From Yoonia sp. (GTDB taxonomy: Bacteria; Pseudomonadota; Alphaproteobacteria; Rhodobacterales; Rhodobacteraceae): 64,000 nt of DNA. Positions 1-64,000 of this stretch are shown here, piece by piece. The stretch lies in contig JAQXEG010000009.1 of NCBI GenBank assembly GCA_029250945.1, positions 203,211 to 267,210 of the forward strand, read 5' to 3'. How positions within the stretch are numbered: the stretch's first letter is position 1; every line of letters starts with the position of its first letter. The position numbers were made by a program, and so were the translations under genes. The notes below the pieces were generated by a model. That model saw nothing but the letters and a program-made list of their open reading frames with translations. It had not been told where the DNA came from and made no database searches.

Positions 1-760
1 CGGCATCATGCAGCTGCCAATCCGGTGTGGCGTCCCATTCCGTTGTCTCAAACTGGTGCTGCACGTAAAATAGCCAAACCCCGATGGACGCCGCAACCAA
101 AGTGGTCGGCAAAAACACAAGGAACACCGCCCCAAGGCCAAGGTTCCAGTAGATAACGAACAGCGCCGTGGCAGTCACAAGGTTGGACCCCATTGAGCTG
201 ATCCAATACTTCGCACCCGACTTCATCAAGCCGATCGGCAGGCGATTTTGCAGCAAAAATAAATAGCTGGGGCCAAGCACGAACATGGTCAGCGGGTGGC
301 GATACGCCCGATAGCGCAGCCGCCCCCACAGCCCGCGGGCCTTAAATTCATCCACTGTCAGAGTCATCACATCACCAATGCCGCGATGATCAAGGTTGCC
401 ATGGTGGCCATGATGAATAGCGTGCGTGCGCTTCCAAACGTCATACGGCGTCAATGTCAGCACCCCCAAGGCGCGCCCGATCCAGTCCGACAATGTGCGG
501 TTAGCCAGAAACGATGCATGACCGCAATCATGCTGGATGATGAACAAACGAAGCAGGAACGCGCCGTTTAGCGCCGACACCAAAAACGCAGCGAGATAGC
601 TGTATTGCATCAAATAACATGCCAGCACCCACAGCAGGAAGAACGGGATCACCGTGACGGCCAATTCAAACCATGACCGCCAGTTGGACGGGTCGCGGTA
701 TTGCGCAAGGGTGACAACCCAATCGCGGGCGGGTGGACGGGTGCTGTGCGTGTCGGACAT
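1..760 (-). CDS. Fatty acid desaturase (3' end beyond window)
   Basis: Minus-strand reading from ATG at 760 is open to the window edge; HDCGHASF and HAIHHGHHGNLDHRG histidine boxes with hydrophobic segments. Confidence 0.85.
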   Translation of the reverse strand, partial: MSDTHSTRPPARDWVVTLAQYRDPSNWRSWFELAVTVIPFFLLWVLACYLMQYSYLAAFLVSALNGAFLLRLFIIQHDCGHASFLANRTLSDWIGRALGVLTLTPYDVWKRTHAIHHGHHGNLDHRGIGDVMTLTVDEFKARGLWGRLRYRAYRHPLTMFVLGPSYLFLLQNRLPIGLMKSGAKYWISSMGSNLVTATALFVIYWNLGLGAVFLVFLPTTLVAASIGVWLFYVQHQFETTEWDATPDWQLHDA

Positions 761-895
761 GCGGTTTCTCACATAAACTTTTCTCGCCCTCCTCGTTAGA
801 CCATCACCGCGTTGACGCAAGGTTAAAATGCACCCTCAGCGCCTTGCGGCCTGTCAATTGATCGGTCAAAACGGATGCAACAAAAAGGATGGCCC

Positions 896-1675
896 ATGAA
901 AATCGCGACATTCAATATTAACGGTGTCAAAGCCCGCATCGACACACTGACCGCGTGGTTGCAAAACAGCGCGCCGGACGTAGCCGTTTTGCAAGAGATT
1001 AAATCCGTCGATGAAGGCTTCCCCCGTCAGGCAATTGAGGACCTTGGCTATAACGTCGAAACCCATGGTCAAAAGGGATTTAACGGCGTGGCAATCCTGT
1101 CCAAGCTACCGCTGGAGGATGTCACGCGCGGCCTGCCGGGTGACGACACGGATGAACAGGCCCGCTATATTGAGGCGACGGTTGTTGGTGACCAAGCCGT
1201 GCGCATCTGCGGGCTGTATCTGCCCAATGGCAACCCAGCGCCGGGGCCGAAATATGATTATAAATTGGCGTGGATGGAACGCCTGTACGCGCGTGCCCAA
1301 GACCTAATACAACGTGAAGAACCCGCGCTAATGTGCGGGGATTACAATATTATTCCACAAGCCAAGGACGCCGCAAACCCAAAGGTTTGGACTGACGACG
1401 CACTGTTTCGCCCGCAAAGCCGCGCGGCATTTCGCAAGATTGTGAACCTTGGCTTTACAGAAGCATTCCGCGCACGGCACACCGGCCCGAACCACTATTC
1501 ATTCTGGGATTATCAAGCTGGCGCGTGGAACCGTAACGACGGCATCCGGATCGACCATTTTCTGCTGACCCCGCAATGTGCTGATCTGCTGAATGACTGC
1601 TGGATCGAAAGCGCGGTGCGTGGTGGGGACAAACCGTCAGACCACGTGCCTGTTTGGGTTGATCTTGGCATCTAA
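896..1675 (+). CDS. xth: Exodeoxyribonuclease III
   Basis: MKIATFNINGVKAR..LQEIK..CGDYNI..RIDHFLLTP..SDHVPVW motifs of the ExoIII family; start placed at the internal Met. Confidence 0.93.
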   Translation: MKIATFNINGVKARIDTLTAWLQNSAPDVAVLQEIKSVDEGFPRQAIEDLGYNVETHGQKGFNGVAILSKLPLEDVTRGLPGDDTDEQARYIEATVVGDQAVRICGLYLPNGNPAPGPKYDYKLAWMERLYARAQDLIQREEPALMCGDYNIIPQAKDAANPKVWTDDALFRPQSRAAFRKIVNLGFTEAFRARHTGPNHYSFWDYQAGAWNRNDGIRIDHFLLTPQCADLLNDCWIESAVRGGDKPSDHVPVWVDLGI

Positions 1676-2821
1676 TCAATCAGTTACATCGTGATCATAA
1701 AGCCAGCTAAGACGGCGTAAAAACGCATTCGGGGCCACGGCGCCCAGAGTCCTCAAACCGGCAAAAGCCACCCGTCGCTTTAACCCTGACAAATGATAAT
1801 TCTGCGCATTCGCATTTGCCGCGGCAATTGCACGCACAACGCGATCACGGCGCAATTGCTGATAACGGCGACAGGCTGATTGCACGGATTTATGTTCCGT
1901 CAAACAACGCGCAAGCACATAAGCATCCTCAATCGCCAAATTAGCACCCTGCGCCAGAAACGGCAGCGTCGGATGCGCCGCATCCCCCAGCAAAACTACC
2001 TTTCCACGGGACCAAACACTCGCCACGTCGTGACGGAACAGCCCCCAAAGGCGCGAGCTCTCCACATTCGCCAAAAGATGCTGCAGGTTCGGCGCACAAT
2101 CGGCAAAAGCGGCCTGCAAGTTTGCCGGATCATCCGCGTGATCCCACCCCTCATCCGCCCAAGCATCCCGTTCCTGCACGGCCACAAGGTTCAGCATGTT
2201 GTCAGCCAAGGGATAAGTCACCAGGTGACGACCCGGTGCCATCCAGATCCGCGCCTCGGGCGGGACATTGCTGGCGGGGATGATACCACGCCACGCCACC
2301 TGCCCTGTGAATTGCGCGTCTTTGGCGGCAGGATTACAGAAAAACCGCATGGTTGAACGGATGCCATCCGCGCCGACGACCAGATCGGCCTCCATCGAAC
2401 CGGACGTTGTTTGCAAAACCCCGTCCTGCGACACGCTAGTCACCGCGACGCCAAGGTGGATTTTCGCGCCCGCAGCGTGGGCAGCTGTCCCCAGTTCGCG
2501 TAGCAAATGAGCGCGATGACAGAACCTGAAACGCGGCGATTGCCCGCGCAGGTCAAACCGCGCGACCGTCCGCCCCGTGATTGCATCGGTCGGCACAACC
2601 GCATCTGCGGCAAAGCCAACCTCGGACAGTGCATCAGCCAAGCCAAGCGCATTCAGCGCACGGGCGGCATTGGGGGTGATCTGGATGCCCGCGCCCACCT
2701 CTTTCAACGCGGCGGCACGTTCCAAAACAAAAACCTCCGCCCCATTACGGGCGAAGGCCAGCGCAGCCGTGAGGCCGCCAATCCCCGCACCAACAATCGC
2801 AACTGTTAGCCGGTCTGTCAT
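1676..2821 (-). CDS. FAD-dependent monooxygenase (salicylate hydroxylase-like)
   Basis: VAIVGAGIGGLTAALAFARNG Rossmann motif, GDAAHPTLPFLAQGANLAIEDA motif. Confidence 0.88.
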   Translation of the reverse strand: MTDRLTVAIVGAGIGGLTAALAFARNGAEVFVLERAAALKEVGAGIQITPNAARALNALGLADALSEVGFAADAVVPTDAITGRTVARFDLRGQSPRFRFCHRAHLLRELGTAAHAAGAKIHLGVAVTSVSQDGVLQTTSGSMEADLVVGADGIRSTMRFFCNPAAKDAQFTGQVAWRGIIPASNVPPEARIWMAPGRHLVTYPLADNMLNLVAVQERDAWADEGWDHADDPANLQAAFADCAPNLQHLLANVESSRLWGLFRHDVASVWSRGKVVLLGDAAHPTLPFLAQGANLAIEDAYVLARCLTEHKSVQSACRRYQQLRRDRVVRAIAAANANAQNYHLSGLKRRVAFAGLRTLGAVAPNAFLRRLSWLYDHDVTD

Positions 2822-2822
2822 C

Positions 2823-3245
2823 TTAGTCCTTGCGGTGCACCTTTTCACCACGCTCGTGACGCTCTTGCGCCTCAAGGCTCATGGTGGCGATGGGACGTGC
2901 ATCCAGACGCTTGAGCGAGATCGGCTCACCCGTGATCGAACAGTAGCCATATTCACCCTCATCAATGCGGCGCAGGGCACCGTCGATCTTGCTGACCAGC
3001 TTGCGCTGACGGTCGCGGGTGCGCAGCTCGATCGAGCGATCTGTTTCCTCGGATGCGCGGTCAGCGACATCGGGGATATTGCGGGTCTGATCCTTCATGC
3101 TGGCGACGGTATCACGACTGTCGTCCAACAGTTCGGCCTTCCAGTTCAACAACTTACGGCGGAAATATTCTTCCTGACGTTCGTTCATGAACAGTTCATC
3201 CTCGGCGGGACGGTAATCTTCTGGCAGGAAATTCTCGGCTTTCAT
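2823..3245 (-). CDS. dksA: RNA polymerase-binding transcription factor DksA
   Basis: LPEDYRPAEDELFMNERQEEYFRRKLLNW...IDEGEYGYC; DksA-type coiled coil and C-terminal region. Confidence 0.92.
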   Translation of the reverse strand: MKAENFLPEDYRPAEDELFMNERQEEYFRRKLLNWKAELLDDSRDTVASMKDQTRNIPDVADRASEETDRSIELRTRDRQRKLVSKIDGALRRIDEGEYGYCSITGEPISLKRLDARPIATMSLEAQERHERGEKVHRKD

Positions 3246-3435
3246 CGGTGATCCCTTGATGCTGGCGACATCTGACTGGCTTTGACCCGACGTCGCGTTA
3301 CCCCTTATTTCGTGATCGTTTACCGCCGAACTGCCCCAATGTCACCCCCCGATTTACGTAGCTTACGGCCTGTTGATGACGCGCGATTTCCCCATTAGGC
3401 TACCGCCAAATGCACCCCAAGCGAAAGACAGGCCC

Positions 3436-4275
3436 ATGCAGTTCAAAGGCACCGACAGCTATATTGCCCCCGATGATTTGACCATGGCCGTGAACGCCGC
3501 CGTCACACTGGAACGCCCGCTGCTGGTCAAGGGCGAGCCCGGCACAGGCAAAACCGAGCTTGCGCGCCAAGTCAGCGCCGCATTGGGCCTGCCGATGATT
3601 GAATGGCACATAAAATCGACGACTAAGGCGCAACAGGGCCTCTATGAATATGACGCAGTAAGCCGTTTGCGCGACAGCCAGCTGGGCGACGAAAAGGTGC
3701 ACGACGTCGCCAACTACATCCGCAAGGGCAAGCTATGGCAGGCATTTGGCGCCGAGGGGCGCGTGGTTCTGCTGATTGACGAAATCGACAAGGCCGACAT
3801 CGAATTCCCCAACGATCTGCTGCAAGAGCTCGACCGGATGGAATTCCACGTCTATGAGACCGGTGAAACCGTGCGTGCCGTGCATCGCCCCGTCGTGATC
3901 ATCACGTCCAACAATGAAAAAGAGCTACCCGATGCGTTCCTGCGCCGCTGCTTTTTCCATTATATCAACTTTCCCGACGCCGACACGATGCGCAAAATTG
4001 TGGCCGTGCATCACCCCGATATCAAGGATCAGTTGCTGACCACCGCGCTGACCCAGTTCTATGAAATCCGCGACACCGCCGGTTTGAAGAAAAAGCCATC
4101 GACGTCCGAGGTGCTCGATTGGATGAAGCTGCTGCTGGCCGAGGATCTGACCGCCGAGGACCTGAAACGCGACGGGGCCAATGCTCTGCCTAAGCTGCAC
4201 GGGGCGTTGTTGAAAAACGAACAAGATGTGCATCTGTTTGAACGGCTTGCCTTCATGGCGCGGTCCGGCCGCTAG
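3436..4275 (+). CDS. MoxR-family AAA+ ATPase
   Basis: Walker A GEPGTGKTELARQ, Walker B VVLLIDEIDKAD, sensor ITSNNEKELPDAFLRRC. Confidence 0.9.
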   Translation: MQFKGTDSYIAPDDLTMAVNAAVTLERPLLVKGEPGTGKTELARQVSAALGLPMIEWHIKSTTKAQQGLYEYDAVSRLRDSQLGDEKVHDVANYIRKGKLWQAFGAEGRVVLLIDEIDKADIEFPNDLLQELDRMEFHVYETGETVRAVHRPVVIITSNNEKELPDAFLRRCFFHYINFPDADTMRKIVAVHHPDIKDQLLTTALTQFYEIRDTAGLKKKPSTSEVLDWMKLLLAEDLTAEDLKRDGANALPKLHGALLKNEQDVHLFERLAFMARSGR

Positions 4276-4444
4276 ACAAACGGTGCGGGCGTCCCTATCT
4301 AGCGATCACGTTTCAAAGCACCCACCGCTTGCTGGGATATCCCATGGTGAAGCTTTGATATCATTCACAACCGACCTTTCTTTTGCGGTCTGTTGGCAAC
4401 GCAAGCTCCGACTTCACACACCGCTTCGCTAGAAAGATGTGAAA

Positions 4445-4861
4445 ATGACAAATATCCCGACACTTGCCGCGCTGAAATCGCAGGCCAAATCGCTGCGCGC
4501 ATCGCTTGGCGCAACAGGCCATGTCATCAGCCATGCCCAATCGCTTGAACTGATCGCCAAACAACATGGTGCGCGTGATTGGAACACGCTGCATGCGGCG
4601 GCGGGCACTGCACCACTCATCCAGCTGGGCCACCAAATCAGCGGGCGCTACCTTGGGCAGGCCTTCAGCGGCGAGGTGATCCGCGCCAGCGACATCGGCC
4701 ACGGTCTGCGCAGCCAGATCACCGTGCGCTTTGACACCCCCGTCAACGTCAGCAAATTCGACAGTATGGTTGTTGAACGCCGCCAAGTTACCGCGACCAT
4801 CGACCAATCCGGTGTCACGGTTGAAAAGACGTCAGACGGCACGCGGCATATGGCCGTGTAG
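4445..4861 (+). CDS. Glyoxalase-superfamily-type small protein
   Basis: LKSQAKSLRASLGATGHVISHAQSLELIAKQHGARDWNTLHAA resembles the conserved N-terminal domain of this family. Confidence 0.6.
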   Translation: MTNIPTLAALKSQAKSLRASLGATGHVISHAQSLELIAKQHGARDWNTLHAAAGTAPLIQLGHQISGRYLGQAFSGEVIRASDIGHGLRSQITVRFDTPVNVSKFDSMVVERRQVTATIDQSGVTVEKTSDGTRHMAV

Positions 4862-5154
4862 CTGTAAGCCGATCAATTGGTGGCGGGATTTCGCCCAACG
4901 CTCCGCCACCAAACTACATCTTCTAGGTCCCAGCATCCGGCCCACGACGCGGCTGAGTCGTTCGTGCAACGCCGGGTGGTTTTGGCACCAATTGCCCCAG
5001 TTTCCCCGTGATTAAAGACACCTTTCCTTGGTCTAACTGACCTGTCCCCGTCCGTTTGCACGTAAATCGTCACATTCGGGTCAAAGAGGGGCCGCAGTTC
5101 AATGGCAGGTTGAACTGACGATCTTGAGGAGACGCAGGTTTACCCAAGGCAAAA

Positions 5155-5586
5155 ATGCCGGTCAAAATCCAGCCCATTCGCCCCGCAGATCATGCGGCGT
5201 GGCGTGGGCTGTGGGCCGACTATTTAGAATTCTATGGCACCACCGTGCCTGACGCAGTTTATGCGACCACCTTCGCACAGCTGACGGGCAATGACGCGCA
5301 AGACTTTCACGGGCTTGTGGCCGTGCAGGACGAAGTGCCTGTCGGATTGGTGCATTTACTGTACCACTGGCATTGCTTGAAGATCGAAAACGTCTGCTAT
5401 CTGCAAGACTTGTTTGTCAGCCCCGCCCTGCGCGGCACCGGTGCTGGCCGCAAGCTGATCGAAGCGGTCTATGCCGCAGCGAATGCCGCTGGTGCGCCGA
5501 CGGTCTATTGGATGACCCAAGACGACACCACCATCGGTCGCCAGCTATATGACCGCGTGGCGCGTGTGACCAATTTCATCAAATAA
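5155..5586 (+). CDS. GNAT family N-acetyltransferase
   Basis: LQDLFVSPALRGTGAGRKLIEAVYAAANAAGAPTVYWMTQ acetyl-CoA binding motif. Confidence 0.88.
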   Translation: MPVKIQPIRPADHAAWRGLWADYLEFYGTTVPDAVYATTFAQLTGNDAQDFHGLVAVQDEVPVGLVHLLYHWHCLKIENVCYLQDLFVSPALRGTGAGRKLIEAVYAAANAAGAPTVYWMTQDDTTIGRQLYDRVARVTNFIK

Positions 5587-5600
5587 CAACGGGTGACGTC

Positions 5601-6953
5601 ATGAACCAGATCGTCGCCTGTGCCCTTGGATTTACGGTGTCTTGCGCCCCTGTGCCCCAAGACGCCCCGCCAAGCCACGCTGTCGCACTGACCAGCGTTC
5701 TGCCCCCCATGCGCGTGTTCGAAAAACCGGTTGTGACCCCTGCCCGCAGGTCCAACACCGAAATCGCGCAGGATTTCCTTAATCTGTTATTCCGTATGGA
5801 AAGCGGCCGCGCTGTGCCACAGCTGACGCGGTTTGAAGGCCCAATCACCGTCCGCGCCACGGGCCAGACCAATCTGACAATGATGCGCGATCTGGATGCG
5901 CTGATCGGGCGGCTGCGGTCAGAGGCGAACCTGAACATCATGCGCGTCGCCGCCGATGAACCCACCGCGATCACGGTCCAAGCCGTGCCGCGTGCCACAA
6001 TGCAATCCGCCGTGCCGCGCGCCGCATGTTTCGTTGTACCGCGCCTGACGTCGTGGGACGAATTCAAAATCGCCCGTCGCACCCCGCAGGTTGACTGGAC
6101 CACACTAACCCGCTGTGACCGCGCCGCGATTTCCGTGCCATCCGACGTGGGCCCCCAAGAAAACCGCGATTGCCTGCACGAGGAATTGGCCCAAGCGCTT
6201 GGGCCGCTCAACGATCTATATCGTCTGCCCAACAGCGTGTTCAACGACGACAATATCCATACCGTCCTGACCGGCTTTGATATGCTGGTGCTGGGCACAT
6301 TCTACGCGCCCGAAATCCAAAACAGCATGACCCGTGGCGAGGTGGCGATCCGCCTGTCGCAAATTCTGGCGCGCTTGAACCCTGTGGGGCAGCAAACCTA
6401 TGGACGGCCGCAAAACGACACATCCCGCGACTGGATCGAGGCGATGGAAACGGCGCTTGCCAATGGGGCGTCCCCCTTGCGGCGCAGACAGGCCGCATTG
6501 CGCGCGATTTCACTGGGCCAAGCCTTTGGCTGGACGGGTCCGCGTGCTGGGTTTGCCCAATATGCCTATGGACGTTTGCAGATGGGCAATGATGCCAGCA
6601 CCGCATTGACCGCCTTTAACACCGCCCGCAAGGCTTATGGGCAAGACAGCTCTATGCGGATCCACGCCGCACATATCGCCGTGCAACAGGCCGCTTTCTC
6701 GCTCGCCTCTGGTGACGCGGAAACAACGATCAAGCTGGTGGATGCTGGCATGGACGTGGCCGAGCGGCATCAAAACGCCGCCCTGCTGGCGACCTTGATG
6801 ATGTTCAAAGCCACAGCCCTTGATATGCGCGGCGATACCGCACAGGCCGAAAGCCTGCGTCTGGACAGTCTGGGTTGGGCGCGTTACGGGTTCGGCTATG
6901 ACCAAAATGTGCAGGCCCGACTGGATGAGATCGCGGCGCTGCGCCCGTTCTAA
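5601..6953 (+). CDS. DUF2927-like protein
   Basis: Long ORF with CLHEELAQALGPLNDLYRLPNSVFNDDN motif; family assignment from memory. Confidence 0.65.
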   Translation: MNQIVACALGFTVSCAPVPQDAPPSHAVALTSVLPPMRVFEKPVVTPARRSNTEIAQDFLNLLFRMESGRAVPQLTRFEGPITVRATGQTNLTMMRDLDALIGRLRSEANLNIMRVAADEPTAITVQAVPRATMQSAVPRAACFVVPRLTSWDEFKIARRTPQVDWTTLTRCDRAAISVPSDVGPQENRDCLHEELAQALGPLNDLYRLPNSVFNDDNIHTVLTGFDMLVLGTFYAPEIQNSMTRGEVAIRLSQILARLNPVGQQTYGRPQNDTSRDWIEAMETALANGASPLRRRQAALRAISLGQAFGWTGPRAGFAQYAYGRLQMGNDASTALTAFNTARKAYGQDSSMRIHAAHIAVQQAAFSLASGDAETTIKLVDAGMDVAERHQNAALLATLMMFKATALDMRGDTAQAESLRLDSLGWARYGFGYDQNVQARLDEIAALRPF

Positions 6954-6965
6954 GGGATCGCCACA

Positions 6966-7136
6966 ATGATTTTTCCGCTGATTGGTATGCTGCTGGGCGC
7001 CTGGTTTGGGCTGTTTCGGGCCAAACGCAAGGGCGGCAAACCGTTTGATCTGATCCAATGGGCCGCTGTGAATGCTATCATCTTTGGCCTGATCGGCATG
7101 TTCATCCTTGTGATCATCGAACGCATGGCGATGTAA
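6966..7136 (+). CDS. Small membrane protein, 56 aa
   Basis: ATG at 6966, stop 7134-7136; MIFPLIGMLLGAWFGLFRAKRKGGKPFDLIQWAAVNAIIFGLIGMFILVIIERMAM; two hydrophobic segments; abuts the downstream vWA gene. Confidence 0.65.
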   Translation: MIFPLIGMLLGAWFGLFRAKRKGGKPFDLIQWAAVNAIIFGLIGMFILVIIERMAM

Positions 7137-8321
7137 ATGTTTCTGCCGTTTTTCGACAATTTGCGCAACGCGGGTATTCCGGTGTCGCTGCGCGAATTTC
7201 TGGCCTTTCTTGAAGGCATGAAAAAGGGGCTGGCAACCTACGATATCGAAGCGTTCTATTTTCTGGCCCGCACGATCATGGTCAAGGATGAACGCCATTT
7301 AGACAAATTCGACCGTGCATTTGCTGCGTCGTTTTCCGGCCTTGACGCGATCCCACCGCAGGCCGTGATGGACGCCGTAGACATCCCCGAAGATTGGCTG
7401 CGTAAACAGGCCGAAAAACACCTGACAGAGGCCGAAAAGGCCGAGATTGAGGCCATTGGCGGCTTTGACAAGCTCATGGAAACGCTGCGCAAACGCCTTG
7501 AGGGACAAAAGGGGCGCCATGAGGGCGGGTCAAAATGGATGGGCACGGCGGGCACCTCCCCCTTTGGGGCGTACGGCTATAACCCCGAAGGCGTGCGTGC
7601 AGGTCAATCCGAAAGCCGCCATCAACGCGCCGTGAAAGTTTGGGACAAACGCGAATTTCGTAATCTCGACGACACCGTTGAACTGGGCACGCGCAACATC
7701 AAGGTTGCCCTGAAGCGTCTGCGCAAATGGGCCCGTGACGGCGCCGCAGAAGAGCTGGACCTAAACGAGACCATCCGCAAAACGGCGGAAAACGGATACT
7801 TGGACGTTAAAACAAGGCCAGAGCGGCGCAACGCCGTGAAAGTATTGTTATTCTTAGACGTCGGGGGATCAATGGATCCGCACATCAAAGTTGTGGAAGA
7901 GTTGTTCAGCGCAGCGAAATCCGAATTCAAACATATGGAACACTTTTATTTTCATAATTGCCTGTACGAAGGCGTCTGGCGCGACAACCGCCGCCGTCAC
8001 AATGCGCAAATCTCTACGGCTGAAATCCTACGAACCTACGGGTCTGATTACAAATGTATTTTCGTGGGCGACGCATCAATGTCCCCCTATGAAATCGCCT
8101 TTGCCGGTGGGGCCAATGAACATTGGAACGCCGAAAGCGGCGAGACATGGCTAATCCGCGCACGCGAACAATGGCCCAACCATGTGTGGATCAACCCGCT
8201 GGCCGAACGATATTGGCCCTACACCCAGTCGATCCAGATGATCCAAGGCATTTTTGGCGCCGACCGCATGGTGCCGATGACCCTGTCGGGGATTGAGCGT
8301 GGCATGAAAGAGCTGACATGA
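7137..8321 (+). CDS. VWA domain-containing CoxE-like protein
   Basis: [25 protein letters not shown] (MIDAS-like), CoxE-like C-terminus. Confidence 0.85.
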
Positions 8322-8699
8322 AACATCTGTGGGACCAGCATCGGTTTGCCGTGTCCGCCTTTGTAATTGCGATCGTATGTCTGGGGTATTTCGCGTTTCA
8401 AACCGTTTCATCCGCGATTTATTGGATGGACCCTGCCCATCAGGATCAGGATTTGGCCGCGTGGATGACCCCGCGCTATGTCGCGCAATCCTACAAGCTG
8501 CCGCCAAATGTGCTTGGCCCTGCGTTGTTTCTGGTCAAAGGCAAAAACCCCGCGTCGGGTGTCGCTTGGAACAATCGCTGAGGAAAACGGGCTGACACTG
8601 GATGATTTGCAGCGTCGCATTGATGCCGCAGCAATCCAGTGGCGTGAGGTGCAAAAATGCCCGAAACCGCGCTTGCCTTGGTTGCAGATTACGGTGTGA
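8318..8699 (+). pseudogene. Small membrane-anchored hypothetical protein, frameshifted
   Basis: ORF 8318-8581 (frame 2) stops after [18 protein letters not shown], but frame 0 continues plausibly as [40 protein letters not shown]; shift lies near GGCAAAAACCCCGCG (~8545). Confidence 0.6.
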
Positions 8700-9267
8700 T
8701 CATCCTGTTTTGCGTCACATTCCTAAGCTGCTTGGCCCTTCCCGTGCCGTCGTCGATCTTGATGCTGGCCTCGGGCAGTTTCGCGGCCACGGGCGATCTG
8801 GACATCGTGCATGTCGCTGTCGCGGCTTTTGCAGGTGCGGTGTTGGGCGACAACACCGGCTATGTCATTGCACGGCTGTCGGGCGACCACATGCGTGGCT
8901 GGCTGGACCGCGACCCCAAACGGGCCGCTTTGCACAACAAGGGCGCCGCATTCATGACCAAATGGGGCGGATCATCAGTTTTCTTTTCATGCTGGCTCGT
9001 CGCGCCGCCTGGCCCCTATATCAACTACATCAGTGGGCTAACCAAGTTTACTTGGGCGCGGTTCGCCTTATGGGGCATCGCGGTCGAGGTTGTTTGGGTC
9101 GGCTCTATGTAGGGCTCGGCTTCACCTTCGGCGAAAATTTTGCCGCCATTGCAAGCTTGCTGGGCAACGCGAGCGGGCTGATCACAGCGTTGGTGATGAC
9201 AATCGGTCTGGGTTTTTGGCTGATACACCCAGCCCGCGCCAAAAACGACAAGGCGGCGTCGGCCTAG
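8657..9267 (+). pseudogene. DedA family membrane protein, frameshifted
   Basis: Frame from ATG 8657 ends at ..EVVWVGSM*, while the -1 frame continues LYVGLGFTFGENFAAIASLLGNASGLITALVMTIGLGFWL to 9267; one base missing near 9103. Confidence 0.75.
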
Positions 9268-9306
9268 CCGCTTGACCCGCCCCCACGCTGCAGCCACCGT
9301 GCCCGT

Positions 9307-10452
9307 ATGACAATGCATTTTGACACCCCCGAATACGCCGCCCGCAAGGCCCGCGCGATTGACGCCATCAAGGCCGAGAACCTTGACGCCCTGCTGATGT
9401 TTGCCCCCGAAAGCCAATATTGGATCTGCGGCTATGACACGTTCGGCTTTGCATTGTTCCAATGCCTTGTGCTGACCGCATCGGGTGAATTGCACCTGCT
9501 CACCCGCAACCCCGACCTACGCCAAGCCCGCCTGACATCGACCCTGACCGAAGCGCAAATCCACATTTGGGATGATGTCGAGGGGATGAACCCCGCCCGT
9601 GATCTTGCGGACCTATTGTCCGACATGGGCGTGTCAGGGCGGATCGGATACGAAGGGCAAACTGCGGGGCTGACCGACTACAACGGCCAACAGCTACGCG
9701 CCCTGATCCCCGATCTGATTGAGGCGACAGAAGTGATACGCGACCAGCGCCGCATCAAGTCAGATGCAGAGGTCGCGATGCACCGCCGTGCCGCTACCCT
9801 ATCCGACGACGCGCTAGATGCAGGGATTACCGCCACGCACGCCGGTGCGTTTGAAGGCGATGTTTTGGCCGCTATGCAAGGTGCGGTGTTCAAAGGTGGC
9901 GGCGACTATGCGGGCAATGAATTTATCATCGGCTCTGGTGAAGGCGCGTTGCTGTGCCGCTATTTCTCGGGTCGGCGGCACCTTGATCCGTCCGACCAAC
10001 TGACGCTTGAATGGTCTGGCGCCTACGCTCGATATCATGCGGCAATGATGCGCACGATCGTCGTTGGCACACCGTCAGACAGCCACAAACGGATGCATGA
10101 CGCCTGCACCGAAGCGTTAGATGCATGTGAAACCGCGATCCGCCCTGGCAACCCGATGGGTGATGTGTTCGACGCCCATGCGCGCGTGTTTGACAAACAC
10201 GGGTACGGCCATGCCCGGCTTAAGGCGTGCGGCTATGGCATGGGCGCGATTTACAACCCTATCTGGGTCGACTTCCCGATGTTTCACGAAGGTAACCCAT
10301 TGTTAATGCGCGAAAACCAAGTGTTCTTTTTGCACATGATCCTGATGGATAGCGACAGCGGAGACGCGATGACATTGGGCCATTCGGTATTGGTGAAACC
10401 TGACGGGGTTGAACGGCTTTCGCGCCATGATACGGGGCTCATTACGCGCTAG
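9307..10452 (+). CDS. M24 family Xaa-Pro peptidase / creatinase-like
   Basis: Creatinase N-terminal region and DQRRIKSDAEVAMHRRAA...; GYGHARLKACGYGMGAIYNPIW. Confidence 0.85.
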   Translation: MTMHFDTPEYAARKARAIDAIKAENLDALLMFAPESQYWICGYDTFGFALFQCLVLTASGELHLLTRNPDLRQARLTSTLTEAQIHIWDDVEGMNPARDLADLLSDMGVSGRIGYEGQTAGLTDYNGQQLRALIPDLIEATEVIRDQRRIKSDAEVAMHRRAATLSDDALDAGITATHAGAFEGDVLAAMQGAVFKGGGDYAGNEFIIGSGEGALLCRYFSGRRHLDPSDQLTLEWSGAYARYHAAMMRTIVVGTPSDSHKRMHDACTEALDACETAIRPGNPMGDVFDAHARVFDKHGYGHARLKACGYGMGAIYNPIWVDFPMFHEGNPLLMRENQVFFLHMILMDSDSGDAMTLGHSVLVKPDGVERLSRHDTGLITR

Positions 10453-10816
10453 CGGCCAGCCATGCCTCGGCGGCGTCAGCTTCGGTTGACGCGAACCCCT
10501 TAATGGCCAAACCCGGGATTATTGCGCCCTCAATTTCGGCACCGGTTCGGACCCACGCCTGATCGCAGATGACCGCAATCTTGTCGAAACGGGGCAGCAG
10601 CGCGAAAAGCTTGGGGATGCGGTAAAGTTCCGCACCAATCGCGGCCCAAGACGGCATGTGAAAATCATCAATCTTATACAACATATTCGCGCCGCGCATG
10701 CCTTCAGACGTGGCCAACAAGGCATCGACACCGCTGCTCATCTCGGGCGCGTCAATCTTGCCTGCAATCGTCAGTTCAACCCGATCAGCTGCGGTTTTCT
10801 TTACGTCAAACACCAT
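10442..10816 (-). CDS. STAS/SpoIIAA-like domain protein
   Basis: ELTIAGKIDAPEMSSGVDALL..MLYKIDDFHMPSWAAIGAEL..RFDKIAVICDQAWVRTGAEI. Confidence 0.7.
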   Translation of the reverse strand: MVFDVKKTAADRVELTIAGKIDAPEMSSGVDALLATSEGMRGANMLYKIDDFHMPSWAAIGAELYRIPKLFALLPRFDKIAVICDQAWVRTGAEIEGAIIPGLAIKGFASTEADAAEAWLAASA

Positions 10817-10920
10817 ATCCTCCTGTTTGCGATCCCGTTAGTATAGCAGAGCCGGACAAGTTTGCCTTGATCTGCGTCAATTGCCTTGTCAGGGGGCAAT
10901 GACCACCCCATATCCAGCTT

Positions 10921-11610
10921 ATGTTACGTTTCGCACCTATTTTTATCGCGCTGGCCTACGGGATTGCGATGTATCGCTTTTCTGTGTGGCGGACGTCCAA
11001 GGAACTTGATGCGCGCTCGACCGAATTGGCCGATCCAGTGTTGTTGTCGCTGTGCAAGGACATGGCAGCCGCGCTCGACCTGCCGCGGATCAAGGTGCAT
11101 ATCTACGAGATTGAACCGGTCAACGGCCTTGCCGCGCCCGACGGGCGGATTTTCATCACGCGCGGGTTTTTCAACAAATACCGCGCAGGTGAGGTGACGG
11201 CTGCCGAGCTGGCCTCTGTGATCGCGCATGAATTGGGGCATGTGGCCTTAGGTCATTCGCGCCGCCGCATGATTGATTTCTCGGGCCAAAACGCGATGCG
11301 TACAGCCTTGGCGATGGTGCTTGGGCGCTTCATCCCCGGCATCGGCCCGTTGCTTGCCAGTGCGCTAATGTCGCTGCTGGCCGCCCGCCTGTCCCGCACG
11401 GACGAACATGAGGCGGATGCCTATGCCTCTGCGCTGTTGATCAAAGCTGGGCTGGGAACCGCGCCGCAAATCTCACTGTTTGAAAAGCTGGAAAACCTGA
11501 CCGGTGCGCGTGGGGCCACGACACCCGCGTGGGTCATGAGCCACCCCAAGACGGCGGAACGCATCGCGGCGATTTCCAAAAATGACGCCAAATGGACGGG
11601 TCAGGACTAG
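10921..11610 (+). CDS. M48 family metalloprotease
   Basis: HELGHVALGHSRRRM (HExxH) and DEHEADAYA motif. Confidence 0.9.
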   Translation: MLRFAPIFIALAYGIAMYRFSVWRTSKELDARSTELADPVLLSLCKDMAAALDLPRIKVHIYEIEPVNGLAAPDGRIFITRGFFNKYRAGEVTAAELASVIAHELGHVALGHSRRRMIDFSGQNAMRTALAMVLGRFIPGIGPLLASALMSLLAARLSRTDEHEADAYASALLIKAGLGTAPQISLFEKLENLTGARGATTPAWVMSHPKTAERIAAISKNDAKWTGQD

Positions 11611-11616
11611 TAGGGT

Positions 11617-12171
11617 TTAACCCTGATTGAGCAGCTCAAGCGCCTTACCAAACCGGGGCAACCGCGCCTTTTTCATCAACGATCTTTGGGTCCAGTCCGC
11701 CCCGCCCATCGCTTGCGCAGTGGCGAGCACGCCGTCTGCGACAGCCTGCATCGCGTCAGGGTCTTCGCCCAGCATACGGCAGCAGAACAAATCAGGATTG
11801 ATGCGCGCCAGCCCTTCCTCGGCCAAGGTATTGCTTGGAAAATCCTTGTTATTCATCGTCATAATGCCATCGCATGATCCTGCAACAGCGGCCGCCAGCA
11901 CGTGAATATCATCCGGATCAGGCAGCCAAAGCCGTTGGATCAGCCCGTCATGTACAGGCACAATCGCACGCGGGAACGTGACGCCCAGCATAGCGATTTC
12001 GCCACGTGCGAACACCTCGGCTGCGGCGTCAATCTTGCGCGTTGCCCGCGCCCATTCTTCTAGGATGCGGTCCGACCAGCGCGACTCAAACAAACCGTGC
12101 TTAGCGGCACCAAGCACCACCTCGCGCATCACAGTCGGATACAGGACGCAAGCGTCGATCAGCACCCTCAT
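11617..12171 (-). CDS. PIN domain-containing protein
   Basis: MRVLIDACVLYP..WLPDPDDIHVLAAAVAGSCDGIMTMNNKDFP acidic PIN residues. Confidence 0.8.
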   Translation of the reverse strand: MRVLIDACVLYPTVMREVVLGAAKHGLFESRWSDRILEEWARATRKIDAAAEVFARGEIAMLGVTFPRAIVPVHDGLIQRLWLPDPDDIHVLAAAVAGSCDGIMTMNNKDFPSNTLAEEGLARINPDLFCCRMLGEDPDAMQAVADGVLATAQAMGGADWTQRSLMKKARLPRFGKALELLNQG

Positions 12172-13364
12172 AGGCGGAAGAAGACCGCCTTGAGGTAACC
12201 GCTTTCGGCCAGATGTGGCATCAGCGGATGGTCAGGGCCAGCGTATCCGTTGTGGATCACTTGGGACCGGCGCCCTGCCCGTCCAATGCCGCGCGCAGAT
12301 GCATTGCGGAATTTCGTCAGATCAGCGGCATGGGAACATGAACACACGCCCAAATAGCCGCTGTCCTTAACCAAACCAGCCGCCAGCCGCGCCACACGTT
12401 CATAGGCGCGAAGCCCCGCGTCCAGCGATTTGCGGCCCGGTGCGAATGCGGGCGGATCACAGATCACCACGTCAAATTGCGCACCTTCTTCGGCCAATGC
12501 CTCGAGCGTGGCGAATGCGTCGCCTTTGCGGGTCGTGAATTTATCCGACACGCCCATCGCCGCGGCACCTTCTTCGGCCAAGGCAAGCGCGGGGGCTGAA
12601 CCGTCAACGGCCAGCACCGACGCAGCACCGCCAGCAAGCGCGGCAAGGCCAAAGCCGCCGACATGGGAAAATACATCCAGAACAGTCGCATCCTTGGACA
12701 GACCCGCCGCAAAGGCGTGGTTGGGACGTTGATCAAAAAACAGACCGGTTTTCTGGCCACCCATGACGTCGGCCATGTAGGTGGCGCCGTTCATGGGCAC
12801 GGAGATTGGGGCGGTTGGGGCTGTGCCGCGCATCACTTCGGTCTTCTCGATCAGACCTTCCAAGGTGCGCGCACGACCTGTGCCGTTCATAATCACGGTT
12901 GTGACGCCAGTGACCGCCATCAACGCATCGACAAGTATGTCGATCATCGCATCCGCATAGGCCGCATTCGGCTGCACAACAGCCACATCGCCGAACCGGT
13001 CAACGACAACACCGGGCAGACCGTCGGCCTCTGCATGGATTAGCCGGTAGAACGGATCAGGATACAGGCGGGCGCGGTGCGCCAAGGCACGGGCGAATTT
13101 CGCCTCAAACCACGCCTGATCGATGGGGGTATCCACATCACGTTCCAGCATACGGCAGAAAATCTTGCTTGCTGGGTTCACAGCCACCAGCCCCATGGGG
13201 CGGCGGTCTGAGTCTTCCAGAATGGCGATGGTTCCGGCAGTGATCGCCTTTGTGCGGCGGTCAGTGACGACTTCGTTGGCATAAACCCAAGGGAAACCGT
13301 GACGGATGGCACGGGCATCACCTTTGGGATTTAGGCGAACAACGGAAAAAGAGGGCTGGTTCAT
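12168..13364 (-). CDS. Class I SAM-dependent rRNA (cytosine-C5-)methyltransferase, RlmI-like
   Basis: PUA-like N-terminus (GFPWVYANEV), TGLFFDQRPNHAF, VLDVFSHVGGFGLAAL, VICDPPAFAPGRK. Confidence 0.9.
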   Translation of the reverse strand: MNQPSFSVVRLNPKGDARAIRHGFPWVYANEVVTDRRTKAITAGTIAILEDSDRRPMGLVAVNPASKIFCRMLERDVDTPIDQAWFEAKFARALAHRARLYPDPFYRLIHAEADGLPGVVVDRFGDVAVVQPNAAYADAMIDILVDALMAVTGVTTVIMNGTGRARTLEGLIEKTEVMRGTAPTAPISVPMNGATYMADVMGGQKTGLFFDQRPNHAFAAGLSKDATVLDVFSHVGGFGLAALAGGAASVLAVDGSAPALALAEEGAAAMGVSDKFTTRKGDAFATLEALAEEGAQFDVVICDPPAFAPGRKSLDAGLRAYERVARLAAGLVKDSGYLGVCSCSHAADLTKFRNASARGIGRAGRRSQVIHNGYAGPDHPLMPHLAESGYLKAVFFRL

Positions 13365-13403
13365 ACCAGCCCTCTTAGTCGCAAACCATTTGATTTAAAA
13401 GTC

Positions 13404-14006
13404 TTAGATCACAAAGGATCCGGTCAATTCATCCTTGAACACTTGGGTCAGGAAATCAGTAACGCGCACCTTTTCCGTCTGGCCAAGCTGTTCCTGCATC
13501 AGGGCAGCAATACCACCCGGTGCAGACAGGTCCGCCTCGATCAGGCGTGGTTCTTCAATGATCTCACCAATCACCGCATTACGCACAGACATGTTAAAGA
13601 CGATGTTATACACCCCCCCGACAGAAAAGCGGGTCCGCTCTGTCACGCCGTGGAAACGCACCAGCTGAAAATCGACAACAACAGGAATGTCGCCTGTCAG
13701 CCGGTCCTGATTACGGGTCGTCGCGGTCTGGAACATGGCCGCAACCTGTTCGACACGGTCCCCTACGGGATCGCCGCGCCAAACGACATCAGCATTCGGG
13801 TAATAAGAATTCGCTTCAGAAACCGTCAGCTCGTCAGAGGCCGAGAATTTCATGTCTTCGATCTGATAGGACCGCGCAATCTCGCGTGTCTCGACACCGA
13901 ATGCAGGCACGTCAATCGGCGCGTTGCGCGATACCGTGTCAACACTTGCGCAGCCAGCGACACCCAAACCAAGAACCGAAACCGTTAATACTTTCAACAT
14001 TTTCAT
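13404..14006 (-). CDS. Putative lipoprotein
   Basis: MKMLKVLTVSVLGLGVAGCASVDT: lipobox-type signal peptide. Confidence 0.7.
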   Translation of the reverse strand: MKMLKVLTVSVLGLGVAGCASVDTVSRNAPIDVPAFGVETREIARSYQIEDMKFSASDELTVSEANSYYPNADVVWRGDPVGDRVEQVAAMFQTATTRNQDRLTGDIPVVVDFQLVRFHGVTERTRFSVGGVYNIVFNMSVRNAVIGEIIEEPRLIEADLSAPGGIAALMQEQLGQTEKVRVTDFLTQVFKDELTGSFVI

Positions 14007-14181
14007 TTCATCACCTCTGGGCCTTCGCCCTTATCTTTCCCAAATCACCTTTTGCGGGTTAAACATTGGTTAACCAAGCAACTGGGGCAGAAATGTGTTC
14101 AAATGAGGCAATTGCAGGGTCAATTCGTGAAACCCGACGATTGTGGGCCAAACCGTTATCAAAAAGACTCAGTTCTGAATT

Positions 14182-14193
14182 GTTAGCGCTAAC
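14182..14193. promoter_or_regulatory. LacI-type palindromic operator candidate upstream of edd
   Basis: Perfect 12-bp palindrome GTTAGCGCTAAC about 45 bp upstream of the edd start. Confidence 0.5.
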
Positions 14194-14235
14194 CATTCGT
14201 GCTAGATCGCATACAAGCGAAAATCGGAGGCAACA

Positions 14236-16041
14236 GTGGCACTCAATAAAACCATTCAAATTGTGACAGACCGCATTCGGGCGCGTTCTGAACAGGCCCG
14301 TGGCACGTATCTGGATCGGATGGCTGCCGCCGCCGAAGAAGGCCCGCGGCGCGCCCATCTGACATGCGGCAACCAAGCCCACGCCTACGCCCCCATGGGG
14401 GACGATAAGGGCGCGCTTGCCGCCGCGCAGGCCCCCAATATCGGCATCATCACCGCCTATAATGACATGTTGTCCGCCCACCAACCGTTTGAGCATTACC
14501 CCAATCTAATCCGCCAGACCGCCCGCGAAAACGGTGGCACGGCGCAAGTTGCGGGCGGCGTGCCCGCCATGTGTGACGGCGTCACCCAAGGGCAGACGGG
14601 CATGGAATTGTCGCTATTTTCGCGCGATGTGATCGCCATGGCGGCTGGTATCGGCCTGTCCCACAACGTCTTTGACAGCGCGATCTATCTTGGGGTCTGC
14701 GATAAAATCGTGCCCGGTTTGATCATCGCAGCGGCGACCTTCGGCTATATCCCCGGCGTGTTTATCCCTGCCGGTCCAATGACATCCGGTCTGCCAAATG
14801 ATCAAAAAGCCAAGGTGCGTCAGCAATTCGCGACGGGCGAAGTTGGGCGCGACGCATTGATGGCTGCCGAAATGGCAAGCTATCATGGCGCAGGCACCTG
14901 CACATTCTATGGCACCGCCAACACCAACCAAATGTTGATGGAATTCATGGGGCTGCACCTGCCCGGCGCGTCATTTGTAAACCCTGGTGAAGGTCTGCGG
15001 CAGGCGTTGACCGTCGCTGGCACCAAAACCGCCCTCGGCAATAGTGCACTTGGCGATACATATCGCCCTGTCAGCCAAATTCTGGATGAAAAGGCATTCG
15101 TGAACGGCCTTGTCGGGCTGATGGCCACGGGGGGGTCCACGAATCTTGTGCTGCACTTGCCCGCAATGGCCCGTGCCGCCGGTGTGATCCTTGATCTTGA
15201 GGATTTTTCGGACCTGTCGCAGGTCGTACCGTTGATGGCCAAAGTTTATCCAAATGGCCTTGCTGATGTGAACCATTTTCACGCGGCCGGTGGCCTTGGC
15301 TTCCTGATCGGCGAATTGCTTGACGCGGGGCTGCTGCATGACGACACCCACACGATCGTGGGACAAGGTTTGCGCGACTACACCCAAGAGCCGCAGCTGC
15401 AAGTCAACACCGCGATCTGGGTTCCCGGCACTAAGGTGTCGTTGAACGAGAAAATCCTGCGTCCCGCATCCAATCCGTTCAATCCGCACGGTGGCCTGAC
15501 CCAACTGTCCGGCAACCTTGGGCGCGGCGTGATCAAAACCTCTGCCGTGGCCGAGGAACGCCATATAATTGAGGCACCCGCCCGCGTGTTCCACACCCAG
15601 CACGCGGTCAAGGCTGCGTTCCAAGCGGGCGAGCTGACGACAGACACCGTTGTTGTCGTGCGCTTCCAAGGGCCGAAATCCAACGGCATGCCCGAACTCC
15701 ACAGCCTGACACCAACCTTGGCCGTGATGCAGGACCGCGGGCTAAAGGTGGCGCTGGTCACCGACGGGCGTATGTCGGGCGCATCCGGCAAGGTGCCATC
15801 CGCGATCCACGTCTGCCCAGAGGCCGCCGATGGCGGACCGCTTGCCTTGATCCAAGATGGCGACATCATCCGGCTGGACGCAACGGCAGGTACAATTGAC
15901 TTGATTGACGTCGACCTTGCTGCCCGCACCCCTGCTGTCGCCGACCTGACCGGGAACGGCAACGGAGTTGGGCGTGAATTGTTCGACGTCTTCCGCCAGA
16001 ATGTCGGCCAAGCCGCCGATGGCGCAGGCACCTGTATCTAA
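14236..16041 (+). CDS. edd: Phosphogluconate dehydratase
   Basis: Full-length IlvD/Edd-family ORF (601 aa): [30 protein letters not shown]; followed by eda. Confidence 0.95.
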
Positions 16042-16102
16042 CCCATTCTTCCGAGCATAAATATGCCTGCCGGAGGCATAAAATCGTTTAAGGACTGAAA
16101 CT

Positions 16103-16744
16103 ATGACACCCGAAACTGCATCCCAGAAATCACGCGACCTGTGCCTGATGGCCCCTGTCATCCCCGTACTGGTCGTTGATGACGCGGCCCATGCCGTGCC
16201 TTTGGCCACAGCCCTTGTCGCAGGCGGTTTGCCTGTGCTTGAGGTAACGTTGCGCACGGATGCTGCCCTCGAGGTGATCCGCGAGATGGCTAGCGTTGCT
16301 GGTGGCATTGTCGGCGCGGGCACGCTGCTGACACCCAAAGACGTGGAAATGGCCAGGGCGGCGGGCGCCACATTCGGCGTATCCCCCGGTGCGACCGATC
16401 TGATCCTTGATGCGTGCGAGGCCAATGATCTACCCCTGCTGCCCGGCACCGCCACCGCATCAGAGGCGATGCGCCTGCTTGAACGCGGCTACACCGTGCA
16501 AAAATTTTTTCCCGCCGCCGCAAACGGCGGCGCGCCCGCGCTCAAGGCAATCGGCGCGCCTATTCCGCAAGTCAGCTTTTGCCCGACAGGCGGCGTGAGC
16601 CTGAAGAACGCCAATGATTACCTGTCGTTGTCCAACACGCTTTGCGTTGGTGGGTCTTGGGTCGCACCCAAGGACAAGGTCATCGCAGGTGATTGGGACG
16701 GGATCACCGCATTGGCTGCAGAGGCCGCAGCCCTCCCGCGCTAG
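16103..16744 (+). CDS. eda: 2-dehydro-3-deoxyphosphogluconate aldolase
   Basis: [63 protein letters not shown]. Confidence 0.95.
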
Positions 16745-17010
16745 TCAACCACACGCGCGGCCCGCCCACCCCGCCTACGGGCAGTGGGCTGCGCATCCAA
16801 TGCCTCGCGCAATGTGATGGTCATCGGATGATCGGCGGGCTGATCTGCATACGCGGCCAACAATTCCATGATCGCTGGACGCGGATCGCCGCCATGCCCC
16901 AAGGCCCAATCCAGAAACACCGTTCGGCATTGTCCCAGATCAATGCCGTCGATGCGAAACGCCTCTTGGATCAACCCGCGCGGGTCGTTGGGGTCGTCAG
17001 TTCGCGGCAT
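16741..17010 (-). CDS. Hypothetical protein overlapping the 3' end of glnE
   Basis: Open frame MPRTDDPNDPRGLIQEAFRIDGIDLGQCRTVFLDWALGH; same strand and overlapping glnE. Confidence 0.65.
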   Translation of the reverse strand: MPRTDDPNDPRGLIQEAFRIDGIDLGQCRTVFLDWALGHGGDPRPAIMELLAAYADQPADHPMTITLREALDAQPTARRRGGRAARVVD

Positions 17011-19780
17011 CACGCAATCCTTCTTGTGCAAGGCGCGCGGTGATCACCGCATCCGCCCTTTGGGCCACTGTTTCGATGGCAGCGGCCAAATCATCCAATG
17101 TTGCAAACCCCGCCTCGCGCAGGACAAGATCCCGCCCACCCTGCCCCAACGCATCGGGATCAAGCGGACCACCTGTCAACAATCGCGACACGGCTTGCAA
17201 GCGCCAGAAAAGCCCTGCGGCGTCCGCGACTGCGCTTGCGTCTGCGGCATTCAACCACCCGTGCGCGACACCGGCGGCCAATTGATCGGCTGTCTCGCGT
17301 GCGGGGCTGCCTGATCGCAGGGCTGCGGCCTGACAAATCAGCTCTGCGTCTTGCAAACGGCCCGCCCCGATCTTGGCATCCCAAGGACCATCGGGCGATT
17401 TCGCCTGCGCAATCTTGGCCCGCATTTCCGCCAGATCAGATCGCAAATTTGGGGCCGTCTGCTTTTGGATCAACAGCGTTCGACGGAACTGTTCGATCTG
17501 CGCGATCAGCGTGACATCGCCTGCAATGGGCCGCGCACGGGTCAGCGCCAGATGCTCCCATGTCCAGGCCTCATGCATTTGATAGGTTTCGAACGCCTCA
17601 AGCGACGTGGCAACCGGCCCTGCCCGCCCTGAGGGACGCAAACGCATATCAACCTCATACAGCCGCCCTTCGGCCATGGGGGCGGTTAATGCTGTGACAA
17701 GCGCTTGGGTCAGGCGCGCAAAATAGGGCCGCGTCGACAAGGGGCGCGGCCCGTCCGATGCATCAACGCCTTGGGCATCGTAAATCACGATCAGATCAAG
17801 ATCAGACACCGCATTCAATCGTCCCGCGCCAAGGCTGCCCATACCAAGGATCGTGGCCCCACGCCCCGGTTGATCCCCGTGCTTGCACGCAAATTCCGCC
17901 ACAACAACTGGCCACATCGCGGCCAGAACCGCGCTGGCCAGATCGGCATATTGCCGCCCTGCGGTATCGGCATCAATCAGCCCGCGCAAATAGTGCACGC
18001 CGATCCGGAAATGCCATTCCTTGCCCCAGACACGCGCGGCGAGCAGCTGCGCCTCATAATCAGACGCTGCCCCCAACACCCCTCCCAAATCGGCTGTCAG
18101 TGCTGCCGTCGCCGGCCAATCATCGAAAAATGCACCACCGAGCACCGCATCCAGAACCCCGGCGTTACGCGACAGATACACGGACAGCGCGGGCGAAGTG
18201 GCGGCGATATCGACAATCAATTGCGTCAGCTGCGGATTAGCCTCGAACAGTGCAAACAGTTGCACACCAGCGGGCAAGCCACCCAAGAACCCGTCGAATT
18301 GCAGCAAAGCCTCATCGGGTTTTGCGGCCGCCTGCAACCGCGTCAGGATTTCAGGCAAGATACGCCGAAAAATTTCCTCTGCACGATCGGATCGTAGCGC
18401 GGGATAGGTTTGCCAACGGGCGGTAATATTCGTGCCCCAGCTTGCATCCACAGCTTTGGGCGCATCAGGGGCAAAAAAGCCTTCGGTGGTGGTGTGCACA
18501 TCCTCTAGCCGGTCGCGAAGCGCGGTGCGCAAGGCATTGGTATCCATTCCCATCATCGCAGCCAACCGCGCAAACCCTTCTGGCGATTTCGGCAGGCTAT
18601 GGGTCTGGGCATCGTTCACCATTTGTAGGCGATGCTCCACTTCTCGGTGGAAAACATAATGGTCATAAAGCTTTGCACTGGTATCTTCAGGGATCCAATC
18701 CGCTGCAGCAATGGCCGCGAGCCCGCCTTTTGTGGTGCGTTCGCGCAATGTTTCGTCGCGTCCACCGGCGATTAATTGGCGGGTTTGGGTGAAAAACTCA
18801 ATCTCGCGGATACCGCCGCGGCCCAGCTTCATATTATGGTTTTCCAGCGTCATCTTGCCGCCCAACCCCTTATGATCGCGGATCCGCAATCGCATATCAT
18901 GGGCGTCCTGAATGGCCGCAAAATCCAGATGTTTGCGCCAAACAAACGGGCGCAGCGTGCGCAAGAACCGCGTCCCCGCTGCAATATCACCGGCACAGGC
19001 GCGCGCCTTGATAAATGCCGCCCGTTCCCATGTGCGCCCCAGACTTTCGTAATACCGCTCAGCCACTTCGGTGCTGATACAGACGGGCGTGGACGACGCA
19101 TCGGGCCGCAGCCGCAGATCGGTGCGGAATACGTACCCTTCTGCGGTCACTTCGGCCAATATGGCGGTCATTTTGCGTGTCACGCGGATGAACGCGGCAC
19201 GGGCGTCGTGATAGTCGTCGGGGTCAAACCGCGTTTCATCAAACAGGCAGATCAGATCAATGTCAGAGGAATAATTCAGCTCCCCCGCGCCCATTTTGCC
19301 CATGGCCAGCACGATCATACCGCCCGCATCGGCGACATCAACGGCGGTCATACCCGGTAATTTGCCACGTTTAATTTCCGCCGCGACAAGCGCCTTGATC
19401 GCCACATCAACGGCGCGGTCGGCAAAGTCGGTCAGCGCGCCAGTCACGGCTTCCAGCGGCCAGACTCCACCTAAATCGGCCAGCCCTGCGAGCAACGCCA
19501 CACGCCGCTTGGCTTGGCGCAATGCATCGGGCAATGCGTCCAGCGTGACTGATCCTAGATCATCCAACAGCATCGCAAGCGCCGCCTCTGGGTCATCCAT
19601 CGCGGGCACGATCCATGTCGCTTCTTTGCGCATCAGGCCCCGCAAATAGGGGCTGCATCCGGCAGCACCAGTGAACAAGGGCACCAGAACAGGATCTAAA
19701 CCGTCCAAGGCGGCCGCCTCTGCCCCCATGTCGGGGTCATACGGAAAAATGGTACGGGTCAGGCGTTGGGCGAATGTCAT
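16997..19780 (-). CDS. glnE: Bifunctional glutamine synthetase adenylyltransferase/deadenylase
   Basis: 927 aa; two nucleotidyltransferase domains (MGKMGAGELNYSSDIDLICLFD and LGMGSLGAGRLNAVSDLDLIVIYD). Confidence 0.95.
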   Translation of the reverse strand: MTFAQRLTRTIFPYDPDMGAEAAALDGLDPVLVPLFTGAAGCSPYLRGLMRKEATWIVPAMDDPEAALAMLLDDLGSVTLDALPDALRQAKRRVALLAGLADLGGVWPLEAVTGALTDFADRAVDVAIKALVAAEIKRGKLPGMTAVDVADAGGMIVLAMGKMGAGELNYSSDIDLICLFDETRFDPDDYHDARAAFIRVTRKMTAILAEVTAEGYVFRTDLRLRPDASSTPVCISTEVAERYYESLGRTWERAAFIKARACAGDIAAGTRFLRTLRPFVWRKHLDFAAIQDAHDMRLRIRDHKGLGGKMTLENHNMKLGRGGIREIEFFTQTRQLIAGGRDETLRERTTKGGLAAIAAADWIPEDTSAKLYDHYVFHREVEHRLQMVNDAQTHSLPKSPEGFARLAAMMGMDTNALRTALRDRLEDVHTTTEGFFAPDAPKAVDASWGTNITARWQTYPALRSDRAEEIFRRILPEILTRLQAAAKPDEALLQFDGFLGGLPAGVQLFALFEANPQLTQLIVDIAATSPALSVYLSRNAGVLDAVLGGAFFDDWPATAALTADLGGVLGAASDYEAQLLAARVWGKEWHFRIGVHYLRGLIDADTAGRQYADLASAVLAAMWPVVVAEFACKHGDQPGRGATILGMGSLGAGRLNAVSDLDLIVIYDAQGVDASDGPRPLSTRPYFARLTQALVTALTAPMAEGRLYEVDMRLRPSGRAGPVATSLEAFETYQMHEAWTWEHLALTRARPIAGDVTLIAQIEQFRRTLLIQKQTAPNLRSDLAEMRAKIAQAKSPDGPWDAKIGAGRLQDAELICQAAALRSGSPARETADQLAAGVAHGWLNAADASAVADAAGLFWRLQAVSRLLTGGPLDPDALGQGGRDLVLREAGFATLDDLAAAIETVAQRADAVITARLAQEGLRDAAN

Positions 19781-19861
19781 AGTGCATAGTGTGCAGCCTA
19801 TCTGGGCTGGTCAACGGGGCAGACATGGATATTGTCACAAATGCAATAAGGAACACCCACC

Positions 19862-20341
19862 ATGAGCAAAAGCCTGAAACGTGTGCAAGCCGCGCTGACC
19901 GGAGCCGGGGTCGCCACCGAGGTGCTAGAGATGTCCTCAGAGACGCGCACAGCCCAGCAAGCCGCTGATGCCGCAGATTGCGCGCTTGATCAGATTGCCA
20001 AGTCGATCATTGTGGCGGGGGCAGACACAGGCGCGATCTATTTGTTCATCACGGCGGGCGGCAATCAGGTTAATATGACCCGCGCCGCGGCCCTTGCAGG
20101 TGAGCCATTGGACAGAGCCGACGCACAGGCCGTGCGGTCCCACACAGGATTTGCCATCGGCGGGGTGGCCCCCATCGGGCACCTGTCCCCTGTGCGCACA
20201 TTTATGGACCATCGGTTGATGGATTTCCCGAAAATCTATGGCGCCGCAGGCACCCCACGGCATATTTTCGGCATTAGCCCCAATAAGCTGGTAGAAATCT
20301 CAAACAGCCAAATATCTGATTTTGCTTCTTTAAAAAAGTAA
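19862..20341 (+). CDS. YbaK/EbsC-family aminoacyl-tRNA deacylase-like protein
   Basis: QIAKSIIVAGADTGAIYLFITAGGNQVN..TGFAIGGVAPIGH. Confidence 0.88.
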   Translation: MSKSLKRVQAALTGAGVATEVLEMSSETRTAQQAADAADCALDQIAKSIIVAGADTGAIYLFITAGGNQVNMTRAAALAGEPLDRADAQAVRSHTGFAIGGVAPIGHLSPVRTFMDHRLMDFPKIYGAAGTPRHIFGISPNKLVEISNSQISDFASLKK

Positions 20342-20418
20342 ATGTAAAAAACATTCACATTCATCCTTGCAATACACTGGCGGACCTCCGATATCGGTAA
20401 TGTGAAAAGAATTCACAT
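20342..20418. promoter_or_regulatory. Twin inverted-repeat operators ATGTRAA-N5-TTCACAT flanking a putative promoter
   Basis: Copy 1 at 20342-20360 (ATGTAAA-AAACA-TTCACAT, one mismatch); copy 2 at 20400-20418 (ATGTGAA-AAGAA-TTCACAT, perfect arms). Confidence 0.55.
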
Positions 20419-20446
20419 GAGCCAAACCAAGCTAGGAGCAACGACA

Positions 20447-20893
20447 ATGAACATCGCAACCGCAACATCAACAGCCCCGATCAGCCTGACCACGCCACGT
20501 CCCGGCTTTTTCGCTCGTACAGAAAACTGGCTGGATGAGCGCGGTAAAGGCGCATGGATTGCCGCCATAGTGCTGGGGTTCATCTTTGTCTGGCCCGTTG
20601 GCCTTGCCCTTCTTGCCTATATGATCTGGAGCAAACGTATGTTTAGCAAATCCCATTCTTGCAGCCCCCGTCGCAGCCATCGCCACGCTATGATGGCATC
20701 CTCCGGCAACACCGCATTTGATGCCTATAAGGCCGACACATTGCGCCGCCTTGAGGAGGAGCAGAACAACTTTGAATCCTTCCTTGAACGTCTGCGCGAT
20801 GCCAAAGACAAGGCAGAGTTTGATCAGTTCATGGATGATCGTGCAAACAATGGCACAGAACCATCTGACGACGCGGCAGACGAACCGGCCTAA
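20447..20893 (+). CDS. DUF2852-like membrane protein
   Basis: KGAWIAAIVLGFIFVWPVGLALLAYMIWSKRM.. followed by an acidic coiled region; AGGAGC upstream of ATG 20447. Confidence 0.75.
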   Translation: MNIATATSTAPISLTTPRPGFFARTENWLDERGKGAWIAAIVLGFIFVWPVGLALLAYMIWSKRMFSKSHSCSPRRSHRHAMMASSGNTAFDAYKADTLRRLEEEQNNFESFLERLRDAKDKAEFDQFMDDRANNGTEPSDDAADEPA

Positions 20894-20970
20894 CCTCCTC
20901 CTCTCCCCAAGGCCGGTAACCCTGATCCGTCAGGGTCACCATTCCACAAACGACAACCGAAAGTGATCCG

Positions 20971-21423
20971 ATGACTGCCCAACCGATGTACCTTGGCCTG
21001 CCTGGCCCTGCGACGAAACCAGCGTTCTACGATGGTGTTTTGATCAAGCGCCTTTTGGCTTGAGTGATTGATACTGTTGTTATCATCGTGATGTGCGCCC
21101 TGATCCTTCCGTTTACGCTGTTCCTTGGCGTGTTTGTCTTTCCGTTCCTGATGCTTGTCGTCGGCTTCTTTTACCGCTGGTTCACCATTGCGGGGCGATC
21201 ATCGACTTGGGGTATGCGCATGATAGGGATTGAGCTGCGCGATGGCGACGGCATGCGGTATCAATCCAAAATGGCGCTGAAACACACCGCCGCGTACACA
21301 GTCTGCGTCATCTTTGCCCCGCTTCAACTGGTATCCGCCATTGCCATGTGCCTGAGCGACCGCAAACAGGGTCTGCCAGACATCTTGCTGGGCACAACAG
21401 CGCTTAACCGTCCGGCGGTTTGA
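20971..21423 (+). pseudogene. RDD family protein with in-frame TGA
   Basis: ATG 20971: MTAQPMYLGLPGPATKPAFYDGVLIKRLLA*VIDTVVIIV..; TGA at 21061-21063 sits at the position of a likely Trp, same frame continues to 21423. Confidence 0.75.
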
Positions 21424-21498
21424 CCCGCTACAAATGGGGGGCTTGTGTTTACGGGGCCTTGGTCTAGGCTTCGTGAACACTTTTAACCCGAGTACTCC

Positions 21499-22317
21499 AT
21501 GCGCCATTCGCTTCCACTTGCGCCACAGTTCTATGTGACGGCCCCCCAGCCCTGCCCTTATCTTGAGGGCAGGATGGAACGTAAGCTGTTCACAGCCCTG
21601 CAAGGCGAAGGCGCGGGCCTGTTGAATGATGCGTTGTCCAAGCAAGGGTTTCGTCGGTCGCAAAATGTGCTCTACCGCCCGTCTTGTGCCGAATGTTCGG
21701 CCTGCATATCAGCCCGCATTCGCGTGGCCGACTTTATCCCTACCAAAAGCCAGCGCCGCGTGATCAAACGCAATGCGCATCTCAGCCGTCGTGCGCGGTC
21801 CCCTTGGGCCACAGAAGAACAGTACAATCTGTTCCGCGACTATCTGGATCACCGCCACGCGACCGGTGGCATGGCGGATATGGACATGTTCGAATTTGCC
21901 GCCATGGTCGAAGAGACCCCCGTGCGCACCCGCCTGATCGAATATACATCCGCCAAGACCGCGCAGGAACTTCAGGCCGTTTGCCTGACTGATATCCTCG
22001 AGGATGGGCTGTCAATGGTGTATTCGTTCTTCCATCCGACGATGGAACGCGACAGCCCAGGCACGCATATCATCCTCGACCATATTGAAATCGCGCGCGA
22101 TCTGGGTTTGCCGTTTGTCTATCTGGGCTATTGGGTCCCCGGCAGCCCCAAGATGGATTATAAGTCGCGGTTCGCCGGTGTCGAAATTTACAGCGACGGT
22201 GCATGGGCGCACTTGCGCGAAGACGGCGACTATGACGCCGCCCTGCACCCCCTATCAACAGACTCGATTGCAGAGCAGGTGTCAAAGATAAGCCTCCCCG
22301 ACCTCGCCCAGCCATAA
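21499..22317 (+). CDS. bpt: Arginyl/leucyl-tRNA--protein transferase
   Basis: [60 protein letters not shown]. Confidence 0.92.
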
Positions 22318-22338
22318 CATTGTAACGCACATGAAAAA

Positions 22339-22370
22339 GGCCGCCGCGTATGACACGCGGCGGCCTTTTT
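22339..22370. terminator. Bidirectional intrinsic terminator
   Basis: GGCCGCCGCGT-ATGAC-ACGCGGCGGCC perfect 11-bp stem flanked by A5 and T5; between convergent bpt and TRAP genes. Confidence 0.9.
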
Positions 22371-22390
22371 CGTTTTGATCGTCCGTTCGC

Positions 22391-24745
22391 TTAGTTCAAC
22401 AGGTTCGGCACAATGGTCACAAACCCCGGCACAAGCGCTAGCAGCAATAGACCCGCCACCTGAATGCCAATGAACGGCAACACACCGCGATAGATCTGGC
22501 CCGTCGTGATCGACTTGGGCGCAACCCCGCGCAGATAGAACAACGCAAAGCCGAAGGGCGGCGTCAGGAACGATGTTTGCAGGTTCACCGCGATCATGAT
22601 CGTCACCCATTTGGGATCAAACGTGCCGCCATAAATGACTGGCCCCACAATCGGGATTACGATGTAAATGATTTCAAGGAAATCGAGCACAAAGCCAAGC
22701 ACGAAAAGCACCAGCATGACCAACAAGAAAACCTGCCATTCGTTGTCGAATGACCGCAGGAATTGCTGGATGTAATGCTCCCCCCCGAACGAGATTAGCA
22801 CAAGGTTCAGCAATTGCGACCCGATCAGAATGGTGAACACCATCGACGTGACCTTGGCCGTTTCACGCACCACGGGCGATAGCACGCCGCCCGCAAACAG
22901 CACCCAGCATGACCACAGCAGGCCACCCATCGCGAACAAGAAGGCACCGAAGGCCACGATAAACGCGATCCGATTTTCCAAAAGCACAACCTCTTGCCCC
23001 ATGCGCATGTCAAAGTTGACCCCAACAATCAGCATGATCGCAATGGCCGCCGCCGTCCACAGAACCCCGCGACCAGAGCGACGCTCATCCTGTAGCTTGC
23101 GATAGGTCGCCAGCAGGATCGCACCACCAGCGCCCAAGGCCGCCGCAGGGGTCGGGTTTGTAATCCCGCCCATGATTGACCCCAGAACAGCGATGATCAA
23201 AACCAGCGGTGGGAATACCACGCGCAAGATTTCGTTCTTGGCCAGCATCTTGACCGCGGCGCGCAGCCCGATGGACGCGATGTACAGCGGGATCGCAATC
23301 AACAAAAGCGTCGTGCCCGGTGTGGCGACAGGCGACACAAGGACCGCATCCACCACCAGCATCAGAACCACGCCAAACGCGCCAATCAGCAGCGGCGCGT
23401 TGTCGGCGCTGGGGGCAACCCCACGTGCAATCACAAGGGTCATACCCATCAGCAACGCAAGGATGGACAAACCGGTCCCTAACAGCGGCGCATTCGCGAT
23501 TTTTGCCAGCACAAGTGCCGCGCGTTCATCTTCGCCCAGCTGGCGGGCCTCTGCGACGCCGCCTGCCTCGTTGATGGCGGCCTGTTCGGCCAATGCGGTG
23601 CCCCATGCCTCAGCGCCGTGCAATTCCTGCATGGCGATGGCACAGACGTCGCTGACGTTGGTGCGCAAGCTGGCCGTCTGGCCCGCATCGGTAAAGCTGT
23701 CGACGATGACCGATTGGCTACCGACGATGCCCACCTGCCACAGCACGATTGTGAGGGCGATCAGGCCCACAGGGGCGGCAAGAAACCAGAACAGCGCGTC
23801 GTTGCGTGTGATCACCTCACCCGATTTGCTGCCGCCCATTTGCACCGCAGGTGCCTTAGACGGGTTCAACAGGGCAAAGCCGAATGCGTAGGCCGCATAA
23901 AGGAACGCCAGCAAAATACCGGGCAGCAAGGCGGCTTGGAACAATGTCCCGACCGATACAACCGCCGGTTTGCCCAAATACGTCAGCGCATCAGAACAAC
24001 CAACTAACTGCGCGCGGTCCTCTTGCGCGGCGGAATACAAATCCCCCGCCAATGTGCCAAGCAGAACGATTACGATCGACGGCGGAATGATCTGCCCCAA
24101 GGTGCCCGAAGCCGCGATCACGCCTGTCGATAGCGACGGCGAATAGCCATTTTTCAACATTGTCGGCAGCGCCAACAGGCCCATGGTCACAACAGTTGCA
24201 CCAACAATCCCAGTGGACGCCGCCAGAAACGCACCCACGATCACGATGGACACGGCCAGACCGCCGGGCAAAGGCCCGAACACTTTGGCCATTGTTGTAA
24301 GCAGTTCATCCGCGATGCGGGACCGTTCAAGGACGATGCCCATCATGACGAACATCAGCACGGCCAGCAGCGTTTCAATCGACTGCCCCGCCAACACGCG
24401 TTCGTTCATCCGGTTCACAAGGAAGCCGACGTTGCGGTCCAGCGCCTTTTCCCAGCCTTGCGGGAACAGTTCCGTAGCGTAACGCGGCAAGTCAGGGTAG
24501 CGGAAGACCGAGATGGAATCCGGTCGGACCCCTTCTGCAATCAACGCCGCGTATTCCGCTGTGCCGGTATCCACGGCAAAGTGGGTCAGCAACCCGCCCC
24601 CGTCCATGGCCGCGATGACTGCAAAAGAAATCACCGCAGAGCCAGAGATCGCAAAAGCGACGGGGAAGCCTGACAAAATACCTGCGAACAGGGTCAGGAA
24701 CACAATGATCAGGCCAACTTCGACGCCATCTAATCCGAAAAGCAT
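22391..24745 (-). CDS. TRAP transporter large permease (enlarged, 784 aa)
   Basis: DctM-type hydrophobic ORF: LFAGILSGFPVAFAISGSAVISF; LAASTGIVGATVVTMGLLALPTML; directly followed by DctQ/DctP-type genes. Confidence 0.92.
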   Translation of the reverse strand: MLFGLDGVEVGLIIVFLTLFAGILSGFPVAFAISGSAVISFAVIAAMDGGGLLTHFAVDTGTAEYAALIAEGVRPDSISVFRYPDLPRYATELFPQGWEKALDRNVGFLVNRMNERVLAGQSIETLLAVLMFVMMGIVLERSRIADELLTTMAKVFGPLPGGLAVSIVIVGAFLAASTGIVGATVVTMGLLALPTMLKNGYSPSLSTGVIAASGTLGQIIPPSIVIVLLGTLAGDLYSAAQEDRAQLVGCSDALTYLGKPAVVSVGTLFQAALLPGILLAFLYAAYAFGFALLNPSKAPAVQMGGSKSGEVITRNDALFWFLAAPVGLIALTIVLWQVGIVGSQSVIVDSFTDAGQTASLRTNVSDVCAIAMQELHGAEAWGTALAEQAAINEAGGVAEARQLGEDERAALVLAKIANAPLLGTGLSILALLMGMTLVIARGVAPSADNAPLLIGAFGVVLMLVVDAVLVSPVATPGTTLLLIAIPLYIASIGLRAAVKMLAKNEILRVVFPPLVLIIAVLGSIMGGITNPTPAAALGAGGAILLATYRKLQDERRSGRGVLWTAAAIAIMLIVGVNFDMRMGQEVVLLENRIAFIVAFGAFLFAMGGLLWSCWVLFAGGVLSPVVRETAKVTSMVFTILIGSQLLNLVLISFGGEHYIQQFLRSFDNEWQVFLLVMLVLFVLGFVLDFLEIIYIVIPIVGPVIYGGTFDPKWVTIMIAVNLQTSFLTPPFGFALFYLRGVAPKSITTGQIYRGVLPFIGIQVAGLLLLALVPGFVTIVPNLLN

Positions 24746-24763
24746 ATCTATATCCGCCTATTC

Positions 24764-25726
24764 TTAGTGTATTTCTGCGACGCGTTCGGCGGTCGGATCG
24801 CCAAGGCTGTCTTTGTCGAGGTAACGCCCTTCGGACATCGGCCCTTCGCGCATTTCAAGGTAGGACCGGTACAAGAACGCAATCGCCTGTAGCAGGACCA
24901 GAATAGTGAATGTCACCAGCAGCACCTTGAACAGGAAATAGGCGTTGAAACCGTTGGGGCTGAACCCGATTGTTTCGACGTTCCAGCGGAGCGCACGGGC
25001 CTTGGGCAGCAGTTTGTCCAAATCCTTGAGCGTGTCGGACGCCGACAGCTTGGGCGTGACCAGCGTCCGCCACAGGAAAAACCAACCGTAAAAGAAGGTT
25101 AGCAATGCGGCGGGGATCATAAAGATTATGGAACCGAACATGTCGATGATCCGCTTGGCGCGGAAGCTGACGACCGAATAGACTAGATCGACACGCACGT
25201 GGCCACCCTGCACAAACGTATAGGACACACAAAGACAGACGATTAGCGCGTTGAAAAGCTTAAGTTCTTCGGCCCACCAGCTAACGTCGTGGGTCATGGC
25301 CATGCCAAGCCCCAATGATATCTCGGACACGGCAAAGATACGCTGCATAAAAATGATCAGGATTTGTTGCAGCACCATCAAAAGGCCGAACCACGCCGCG
25401 AACCGGCCAATGGTATTTCCGATCCCCTCGAGGACGCGCACACAACGCCACATAAAGCTGTTGCGGATCAACCCGATGATCGTGACGACCAAATAGACGA
25501 AGAAGAACACGAAAAACAGCTCCCATGAGGCGCCGTAGTAGATGAAGCGGATCAGGCTTTCGGCTGCCGCTTGGTCGGTAATCTTGCCGGACAGTTGGAT
25601 ATGCGGAACCCACGCCAACCAAAGGGACGTGTTCATCAACGCAGTTACCAGATTAAACGGGGCCTCGATCAGATGTGCGAAAAACCATCCAAAAGCGTTG
25701 CCGCCCCAACTTTCGACCAAACCCAT
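24764..25726 (-). CDS. TRAP transporter small permease
   Basis: DctQ-like: VCLCVSYTFVQGGHVRVDLVYSVVSFRAKRIIDMFGSI. Confidence 0.88.
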   Translation of the reverse strand: MGLVESWGGNAFGWFFAHLIEAPFNLVTALMNTSLWLAWVPHIQLSGKITDQAAAESLIRFIYYGASWELFFVFFFVYLVVTIIGLIRNSFMWRCVRVLEGIGNTIGRFAAWFGLLMVLQQILIIFMQRIFAVSEISLGLGMAMTHDVSWWAEELKLFNALIVCLCVSYTFVQGGHVRVDLVYSVVSFRAKRIIDMFGSIIFMIPAALLTFFYGWFFLWRTLVTPKLSASDTLKDLDKLLPKARALRWNVETIGFSPNGFNAYFLFKVLLVTFTILVLLQAIAFLYRSYLEMREGPMSEGRYLDKDSLGDPTAERVAEIH

Positions 25727-25829
25727 TGGTCACCCCCCATGTCCGTCTGTTGTTCGTAACGCCCTGTTATATCAGGGTCGCAAGGTTGGGCGGGGCGGCA
25801 CATAATGCGCCGCCCTGCCCGATTGGGCC

Positions 25830-26912
25830 TTAGCCCATAACGCGGTCACGCTGGGCGCGGTATGCGCCTTCGGAACGCTGGATCCAGCCGGAAGATGCCG
25901 CCATGGATGCGTTGTATGATGCGCGCAGACGGTCATACAGGTCATCGCCAGCATACTGGTCCATTGTTTCAGTGGCTGCTGTGCCCATTGCATCCCAAAC
26001 GCTGTCTGGGAATTCCAGAACTTTTACACCACCGGCCTGCAAACGCTGAAGCGCCGCGCCGTTGTTGTTCATGAACTGTGCAAGGTTCCACTGGTGTGCT
26101 TCGCCTGCGGCTGTTTCAATGATCTTCTGGTGGGCTGGGGACAGCTCGTTAAAGACATCAAGGTTGGTTGCCAGCGACAGCGCCGCACCCGGCTCGTGCA
26201 TACCGGCTGTGTAGTAGAACTTGGTGATTTCCTGGAAACCAGCCTTTTCGTCTGCCCATGGGCCGATCCACTCTGTGCCGTCGATCGCGCCGGACGCCAG
26301 CGCCTGATACACTTCTGCACCTGGAAGGTTCTGGATGGATGCACCCATTTTGCCCAGCGCCTGACCACCAAGACCCGGCATACGGAACTTGAGACCTTGG
26401 AAATCTTCTGGACCTGCGATCTCCTTGGAGAACCAGCCACCAGCCTGTGGGCCAGTGTTACCCGCGAGGAAGGATTTCAGGCCAAAGATTTCGCCCAACT
26501 CGTCGTGGTATGCTTGGCCTTCGCCATTATAATACCAGTTGGAGATTTCCTGTGGTGTCATGCCGAATGGCACGGATGTGAAGAACGCATAACCTGGGTG
26601 CTGGTTGACGAAATAATAGTCAGCACCATGATACATGTCGGCCTGACCGGATGTGACAGCGTCGAAGACTTCGAACGCGCCAACCAGTTCGCCAGCGGCT
26701 TTCAGGTCGATTGTCAGGCTGCCGTCAGACATGGCTGTGATTGTGTCAGCAGCACGCTGTGCGGCATCGTGAACACCCGCAAGGCCACGACCCCATGTGG
26801 TGACCAATGTCAGTGTGCGCTTACCCTGTGCGTATGCAGGTGCAGCCAGCGCCGTTGCGGCAGCAGCACTGCCGCCCAGCGCGGAATTTTTCAGAAAAGA
26901 ACGACGATCCAT
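25830..26912 (-). CDS. TRAP transporter substrate-binding protein (TakP/alpha-keto acid type)
   Basis: Tat-like MDRRSFLKNSALGG signal; DctP/TakP-like body (QNLPGAEVYQALASGAIDGTEWIGPWADEKAGFQEITKFYY). Confidence 0.9.
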   Translation of the reverse strand: MDRRSFLKNSALGGSAAAATALAAPAYAQGKRTLTLVTTWGRGLAGVHDAAQRAADTITAMSDGSLTIDLKAAGELVGAFEVFDAVTSGQADMYHGADYYFVNQHPGYAFFTSVPFGMTPQEISNWYYNGEGQAYHDELGEIFGLKSFLAGNTGPQAGGWFSKEIAGPEDFQGLKFRMPGLGGQALGKMGASIQNLPGAEVYQALASGAIDGTEWIGPWADEKAGFQEITKFYYTAGMHEPGAALSLATNLDVFNELSPAHQKIIETAAGEAHQWNLAQFMNNNGAALQRLQAGGVKVLEFPDSVWDAMGTAATETMDQYAGDDLYDRLRASYNASMAASSGWIQRSEGAYRAQRDRVMG

Positions 26913-27017
26913 TTAGTTTCCTCCCAATGGTATTTGTTGGCCGAACAAGGCTCCTCCCCCGTGCGGCCAGATCGTTTTTGGTAAACACAGCCTAGCGGCA
27001 GATATTTCCAATGCAAA

Positions 27018-27033
27018 TACGTAGTACTGCGTA
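27018..27033. promoter_or_regulatory. Candidate response-regulator operator between divergent TRAP genes and histidine kinase
   Basis: TACGTAGTACTGCGTA: 16-bp inverted repeat with one mismatched pair. Confidence 0.45.
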
Positions 27034-27152
27034 GATCAGTGGCAAATTTTACATTCCGCGTTGTTTTATGGGCCACTGTTGTGCGTTAACGGCCAGCGTG
27101 ACGGGCATAGGCGGTTTACGGCAGGGGCGATTCTGACCTAACGATTTGTCCC

Positions 27153-28571
27153 ATGTCGACCCTAGCCCAGCGCCTGCGCGACCTCTTTGCATTCAGTTAC
27201 GGCCAAAAGGTATTCCTTGTGGCATCCCTGCCCCTTGTGCTGGCGGTGACGCTAATCTCGCTTGTGGTGACAAACCAGTCGCGTGCCTTGGCCGAGCGCG
27301 AGATCCAAGGGCTAGAAGGGCAGTTGATCCAAGCCAAACGCGACGAGCTGAAAAACTATCTGTCGATTGCGCGCACGGCGATTGTAAACACCTACGGGCT
27401 GGCCGCCCCCGATGATGAGGCAGCCAAGCTTAAGGTCACCCAAGACCTGTCTGCGATGCTCTACGGGCAAGACGGCTATTTCTTTGTGTTTGATTACGAC
27501 GGCAATAACCTTGTAGCCCCACGCCAGACGTTCCTGATCGGGGAAAACTGGTCGGGGCTGACCGATATCAACGGGGTTGCGATTACAGATGAGTTGATCC
27601 GCATCGCACGTGAAGGCGGCGGCTATCACAGCTTTGATTGGCCCAAACCGTCTGATGGCGCGACGGAACGCATGATCGTCTATGTGAACGGGCTACAAGA
27701 CTGGCGATGGGCCATGGGCACGGGCATCTTTATCGGGGATGTGTTGCAAACAGTCGCCAATGCGCGCGCCGATGTGGAGGCGCGGATCAGGCAGACGTCA
27801 TACTACATCGTGGGCATTGCGATTGCCGCGCTTATTGGTGTGTTCTTGTCGGGGATGGTGATCAACCTGCGCGAACGCCGCCTTGCCGATGCCAAGCTTA
27901 AGGATCTGACCCAACGTATCATCGACACCCAAGAGGAAGAGCGCGGGCGCGTGGCCCGTGAACTGCACGACGGTATCAGCCAGATGCTTGTCGGTGTGCG
28001 CTACGCGCTGGAACTCTCACGGCGGCGTGTTGGCATGGGGGACGCGCGCGCCGCTGATAGCCTTGGCAAGGGGATCGACGGGTTGGGTGGCGCCATATCA
28101 GAGGTGCGGCGCATTTCCCGCGATCTGCGCCCTGGCGTGTTGGATGATCTGGGCCTTGGGCCTGCGCTGAAATCCCTGACGGATAATTTCGCCACCCGCA
28201 CCGGCATTGCCGTGACCTTCGAGACTGTCGTGTTCCGCAACCGGCTTGATGAAGAGGCACGTATCGCGCTCTACCGTATCGCCCAAGAGGCGCTCACAAA
28301 TATCGAACGCCATGCAGAGGCCACAACCGTCGATGCCAGCCTTAAGGGGCAGCGCAATGGTGCGGTCTTGCGAATTACCGACAATGGCCAAGGTTTCCGC
28401 AGTACCCGTAGTACGCGCGGTCTTGGTCTACGCAATATGCAAGAACGGATCGAACAGCTTGGCGGCACCATGCGCATCACATCCGACCGTGGCCAAGGCA
28501 CAACCGTCGAGGCGACTGTCCCCCTTACCCACATGCTCGGCCCACAAAAACAAAAGGCACTTGTCATATGA
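27153..28571 (+). CDS. Cache-domain sensor histidine kinase
   Basis: N-terminal TM, cache-like YGQDGYFFVFDYDGNNLVAPRQ, EERGRVARELHDGISQMLVGVRYALELSR (HisKA_3), GLGLRNMQERIEQLGG. Confidence 0.92.
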   Translation: MSTLAQRLRDLFAFSYGQKVFLVASLPLVLAVTLISLVVTNQSRALAEREIQGLEGQLIQAKRDELKNYLSIARTAIVNTYGLAAPDDEAAKLKVTQDLSAMLYGQDGYFFVFDYDGNNLVAPRQTFLIGENWSGLTDINGVAITDELIRIAREGGGYHSFDWPKPSDGATERMIVYVNGLQDWRWAMGTGIFIGDVLQTVANARADVEARIRQTSYYIVGIAIAALIGVFLSGMVINLRERRLADAKLKDLTQRIIDTQEEERGRVARELHDGISQMLVGVRYALELSRRRVGMGDARAADSLGKGIDGLGGAISEVRRISRDLRPGVLDDLGLGPALKSLTDNFATRTGIAVTFETVVFRNRLDEEARIALYRIAQEALTNIERHAEATTVDASLKGQRNGAVLRITDNGQGFRSTRSTRGLGLRNMQERIEQLGGTMRITSDRGQGTTVEATVPLTHMLGPQKQKALVI

Positions 28572-29200
28572 CCATCCGTACCCTGATCGTCGATGACCAC
28601 CCGATGGTCGCCGAAGGTATCCAATCCATCCTAGAGACATATAACGATATCGAAGTTGTCGGCACATTGGGCGATGGCCAGTCAGCGGTTGATCAACTGA
28701 CCACGCTTGCCCCCGACGTAGTCTTGATGGATTTGAACATGCCCGGCGTTTCAGGCCTGGCCGCGACCGAAATGATGCTGGAACGCCGCCCTGATACGCG
28801 GATCTTGATCCTATCCATGCACGACAGCCCCGAGTACATCGCGACTGCAATGCGCCACGGCGCTAAGGGCTATGTCCTCAAGGACGTGCCAACGGATGAA
28901 ATTCGCACAGCAATTGATACAGTCATGCAGGGCAAGACCTACCTGTGTACCGGTGCTGCCGAAGCGTTGGAGCCTAATATCTCTGACGGGCGCGAAACAT
29001 TGACGGGGCGCGAACAAACGGTGCTGCTGGAACTGGCGATGGGCAAGTCGAACAAAGAGGTGGCGTTGGACCTCGATATCTCTGTCCGGACTGTGGAAAC
29101 CCACCGCAAGAATATCAAACGCAAGCTCGACATCACATCAACCGCCGGATTGACCCGTTACGCGATGGAACACGGCGTTTTGCAAGGCACCGGCAGCTAA
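28568..29200 (+). CDS. LuxR/NarL-family response regulator
   Basis: Receiver (LIVDDHPMVAEGIQSIL, DVVLMDLNMPGVSG) and HTH (LTGREQTVLLELAMGKSNKEVALDLDISVRTVETHRKNI). Confidence 0.94.
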   Translation: MTIRTLIVDDHPMVAEGIQSILETYNDIEVVGTLGDGQSAVDQLTTLAPDVVLMDLNMPGVSGLAATEMMLERRPDTRILILSMHDSPEYIATAMRHGAKGYVLKDVPTDEIRTAIDTVMQGKTYLCTGAAEALEPNISDGRETLTGREQTVLLELAMGKSNKEVALDLDISVRTVETHRKNIKRKLDITSTAGLTRYAMEHGVLQGTGS

Positions 29201-29265
29201 GCGATGTTGAATTCCCCGTTTGGCCCATTAGGTGGGCTATTGTAACTCACAAAAGGAACACCCCC

Positions 29266-30129
29266 ATGGCCGACACCTACACCCCCCAGAAAATCTGGAC
29301 ATGGGACGCTGAGAATGGCGGCGAATGGGCCAAGCTGAACCGCCCCATCGCTGGTGCCACCCACGATAAGGACCTGCCAGTAGGCGAACACCCGCTCCAG
29401 CTTTATTCGCTTGCTACACCCAATGGCGTCAAAGTGACCGTCATGCTAGAGGAATTGCTCGCCGCAGGCCACGCCGCCGAATACGACGCATGGCTGATCA
29501 ACATCATGGAAGGCAACCAGTTTGGGTCGGGCTTTGTCGACATAAACCCCAATTCCAAGATCCCTGCCCTACGTGACCACGACACAGGCAGCCGCGTGTT
29601 TGAATCCGGCGCAATTCTGATGTATCTGGCCGAGAAATTCGACGCCTTCCTGCCTGCATCCGGCCTCGCGCGCACCGAGACATTGAACTGGCTGTTCTGG
29701 CTGCAAGGCTCCGCGCCGTATCTGGGTGGCGGCTTTGGCCACTTCTACGCCTACGCACCTGAAAAGTTCGAATACCCCATCAACCGTTTCGCAATGGAGG
29801 CCAAGCGCCAATTGGACGTGTTGAACAAACACCTCGCCGACAATGAATACCTTGCGGGTGATACCTACACGATAGCCGACATGGCCACCGCCCCGTGGTA
29901 CGGCCGTATGGTCAAAGGCGAAGCCTATAGCGCCGGTGAGTTCCTGTCCGTGCATGAATATGAAAACGTGATCCGCTGGAACAAGCAGGTCAGCCAGCGC
30001 ACCGCCTACAAACGCGGCGCCATGGTGAACAAAGCCTTCGGCCCGCTGGAAGGCCAACTGCGCGAACGCCACTCTGCCGCAGATTTCGACACCAACACGC
30101 AAGATAAGATCGAAGCGACGAAGTCGTAA
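29266..30129 (+). CDS. yghU: Glutathione-dependent disulfide-bond oxidoreductase
   Basis: QLYSLATPNGVKVTVMLEE..DINPNSKIPAL..GAILMYLAEKF; YghU-type GST. Confidence 0.9.
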   Translation: MADTYTPQKIWTWDAENGGEWAKLNRPIAGATHDKDLPVGEHPLQLYSLATPNGVKVTVMLEELLAAGHAAEYDAWLINIMEGNQFGSGFVDINPNSKIPALRDHDTGSRVFESGAILMYLAEKFDAFLPASGLARTETLNWLFWLQGSAPYLGGGFGHFYAYAPEKFEYPINRFAMEAKRQLDVLNKHLADNEYLAGDTYTIADMATAPWYGRMVKGEAYSAGEFLSVHEYENVIRWNKQVSQRTAYKRGAMVNKAFGPLEGQLRERHSAADFDTNTQDKIEATKS

Positions 30130-30134
30130 AAACT

Positions 30135-30178
30135 ATCGCCCCGCAGTTCGGTTGAAATTGTGGGGCGATCTTCTTTTC
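30135..30178 (+). terminator. Intrinsic terminator after yghU
   Basis: ATCGCCCC...GGGGCGAT stem followed by CTTCTTTT. Confidence 0.7.
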
Positions 30179-30331
30179 CGCGATTATCCAATTAGCTGCG
30201 AAAGTCTGCAATGCGGACTACTGGCTCGTTCCTTTGCTAAACTTCAGGAACATTTCGATTGCGCCTTTGGCGTCTTTGTCCGGAAAAACTGACGATTATT
30301 GCGAAAATAGAAAAACAGGATTTTGCTTAGT

Positions 30332-30695
30332 ATGACCACGATCAGCGAAAATAACAAAATCTTCGTAACGCTAAATGCAACGTTCAAAAATTAAGAGCAA
30401 TGCAGAGTGGCAATGGAGACTATTGTGAACGACGCACACGCTGCATTCGGTGTGAACTCTCATTTTTGGTTTCAAAGAAATGATGGAAAGTCTTTGTTCG
30501 TGCTTGAGCAGTATGAAAATAAAAAAGCACTAAGCCAAGCGATCAGGCGATTTACACTTGCTAGGGTCTCTTTCTGTCAGTCAATAACAGATATCAATAT
30601 TGCGCTTTATGGCAATGTACCATTAGCAATAAACTGATGTTTGCAGTCTTCAGACCTCTGCAGATGAACTATTATGGAGGCTTTTCCAGAGGCGG
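30332..30695 (+). pseudogene. ABM/quinol-monooxygenase-like protein, degraded copy 1
   Basis: MTTISENNKIFVTLNATFKN*EQCRVAMETIVNDAHAAFGVNSHFWFQRNDGKSLFVLEQYENKKAL..: in-frame TAA at 30392 and a frameshift before (E)LMFAVFRPLQMNYYGGFSRG; aligns with copy 2. Confidence 0.6.
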
Positions 30696-30727
30696 CGCGA
30701 AAACCGAAAAAACCGGGATCAAATCGC

Positions 30728-31077
30728 ATGAGCGAAAGAGAATTATCGTCGCCACCAGCGCAAAAATACGAGATGAGGAAAAGTGTATCGCGGCAATGGA
30801 GAACATCGTAAAAAATGCACACTCAAAATCAGGGACCAAGTCTCATTTTTGGTGCAAAGGAAACGATGGCAAGTCGTTGATGATCCTCGAGCAATATGAA
30901 GACGAGAAAGCACTAATAGAACTTGCGATTACAGATGAATACGCGGATTCTGATTTTACTGTCTCAACCAGAATAACCGATGTTATAATCTACGGGGCCG
31001 TGTCGGAACAGACGAAAGAGCTGTTTGCCGCACATCGGCCAAAACTTATGAATTACTTTGGTGGGTATTCTAAATAG
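30728..31077 (+). pseudogene. ABM/quinol-monooxygenase-like protein, copy 2 (5' frameshift likely)
   Basis: SAKIRDEEKCIAAMENIVKNAHSKSGTKSHFWCKGNDGKSLMILEQYEDEKALIELAITDEYADS..; ATG 30728 (MSER..) is out of frame with the conserved body. Confidence 0.5.
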
Positions 31078-31290
31078 TCCTTCGGGACGGAAGGTGCTGT
31101 TCCTATAATCGTCATTAGTTGCCTGATGAATTTCTTTCTTGGCGTTTTGATGTCTACTTGAGCATGGCGCAGCATCCGTCACTTTGGGTTCTGAAAGGAC
31201 CTTCGCCGGAAACCAAAACACTCCACCTCAACCTATCGAAATAAAGTTGCGAAAAACGTGGCTCAAACGACATTTTCTCCATTTCACGTG

Positions 31291-31318
31291 TTGACGGTCC
31301 TGTTTGCAGTGGTAATGT
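31291..31318 (+). promoter_or_regulatory. Putative sigma70 promoter of the ilv leader
   Basis: TTGACG-16 nt-TAATGT, about 30 bp upstream of the leader peptide ATG. Confidence 0.5.
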
Positions 31319-31347
31319 TGCTCCCAACACAAAAGGACACCCAACAG

Positions 31348-31395
31348 ATGATCGACATCGTCGTACTTCTAGGACAACAGCGCACGGGCCGGTAA
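31348..31395 (+). CDS. Branched-chain amino acid leader peptide MIDIVVLLGQQRTGR
   Basis: ATG ATC GAC ATC GTC GTA CTT CTA GGA CAA CAG CGC ACG GGC CGG TAA; AAGGA upstream; Ile/Val/Leu-rich run directly upstream of a terminator and ilvB. Confidence 0.75.
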   Translation: MIDIVVLLGQQRTGR

Positions 31396-31421
31396 CGGTT
31401 TAACCATAAGGTTCCCATGCG

Positions 31422-31447
31422 CCCCCGACATCCTCGGGGGTTTTTTT
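31422..31447 (+). terminator. Attenuator terminator upstream of ilvB
   Basis: CCCCCGA-CATCC-TCGGGGG stem followed by T7, immediately upstream of ilvB. Confidence 0.8.
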
Positions 31448-31486
31448 ATGTGTAAACGAAACGTAATGTCGAAAGAGGACAGAGAA

Positions 31487-33241
31487 ATGTCAAAAGCCAT
31501 GTCAGGCGCAAAAATGGTCGTTCAAGCCTTGGTGGATCAAGGTGTGGAGGTCGTCTTTGGCTACCCTGGTGGGGCCGTCCTACCGATTTATGACGAGATT
31601 TTTCAGCAAAACCATATCCAGCACGTGTTGGTCCGCCATGAACAGGGCGCTGTGCATGCTGCCGAAGGGTATGCGCGTTCGACTGGTAAACTGGGTGTGG
31701 CTTTGGTCACCTCAGGCCCCGGTGCGACAAACGCTGTGACCGGCCTGACCGACGCGTTGATGGATAGCATCCCAATTCTGGTACTTACCGGCCAAGTACC
31801 GACATTCATGATTGGATCGGATGCATTCCAAGAGGCGGACACCGTCGGCATCACCCGTCCCTGCACGAAACACAACTGGCTGGTCAAAGACACCGACGAT
31901 CTGGCCCGCACCATCCACGAGGCATGTCATGTTGCCACATCCGGCCGTCCCGGCCCCGTGCTGATCGACATCCCAAAGGACGTGCAATTCGCATCCGGCA
32001 CCTATTCCGAGAAGACCGCGCGCAAGTCCCATTACCAACCACAGGTTAAGGGCGACATCGACGCGATCACCGATCTGGTGAAGGCCATGGAAACCGCCAA
32101 GCGGCCCGTGTTTTATACCGGTGGCGGTGTCATCAACTCTGGCAATGCGGCGACACAGCTGTTGCGCCAATTGGTTGCGGCTACGAATTTCCCGATCACA
32201 TCCACCCTGATGGGCTTGGGCTGTTATCCGGCGTCCGGCGACAACTGGTTGGGGATGCTGGGCATGCACGGCCTGTACGAGGCGAACATGGCGATGCACG
32301 ATTGCGATCTGTTGATCAACATCGGCGCACGCTTTGACGACCGGATCACCGGCGTCGTGGATAAATTCAGCCCTGGCTCCAAAAAGGCGCATATCGACAT
32401 CGACGTGTCATCCATTAATAAGGTGATCCATGTGGATATCCCGATTGTTGGCGACGTGGCCCATGTGCTTGAGGACCTGCTGAAAGTCTGGCAATCCCGC
32501 GGTCGCAAAACCGATGCCGAAGGGCTGTCAAACTGGTGGGACACCATCAACGAATGGCGCAAGGTCGATTGCCTGAAGTTCACGCAAACCGGCAAGGTGA
32601 TCAAACCCCAACACGCGCTGGCGCGGCTTGAGGCATTGACCAAAGGCCACGACCGTTACATCACCACCGAAGTGGGCCAGCACCAGATGTGGGCCGCGCA
32701 GTATTTGGGGTTTGAGGACCCGAACCGCTGGATGACCTCTGGCGGCTTGGGCACCATGGGTTACGGCACACCTGCGTCCATTGGCGTGCAGATGGCGCAC
32801 CGCGATAGCCTTGTGATCAACGTGGCGGGCGAAGCGTCTTGGCTGATGAACATGCAAGAGATGGGCACTGCCATGCAATACGGCTTGCCGGTCAAACAGT
32901 TCATCCTCAACAACGAACGGTTGGGCATGGTCCGCCAGTGGCAGGAATTGCTGCACGGTGAGCGGTATTCATCAAGCTGGTCCGAAAGCCTACCTGACTT
33001 TGTCAAATTGGCAGAGGCATTTGGCGCCAAGGGTATCTTGTGTTCCGACCCCGCCGATCTGGACGACGCGATCATGGAAATGATTAACTACGATGGTCCC
33101 GTGATCTTTGACTGTTTGGTGGAAAAGCATGAAAACTGCTTCCCCATGATCCCGTCGGGCAAGGCACATAATGACATGCTGTTGGGCGAAAATGCCGATA
33201 CAGCCAACGCAATTCAGGGCGCCGGCGGTGCGCTGGTTTAA
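31487..33241 (+). CDS. ilvB: Acetolactate synthase large subunit
   Basis: MSKAMSGAKMVVQALVDQGVEVVFGYPGGAVLPIYDEI; TPP-enzyme motifs. Confidence 0.95.
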   Translation: MSKAMSGAKMVVQALVDQGVEVVFGYPGGAVLPIYDEIFQQNHIQHVLVRHEQGAVHAAEGYARSTGKLGVALVTSGPGATNAVTGLTDALMDSIPILVLTGQVPTFMIGSDAFQEADTVGITRPCTKHNWLVKDTDDLARTIHEACHVATSGRPGPVLIDIPKDVQFASGTYSEKTARKSHYQPQVKGDIDAITDLVKAMETAKRPVFYTGGGVINSGNAATQLLRQLVAATNFPITSTLMGLGCYPASGDNWLGMLGMHGLYEANMAMHDCDLLINIGARFDDRITGVVDKFSPGSKKAHIDIDVSSINKVIHVDIPIVGDVAHVLEDLLKVWQSRGRKTDAEGLSNWWDTINEWRKVDCLKFTQTGKVIKPQHALARLEALTKGHDRYITTEVGQHQMWAAQYLGFEDPNRWMTSGGLGTMGYGTPASIGVQMAHRDSLVINVAGEASWLMNMQEMGTAMQYGLPVKQFILNNERLGMVRQWQELLHGERYSSSWSESLPDFVKLAEAFGAKGILCSDPADLDDAIMEMINYDGPVIFDCLVEKHENCFPMIPSGKAHNDMLLGENADTANAIQGAGGALV

Positions 33242-33293
33242 CCCCAGCCGCCCCCACCCCATCGACACATGACGCATTGAAGGGACGCAAAAC

Positions 33294-33854
33294 ATGTCCG
33301 CACTAAAAATCAAAAAAGGCACCAGCAGCAAGTCGGCGTATAACCTACGCTCGGGCTATAGCGATGTTGTGGAACGGCATACGCTGGCCATTCTGGTCGA
33401 AAATGAACCGGGCGTTCTGGCCCGCGTGATCGGCCTGTTTGCTGGTCGGGGCTACAATATCGAAAGCCTAACAGTCGCCGAAACCGACCATGCCGGTCAC
33501 CTGAGCCGGATCACAATTGTTACATCCGGCACGCCACAGGTGATCGAACAGATCAAGGCGCAGATCGGCCGCATTGTGCCAGTACACGACGTGCATGACC
33601 TGACGGTCGAGGGTGCATCGGTTGAGCGTGAATTAGCCCTGTTCAAGGTTGCTGGCAAAGGCGACGCACGGATCGAAGCCGTCCGTCTGGCTGACATTTT
33701 TCGCGCCAATGTGGTCGATAGCACTCTGGAATCATTCGTTTTTGAGGTCGTTGGCACAACCGAAAAAATCGATGCGTTTGCCGAATTGATGCGGCCGCTT
33801 GGTTTGGTTGAGGTGGTGCGCACTGGCGTCACCGCCCTCGCCCGCGGGAACTAA
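33294..33854 (+). CDS. ilvN: Acetolactate synthase small subunit
   Basis: ACT domain HTLAILVENEPGVLARVIGLFAGRGYNIESLTVAETD. Confidence 0.94.
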   Translation: MSALKIKKGTSSKSAYNLRSGYSDVVERHTLAILVENEPGVLARVIGLFAGRGYNIESLTVAETDHAGHLSRITIVTSGTPQVIEQIKAQIGRIVPVHDVHDLTVEGASVERELALFKVAGKGDARIEAVRLADIFRANVVDSTLESFVFEVVGTTEKIDAFAELMRPLGLVEVVRTGVTALARGN

Positions 33855-33860
33855 AAAGCC

Positions 33861-33891
33861 GCCCCGCGCGCAGGGTCGTTGCGCGCGGGGC
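33861..33891. terminator. Strong hairpin after ilvN
   Basis: GCCCCGCGCGCA-GGGTCGT-TGCGCGCGGGGC perfect 12-bp stem; no clear T tract. Confidence 0.6.
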
Positions 33892-33899
33892 GTCCATTG

Positions 33900-34146
33900 C
33901 TAGCCGTCGACTGGGGGAAGAAGCTCTGCTTCTACACCGACAGCAATCTCATCTGAATCCAACAGGCCGTCACCATTGGCATCAAGCGCGGTAAAGCCAT
34001 CAATGGTCATATCCGGCATGGCGACCTGCAATTCAGGAAAGCTGTAATTCCCGTCACCGTTGACGTCGATCATCGGGTTCTGTGCGGTCGCTGGCAGCGC
34101 AAGGGTGGACAGGGAGCAGGCACAGTAGGATGTGGCGCAGTTTCAT
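33900..34146 (-). pseudogene. Small secreted EF-hand protein, frameshifted in the signal peptide
   Basis: AAAGGAGACACCCT-ATG at 34146 starts MKLRHILL..; the +1 frame gives CACSLSTLALPATAQNPMIDVNGDGNYSFPELQVAMPDMTIDGFTALDANGDGLLDSDEIAVGVEAELLPPVDG*, with two EF-hand loops. Confidence 0.65.
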
Positions 34147-34450
34147 AGGGTGTCTCCTTTGAACAATTATGGGCTTGATCGCCCTGCCCTGACATTGCGT
34201 GCAAATCCGCGCCTGCCGCCAGCGACCATGCTAAGTCACCGCAAAACCGGCGCAGGCTTGCCCGTCTGCCCCACTGGACCGGCTGGAAAATGCCCCCCCG
34301 CGCGCCTTTGCGGTTTTCGGCATTTATCCACCGCCAAGGCGCGGGAAACCGCTGATTGATGTCGCTGTGATCCAAGCCGTTGTCGCCGTCAGGCAAGGAA
34401 ATCATGGGCTGTCCAGCTATCGTCTGCTCAAGGGAACAAGGATAAATATC

Positions 34451-35605
34451 ATGACCAATACGCATGCAGTGACCGACCTTTCTGTTGTTCGTCAACACAT
34501 TGAAAAGGCCCAAGGGCTGCCCAATGCCCATTACATAGATGACGCCGTCTTTGACGAAGAAAAACACAGCGTTTTGTTCAGTTCCTGGACGGGTTTGGCC
34601 GTGGCCGCTGATGTGCCCGAGATTGGCGATGCCAAACCGATCGAATTTCTGGGCATCCCCCTATTGTTGGTACGTGACCGCGACAATCAGGTGCGTGTGT
34701 TCCAAAACTCGTGCCGCCACCGTGGCATGATCCTCGTCTCGGAACCCAAAAAGATCGAAGGCGCGATCCGCTGCCCCTATCATTCATGGTGCTATTCCAC
34801 CGCTGGCAAATTGGTCAGTACACCCCATGTGGGCGGCGCAGGCCACAACACCCACGCCGCCATCAACAAAGATGATCTGGGCCTGACAGAGGTGCACAGC
34901 CATATCTGGTTCGACACCGTCTTTATCAACGTTGATGGCAAGGCCGACCCATTCGAGGTTGTGCATGCCGATCTGCTGGCCCGCTGGGCGGAATTTGACA
35001 AACCGATGTACCACGGCGGCGCCGAAAGCGCATTTGACCTAGAGGTCACGACCAACTGGAAGCTCGCAGTCGAAAACTATTGCGAAAGCTACCACCTGCC
35101 TTGGGTGCATCCCGGTCTTAACAGCTATTCCCGGCTAGAGGACCATTACAACATCCAAGAGGCGGGTAAATATTCCGGCCAAGGGACTCTTGTTTATCAA
35201 CAACTTAAGGGGCCCGATGACGCGGTATTCCCCGATTTTGACGGGCTGTCCGACACATGGGATACTGGCGCGGAATATGTGGCCGTCTATCCCAACGTTC
35301 TGCTAGGTGCGCAGCGCGATCATACTTTTGCAATCATCCTACAGCCCAACACCAAGACATCCACAACCGAACATATCCACCTGTATTACGCGCAGCCCGA
35401 CACATCCGAGGATATGCGCAGCCGCAACGCGCATCTGTGGAAGACCGTGTTTGAGGAAGACATCTTTGTCGTTGAAGGCATGCAAAAGGGACGTCACTCG
35501 CCGCTGTTTGACGGTGGCCGTTTCAGCCCCGCGATGGACGGCCCCACTCATAACTTCCACGATTGGGTCGCAGGCAAGGTGCAAGCCCACCGCGATGCAA
35601 GCTGA
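34451..35605 (+). CDS. Rieske (2Fe-2S) aromatic ring-hydroxylating oxygenase alpha subunit family
   Basis: NSCRHRGMILV...CPYHSWCYSTAGKL Rieske motif; NWKLAVENYCESYHLPWVHP. Confidence 0.9.
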   Translation: MTNTHAVTDLSVVRQHIEKAQGLPNAHYIDDAVFDEEKHSVLFSSWTGLAVAADVPEIGDAKPIEFLGIPLLLVRDRDNQVRVFQNSCRHRGMILVSEPKKIEGAIRCPYHSWCYSTAGKLVSTPHVGGAGHNTHAAINKDDLGLTEVHSHIWFDTVFINVDGKADPFEVVHADLLARWAEFDKPMYHGGAESAFDLEVTTNWKLAVENYCESYHLPWVHPGLNSYSRLEDHYNIQEAGKYSGQGTLVYQQLKGPDDAVFPDFDGLSDTWDTGAEYVAVYPNVLLGAQRDHTFAIILQPNTKTSTTEHIHLYYAQPDTSEDMRSRNAHLWKTVFEEDIFVVEGMQKGRHSPLFDGGRFSPAMDGPTHNFHDWVAGKVQAHRDAS

Positions 35606-35807
35606 TCTTGATACCGCACTCTTGGACGCCCACGCAAATGGCGACCAGCGCGCACTTGTGACGCTTTATGCGCAAGCGGCAGATCAGGCGCACGACGTTG
35701 ATGCGGCCTGTTTCTATCTGACCCACGCTTATATCTTTGCGCTTGAATTAGGGCATCCTGAGACAGCGGATTTACACCGCCGATTGGCCACACACGGCCG
35801 CGTGTGA
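35595..35807 (+). CDS. Hypothetical protein (70 aa)
   Basis: MQADLDTALLDAHANGDQRALVTLYAQAADQAHDVDAACFYLTHAYIFALELGHPETADLHRRLATHGRV; overlaps the end of the Rieske gene. Confidence 0.6.
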   Translation: MQADLDTALLDAHANGDQRALVTLYAQAADQAHDVDAACFYLTHAYIFALELGHPETADLHRRLATHGRV

Positions 35808-35866
35808 CCCCTTGCCCTTGGGCCGTGCGCCATGCACTGTGTAGCTTGACCAAAAGGACAAAAATC

Positions 35867-36808
35867 ATGGCACCCCGCAAAATTATTATCGACACCGATC
35901 CCGGCCAAGACGACGCGGTGGCGATCCTTCTCGCGTTGGCCTCGCCCGAGGATGTGACCGTTTTGGGCGTAACGGCGGTGGCGGGTAACGTGCCGCTGCC
36001 CCTGACGCAAAAGAACGCGCGGATCGTGTGTGAACTAGCCGGTAAGCCCGACACATTGGTGTTTGCAGGCTGCGATGCGCCACTGAAACGCAAACTGGTC
36101 ACGGCCGAGCATGTGCACGGAAAAACTGGCCTTGATGGCCCGCAAATGGCCGATCCTACGATGCCGTTGCAGGGCCAACACGCCGTTGATTTCATCATCA
36201 ACACCTTGCGCGCCCATGATATGGGCAGCGTCACGCTATGCCCCTTGGGGCCGCTGACCAATATCGCGACCGCATTTAACCGCGCCCCCGATATCATTGA
36301 AAAGGTACAAGAAATTGTGCTGATGGGGGGTGCCTATTTCCAAGTGGGCAACATCACACCTGCCGCAGAATTCAACATCTACGTGGACCCAGAGGCCGCC
36401 GAAATCATGTTCAAAAGCGGTGTGCCGATTGTCGTGCTGCCCCTTGATGTGACGCATCAGGCTCTGACGACCCGCCCCCGCGTTGATGCATTCCGCGCGA
36501 TGGGCACCAAGGTGGGTGACATGGTTGCTGCGTGGACAGATTTCTTTGAACGGTTTGATAAGGAAAAATACGGATCAGAAGGCGCGCCACTGCATGATCC
36601 CTGTGTCATCGCCTATCTGATCCAACCAGAGCTGTTCACAGGCCGCCACGTGAACGTGGAGATTGAGACGGTGTCAGAATTGACGCTGGGCATGACAGTC
36701 GCCGATTGGTGGCGTGTCACGGACCGCCCCGCGAACGCATTATTCATCGGTAATTTGGATGCCGAAGGGTTCTTTGCCCTGCTGGCTGGACGTCTGGCGC
36801 GCCTATGA
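35867..36808 (+). CDS. Nucleoside hydrolase
   Basis: KIIIDTDPGQDDAVAILLAL motif. Confidence 0.93.
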   Translation: MAPRKIIIDTDPGQDDAVAILLALASPEDVTVLGVTAVAGNVPLPLTQKNARIVCELAGKPDTLVFAGCDAPLKRKLVTAEHVHGKTGLDGPQMADPTMPLQGQHAVDFIINTLRAHDMGSVTLCPLGPLTNIATAFNRAPDIIEKVQEIVLMGGAYFQVGNITPAAEFNIYVDPEAAEIMFKSGVPIVVLPLDVTHQALTTRPRVDAFRAMGTKVGDMVAAWTDFFERFDKEKYGSEGAPLHDPCVIAYLIQPELFTGRHVNVEIETVSELTLGMTVADWWRVTDRPANALFIGNLDAEGFFALLAGRLARL

Positions 36809-37254
36809 CCACAGCCATCAACCTAGCCGGACCAACCGATAATGATCAGCTTTTGTCGCTGGTGGCCCGCTACCACGAAGAACGCGGGCTGGACTACGAT
36901 GATCTGCACCGTGCACAAGTGACCGCGCCCTTATTAGAAGGCTCGCCATTGGGGGCAGTCTGGCTCATCGGCCCTGCCCGCGCCCCGCTTGGCTATGTGC
37001 TGGTCAGCTTTGGCTGGTCTGTGCCTTTGGGCGGCATGACCGGCTGGGTAGAAGAAGTTTTCATTCGCCCCTCCGTGCGTAATCGTGGGATCGGCACCGA
37101 AGTACTGCATGCCGTTGCGGTGTCATTGGGCCACGCAGGGTTGAAGGCATTGCAGGTTCGCGTGGACGACGACACCCGCCTTGCGCGGTTCTGTGAGCGG
37201 GTCGGGTTTGACACTGCGACCGAGGCCAAGATTATGACGGATACGCTTGCATGA
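36805..37254 (+). CDS. GNAT family N-acetyltransferase
   Basis: VEEVFIRPSVRNRGIGTEVLHAVAVSLGHAGLKALQVRV. Confidence 0.85.
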   Translation: MTTAINLAGPTDNDQLLSLVARYHEERGLDYDDLHRAQVTAPLLEGSPLGAVWLIGPARAPLGYVLVSFGWSVPLGGMTGWVEEVFIRPSVRNRGIGTEVLHAVAVSLGHAGLKALQVRVDDDTRLARFCERVGFDTATEAKIMTDTLA

Positions 37255-38648
37255 TCCCGTTTGACAACAGCTATGCCCGGCTACCTGCGCAGATGTTCAC
37301 GCGGCAGACCGCGACACCCGTGCGCGACCCCGCATTCATTGTGACCAATGCGCCTTTGGCCGCGACGCTTGGGATTGATCCCGCGTGGCTAACATCCGAT
37401 GCCGCACTTGCGGGTCTGTCGGGCAACAGCGTGATCGCAGGGTCCGATCCGTTGGCCGCCGCCTATGCGGGCCACCAATTCGGCAATTGGAACCCCGGCC
37501 TTGGCGATGGGCGTGCGGTTTTGCTGGGCGAAGTGGTTGGCACTGACGGCATCCGCCGCGATATCCAGCTCAAAGGGGCCGGTCGCACGCCCTATTCCCG
37601 TTCAGGTGACGGGCGGGCCGCACTTGGGCCCGTGCTCCGCGAATATCTAGTGTCAGAGGCGATGTATGCCTTGGGCGTGCCAACCACCCGTGCGTTGGCC
37701 GCGGTCACCACCGGCGATACCGTTCTGCGCGAGGAAGGCCCCCTTGCCGGCGCGATTATCACCCGCATCGCCCAAAGCCATATTCGGGTCGGCACATTTC
37801 AACTGATGGCAGCGCGCGAGGACACCGCCGCACTAAGCGCGTTATTTGAACAAGTTTTGGAACGGCACTATCCCGATGCAGACAGCCCCGCCGCGCTATT
37901 AAAGGCGGTGACCAAACGACAGGCCGAACTGGTCGCAAAATGGATGTCATTGGGGTTTATCCACGGCGTGATGAACACCGATAATGTGTCAATCGCGGGT
38001 GAAACGATCGACTATGGTCCGTGTGCGTTTATGGACGTGTATCACCCCGAAACGGTGTTTAGTGCGATTGACCAGCACGGGCGCTACGCCTACCAAAACC
38101 AGCCCCGCATTGCGGTTTGGAATATGGCGCAATTTGCAACGTCTTTGATCCCACTGATGCCGGATCAGGACAAGGCTGTTGAAGAATTCACAGCGATTAT
38201 CAACGCGTTACCAACCCATTATGACGCGGAATGGCTCCGCGTGTTCGCGGCCAAGATCGGGATTGCCGACCCGGTCGAAGATGATCGCGCCCTGATTGAA
38301 GACCTGCTGCGCATTATGCAGGACGGTGGATCTGATTTCACTGTCGCGTTTGCATATTTGAACGACAAAGATGCCAAAGATCATTTCACCGATCAGGCCG
38401 CTTTTGCCACCTGGCAGGCAGCGTGGCGCGCACGCAACCCCGATGCTGCACTGATGGCGCAGGTCAATCCGCAGATCATCCCACGCAATCATCAAGTTGA
38501 GGCCGCGATCAAAGCCGGCCAAGATGGGGATTTCGCGCCGTTCCACCGCCTGCTGGCCGCTGTCACCACGCCGTATGTTGCAGACGCGGAATTTAGCGCG
38601 GCACCTACGTTAGATCAGACGGTGCGACGGACGTTTTGCGGGACGTAG
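37251..38648 (+). CDS. selO: Protein adenylyltransferase SelO family
   Basis: FDNSYARLPAQMFTRQTATPVRDPAFIVTN; AAAYAGHQFGNWNPGLGDGRAVLLGE; ends ..RRTFCGT. Confidence 0.92.
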   Translation: MIPFDNSYARLPAQMFTRQTATPVRDPAFIVTNAPLAATLGIDPAWLTSDAALAGLSGNSVIAGSDPLAAAYAGHQFGNWNPGLGDGRAVLLGEVVGTDGIRRDIQLKGAGRTPYSRSGDGRAALGPVLREYLVSEAMYALGVPTTRALAAVTTGDTVLREEGPLAGAIITRIAQSHIRVGTFQLMAAREDTAALSALFEQVLERHYPDADSPAALLKAVTKRQAELVAKWMSLGFIHGVMNTDNVSIAGETIDYGPCAFMDVYHPETVFSAIDQHGRYAYQNQPRIAVWNMAQFATSLIPLMPDQDKAVEEFTAIINALPTHYDAEWLRVFAAKIGIADPVEDDRALIEDLLRIMQDGGSDFTVAFAYLNDKDAKDHFTDQAAFATWQAAWRARNPDAALMAQVNPQIIPRNHQVEAAIKAGQDGDFAPFHRLLAAVTTPYVADAEFSAAPTLDQTVRRTFCGT

Positions 38649-39522
38649 GGGGGCGGTTGATCAACACGATCCCCACCGCCACAAGGACAAGCGCTCCGAT
38701 CAGGTTCGGGCCGACATCCTCACCCAGCAAGAGCCAGCCGAGTGCCACGCTTAGCACCGGTGACAAAAAGCTGAACGATGCGACGCCGCTGGCCGGATAG
38801 ATCGACAGGAGCCACAGCCAGAACACAAAGCCCGCGCTGACCACGACAACGATCTGGAATGCCAGCCCCCACAGGTGGATTGGTGCCAGATCGCAGATAA
38901 GGTCGCCGAAAAAAAGTGACGCGATCAGCAAAACCGGCGCAGAAATTCCGATTTGCCAGATCAGTTGCATTTCTGGGCGGACCTTGGACAACGGTGACGC
39001 CTTGGCCAAAAGCGCCGTCACCGCCCAACCAATCGCCGCGCCAAGTGCAGCCAGATCGCCCCAGATGTTCGCCGTGCCACTATCGCGCGACAAGATCGCC
39101 CATGCCACCCCACACAGCGCAAACGCGAGGCCAAGCGCCTTATGCCCCGTCATGCGGTCCGATGGCACAAACCAATGGGCCAGAATGGCCATCCACAGTG
39201 GCATGGAATAGAAAATCACCCCTGACCGCCCCACTGTAGTTAGATCAAGAGCGATGAATAAGCATAAGAATTCAAACGCAAATATACCCCCAACGAGGAA
39301 GCCCCAACGTTTTGTGCCTTTGGTCCAGTCCAATCCGATCCCGCGCCAGCGCATATACGCATAAACGCAAATGACCGCACCGGCAGAGCGTAATCCTGCG
39401 AAAAACACAGGTTGCAAACCGCCATTCGTTACCTTGATCACGACCTGATTAAAGGCCAGCAAAAACGCAAAGCTGGTCAGTGCAACCGCACCGAAGGTAT
39501 CAATGTTTGTCTTCTTTTCCAT
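38605..39522 (-). CDS. DMT/EamA family transporter
   Basis: About ten hydrophobic segments; LSPVLSVALGWLLLGEDVGPNLIGALVLVAVGIVLINRP. Confidence 0.85.
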   Translation of the reverse strand: MEKKTNIDTFGAVALTSFAFLLAFNQVVIKVTNGGLQPVFFAGLRSAGAVICVYAYMRWRGIGLDWTKGTKRWGFLVGGIFAFEFLCLFIALDLTTVGRSGVIFYSMPLWMAILAHWFVPSDRMTGHKALGLAFALCGVAWAILSRDSGTANIWGDLAALGAAIGWAVTALLAKASPLSKVRPEMQLIWQIGISAPVLLIASLFFGDLICDLAPIHLWGLAFQIVVVVSAGFVFWLWLLSIYPASGVASFSFLSPVLSVALGWLLLGEDVGPNLIGALVLVAVGIVLINRPPTSRKTSVAPSDLT

Positions 39523-39554
39523 AGCCGCCAGCTAGAGCCGCTGGCAGGCAGGTG

Positions 39555-40522
39555 TCAACTACCGCCGAGCTTCCAATCCCCATCGGACCAGAATGCGTGA
39601 AAGGCGCAGGCGAACATCACACCATGGGCCAGATCATTGCCCGCCGCATCCCGCACACGCACATTGGCCACGTCCCGCCTGTCGGCGATGCGCGCTGTGT
39701 CGAGCGCCGAGGCCTGACCGGCTGTCCACGACAGGGTCACACCATCCTCGGTCATTGTGCCTTCCTCTGCGAGGCGGGTGAGCGGCCATGCGGCATCCCC
39801 CACACGCACCACCCGTGCGAGTGCGTGGATATCGTGCGGCGGAACCTCTCCAAAATATAGGAACGGGCTAAATGAGCTGTCGTATTGCACATAGGGGTTC
39901 GCCCCATGGTTCCGCCCGAAATCGAGCATATTCATCACGAGCCCATCTGGGTTACGGGCGACGAATTTATCCCAGCTTTCCATCCACGACGGCAGCGTCG
40001 CAAGCTCTGTATCGGTGTGATAGCCGACGATGCCTGTACCGATGACCGGCTGCCACCAGCTTAGGGTTTCGCGGTCATACATGATCATGTCGGAATTGCG
40101 CAGCTTGCTAGAGACGCCAAACGAAAGCACCTTCATGTCGACGCGTCGGTCAAATGTGACCCCGGAATTACACAACGGGCAGAATGTGCCAGCGACGGGA
40201 ATATCGCCAATCGTGTCATTCAAAATTTCATGCCACGTGAGATGGCGGATCAGATAGGCGCGCGGTGTTTCACCTTCGATTTCGACGGTGATGACGGGTT
40301 CCCGCGGAGTCAAAAGCCCCTCTTACGCGACGGTGTGGAATGTCGGCGCATCAAGCGCGGGGATACCGTCCTTGGACGGGCCGCCCGACAGGATTTCAAC
40401 CCAGCTGGCCACATTCGTTTTCTCGAAATTGGTGTCGGGCCATTCATGCACCCAGAATTCAGGGCTGGCTACGGCCGTTGTGGCCGCGGTGCAGAGGGCC
40501 GCGATAAAAGGGAAAAGCGCAT
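39555..40522 (-). pseudogene. DUF3179-like protein with in-frame TAA and probable 5' frameshift
   Basis: ORFs 40323-40709 and 39555-40313 share a frame: ..WVEILSGGPSKDGIPALDAPTFHTVA*EGLLTPREPVITVEIEGETPRAYLIRHLTWHEILNDTIGDIPVAGTFCPLCNSG; TAA at 40323-40325; start ATG at 40522 is out of frame with the signal-like FIAALCTAATTAVAS. Confidence 0.75.
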
Positions 40523-40573
40523 TGGGTATCTCCGGTGCGGTGTGACCAGAGTGTGCCCTGCCGCAGATAGGGT

Positions 40574-40610
40574 CGCATAGCCCCCTCGCACAAACGTGAG
40601 GGGCTATGCG
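40574..40610. terminator. Hairpin downstream of the peptidylprolyl isomerase pair
   Basis: CGCATAGCCCC(C)CTC...GAGGGGCTATGCG long stem with one bulge. Confidence 0.65.
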
Positions 40611-40617
40611 GATTTTG

Positions 40618-41235
40618 TTACTGTGTGACGCGCACGGCGGCCATTTTGTCAGCCTCGCCCAGCACAGAACCGTTTGGCCCTGTTCCCAGCTTGATCTGGT
40701 CCACCACATCCAGGCCAGATGTCACCTCGCCTACGACCGTATATTGGCCGTTGAGGAAATCACCCTGCTGGAACATGATGAAAAACTGGGAGTTCGCAGA
40801 ATTCGGGCTTTGGCTACGGGCCATGCCGACGATACCACGGGCAAAGGGGGTTTCGCTAAACTCAGCCTGAATATCAGGCAGCTCGGACCCGCCCATACCG
40901 GCGCGGCTTGTGTCCGCGCCTTTGCCGAATTGAACGTCGCCTGTCTGCGCCATAAAGCCGTCGATCACGCGGTGAAACACCACGCCGTCGTAGCCGCCAT
41001 CTTGGGCAATCGACGTGATCTGAGCCACGTGAAGCGGTGCCAAATCTTCGAACAGGTCAATGACGATCGTGCCATTGGCCTGCCCTGCGACGTCAATTTC
41101 CAAACCGTAGTCGACAGAGGGATCATCCACTGGCAGCTCCATCGGGGTGTCTTCGCCGCCGCGGTTGGACAGGACATAGACAGTCCCCATCACCGCAGCA
41201 GAAGCCACCACCAAAGCCGACAGACGCTTAGACAT
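40618..41235 (-). CDS. Cyclophilin-type peptidyl-prolyl isomerase (signal/anchor peptide)
   Basis: VVFHRVIDGFMAQTGDVQFGKG..ANSQFFIMFQQGDFLNGQYTVVGEV. Confidence 0.92.
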   Translation of the reverse strand: MSKRLSALVVASAAVMGTVYVLSNRGGEDTPMELPVDDPSVDYGLEIDVAGQANGTIVIDLFEDLAPLHVAQITSIAQDGGYDGVVFHRVIDGFMAQTGDVQFGKGADTSRAGMGGSELPDIQAEFSETPFARGIVGMARSQSPNSANSQFFIMFQQGDFLNGQYTVVGEVTSGLDVVDQIKLGTGPNGSVLGEADKMAAVRVTQ

Positions 41236-41734
41236 CTGCGGCCACTTTGACGCTGATCATACGGTCAGGGTTCGCCGGTGGCTCGCCCTTGGCGATGGCG
41301 TCGACATGTTCCATGCCAGAAATCACGTTGCCATAAACGGTGTATTGACCGTTCAGGAAATCGTTGTCTTTGAAGTTGATGAAGAACTGGGAGTTCGCAG
41401 AATTCGGATTCGCAGACCGTGCAGCGCCCAAAGACCCGCGTGCGTGTGGGATCTTGGAGAATTCAGCAGGCAGATCGGGCATGTCGGACCCACCAGTGCC
41501 AGCGCGACCAGGGTTATAGTCTTTTTCCATGTTCGCGTGCTGCACGTCGCCGGTTTGCGCCATGAAACCGTCGATCACACGGTGGAACGCCACATTGTCA
41601 TAGGCACCAGCGCGGGCCAGTTCCTTCATCCGATTGGTGTGCTCTGGCGCCACGTCGGGCAGCAGTGCGATCACAACGTCGCCGCCTGTCAGCGTCATGA
41701 TGATGGTATTTTCTGGATCTTTAATCTCGGCCAT
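41228..41734 (-). CDS. Cyclophilin-type peptidyl-prolyl isomerase
   Basis: VAFHRVIDGFMAQTGDVQHANM..ANSQFFINFKDNDFLNGQYTVYGNV. Confidence 0.93.
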   Translation of the reverse strand: MAEIKDPENTIIMTLTGGDVVIALLPDVAPEHTNRMKELARAGAYDNVAFHRVIDGFMAQTGDVQHANMEKDYNPGRAGTGGSDMPDLPAEFSKIPHARGSLGAARSANPNSANSQFFINFKDNDFLNGQYTVYGNVISGMEHVDAIAKGEPPANPDRMISVKVAADV

Positions 41735-41866
41735 TTTGGGCTCCTGAATATGTCATTTCGTTGCGGTGTTACATATGGCGCAAATACCGGCGGGACAAGG
41801 CATCCGGTTGACCCCAGCCCGATTGTGCCGCAAGGAATGGCCAAATTGACAAAATGAGGTGCTGAT

Positions 41867-43045
41867 ATGGCTTGGAAGACGCTTGATGATATGGATCTGA
41901 ACGGCAAACGCGTGCTGGTGCGTGTGGATATCAACGTGCCGATGGAAAATGGTGAAGTTACCGACATGACCCGCATTTCCCGCATCGCTGATACCGTTTA
42001 CGATATCCAAGACGCGGGCGGCACCGTCATTCTGATGGCCCACTGCGGGCGTCCCAAGGGCAAAGTCGTTGAGGACATGTCACTGATCCACGTCGCCCCT
42101 TTTGTCGCTGATGAGCTGGGTGTGCCGATCACATTCGCCGACAGCGATTACCGCGATGCGGTAAAAGAGCTGAAGAATGAGGAGGTGCTGTTGCTGGAAA
42201 ACCTGCGGTTCAACCCCGGCGAAGAAGCGAACGACATGGCCTTTGCCAAGCGTTTAGCGACGTTGTGCGATGTCTATGTCAACGATGCATTCTCTGCCGC
42301 ACACCGCGCCCACGCCAGCACCCACGCGATTGCGACGCTGCGCCCGTCTTGTGCGGGCCGCTTGATGGCACAAGAGCTTTCTGCGCTTGAGGCTGCACTG
42401 GGCATGCCCAAGCGTCCTGTTGTGGCGGTTGTTGGCGGGGCCAAGGTTTCGACCAAACTGGACCTACTGGGCAATTTGGTCGGCAAGGTGGATCATCTAG
42501 TGATCGGCGGCGGCATGGCGAACACGTTTTTGGCCGCGCAAGGTATCAATGTTGGCAATTCCCTGTGCGAACATGATCTGGCGGACACGGCCCGTGACAT
42601 TCTGGCCAAAGCCGAAACCGCCGGTTGCGAAATCATCTTGCCCCGCGACATTGTTGTGGCCCACGAATTCAAAGCATGTGCCGAGAATGAAACACTAGCC
42701 CCCGACGCCTGCCCCGCTGATGCGATGATCCTCGATGCCGGCCCCGCGACAGTTGCTTATATCGAGGACGTCTTGGCCAATGCAAAGACGCTGATCTGGA
42801 ACGGCCCGCTTGGCGCGTTTGAAATCGCCCCGTTTGATGCGGCCACAAATGCAGCCGCCAAAGCAGCGGCGAAACTGACCAAGGCGGGCAAACTGACGTC
42901 CGTCGCAGGTGGCGGTGATACGGTTGCGGCCCTGAACCAAGCGGGTGCTGCGGATCGATTCACCTATATTTCAACCGCTGGCGGCGCGTTCCTAGAGTGG
43001 ATGGAAGGCAAGGAATTGCCCGGCGTAGCCGCACTTCAAAATTGA
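41867..43045 (+). CDS. pgk: Phosphoglycerate kinase
   Basis: [55 protein letters not shown]. Confidence 0.95.
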
Positions 43046-43079
43046 TTGCGCTAACGCTAGCGTAACCAGAATTGCGCAA
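43042..43079. promoter_or_regulatory. Clustered palindromes upstream of fba
   Basis: ATTGCGCTAACGCTAGCGTAACCAGAATTGCGCAA: ACGCTAGCGT palindrome flanked by repeated ATTGCGC. Confidence 0.4.
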
Positions 43080-43131
43080 ATGCTATCTGCATTCTAAGGA
43101 CTTCGTATCAGTCATTTAGAAAGCAGGTCCC

Positions 43132-44022
43132 ATGATCAACCAAGCGCAATTTGAACAGGTGCAAGCAGGCAAAGGTTTCATCGCAGCATTGGATCAATCC
43201 GGCGGCTCGACCCCAAAGGCGCTGAAGCTGTATGGGATCGACGAAGACGTTTATACGAATGACGACGAAATGTTCAGCCTGATCCACCAGATGCGCAGCC
43301 GGATCGTGAATGCCGATGCGTTTACAGGCGACAAGGTTGTGGGCGCCATCCTGTTCGAGATGACAATGGACCGCGAGATTGGTGGCAAACCCGCCGCGCA
43401 GGCGCTGTGGGATGACCAAGGTGTCGTTCCATTTCTGAAGGTTGATAAGGGCCTGATGGATCCGCACAACGGCGTGCAGATCATGAAACCGATGGACGGT
43501 TTGGACACGCTGCTGGATCGTGCGGTCTCTGCCGGAATGTTTGGCACCAAGATGCGCTCTGTCATTTCTGCCGCAAATGCCGATGGCATTGACGCCGTCG
43601 TGGACCAGCAATTTGAAGTCGCCAAACAGATCATGGCCAAGGGGCTTGTCCCGATTATCGAACCAGAGGTGACGATTTCCATCGCAGATAAAGCCGCGGC
43701 AGAGGATATGCTGCTTGTTGCCCTGCTCACCCAATTGGATGCATTGGACGCGGACCAGAACGTGATGCTGAAGCTGACCCTGCCCGAGCAGCCGAACCTG
43801 TACTCCAAATGCGTAAACCATCCCCGTGTTGTGCGGGTTGTCGCGCTATCGGGTGGGTATTCTCGGCAAGAAGCAAACGCACTGCTTGCGCAAAATACGG
43901 GCATCATCGCATCCTTCAGCCGCGCATTGACCGAAGGTCTGTCTGCAGATCAGTCCGATGCGGCGTTCAATTCCGCCATCGCTGGCACGATCGACGACAT
44001 CTATTCGGCATCCATCGCATAA
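43132..44022 (+). CDS. Class I fructose-bisphosphate aldolase
   Basis: [55 protein letters not shown]. Confidence 0.93.
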
Positions 44023-44104
44023 ATTCAAATTGGGGGATTCCCAAGGCGAATCAAATATGCGAATCTGCCTACAGCGTTCCCAAGAAACGCATTGAGGCAG
44101 AGCA

Positions 44105-44404
44105 ATGATCCGACGTAGTCGCCCCGCGATGGGCCCAATCCTATTTTGTATGGGGGCCATATTGCTTGGCCTTTACTTTATGTTTGCGGCTGTGCAGGGC
44201 GACTACGGCGTGTTCCGCCGTGGCGAGGTGTTATCCGAAAAGCGCGCGCTTGAGGCCGAGCTCCTTGAGCTAGAGATCGAAGTTGCGCAGATGGAAAACC
44301 TGACGCGCCGCCTGTCGGACGATTATCTTGACCTTGATCTGCTGGATCAGCAGGCCCGCGATGTGCTGGGCCTAATCCGTGCTGACGAAATAGTTATCCG
44401 CTAG
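44105..44404 (+). CDS. FtsB/DivIC-like septum formation initiator
   Basis: Single TM and coiled coil RALEAELLELEIEVAQMENLTRRL; upstream of pdhA as in related genomes. Confidence 0.85.
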   Translation: MIRRSRPAMGPILFCMGAILLGLYFMFAAVQGDYGVFRRGEVLSEKRALEAELLELEIEVAQMENLTRRLSDDYLDLDLLDQQARDVLGLIRADEIVIR

Positions 44405-44525
44405 ACGGAACCCACCTATGATCTGAGCGGTTGACTTGGCGTCACATTGACTCTGGGCATTTCTATCCAAATGATATAGAGATAGTTTAACACTAAACTA
44501 CTTTGCCGCCCGATGGAGGAACTGC

Positions 44526-45527
44526 ATGTCAGCCAAGAAAGTCGCCGCCAAGTCAAACGTCTCAGCCGAGGAATTGCTGGGCCATTACCGCGAAATGTTA
44601 ATGATCCGCCGCTTTGAGGAAAAAGCGGGCCAATTGTACGGCATGGGACTGATCGGTGGTTTCTGCCACCTCTACATCGGGCAAGAGGCCGTTGTTGTGG
44701 GCCTAGAGGCCGTGGCCAAAGAAGGTGACAAGCGCGTCACATCCTACCGCGATCACGGACATATGCTGGCCTGTGGCATGGACCCGAACGGGATCATGGC
44801 CGAATTGACAGGCCGCGAGGGCGGTTTTTCCAAGGGCAAAGGCGGCTCAATGCACATGTTCTCGAAAGAGAAGCATTTTTACGGTGGCCACGGCATTGTG
44901 GCAGCTCAAGTGCCATTGGGTGCGGGCCTTGCGTTTTCGGACAAATACAAAGGCAATGACAACGTGACATTCGCCTATTTCGGCGATGGGGCCGCGAACC
45001 AGGGTCAAGTGTACGAGACATATAACATGGCCGAACTTTGGGACCTGCCTGTCGTTTTTGTTATTGAAAACAACCAGTACGCCATGGGCACGTCGGTCAA
45101 AAGATCCACCAAATCCCCGTCCCTTTGGGAACGCGGCAAGGCCTACGGCATTGAAGGCGAAGAAGTTGACGGCATGAACGTGCTCGCGGTGAAAGAGGCT
45201 GGTGAACGCGCCGTGGCCCACTGCCGCGCTGGCAAAGGCCCATATATCCTTGAGGTAAAAACCTACCGCTATCGCGGCCACTCTATGTCGGATCCTGCGA
45301 AATACCGCACCCGCGAAGAAGTCCAGAAGATGCGCGACGAGCGGGACCCGATTGAACAGGTCCGCGACATGCTCCTGACCGGCAAACACGCGTCCGAGGA
45401 TGAACTGAAGGCGATCGACAAAGAGATCAAAGGCGTGGTGAACGCCGCCGCTGAATTCTCAAAAGAAAGCCCTGAACCCGCGCTCGAAGAGCTGTGGACC
45501 GATATCTACGCCGAGGAGACTGTATAA
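44526..45527 (+). CDS. pdhA: Pyruvate dehydrogenase E1 alpha
   Basis: [53 protein letters not shown]. Confidence 0.95.
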
Positions 45528-46882
45528 TGGCTGTTGAAATTCTGATGCCCGCCCTCTCCCCGACGATGGAAGAAGGCACGCTTGCCAAATGGATGGTCAA
45601 AGAAGGTGACACCGTGTCATCCGGCGACATTCTGGCCGAGATTGAAACCGACAAAGCCACGATGGAATTCGAGGCCGTCGACGAAGGCGTGATGGGCAAG
45701 ATCCTGATCGCTGAGGGCACCGAAGGCGTAAAAGTAAACACCGCCATCGCCATCATGGTCGAAGAAGGCGAAGACGTGCCTGATGCAGCGCCAGCCGCAA
45801 AGGCCGAAGCGCCTGAGGCCGTGCCGGAAAAAGCCCCCGCGGTCGCCGCACCCGCCGCGCCTGTGGCCGATACCACGCCCGATTGGGGTGACGATGTCGA
45901 GGTGAAACAGACAACCGTCCGCGAGGCCCTGCGCGATGCGATGGCCGAAGAAATGCGCCGCGACGAAGACGTATTCCTGATGGGTGAAGAGGTTGGCGAA
46001 TACCAAGGTGCCTATAAGATTTCACAAGGTCTGCTGGATGAATTCGGCGCCAAGCGCGTGATCGACACGCCAATCACCGAACACGGGTTTGCAGGGATTG
46101 CAACAGGCGCCGCCTTTGGCGGGCTAAAGCCGATTGTCGAATTCATGACGTTTAACTTCGCCATGCAAGCCATTGATCACATTATCAACTCTGCCGCTAA
46201 GACGCTGTATATGTCCGGTGGTCAGATGGGCGCGCCTATGGTGTTCCGTGGCCCGAACGGTGCCGCCGCCCGTGTGGGCGCGCAACACTCTCAAGACTAC
46301 GCCGCGTGGTACATGCAAATTCCGGGCCTGAAGGTTGTGATGCCTTACTCCGCCTCCGATGCAAAAGGTCTGATGAAAACCGCGATCCGCGACCCGAACC
46401 CAGTTATCTTTCTTGAAAACGAAATCATGTACGGCAAATCCTTTGATGTGCCGGTCATGGATGATTTCACCATTCCCTTTGGGAAGGCCAAGATCGAGCG
46501 CGCGGGCGATGATGTGACAATCGTATCCTTTGGGATCGGGATGACGTATGCCCTGCAAGCCGCTGAAAAGCTTGCAGAAGACGGCATCAACGCAGAGGTT
46601 ATCAACCTGCGCACCTTGCGCCCGATGGACACCGAAACGATCCTTGCCTCTGTGCGCAAAACGAACCGCTGTGTGACAGTTGAAGAAGGCTGGCCGCAAG
46701 GCTCTGTTGGTGGCTATATCAGCTCCGTCATCATGCAAGAAGCGTTTGATTATCTTGATGCGCCCGTCATCACATGCACCGGCAAGGACGTCCCCATGCC
46801 CTATGCCGCGAACCTTGAAAAGCACGCGCTGCTGACCGCCGATGAGGTCGTCGATGCCTGCAAAAAAGTAACCTACCGTTAA
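45527..46882 (+). CDS. pdhB: Pyruvate dehydrogenase E1 beta with N-terminal lipoyl domain
   Basis: Lipoyl [15 protein letters not shown] plus E1beta ([41 protein letters not shown]). Confidence 0.95.
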
Positions 46883-46894
46883 GGAGACAGCGCA

Positions 46895-48181
46895 ATGCCA
46901 ACAGAAATTTTGATGCCCGCCTTGTCCCCCACTATGGAGGAAGGCACACTTGCGAAATGGCACGTCAAAGAAGGCGACACTGTTTCGTCGGGCGACATTA
47001 TGGCCGAGATCGAAACCGACAAGGCCACGATGGAGTTCGAGGCCGTTGACGAAGGCGTCATGGGCAAGATCGTCATTCCAGAAGGGACCGAGGGCGTTAA
47101 AGTGAACGATGTCATCGCTGTCCTGCTCGAAGATGGCGAAACAGCTGATGATATTGGTGAAACATCCGCACCAGCGCCGGCGGCACCGCTCGCCACGGCC
47201 GCAGAGGCGGCCTCCACAGGGGGCTCAGATAAGGTCGCACCACCTGCCCTGGCCAAGGATGGGGAACGCGTATTTGCCACGCCGCTCGCGCGCCGGATTG
47301 CTGCTGACCAGGGGCTCGATTTGGCCAATGTCATGGGCTCTGGTCCACATGGTCGCATTGTTAAGGCTGACGTTGAAACCGCACAGCCAACATCCAGCAA
47401 ACCAGCGGATGCGCCAGCCGCCGCCGCGGCGCCCACACCGATGGCCGCAGAGCCTGCGACAGACGCCGTTCTGAAAACATACGCAGATCGTCCGCATGAG
47501 GAAATCAAGCTCGACGGGATGCGCAAAATCATTGCAAGCCGTCTGACAGAGGCCAAGCAAACGGTGCCGCACTTCTACCTGCGCCGCGACATCAATCTGG
47601 ACGCGTTGTTGAAATTCCGCAGCCAATTGAACAAGCAATTGGAACCACGTGGCATCAAGCTTTCGGTCAATGATTTCATCATCAAGGCCTGCGCCCTCGC
47701 CCTGCAACAGGTGCCAGAGGCCAACGCCGTTTGGGCCGGTGATCGCACGTTGCAGTTTGAAAAATCCGATGTCGCTGTTGCTGTTGCAATCGAGGGCGGG
47801 CTGTTCACGCCCGTTCTGCAAGACGCTGATACCAAATTACTTTCCGCCCTGTCGTCGGAAATGAAGGACCTCGCATCGCGTGCGCGTGACCGCAAGCTTG
47901 CACCACATGAATATGCAGGCGGTAGCTTTGCGATTTCTAATCTGGGCATGTTTGGCATCGACAATTTCGACGCAATCATCAATCCGCCCCACGCCGCGAT
48001 CTTGGCAGTGGGTGCTGGCACGAAAAAGCCGGTTGTCGGCGCGGATGGTGAACTGGCTGTCGCGACCGTGATGTCCACGACACTTTCGGTCGATCACCGC
48101 GTGATTGACGGCGCATTGGGTGCGAACTTGCTCAACGCGATCAAAGATAACTTGGAAAATCCGATGGTGATGCTGGCGTAA
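46895..48181 (+). CDS. pdhC: Dihydrolipoamide acetyltransferase (E2)
   Basis: Lipoyl domain, PSBD ([34 protein letters not shown]), catalytic [17 protein letters not shown]. Confidence 0.95.
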
Positions 48182-48208
48182 CAGCCGCACACCACCGCTA
48201 AACGAAAA

Positions 48209-48235
48209 GGCCGGGCATTGCGTCCCGGCCTTTTT
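48209..48235. terminator. Intrinsic terminator between pdhC and cysE (convergent)
   Basis: AAAAGGCCGGG-loop-CCCGGCCTTTTT. Confidence 0.9.
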
Positions 48236-48236
48236 G

Positions 48237-49049
48237 CTATCCGTTACAACTGTTAAGAAGCTGATCCATCGTCAGTGATGGCTGGGAACAGCCCGCCTCT
48301 CCGACGATCTTGGCGGGAACACCGGCCACGGTTTTCATTGGCGGCACGGCCTCTAGCACGACGGAGCCTGCTGCGATGCGGCTGCAATGGCCGATAGTGA
48401 TATTGCCCAGCACCTTTGCCCCGGCCCCGATCAGAACGCCATTTTCAATCTTGGGGTGGCGATCGTCATCCTCCTTGCCCGTCCCGCCCAAGGTCACGGA
48501 ATGCAGCATCGACACATTATCACCAACGACAGCCGTTTCGCCAATCACGATGGAATGGGCGTGGTCAATCATCACACCACGTCCCAAACGGGCGCCCGGG
48601 TGGATATCAACGCCGAAAACTTCGCTCACACGCATCTGAATGAAATAGGCGAGATCACGGTAGTCATTCGCCCAAAGCCAATGCCCCAAACGATAGGATT
48701 GGATGGCCTGAAACCCCTTGAAGAACAACAACGGCTGCAAAAGCCGGTGACACGCTGGGTCGCGGTCAAGAATGGCAACCATATCCGCTCGGGTTGCAGC
48801 CGCGAGGTCAGGATCAGCCGCAATCGCCTCATTCGCGAGTTCCCGCAAGATTTGTTCGGACATCTCGGATGACGCCAGTTTCATCGCAATGCGGTGCGCT
48901 AGCGCGGATTCGAGCGTATCATGATGCAAAATACCGCTATGGATCAAGCCACCTATCAGCGGCTCGGCTACGATGGCAGCGCGCGCTTCTTGCTGAATGC
49001 GGGTCCATACCGGATCAAGTTCGGTCACATTAGATGGTGATACGGCCAT
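48237..49049 (-). CDS. cysE: Serine O-acetyltransferase
   Basis: SEVFGVDIHPGARLGRGVMIDHAHSIVIGETAVVGDNVSMLHSVTLGGTGK hexapeptide repeats. Confidence 0.94.
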   Translation of the reverse strand: MAVSPSNVTELDPVWTRIQQEARAAIVAEPLIGGLIHSGILHHDTLESALAHRIAMKLASSEMSEQILRELANEAIAADPDLAAATRADMVAILDRDPACHRLLQPLLFFKGFQAIQSYRLGHWLWANDYRDLAYFIQMRVSEVFGVDIHPGARLGRGVMIDHAHSIVIGETAVVGDNVSMLHSVTLGGTGKEDDDRHPKIENGVLIGAGAKVLGNITIGHCSRIAAGSVVLEAVPPMKTVAGVPAKIVGEAGCSQPSLTMDQLLNSCNG

Positions 49050-49189
49050 GGTGCTATCCTTCGCTATTCGCCCTAGTCGTATAACAGTTAGGTGGAGAGC
49101 ACCAAGAAAAAACCCGTGATCATATTAATCACGGATTTTGTTTTTCATCAGGGTATTCATCGCAATCGCGAGGCAGGCCAGATAATCGC

Positions 49190-49789
49190 CGCTCACCCGT
49201 GCGGGATGTTTGGAGCGCGGATCCAATTGACCGTCATGCCTGATGGATCAGGCGCCGCGTTCAGATGCACCACCGGATAGGGTCAGTATCCGTTCCCAGC
49301 AAAGCTACGCTGCGTGTATTTATAACTGGCTGATCGAACCGCCTGCTTGGCTGGTCCATAGCGATAATGCCGTTCCAACCCGCGCGAGGCGGAGGGGATC
49401 GTAATCTGTTCAGGGTGGCCATCAAGCACAACAACAATCGACCCAGCGGGCCAAACCCGAGGCATCATCGCGCTTGTGCCAAGCTGACCACGCAGCAGGT
49501 TCCGGATTTCATATTGGCAATTACCAATCGGATCGGCATCCGCAAATTGCACGATTTCCCAATTGTCGGATACGCCATCACCAATCGCAACCGTGTTCCC
49601 CCCAGCAAAAACCACATCAGCCCCAAGCGACGCCAGCATCCCACTAATCAGCGTCACAGACACACCTGCCTGCCTGTCCCAAGTGCCAAGCGGCCCTGTG
49701 GCAGGCGGCGATTGCAAACGTCCGATATCAACGCGGATTTCGTCATAGTCGACGCCCCCGCTGGGGTCAGTGTCTTTGAATTTTTTCAT
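49190..49789 (-). pseudogene. Remnant of gene transfer agent baseplate/host-specificity (gp15-like) protein
   Basis: DPSGGVDYDEIRVDIGRLQSPPATGPLGTWDRQAGVSVTLISGMLASLGADVVFAGGNTVAIGDGVSDNWEIVQFADADPIGNCQYEIRNLLRGQLGTSAMMPRVWPAGSIVVVLDG.. resembles the C-terminal part of GTA gp15-type proteins; in-frame TGA at 49283 followed by PYPVVHLNAAPDPSGMTVNWIRAP. Confidence 0.65.
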
Positions 49790-50006
49790 GAAATGCCTCT
49801 TGCGCCTTAATGACGCTCAAATGGGCGGTCTGAAGTTCCATCAATTTGGAAACGACAGCTTTTGGTGTCTGGCTATCGACGCTGCCGATATCTGCCATCA
49901 ACCTGTTCAGAACGTCGGAAATGCTCTGGAATTCTTCTTCGATCATCGCAATGCGGGCCAAGGCGGCTTGCACATCCAATGCCGGATGATCTTGCGATTT
50001 TTTCAT
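49767..50006 (-). CDS. Small coiled-coil protein, possibly a GTA 5'-end gene or its truncated remnant
   Basis: MKKSQDHPALDVQAALARIAMIEEEFQSISDVLNRLMADIGSVDSQTPKAVVSKLMELQTAHLSVIKAQEAFHEKIQRH. Confidence 0.5.
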   Translation of the reverse strand: MKKSQDHPALDVQAALARIAMIEEEFQSISDVLNRLMADIGSVDSQTPKAVVSKLMELQTAHLSVIKAQEAFHEKIQRH

Positions 50007-50099
50007 TGTGTAAATTTGCCTGTACGGAACTTCCGATACAAACAAGGGGCAGATGATCACAGCGGCCTGTGAATTTTTTTGCCCTCTAGCATGGAACAA

Positions 50100-50128
50100 T
50101 TGATATCCCACGGCATTATCTAAGTCAA
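50100..50128 (-). promoter_or_regulatory. Putative sigma70 promoter for the GTA-remnant locus
   Basis: Minus strand TTGACT-17 nt-TATCAA. Confidence 0.4.
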
Positions 50129-50131
50129 CGT

Positions 50132-50163
50132 AACCCGCCCTGCGCACCGTGCGCAGGGGTTAA
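50132..50163. terminator. Hairpin downstream of mltG
   Basis: AACCC-G-CCCTGCGCA-CCG-TGCGCAGGG-GTT; no strong T tract. Confidence 0.45.
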
Positions 50164-50186
50164 CATTTTCTTAATTTCACAAGGGC

Positions 50187-51350
50187 TTAGCCGTCGTCAT
50201 TGTTAGCGCGCTCTGCCTCGATGGCACGCCACGCCTGAACGTTGCGGTTATGCTCGGCCAATGTCACCGCGAATGCGTGACCGCCGGTGCCATCCGCCAC
50301 AAAGAAGATATATTCAGACCTGTCAGGATCCAAAACAGCCTCAATCGCGGCACGCCCCGGATTGGCAATAGGTGTCGGTGGCAGGGCTGGGATCACATAA
50401 GTGTTCCAAGGCGTGTCCGCACGCAGCTCGCTCCGGCGCAGACCACGGCCCAAGATACCCTCACCTTTTGTGATACCATAAATGACCGATGGATCCGTCT
50501 GGAGCTTCATTCCAAGGTTCAATCGGTTCACAAAAACCGATGCCACCTGACGCCGCTCAGCCGCAAGGCCTGTTTCCTTTTCCACGATACTGGCCAGAAC
50601 CAAAGCCTCTTGGGGCGACGATAGCGGCAGATCATCCGCGCGTGCGGCCCACGCATCCGCAATGATCCGCTCCTGTTCGGCGGTCATACGGTCGATAATG
50701 GACGACACAGGTGTGCCGGGCTGAAAATCATAGCTGTCTGGTGCAAGCGACCCTTCGGCTGGCACCGCATCTACGTCCGCTTCCAGCAAATCCAATCCGC
50801 GCAATGCGTTCAGAACCTGCCAGCTTGTTACACCCTCGGCCATGGCCACACGGTAACGGGTATCGGCAGCCTCTTTCACGGCCTCATACACCTCCGGCGC
50901 GGCATCCTCGGCTGGGTTGAATGCAGCGACCTCAACAAAGCGGTTCGTTGCAGGGTCCAATTCACGCACCTGAATTTGCGTGCGGGTCACGCCCACGCGG
51001 TACACCACCTCGGTCCCGCAAGTATTCTGACCACCACGGGTCACGATATCGACGATCTCTTCCATCGACGCCGCCTCGGGCACCAGAAAATTACCGGCTT
51101 TCAGCTGCGATGTCTTTTCGGAATAATCAGCACCGATCCGCATCACAGACGCCGATTGGATCGCGCCCTCATCCAGCAGGTTTTGCGACACACGACGCAT
51201 CGTCGACCCGCGATCAACCTGCAAACAAATGGCCTGCGCCAGTGGTCCCGGTTGCGAATATTGCGTCGCACCATAACTGATGACACCCGCCACCAAGAAG
51301 AGCGCAACGACAAAGAATGTCAGTGCGTTAGACGCGATATGTCGCCACAT
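50187..51350 (-). CDS. mltG: Endolytic murein transglycosylase MltG
   Basis: ASIVEKETGLAAERRQVASVFVNRLNLGMKLQTDPSVIYGITKG; TPWNTYVIPALPPTPIANPGRAAIEAVLDP. Confidence 0.94.
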   Translation of the reverse strand: MWRHIASNALTFFVVALFLVAGVISYGATQYSQPGPLAQAICLQVDRGSTMRRVSQNLLDEGAIQSASVMRIGADYSEKTSQLKAGNFLVPEAASMEEIVDIVTRGGQNTCGTEVVYRVGVTRTQIQVRELDPATNRFVEVAAFNPAEDAAPEVYEAVKEAADTRYRVAMAEGVTSWQVLNALRGLDLLEADVDAVPAEGSLAPDSYDFQPGTPVSSIIDRMTAEQERIIADAWAARADDLPLSSPQEALVLASIVEKETGLAAERRQVASVFVNRLNLGMKLQTDPSVIYGITKGEGILGRGLRRSELRADTPWNTYVIPALPPTPIANPGRAAIEAVLDPDRSEYIFFVADGTGGHAFAVTLAEHNRNVQAWRAIEAERANNDDG

Positions 51351-52609
51351 TAATCGACTTTCCCGAACAGAACCGACGCATTCGTGCCGCCAAACCCGAA
51401 TGAGTTGGACAAAGCCACATCAATCTTGCGCGGGCGTTTGGCGTTAGGGGCAAGATCAACCTTGGTCTCGACCGCGACGGCATCCAAATTGATGGTCGGC
51501 GGTGCCACTTGGTCACGGATCGCAAGGATCGAGAAAATCGCCTCGATCGCGCCAGCAGCCCCCAACAGGTGGCCAGTTGCGGATTTTGTTGACGACATCG
51601 TCACCGCCCCCGCCGCATCACCCATCATCCGCTCAACCGCACCCAGTTCAATTGTGTCGGCCATCGTCGATGTTCCGTGGGCGTTGATGTAGTCAATATC
51701 AGCGGGCGTCAGACCCGCATCGTCAAGCGCCATACGCATAGACCGCTCACCGCCCTCACCATCCTCGGACGGGGCGGTGATGTGATAGGCATCGCCGGAC
51801 AGACCGTAACCGATCACCTCGGCATAGATTTTGGCGCCACGCGCCTTGGCGTGTTCATATTCCTCCAAGACGACGATACCAGCCCCCTCGCCCATGACAA
51901 AACCGTCACGGTCGGCATCATAGGGGCGGCTCGCGGATTTAGGGTCATCCGCGCGCTTGGTGGACAGCGCCTTACAGGCGTTGAAACCAGCAATACCAAT
52001 TTCACAAATCGCAGCCTCTGCGCCGCCGGCAACCATAACATCGGCGTTGCCATATTTGATCAAACGGGTCGCATCGCCAATCGCATGTGCACCTGTGGAA
52101 CAGGCGGTCACAACGGAATGGTTTGGACCCTTAAAGCCGTATTTGATGCCAACCTGACCCGAAATCAGGTTGATCAACGCGCCGGGAATAAAGAACGGGG
52201 ACACGCGACGCGGACCCTTTTCCTTGATCATCACAGCCGTGTCGGCGATGGAGCTAAGTCCACCAATTCCGGAGCCAATCAGAACGCCCGTGCGATACAA
52301 ATCCGCGTCCTCGGTTGGTTTCCAGCCGGAATCCTCAACAGCCTGCTGTGCCGCCGCGATGCCAAACAAGATAAAATCATCAACCTTGCGCTGATCCTTG
52401 GGCGCCAGATACGCATCAGCGTTAAAGCTGTCATCGGACCCGTCGCCGCGCGGAACTTCGCAGGCATATGTCGTCGCAAGCGCACTCGCATCAAACTGTG
52501 TGATCGGCCCCGCACCGGATTGACCGTCCAGAATGCGGCTCCACGTGGCTTCCACACCATCCGCGAGCGGTGTGACCAACCCAAGACCCGTTACAACAAC
52601 ACGACGCAT
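51350..52609 (-). CDS. fabF: Beta-ketoacyl-ACP synthase II
   Basis: MRRVVVTGLGLVTPLADGVEATW; VVTACSTGAHAIGDA; NSFGFGGTNASVLF. Confidence 0.95.
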   Translation of the reverse strand: MRRVVVTGLGLVTPLADGVEATWSRILDGQSGAGPITQFDASALATTYACEVPRGDGSDDSFNADAYLAPKDQRKVDDFILFGIAAAQQAVEDSGWKPTEDADLYRTGVLIGSGIGGLSSIADTAVMIKEKGPRRVSPFFIPGALINLISGQVGIKYGFKGPNHSVVTACSTGAHAIGDATRLIKYGNADVMVAGGAEAAICEIGIAGFNACKALSTKRADDPKSASRPYDADRDGFVMGEGAGIVVLEEYEHAKARGAKIYAEVIGYGLSGDAYHITAPSEDGEGGERSMRMALDDAGLTPADIDYINAHGTSTMADTIELGAVERMMGDAAGAVTMSSTKSATGHLLGAAGAIEAIFSILAIRDQVAPPTINLDAVAVETKVDLAPNAKRPRKIDVALSNSFGFGGTNASVLFGKVD

Positions 52610-52771
52610 ATTTTGCCCTCACAATTTTATCCGGCTTCGCCACCTGATACCCCAGCAGAACCCATAGGGGCAAGGGCGCGCGACGAGTTTCCCACCCGCA
52701 AATCGATATCACTTCATCCGTCTTTAAAGGTTGTGGCGTAATACGGTGCAGGAACCAGCGGCAGGGTCGCA

Positions 52772-53650
52772 ATGTATCGTTTAATATCAATCAATTTGAC
52801 CCTCTGGGCCGGGTGTGCACAATCTGCCGAAATGTGCGATGTTGCCGCCGCGCTTGAACGGCTGCAATTCGCCCAAAGCCGCCTGATCCTTGATCAATCC
52901 CCTGACAAGCACCTTGATGACAAAACCCTTATGATCCGACACGCACAACGGCTGGATGACGTCGGAAACCTGACCGCGTTTGATGGCCGTATTTCACGTG
53001 ATCAACAGGTCACGCTGCTGCAATTAGCCCGCCACTCGCAGGATCATGCCATGCTTGCCGCGAAAGGACGCGATGGCGCGCTGCACACCAGCCTGTCATC
53101 ACCAGAATTTGCCTCGATCCTATTCATGGTTGGCCAGATCATCGGCGGAACATGCTGCAATACACTCTCGCCTGATGGGGGCAAATCCGACGCCAGCCGG
53201 TCCCTTGCCGCCCCGTCCCTGCTATCGCCCAGCCAACGGGCCGAAGCCGCGCGAAGTGTGGCTTGGGCGCTGACCGCGGGCGCTGTCATCCTTACGCTAC
53301 AGCTCACGCGCAAAAGCTGGCGAATTTAGCAGCAACGCCGCCGCCGCGCCAAGCGATATCAAACATTTCTGCCCACGCGCATCCATTTCAAAAACCAACA
53401 GTCCGAGACGACGATCCTCGACCTCAGCTGTAATCGCGCCAAATTGGGACACGGGCAAATCAGCCCGCCCGACATCGCAGAAAAGTGTGAGGTTTATCTT
53501 GATGGGGCTTGGATCGCGACCAAGGTGCAATGGGCCAACGCCCAATTCTGCGGTCTAACGTTCGATGCACCGCTCAGCTCTCGATATGTGCGATCCGTGC
53601 GTAAGATTATTCCAGCAAACTATGGCCTGAAACAAAAAACGGCGCCCTAA
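52772..53650 (+). pseudogene. Membrane-anchored PilZ-like protein with in-frame TAG
   Basis: ORF 52772-53329 (signal-like N-terminus, TM ARSVAWALTAGAVILTLQL) continues in the same frame past TAG 53327-53329: QQRRRRAKRYQTFLPTRIHFKNQQSETTILDLSCNRAKLGHGQ..KVQWANAQFCGLTFDAPLSSRY to 53650. Confidence 0.65.
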
Positions 53651-53663
53651 GGCGCCGCTTTTC
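53640..53663. terminator. Intrinsic terminator between convergent PilZ-like gene and acpP
   Basis: AAAACGGCGCC-CTAA-GGCGCCGCTTTT. Confidence 0.8.
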
Positions 53664-53681
53664 AATCACGTGGCAAAGGGC

Positions 53682-53915
53682 TTACTGCGCTTCGCTGATG
53701 AACTTTACTGCGTCGCCAAAGGACTGAATTGTTTCAGCGGCGTCGTCTGGGATTTCGATCCCGAATTCTTCTTCAAAAGCCATGACCAACTCAACGGTAT
53801 CAAGGCTGTCAGCGCCCAGATCGTCGATGAAGGATGCGGATTCGACAACTTTGTCTTCTTCTACACCAAGGTGCTCTACTACGATCTTACGTACGCGGTC
53901 TGCAACGTCGCTCAT
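53682..53915 (-). CDS. acpP: Acyl carrier protein
   Basis: [33 protein letters not shown]. Confidence 0.96.
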
Positions 53916-54143
53916 GTCAATTTCCTCACGTTAATCAGGGACAATGCCCAGAGTTCTTTTCAGGCTTACGCCCAGTATGGTTGCCCGAAAGGGGCGGATC
54001 GAGCGCCCCTACTACGGGACAACGCCGACGGTCAAGGGCAACGCATGACGTTAATTCATAAAACCGATCGGTCAATCTCCGGCGCCTATAACAGGTATTT
54101 GCTATTTCGCAAACGCTTTCGACAGCCCCCACCGGACTATGGA

Positions 54144-54881
54144 CTAGTACATGGCCATCCCACCATTCACATGCAAGGTCGATCCGGTCATATAAGCGGC
54201 TTCTTGGCTGGCAAGGAACACGACAGCGGCGGCGATTTCCTCTGCATCGCCCATGCGGCCCGCAGGCACTTGGGTCAAAATGCCCGATTTTTGATCATCA
54301 TTCAGCTTGTCGGTCATTGCCGTAGTGATGAAGCCCGGTGCGACACAGTTCACAGTGATCCCGCGGCTTGCGACCTCATAGGCAATCGACTTGGACATGC
54401 CCACCATACCGGCCTTGGACGCAGCATAGTTCGCTTGGCCCGGATTGCCCGTCGCCCCCACTACGCTCGAGATATTGATGATCCGGCCCCAGCGCGCTTT
54501 CATCATGCCGCGGATCGCGCCTTTGCACAGGCGCATCGTGGATGTCAGGTTCACATCCAGCACAGACGCCCATTCATCATCCGACATCCGCATAAAGATG
54601 TTGTCACGGGTAATCCCCGCATTGTTGACCAGAATGTCCAATGACCCCATCGCATCACTAGCGGCCTTTGGTAGGGCTGTAACAGCCTCCGCATCCGACA
54701 GATTACAGGGCAAGACATGCGCACGCTCACCGAGCTCGGCGGCCAGCGCCTCTAGCGGTTCAACACGCGTGCCTGACAAACCAACTGTCGCCCCTTGGGC
54801 ATGAAGCCCCTTAGCGATGGCCCCACCTATGCCGCCAGACGCGCCAGTAATAAGTGCATTTTTACCTGTTAAATCAAACAT
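54144..54881 (-). CDS. fabG: 3-oxoacyl-ACP reductase
   Basis: ALITGASGGIGGAIAKGLHAQGA; YAASKAGMVGMSKSIA. Confidence 0.95.
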   Translation of the reverse strand: MFDLTGKNALITGASGGIGGAIAKGLHAQGATVGLSGTRVEPLEALAAELGERAHVLPCNLSDAEAVTALPKAASDAMGSLDILVNNAGITRDNIFMRMSDDEWASVLDVNLTSTMRLCKGAIRGMMKARWGRIINISSVVGATGNPGQANYAASKAGMVGMSKSIAYEVASRGITVNCVAPGFITTAMTDKLNDDQKSGILTQVPAGRMGDAEEIAAAVVFLASQEAAYMTGSTLHVNGGMAMY

Positions 54882-54895
54882 CTATTGTTCCTTCC

Positions 54896-55837
54896 TTATG
54901 CTTCCACCAATACCGCGGCCATGGCCACCACATCATCGGGGCTGCCCACAGCGCCGCATTTAATTGTTTTGTCGATGCGTCGCACCATGCCACACAGCGC
55001 CTTGCCCGCGCCAATTTCCCAAATTTCTGTCACGCCTTGCGCCGCCATAAAGCCAACGCTTTCGCGCCAACGGACAGAGCCAGTGACCTGTGCGACCAGC
55101 TGTGATTTGATCGTTTCGGGATCGCTGACAGCGGCAGCTGTGACATTGGCAACCAACGGCACAGCAGGTGCCGCAAGCGTGGTGTCATCCAATGCGCCCG
55201 CCATAATCTCCGCTGCAGGTGCCATCAGATCGCAATGGAACGGCGCGCTGACTGGCAGCAACAAGGCACGCTTTGCGCCCTTTTCCTTTGCAATTTCAAC
55301 GGCCCGTTCAACAGCATCCTTATGGCCAGACACAACAACCTGTGACGGATCATTGTCATTGGCCGCTTGGCAAACTTGCCCCTGCGCGGCCTCTTGGGCG
55401 ACGGTTTGGGCGGTCACAAAATCAAGCCCAAGCAGAGCCGCCATTGCGCCAACACCGACCGGCACCGCATCCTGCATCGCAGCACCACGGGTCCGCAACA
55501 AACGCGCCGCATCCGACAGGGACAGGCTATTTGCCGCCGCCAGCGCCGTATATTCGCCCAACGAATGACCCGCTACGAAATTGGCCGCGCCAACCTCAAC
55601 GCCTTCGACTTGCAACGCGCGCATCGCGGCAATGGATGTCGCCATCAGCGCGGGTTGCGCATTTTTGGTCAGGGTCAAATCGGCAATGTCCCCCTCCCAG
55701 ATCAACGCCGACAGCTTTTCGCCCAATGCATCATCAACTTCTTCGAATACTTGGCGCGCTGCGGGGTAAGCATCGGACAGGGCCTTGCCCATTCCGATTG
55801 CTTGCGCCCCTTGGCCGGGAAAAACAAATGCCCGCAT
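54896..55837 (-). CDS. fabD: Malonyl-CoA:ACP transacylase
   Basis: FVFPGQGAQAIGMGKAL; GHSLGEYTAL. Confidence 0.95.
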   Translation of the reverse strand: MRAFVFPGQGAQAIGMGKALSDAYPAARQVFEEVDDALGEKLSALIWEGDIADLTLTKNAQPALMATSIAAMRALQVEGVEVGAANFVAGHSLGEYTALAAANSLSLSDAARLLRTRGAAMQDAVPVGVGAMAALLGLDFVTAQTVAQEAAQGQVCQAANDNDPSQVVVSGHKDAVERAVEIAKEKGAKRALLLPVSAPFHCDLMAPAAEIMAGALDDTTLAAPAVPLVANVTAAAVSDPETIKSQLVAQVTGSVRWRESVGFMAAQGVTEIWEIGAGKALCGMVRRIDKTIKCGAVGSPDDVVAMAAVLVEA

Positions 55838-55995
55838 GATTATCTCCTGTCTTTATCTTTGTGACCTTGGGTTAACCCGCAGGGCTGCGCGATACAAGCA
55901 TGCGCATCCGTGCACAGATCATTTACGCAAACAGACCTTTGATGGATCGCCGCCCTTGGCCTAGACTAGGCGTGGACCCATGCAGGATACACGTC

Positions 55996-56276
55996 ATGAC
56001 GACCCAATCCGCCTATTCGACGACAACCAAGACATTTCACTGGCTCACCGCCCTTCTCATCATCGCGATCATTCCTTTGGGAGTAATTGCAGGCAAACTG
56101 CCGATTGAAACCGACGCCCAAGTTGTGACCAAGACGTTTTTGTTTTCGCTGCATAAAACTCTCGGCGTTGCTATGTTTATTGTGGCCGCGCTGCGGATTG
56201 CATACGCTTTGACGCAGGCGAAACCCGCAGGCCTGCATCCATCGTGCAAGGTCGAAACCCCAGAGCGGCCGCAATA
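55996..56276 (+). pseudogene. Cytochrome b561 family protein, 3' truncated
   Basis: MTTQSAYSTTTKTFHWLTALLIIAIIPLGVIAGKLPIETDAQVVTKTFLFSLHKTLGVAMFIVAALRIAYALTQAKPAGLHPSCKVET then stops; only the first ~1.5 TM helices remain. Confidence 0.7.
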
Positions 56277-56350
56277 AACGCAGCCCCCAATAGAAAAGAG
56301 ATAACTTGTGTAATAACGATCCAAGACGGCAACTGACGGGTCTTACGCAC
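56265..56350 (-). pseudogene. 5' fragment of a membrane protein, opposed to truncated cytochrome b561
   Basis: GGAG-spaced GTG at 56350: (M)RKTRQLPSWIVITQVISFLLGAAFIAAALG, then runs into antisense of b561. Confidence 0.45.
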
Positions 56351-56614
56351 TGTAAAACTCCAATATGTTTACGTTAGTAGTGGGCCACTGACGGCATCAA
56401 ACCCAGTTGTCGCTGGAAGTACTCGTGCCTGAAACCCTGATGTATCTGTCATTTTGTTTCCTTCACTTTCGACACGGTAACGTTTGAGCGCGAAACAAGG
56501 CACAATCTGGGCGGGACAATCGTGGAGTTAGGGTTTTGTTAACGACGCCAAAGAACCTTGCTGCCAGGGGCTATATGGGTTGCATCAACGGCCCCCGCCT
56601 GTATAAGGTCGCAA

Positions 56615-56664
56615 CTTACCGTAGTTATTGAACCGCGTAGTCTCTCGTGGGTGGGGTCGGTAAG
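56615..56664 (+). promoter_or_regulatory. Structured 5' leader upstream of rpsF
   Basis: CTTACCG ... CGGTAAG 7-bp stem enclosing ACCGCG and GTGGGTGGGGT, ~50 nt upstream of rpsF ATG. Confidence 0.35.
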
Positions 56665-56713
56665 AGTTTTACCCCTCCCTATGAAATGCGCTGAGAAAAT
56701 GAATGGAGCACAC

Positions 56714-57067
56714 ATGCCGCTATATGAGCATGTTATGATTTCCCGTCAGGACCTGTCGAACACACAGGCCGAGGGTCTTATCGAACATTTCGGATCCGTC
56801 CTTGCCGACAACGAAGGCAAGCTGGTTGATTCTGAGTACTGGGGCGTCAAAACGATGGCCTACAAAATCAACAAAAACCGCAAGGGCCACTATGCGTTTC
56901 TGCGCACTGACGCGCCTGCGACTGCGATCCAGGAAATGGAACGCCTGATGCGTCTGCACGACGACGTGATGCGCGTTTTGACCATCAAGGTCGACGCCCA
57001 CGAAGAAGGCCCATCTGTTCAGATGCAAAAACGCGAAGAACGTGGCGAACGCCGCGAACGTCGCTAA
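56714..57067 (+). CDS. rpsF: 30S ribosomal protein S6
   Basis: MPLYEHVMISRQDLSNTQAEGL..YWGVKTMAYKINKNRKGHYAFL. Confidence 0.96.
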   Translation: MPLYEHVMISRQDLSNTQAEGLIEHFGSVLADNEGKLVDSEYWGVKTMAYKINKNRKGHYAFLRTDAPATAIQEMERLMRLHDDVMRVLTIKVDAHEEGPSVQMQKREERGERRERR

Positions 57068-57093
57068 TTTAGATTAGGAAAGGACCTTAAATC

Positions 57094-57321
57094 ATGGGTG
57101 CAAAACCATTTTTCCGCCGTCGTAAGTCCGATCCGTTTGAGGGCGAAAACGCCCCGAAGATCGACTATAAAGACACTCGCCTTTTGCAGCGCTACATCTC
57201 TGAGCGCGGCAAAATCGTTCCTGCCCGTATTACTGCTGTTGGTGCAAAAAACCAGCGCGCTCTCGCCCGTGCGATCAAGCGTGCCCGTTTCCTTGCCCTG
57301 CTGCCATACGCTGTTAAGTAA
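57094..57321 (+). CDS. rpsR: 30S ribosomal protein S18
   Basis: [50 protein letters not shown]. Confidence 0.96.
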
Positions 57322-57332
57322 GGACATATATC

Positions 57333-57950
57333 ATGGATATCATTCTACTTGAGCGCGTCGCAAAGCTTGGCCAAATGGGCGAAGTCGTAAAGGTCAAAGA
57401 AGGTTACGCACGTAACTTCTTGCTGCCACAAGGCAAAGCCCTGCGCGTCAACGCTGCCAACCTCGCCCGCTTTGAAGCGGAAAAGGCACAGATGGAAGCA
57501 CGTAACCTCGAGACTAAAGGCGAAGCTGCAAAGCTGGCTGAAAAGCTCGACGGCGAAACATTCATCGTGATCCGCTCCGCGTCCGACGCGGGTTCGCTTT
57601 ACGGTTCGGTCACAACACGTGACGCGGCCGAAGCTGCAACAGAAGCCGGCTTCTCGGTTGCCAAAGGTCAGGTTGTCCTATCCGCGACAATCAAAGAACT
57701 GGGCCTGCATGCAGCCGAGGTTGTTCTTCACCCAGAAGTGTCCGCAACGATCAACCTGAACGTTGCCCGCTCTGTTGAAGAAGCTGAACTGCAAGCTGCT
57801 GGTAAATCTGTTGCCGAACTGGCCGCAGAAGCTGAAGCCGAAGCCGAGTTTGAAATTCAGGAGCTGTTCGACGATATCGGCGGCGCTGCAATGGATGACT
57901 TTGGTGACGACGCACCAGCTGCTGCTCCAGAAGCTTCTGAAGAGGACTGA
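57333..57950 (+). CDS. rplI: 50S ribosomal protein L9
   Basis: [37 protein letters not shown]. Confidence 0.96.
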
Positions 57951-57973
57951 GCCCTTCTTTCAACCACATAATC

Positions 57974-58007
57974 GGGCCGCGTATCTTTACATACGCGGCC
58001 CTTTTTT
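57974..58007 (+). terminator. Intrinsic terminator after rplI
   Basis: GGGCCGCGTAT-CTTTAC-ATACGCGGCCC-TTTTTT. Confidence 0.92.
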
Positions 58008-58099
58008 ATGCGCGGTCCAATTGCTCTGGCTTGTGTGTGCGTATAGTCTGATCACAAGATATTGAAGACGAGGACCCCGCTTTGGCCCATTCCCACCCG

Positions 58100-59368
58100 A
58101 TGACCCGCGGCCGTCTTATGCAATCGCTTGCCGGTGCTACGTTTTTAGCTGCATGCGATGCCCCCACCCCAACAGCCCGTATCAGCAGCGCGTCATCCGG
58201 CACGGTGACAAGCTAGACCAACGCCATGCTGAACACGGTGCGTGCGGGATCGGTCCCACCACCAGCGGCAACACGCGCCTTTGCCATGGGGCATACCGCT
58301 TGATTTGTGGCCGCAAACGGGGTCGCCCACCACTATGCCGTGCCATACGACGTGGGCGAAGGACCGCAGGGTGCCAATGCTAACGTTGCCTATGCCGCAG
58401 CCGTCGCAACCGCGGCAGGCGCTGCACTCAACCGCGATTTTACGAATGATTTGCGCCAATATCTTCGACAAAACGGCCTATCTGACGCCCGTGCAATGGC
58501 ATGGGGTACACGGGTCGGACAGTATTTCGCGAACCTGCGCCGCCATGACCGATCTGCCAACGCCAGAACGCTGAATACCCAGCAATATCCCAAAATGATG
58601 GGTCCAACGGGCTGGACACCAACAGGCGACGGCGCCCCTGCCCTTTTGCCCGGTTGGGGCAAGGTCCGCCCTTGGGCCATGGGCGAGGCACGCAATTTCC
58701 TGCCCCGCGTCTTCCCGAAACAAGGCAGCGCAGAATTCCAGCGACAATTCAACGAGGTCCGGTCCATCGGTGGCCGCACCAGCACGTCCCGCACCGCAGA
58801 CCAAACCCAAACCGCATTCTTCTGGGAGCACGGGTTGGGCGGTGTCACGCCCCCCGGTCACTGGCAGTTGATCGGACTGCGCGTGTTGGCCCCCTGCAAT
58901 TTGGGCACACCCGAAATGGCACGCGCTATGGCAATGCTCAGCATGGCCCAAGCTGACGCTGCGATTGTCACATGGGACAGTAAGTACAAATACGATGTGC
59001 TGCGCCCCGAAACCGCGATCCGCGCGGCAGGCACACCGAATTGGCAACCCCTGATCCCAAGCCCCGCGTTTCCGGCCTATGTTTCGGGTCATTCGATGTT
59101 CAGCAGCGCATCAGCACGCATGTTAGCACTGATCCTTGGAACCGACGCGGTGTCATTCTCCGGAACCTCCCCCGACCCACAGCTTTGGCCCATCCAATTG
59201 CAGGGCGTGCGGCGATCATGGTCCAGCCTATCGCAAGCCGCAGCCGAAAACGGCGCCAGTCGCGAATTCAACGGCGTGCATTGGGAGGCCGACAATACCG
59301 AAGGTTTGCGCGTCGGCGCACAGATCGCGGATGCGGCGTACAACCTGAAATTCATTCGAACAGGCTGA
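58100..59368 (+). pseudogene. Vanadium-haloperoxidase/PAP2-like secreted protein with two in-frame stops
   Basis: MTRGRLMQSLAGATFLAACDAPTPTARISSASSGTVTS*TNAMLNTVRAGSVPPPAATRAFAMGHTA*FVAANGVAHHYAVPYDVGEG..PAFPAYVSGHSMFSSASARML; TAG 58214-58216, TGA 58301-58303, same frame as ORF 58307-59368. Confidence 0.8.
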
Positions 59369-59456
59369 ATACAACCAAATTGCCAGATAATTTTCAGCTT
59401 TCTAGTCTGACCGCGGGCGTATCTCCATCCATGACGTTCAAGAATTTGGGAATTAG

Positions 59457-60210
59457 ATGAAACGAATTATCGCGACGCTGGCGTTGGCCAGCATTTTAAG
59501 TGGATGTGGCGCGCCTGAGCCTGCACCGACACTTCCACCAAAGCCGCCTGCTGCTAAGGATTTCGCCCGGCAAGTTAACGGCGAAACATAGTCAGATGTT
59601 GACAACCTTACAAACGGGAAAACCATTCAAGTATCCGCTACATTTTATCCGCAAGGCGCACGAGCAACCTACACCAACCTTGGGTGTGTCGCACGGTGGT
59701 CGTTGATAGAAGAACGGGCAACGAACGCGACCTACAAAGAAGACATTATTCGTGGGGATGCCTGCACGGGGTCGATTGTAACGGTTTACGGTCGGGATCG
59801 CGTGATGAGCTATAATTCAAGGGACCGTGTCGGCGGAAAGATACTCGCAACCGCAAAACTGGGTAAAACGATCTATATCGGGAATGGCGGGCCAAATATT
59901 GCTGATACTGCCCGCGCCACCAGAGCCGGTGAATGGCGCGGCTTGTTTCGCAGGGACAGCCATCGCCCAAGGCCGCACACCCAATAAGGGCGATGCAATC
60001 GGATCGGGCATTATCGGCGCTGTCGACAACGTCGGCGAAAGCATGGGCGGCTTCGTGGGCGGCCTCGTCCGGCTGACAGCGGCGGGCGTTAAGGCGAGTG
60101 TTGTCGCCGATTGCCGTCGGGACGTCCGTGTTCAATGCGATCCCGAAAGCGCATTACGCCCCTATCGTGAACGTCTTGCACGTTACGAACGCTGTACCGC
60201 GCCCCAATAA
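59457..60210 (+). pseudogene. Putative lipoprotein with in-frame TAG and 3' frameshift
   Basis: MKRIIATLALASILSGCGAPEPAPTLPPKPPAAKDFARQVNGET*SDVDNLTNGKTIQVSATFYPQG..; TAG 59589-59591; sense continues in frame to ~59930 then shifts to ..NGAACFAGTAIAQGRTPNKGDAIGSGIIGAVDNVGESMGGFVGGLVRLTAAGVKAS.. Confidence 0.65.
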
Positions 60211-60220
60211 CAACAAAGAA

Positions 60221-60246
60221 GGGCGCCCCAGATCGGGGCGCCCTTT
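60221..60246. terminator. Intrinsic hairpin between convergent lipoprotein pseudogene and tig
   Basis: GGGCGCCCC-AGATC-GGGGCGCCC-TTT. Confidence 0.75.
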
Positions 60247-60271
60247 CAAATTCTAGAAAACCTACTGGTTC

Positions 60272-61603
60272 TTATTCTTCTTCGAGGGCCTCAACAGCCT
60301 TTTGAAGGTCATCTTTACTGACGGATTTGTCAGTGACGGATGCGTTTTCAAGAATGTGATCAACAACCTTATCTTCAAACATTGGCGCCTGAAGCTGTTG
60401 GCGGAACTGGGCGTTCTGCTGCACAAATTCAAAGAACTGCTGTTCCTGACCCGGGTACTGACGTGCCTGGTTCATGATCGCTTGGGTCATTTCGGCGTCG
60501 GTCACCTGAACTTCGGCCTTCTGACCGATGTCAGCCAACAACAGGCCCAGCTTCACGCGGCGCTCGGCCAGTGATTTGTGCTCGTCTGTTGGTGTGATCT
60601 CTGGGTGATCGTGGCCTTCGACCTCTGGGTTTTCTTCGTGCCACAGCTGGTGGGCAATCTGGCCCGCCTCTGCGTCAACCAAGGAAGACGGCAGGTCAAA
60701 GGAAACAGCACCATCCAGCGCGTCCAAAAGACCACGCTTGGTCACAGCGCGGGATGCGCCGGTGTATTCGGCTTCCAGACGCTCGGTAATCTGCGACTTC
60801 AGACCGGCAAGGTCCTCTGCACCAAACTTTTTAGCAAGCTCGTCATCAAGCTCGGGGGTCTTTGGCTCGCGGACTTCTTTCACTGTGCAAGAGAACACGG
60901 CCTCTTTGCCAGCAAGATGTTCGGCCTGATATTCTGCAGGGAATGTCACGGTCACGTCACGCTCTTCGCCAGCGACGACCTTCAAAAGGCCCTCTTCGAA
61001 ACCGGGGATGAAAGAGTTGGAGCCAAGAACCAGTGGGTAATCTTCTGCTGTGCCGCCGTCGAATGCTTCGCCGTCAACCTTACCAACAAAGTCGATCACA
61101 ACCTGCATGCCGTCTTTAGCCATGCCGTTCTTTGTCTCGTATGTGACGGCCTGCGGGGATGCTGCGAGGTTATCAAGCGCTTCTTGAACAGCCGCGTCGT
61201 CTGCTTCGACCTTCATGCGGTCCAGCTTGATGGCTTTGTAGTCAACTTCTGGCACGTCTGGCAGACGCTCGTAGGACACGTCGACTTCTACGTCGTCGCC
61301 TTCTTTCCACTCAGGGTTGGACATCTTCATCTCTGGCTGCATCGCAGGACGATCGCCAGTTGATTCCATGTGGTCGGACATTGCGCCGTCTATGGCTTCT
61401 TGCATCGCTTCGCCCATCACGCGCTGGCCAAACTGCTTGCGCATCATCGCCATTGGGACCTTGCCCTTGCGAAAGCCCTTCATTTCGACTTCTGGCTGCG
61501 CTTCTTTCAGCTTTTCTTCAACTTTCGCGTCCAGTTCGGCCGCAGTGACCGTGATCGCGTAACCGCGCTTCAGGCCTTCGTTCAGGGTCTCTTTGACCTG
61601 CAT
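60272..61603 (-). CDS. tig: Trigger factor
   Basis: [63 protein letters not shown]-like [35 protein letters not shown]. Confidence 0.95.
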
Positions 61604-61631
61604 GGAATTTCCTTTTTTCTTCTCTATTAAG

Positions 61632-61716
61632 TGGTGCGGGTGAAGGGACTCGAACCCCCACGCCTCGCGGCGCCAGAACCTAAATCTGGTGCGTCTACCA
61701 ATTCCGCCACACCCGC
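61632..61716 (-). tRNA. tRNA-Leu (anticodon UAG)
   Basis: GCGGGTGTGGCGGAATTGGTAGACGCACCAGATTTAGGTTCTGGCGCC..GGGGGTTCGAGTCCCTTCACCCGCACCA: acceptor stem GCGGGTG/CACCCGC, encoded CCA. Confidence 0.95.
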
Positions 61717-61892
61717 ACATGAACGGAGTAAGCGAACACTTACCCCGTCGTTGCGGGGTGTCTAACAAAGGCAACACTAAGATGCGAGAGGAAAAATGAC
61801 CCAAAAAAAGGCAAGACGATAACACTTTCTTGCCTATTGTTCCTAGAATACTTGAGGCAGAAATTAGCAAGAGCGGGAAACACGCCATGCAC

Positions 61893-62207
61893 ATGGGAAC
61901 TATCACAGGCACAGCTTCGGCTACTGCAGTATCAACAATCGAATCTGGTCTTTGCGCCGGGACAACAGTTATGACGCTGGATCGTGAAGTTCCGGTGGAA
62001 CATTCGTCCGTTGGCGGCCGCGTCATCACACGTGACAGCGGCATGTCCGCTATCAAGGCCATTCACACACGTGACGTGAAAATGCAGCCGATCCGCATCA
62101 AAGCAGGCTCACTTGGCCACACACGCCCCGATCGTGACATGATGGTGTTTGACCGCGAACACATTCTTTATGCAGACGGTGTTGAGGTTGTTTCCTCCGA
62201 TATCTAA
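61893..62207 (+). CDS. Compact Hint-like (hedgehog/intein) domain protein
   Basis: [75 protein letters not shown] resembles Hint_2-type domains. Confidence 0.65.
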
Positions 62208-62416
62208 CCACGACGTATGACGTTTAAAAATGCCGCCTCCGAAATGGGGTGGCATTTTTCGTTTTGATGCCTCCGAAACGTCCAGATTCAAAAATGCACC
62301 AATATAGGGCGATCTGCCTAATTTTTGTGCAGTTGATATTTTTTCCAGTGACCCAGCGGATACGCAGCACCTGCACGAATTGTTCCCTGCCCGCAAAAAT
62401 GGTCTGGCATTATTAA

Positions 62417-62782
<366 letters not shown>

Positions 62783-62822
62783 TAACTCTTAATTTTCTAT
62801 CTCTAACGTGAAGGGAAACGCC

Positions 62823-64000
62823 ATGAGCGCGAAAGACGTAATCAAAATGATGAAGGACGAAGGGGCTGAATACCTCGACGTTCGTTTCACCGACCCACGC
62901 GGCAAGTTGCAGCACGTCACAATCATCAACGACCTCGTTGACGAAGACTTCCTTGAAGAAGGCTTTATGTTTGACGGCTCCTCCATCGCGGGCTGGAAAT
63001 CCATCGACAAATCCGACATGAAACTGATCCCTGACACGTCTTCTGTCTATGTTGATCCGTTTTATGCCGAAAAAACACTGTGCATTCACTGTGACGTGGT
63101 TGAGCCCGACACCGGCGAAGCTTATTCCCGCGATCCGCGCGGCACAGCCGAAAAAGCCGAGGCCTACCTGAAATCTTCCGGCATCGGTGACACCGCATAT
63201 TTCGGCCCAGAAGCTGAATTCTTCGTCTTTGACGACGTGCGTTATTCTGTTGGCATCAACAAAGTGTCCTATCAGGTCGACGCAATCGACGCGTCCTGGA
63301 ACACAGACACCGAGTTTGAAATGGGCAACACCGGCCACCGTCCGGGCGTCAAAGGCGGCTATTTCCCCGTCAACCCAACAGACGATGCGCACGACATGCG
63401 CGGCGAAATGCTGTCCACAATGAAGCGGATGGGCATGAAGGTCGACAAACACCACCACGAGGTTGCGTCCTGCCAGCACGAACTGGGCCTGATCTTTGGC
63501 ACGCTGACCAAGCAAGCCGACGAGATCCAGAAATACAAATACGTGATCCACAATGTCGCCCAAGCCTACGGCAAGTCCGCGACATTCATGCCAAAGCCGA
63601 TCGCTGGCGATAACGGCACTGGTATGCACGTGAACATGTCCATCTGGAAAGATGGCAAGCCATTGTTCGCAGGCGACAAATACGCCGATCTGTCCCAAGA
63701 GGCGCTGTATTTTATCGGCGGTGTGCTTAAGCACGCACAAGCCCTGAACGCGATCACAAACCCATCCACAAACAGCTACAAGCGTTTGATCCCGGGCTTT
63801 GAGGCACCTGTTCTACGTGCATATTCCGCATCCAACCGGTCCGGCGCTGTGCGTATCCCTTGGGCTGAATCCCCCAAAGCCAAGCGTGTCGAGGCCCGTT
63901 TCCCCGATCCAGCAGCCAACCCATACCTGTGCTTTGCCGCCCTGTTGATGGCCGGCCTTGACGGCATCAAGAATAAGATCGACCCAGGTGCGGCGTCCGA
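62823..64000 (+). CDS. glnA: Type I glutamine synthetase (3' end beyond window)
   Basis: [52 protein letters not shown]; ends at window edge in frame. Confidence 0.96.

Follow-up and report, generated by a model that had tools for sequence, protein, structure and literature searches.

A relic of an RcGTA-type gene transfer agent cluster between mltG and cysE in a Yoonia genome, and repeated reduction of such clusters in its relatives

Introduction

Production of gene transfer agents (GTAs) kills the producing cell, and why production persists is an open question. RcGTA-like clusters are found in 86% of Rhodobacterales OTUs (PMC6821227). Their recurrent pseudogenisation and loss in the Alphaproteobacteria have been described, with possible cheater lineages proposed (PMC10883770). 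The window considered here, a 64,000-nt stretch of a Yoonia sp. genome, has two short ORFs between mltG and cysE, where by synteny the GTA cluster is located in relatives. The question is whether these are the remains of such a cluster and, if so, how it was lost.

Results and Discussion

Layout of the locus

The gene order on the minus strand is fabF, mltG, a small ORF of 79 aa (50006–49767), an ORF of 168 aa (49789–49283), and cysE (49049–48237). Intact or near-intact clusters occupy the same place in four relatives (G036, G014, G013, and G022). The mapped features, all on the minus strand, are:

50187..51350 (−): mltG, an ORF and host gene forming the upstream flank; its orthologue lies beside g1 in relatives
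50100..50128 (−): putative promoter, TTGACT-N17-TATCAA, inside a stretch upstream of g1 conserved among relatives
50021..50040 (−): inverted repeat TGTATCGGAAGTTCCGTACA, just upstream of g1 and largely conserved in Yoonia relatives
49767..50006 (−): 5′ part of g1 (GTA small terminase), with the frame lost at a run of A; homologs are at the g1 position in relatives
49781..49786 (−): A6 run, one A more than in G026, the g1 frameshift; possibly a sequencing error
49720..49780 (−): 3′ continuation of g1 (KFKDTDPSGGVDYDEIRVDIG), which now opens the 168-aa ORF; 72% identity to G026 g1
49720..49726 (−): junction of a ~12.8-kb deletion, at ATCGGAC common to g1 and g15, in frame; from comparison with G036 g1 and g15
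49283..49720 (−): C-terminal fragment of g15 (megatron), about residues 1048–1195 of gp15, ending at TGA 49283–49285 (CGA, Arg, in G036)
49222..49282 (−): remainder of g15 past the nonsense codon (PYPVVHL...NWIRA)
49211..49222 (−): second deletion junction, from g15 to the 3′ end of g16, with ~0.45 kb missing relative to G036
49125..49211 (−): remnant, the 3′ end of a small gene overlapping g15 (g16/rcc01699 position), weakly similar as judged by eye
48237..49049 (−): cysE, the downstream flank, intact

Identity of the two ORFs

The 168-aa ORF had been thought to resemble the C-terminal part of gp15, and database searches bear this out. Residues ~20–168 match the gp15/megatron C-terminal domain in Pfam (PF23666, 9.5e-27), and the ORF also matches the PHROG 4271 tail protein (9e-30), positions 1049–1197 of the RcGTA structure chain 6tba_8A in the PDB (1.2e-36), and positions 1046–1192 of NCBIfam GTA_megatron (1.4e-36). 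In most relatives this domain closes an open frame of ~1300 aa.

The preliminary description treated the small ORF as an unrelated coiled-coil neighbour. No family model in Pfam, PHROG, PDB, or NCBIfam calls it g1, and its matches there are chance-level coiled-coil ones; the assignment rests on its homologs (best 7e-13 and 1e-12), which in congeners lie ~13 kb upstream of the gp15 C-terminus, at the g1 site. This synteny rules out an independent gene. Since the small ORF is g1 by position and the 168-aa ORF is the gp15 C-terminus, the window retains both ends of the cluster.

A promoter-like pattern (TTGACT-N17-TATCAA) is present at 50128–50100 (−), as first reported, but it does not belong to a new arrangement: the block upstream of g1 in which it lies is kept in relatives. 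Together with the inverted repeat, it is best read, from the sequence, as the old GTA control region, ancestral and not new. The inverted repeat might be an operator or the leader of the GTA operon.

The deletion scar and further damage

In G026 the end of g1 reads ...AFYEKYKDTTPQGGVNYDEIRDDIGRHLDRI...; in the window, ...AFHEK in the small ORF is followed by KFKDTDPSGGVDYDEIRVDIGR in the next ORF, one frame off. The shift is due to an extra A in GAAAAAATTC (49786–49781), and the frameshifted 3′ part of g1 supplies the 168-aa ORF with its first ~22 residues. After ...GATATCGGACG the sequence turns into g15. The corresponding sequences of the sister G036 are ...GACATCGGGCGC... in g1 and ...GTCATCGGACAG... 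in g15, which places the junction within ATCGG[A/G]C at 49726–49720, in frame, with ATCGG[A/G]C of g1 joined to ATCGGAC of g15. By coordinate comparison, ~12.8 kb is missing relative to G036. The junction had been placed at ~49765–49790, ~60 nt short of the true site; that stretch is g1 sequence with the +1 frameshift.

The in-frame TGA at 49283, also reported earlier, stands where a conserved Arg is encoded, by CGA in G036; the four intact relatives that were read have NGYRPYP or NGLRPYP at this site. It is a nonsense mutation, and g15 reads on for ~20 codons past it. By eye, a second junction lies at ~49222–49211; beyond it comes the 3′ end of the small gene at the g16/rcc01699 position, which overlaps g15 at its terminus. 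If the extra A in g1 is a sequencing error, as it may be, a g1::g15 fusion of ~240 aa would be open up to the nonsense codon.

In the g15 fragment, 15 nonsynonymous and 16 synonymous changes fall on the branch of the window genome (G000), against 5 and 20 for G036 (p 0.048); other comparisons gave p 0.06–0.08. This raised rate of amino-acid change fits decay, if weakly. With just one stop in the ~170 codons of the fragment and a weak relaxation signal, either a recent loss or a slight constraint on the fragment is possible.

The rest of the cluster and the reading of the locus

GTA_TIM, capsid, and portal are all missing from the 2.53-Mb genome, a 48-contig assembly of 95% completeness in which absence is not absolute, in agreement with the earlier statement that the rest of the cluster is gone. 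Homology, synteny, and whole-genome searches uphold the proposal that the GTA cluster was lost through an internal deletion between mltG and cysE. The locus is very probably a dead RcGTA-type head-tail cluster, with g1 joined in frame to late g15 by one ~12.8-kb deletion and then further broken. A single deletion at the short repeat ATCGG[A/G]C, presumably mediated by microhomology, would have removed the TerL, portal, protease, capsid, and tail genes; the +1 A in g1, the nonsense change in g15, and the second deletion into g16 would have added damage, probably later. By descent the locus belongs with the RcGTA-type head-tail clusters, in its gp15 homology, in g1 at its 5′ end, and in its mltG/cysE position, and it lacks the portal, capsid, and TIM-barrel gp15 of a working GTA. 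The cell would be predicted to make GTA particles no longer, but might still act as a recipient: cysE is intact, and cysE1 of R. capsulatus is needed for good receipt of GTA DNA. A GTA “cheater” would receive GTA DNA without producing particles; with its production genes lost and cysE intact, the genome is at most a candidate.

Alternatively, the remnant could be a retained small gene, in which the g1::g15 fusion (~240 aa if A6 is really A5) or the 168-aa ORF yields a useful protein. In favour are the in-frame deletion, the conservation upstream of g1, and the long in-frame g15 fusions, at low dN/dS, of other reduced loci in the family. However, the frame as sequenced is broken at A6 and then stopped by the TGA within g15, and both g15 and g16 have lost an end; in addition, the G000 branch has an excess of amino-acid changes, and the same short form occurs in none of the 57 congeners. 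Together these make this reading very improbable. Even less probable is that an intact cluster was misassembled or misbinned: the assembly is a draft, and the contigs of several relatives end inside or beside the GTA cluster (G010, G023, G074), but here the locus is internal to a 267-kb contig with its flanks in order, such an error would not account for the nonsense codon or the second deletion, and capsid and portal are nowhere in the genome. A phage origin for the gp15 piece, by chance insertion beside cysE, is hardly credible, despite second, weaker gp15-like matches elsewhere in a few congeners (G035, G080) that may be prophages, because it is nearest to the gp15 of a sister species (65% to G036) and, at the GTA site, is continuous with g1 of that cluster.

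Reduced loci across the genus

The dead cluster of the window is not alone. Among 57 sampled Yoonia/Loktanella-like genomes, 53 match the 168-aa ORF and 43 have capsid, although some of those without it are merely broken contigs (G074); at least eight loci, window included, are reduced. The relic was initially regarded as a rare fossil. Independent reductions in several congeners, and earlier descriptions of recurrent pseudogenisation and loss (PMC10883770), do not support rarity; the relic is of a known kind, a lost GTA. In a cysE+pdhC+pdhB tree the eight reduced genomes need eight changes, at least seven of them forced by well-supported branches. G000 is placed outside G026 and the intact G036 (support 99–100), and because G036, the sister of G026, is intact, the losses in the window and in G026 are separate events unless the cluster was regained in G036. 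The losses are on tips and no more clustered than shuffled labels. Breakpoints differ from that of the window in G026, G073, G003, G028, G021, and G006; in G028, G070, G021, and G003, ~1–165 of g2 is joined to g15 at ~642–652. Two further genomes, G010 and G023, were not counted as losses, since their contigs end beside mltG (in G010 also beside cysE), though gp15, capsid, and portal were not seen in them.

Some of these loci have further peculiarities. In G026 (L039 5090–8260), g1 is open, g2 frameshifted or broken, g3 1–201 joined to g15 1200, and g16 frameshifted. G073 (L058 11954–14497) has codons 1–101 of g1 fused in frame to g15 from codon 560, giving an 834-aa open frame. An IS3-like transposase is found in G006 (end of L048, and L049:1–700) at the contig edge where g3–g15 should continue; judged from the contig ends, this cluster was probably cut by an insertion sequence. 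The g2::g15 fusion of G021 (L044, L063) is further broken, and a contig stretch upstream of its cysE carries IS3-like transposase ends and ABC/polysaccharide-export-like genes.

A recurrent g2::g15 fusion

In G028, G070, and G021 the junction is at the same codon pair (...LRGPQFDAxWxDE|xGCxA[IV]DKG...), with codons 1–166 of g2 (TerL) in frame with g15 (megatron) from codon ~643. Of 397 genomes, 15 match a 95-residue junction probe over its full length; nearly all of these belong to different Rhodobacteraceae genera, and the portal gene is found in none of the 15. The fused frames are mostly 827–904 aa, with shorter ones in G135 (418), G395 (710), and G220 (609, at a contig edge), and their Pfam domains are Terminase_6N (first half), GTA_TIM (last third), Phage-tail_3, and Rcc01698_C. 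Among named loci with a readable g2 site, 7 of 61 have the fusion: Sulfitobacter sediminilitoris, an uncultured Sulfitobacter, Pseudosulfitobacter koreensis, Marivita geojedonensis, Roseovarius halotolerans, R. pacificus, and a Yoonia MAG (G021). Fusion loci include L057:7879–10371, L061:2463–4961 (−), L212–L226, L095:11673–14147, L127:12447–14903, and L133:11675–14200, among others. In a class-wide sample the fusion occurs only in Rhodobacteraceae, with the proviso that the greater divergence of GTA genes elsewhere may put them out of the probe's reach. IMG/VR scans for both junctions gave no match, nor does LRGPQFDxxWxDE|xGCxA match in G000, where the junction is between g1 and g15.

Two Roseovarius loci are also worth recording. 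In R. pacificus (L138, 11143–19227), ~8 kb of other sequence lies between mltG and the fused GTA gene. In R. litorisediminis (L233, L250), g2 and a full-length g15 frame are only ~4 kb apart, as against ~11 kb, probably yet another internal GTA deletion.

Where close intact relatives were compared (Yoonia G075 for G028; also Marivita), the DNA flanking the junction is, on both sides, closest to the local intact g2 and g15, and in Yoonia trees the fused alleles group with intact sister species. A single ancestral fusion, inherited or spread within Yoonia, is not supported on either count; family-wide, independence is established for a few of the 15 genomes, those where close intact relatives were compared. 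In G003 the codon after the break appears, by eye, to be from the local g15, which would put the break exactly between two codons; the frame is later lost by one nucleotide. Nor is DNA homology supported as the cause of the recurrent junction: in nearly every intact genome, hundreds to >1 million pairs of sequence windows are equally or more similar. Exact 11–16-nt repeats elsewhere are unused.

Fused alleles have dN/dS of 0.05–0.29 in the pairs computed. Branch tests, which mix time before and after the deletion, mostly show no relaxation, with nominal exceptions (p < 0.05, uncorrected) in some comparisons of G070, M. geojedonensis, and S. sediminilitoris. An AlphaFold2 model of one fused protein is of low confidence (mean pLDDT 41, 5 sequences) and uninformative. 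An Rfam search returned nothing.

Overall, one and the same in-frame deletion of ~11 kb seems to have arisen on several occasions, with no evident homology behind it. Selection for the fused product, a site-specific process, or an allele of great age whose flanks have been homogenised may each account for this. A broader proposal, tentative and on present evidence rather unlikely, is that GTA loss in the Rhodobacteraceae is not merely random decay but includes a repeated, codon-exact, in-frame 11.1-kb deletion joining the TerL N-terminal part to the second half of the megatron, by way of a selected fusion protein or a site-specific process, with the window as a later or parallel end product of a tendency to lose the middle and keep the ends. 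The codon-exact fusion across genera is the part likely to surprise specialists; if selection or a specific mechanism is behind it, it would be a new fate for a domesticated virus. Independently of this, losses resolved to the nucleotide beside intact sister clusters make the loss rate, the persistence of non-producers, and the cheater idea testable.

Comparison with known systems

The RcGTA head-tail cluster of Rhodobacter capsulatus comprises g1–g15, with g16 (rcc01699) and cysE1 (rcc01700) downstream (PMC9552610). The window shares with it both ends (g1, the g15 C-terminal domain, and the tail of g16) and has mltG and cysE flanks ordered as in relatives, but it is without g2–g14 and most of g15, and the remaining frames are broken. 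As in the pseudogenised or lost RcGTA-like clusters already described (PMC10883770; PMC6821227), production genes have been lost while relatives keep them; what differs here is that the scar is mapped at nucleotide resolution and set beside the independent scars of sister species. The g2::g15 loci (S. sediminilitoris, M. geojedonensis, R. halotolerans, Yoonia spp.) are alike in having an internal deletion that puts 5′ genes in frame with the C-terminal part of g15, and in keeping cysE. In these, however, codon 166 of g2 meets codon ~643 of g15 in a mostly open frame of ~830 aa, whereas in the window g1 meets g15 at ~1048 and the frame is dead.
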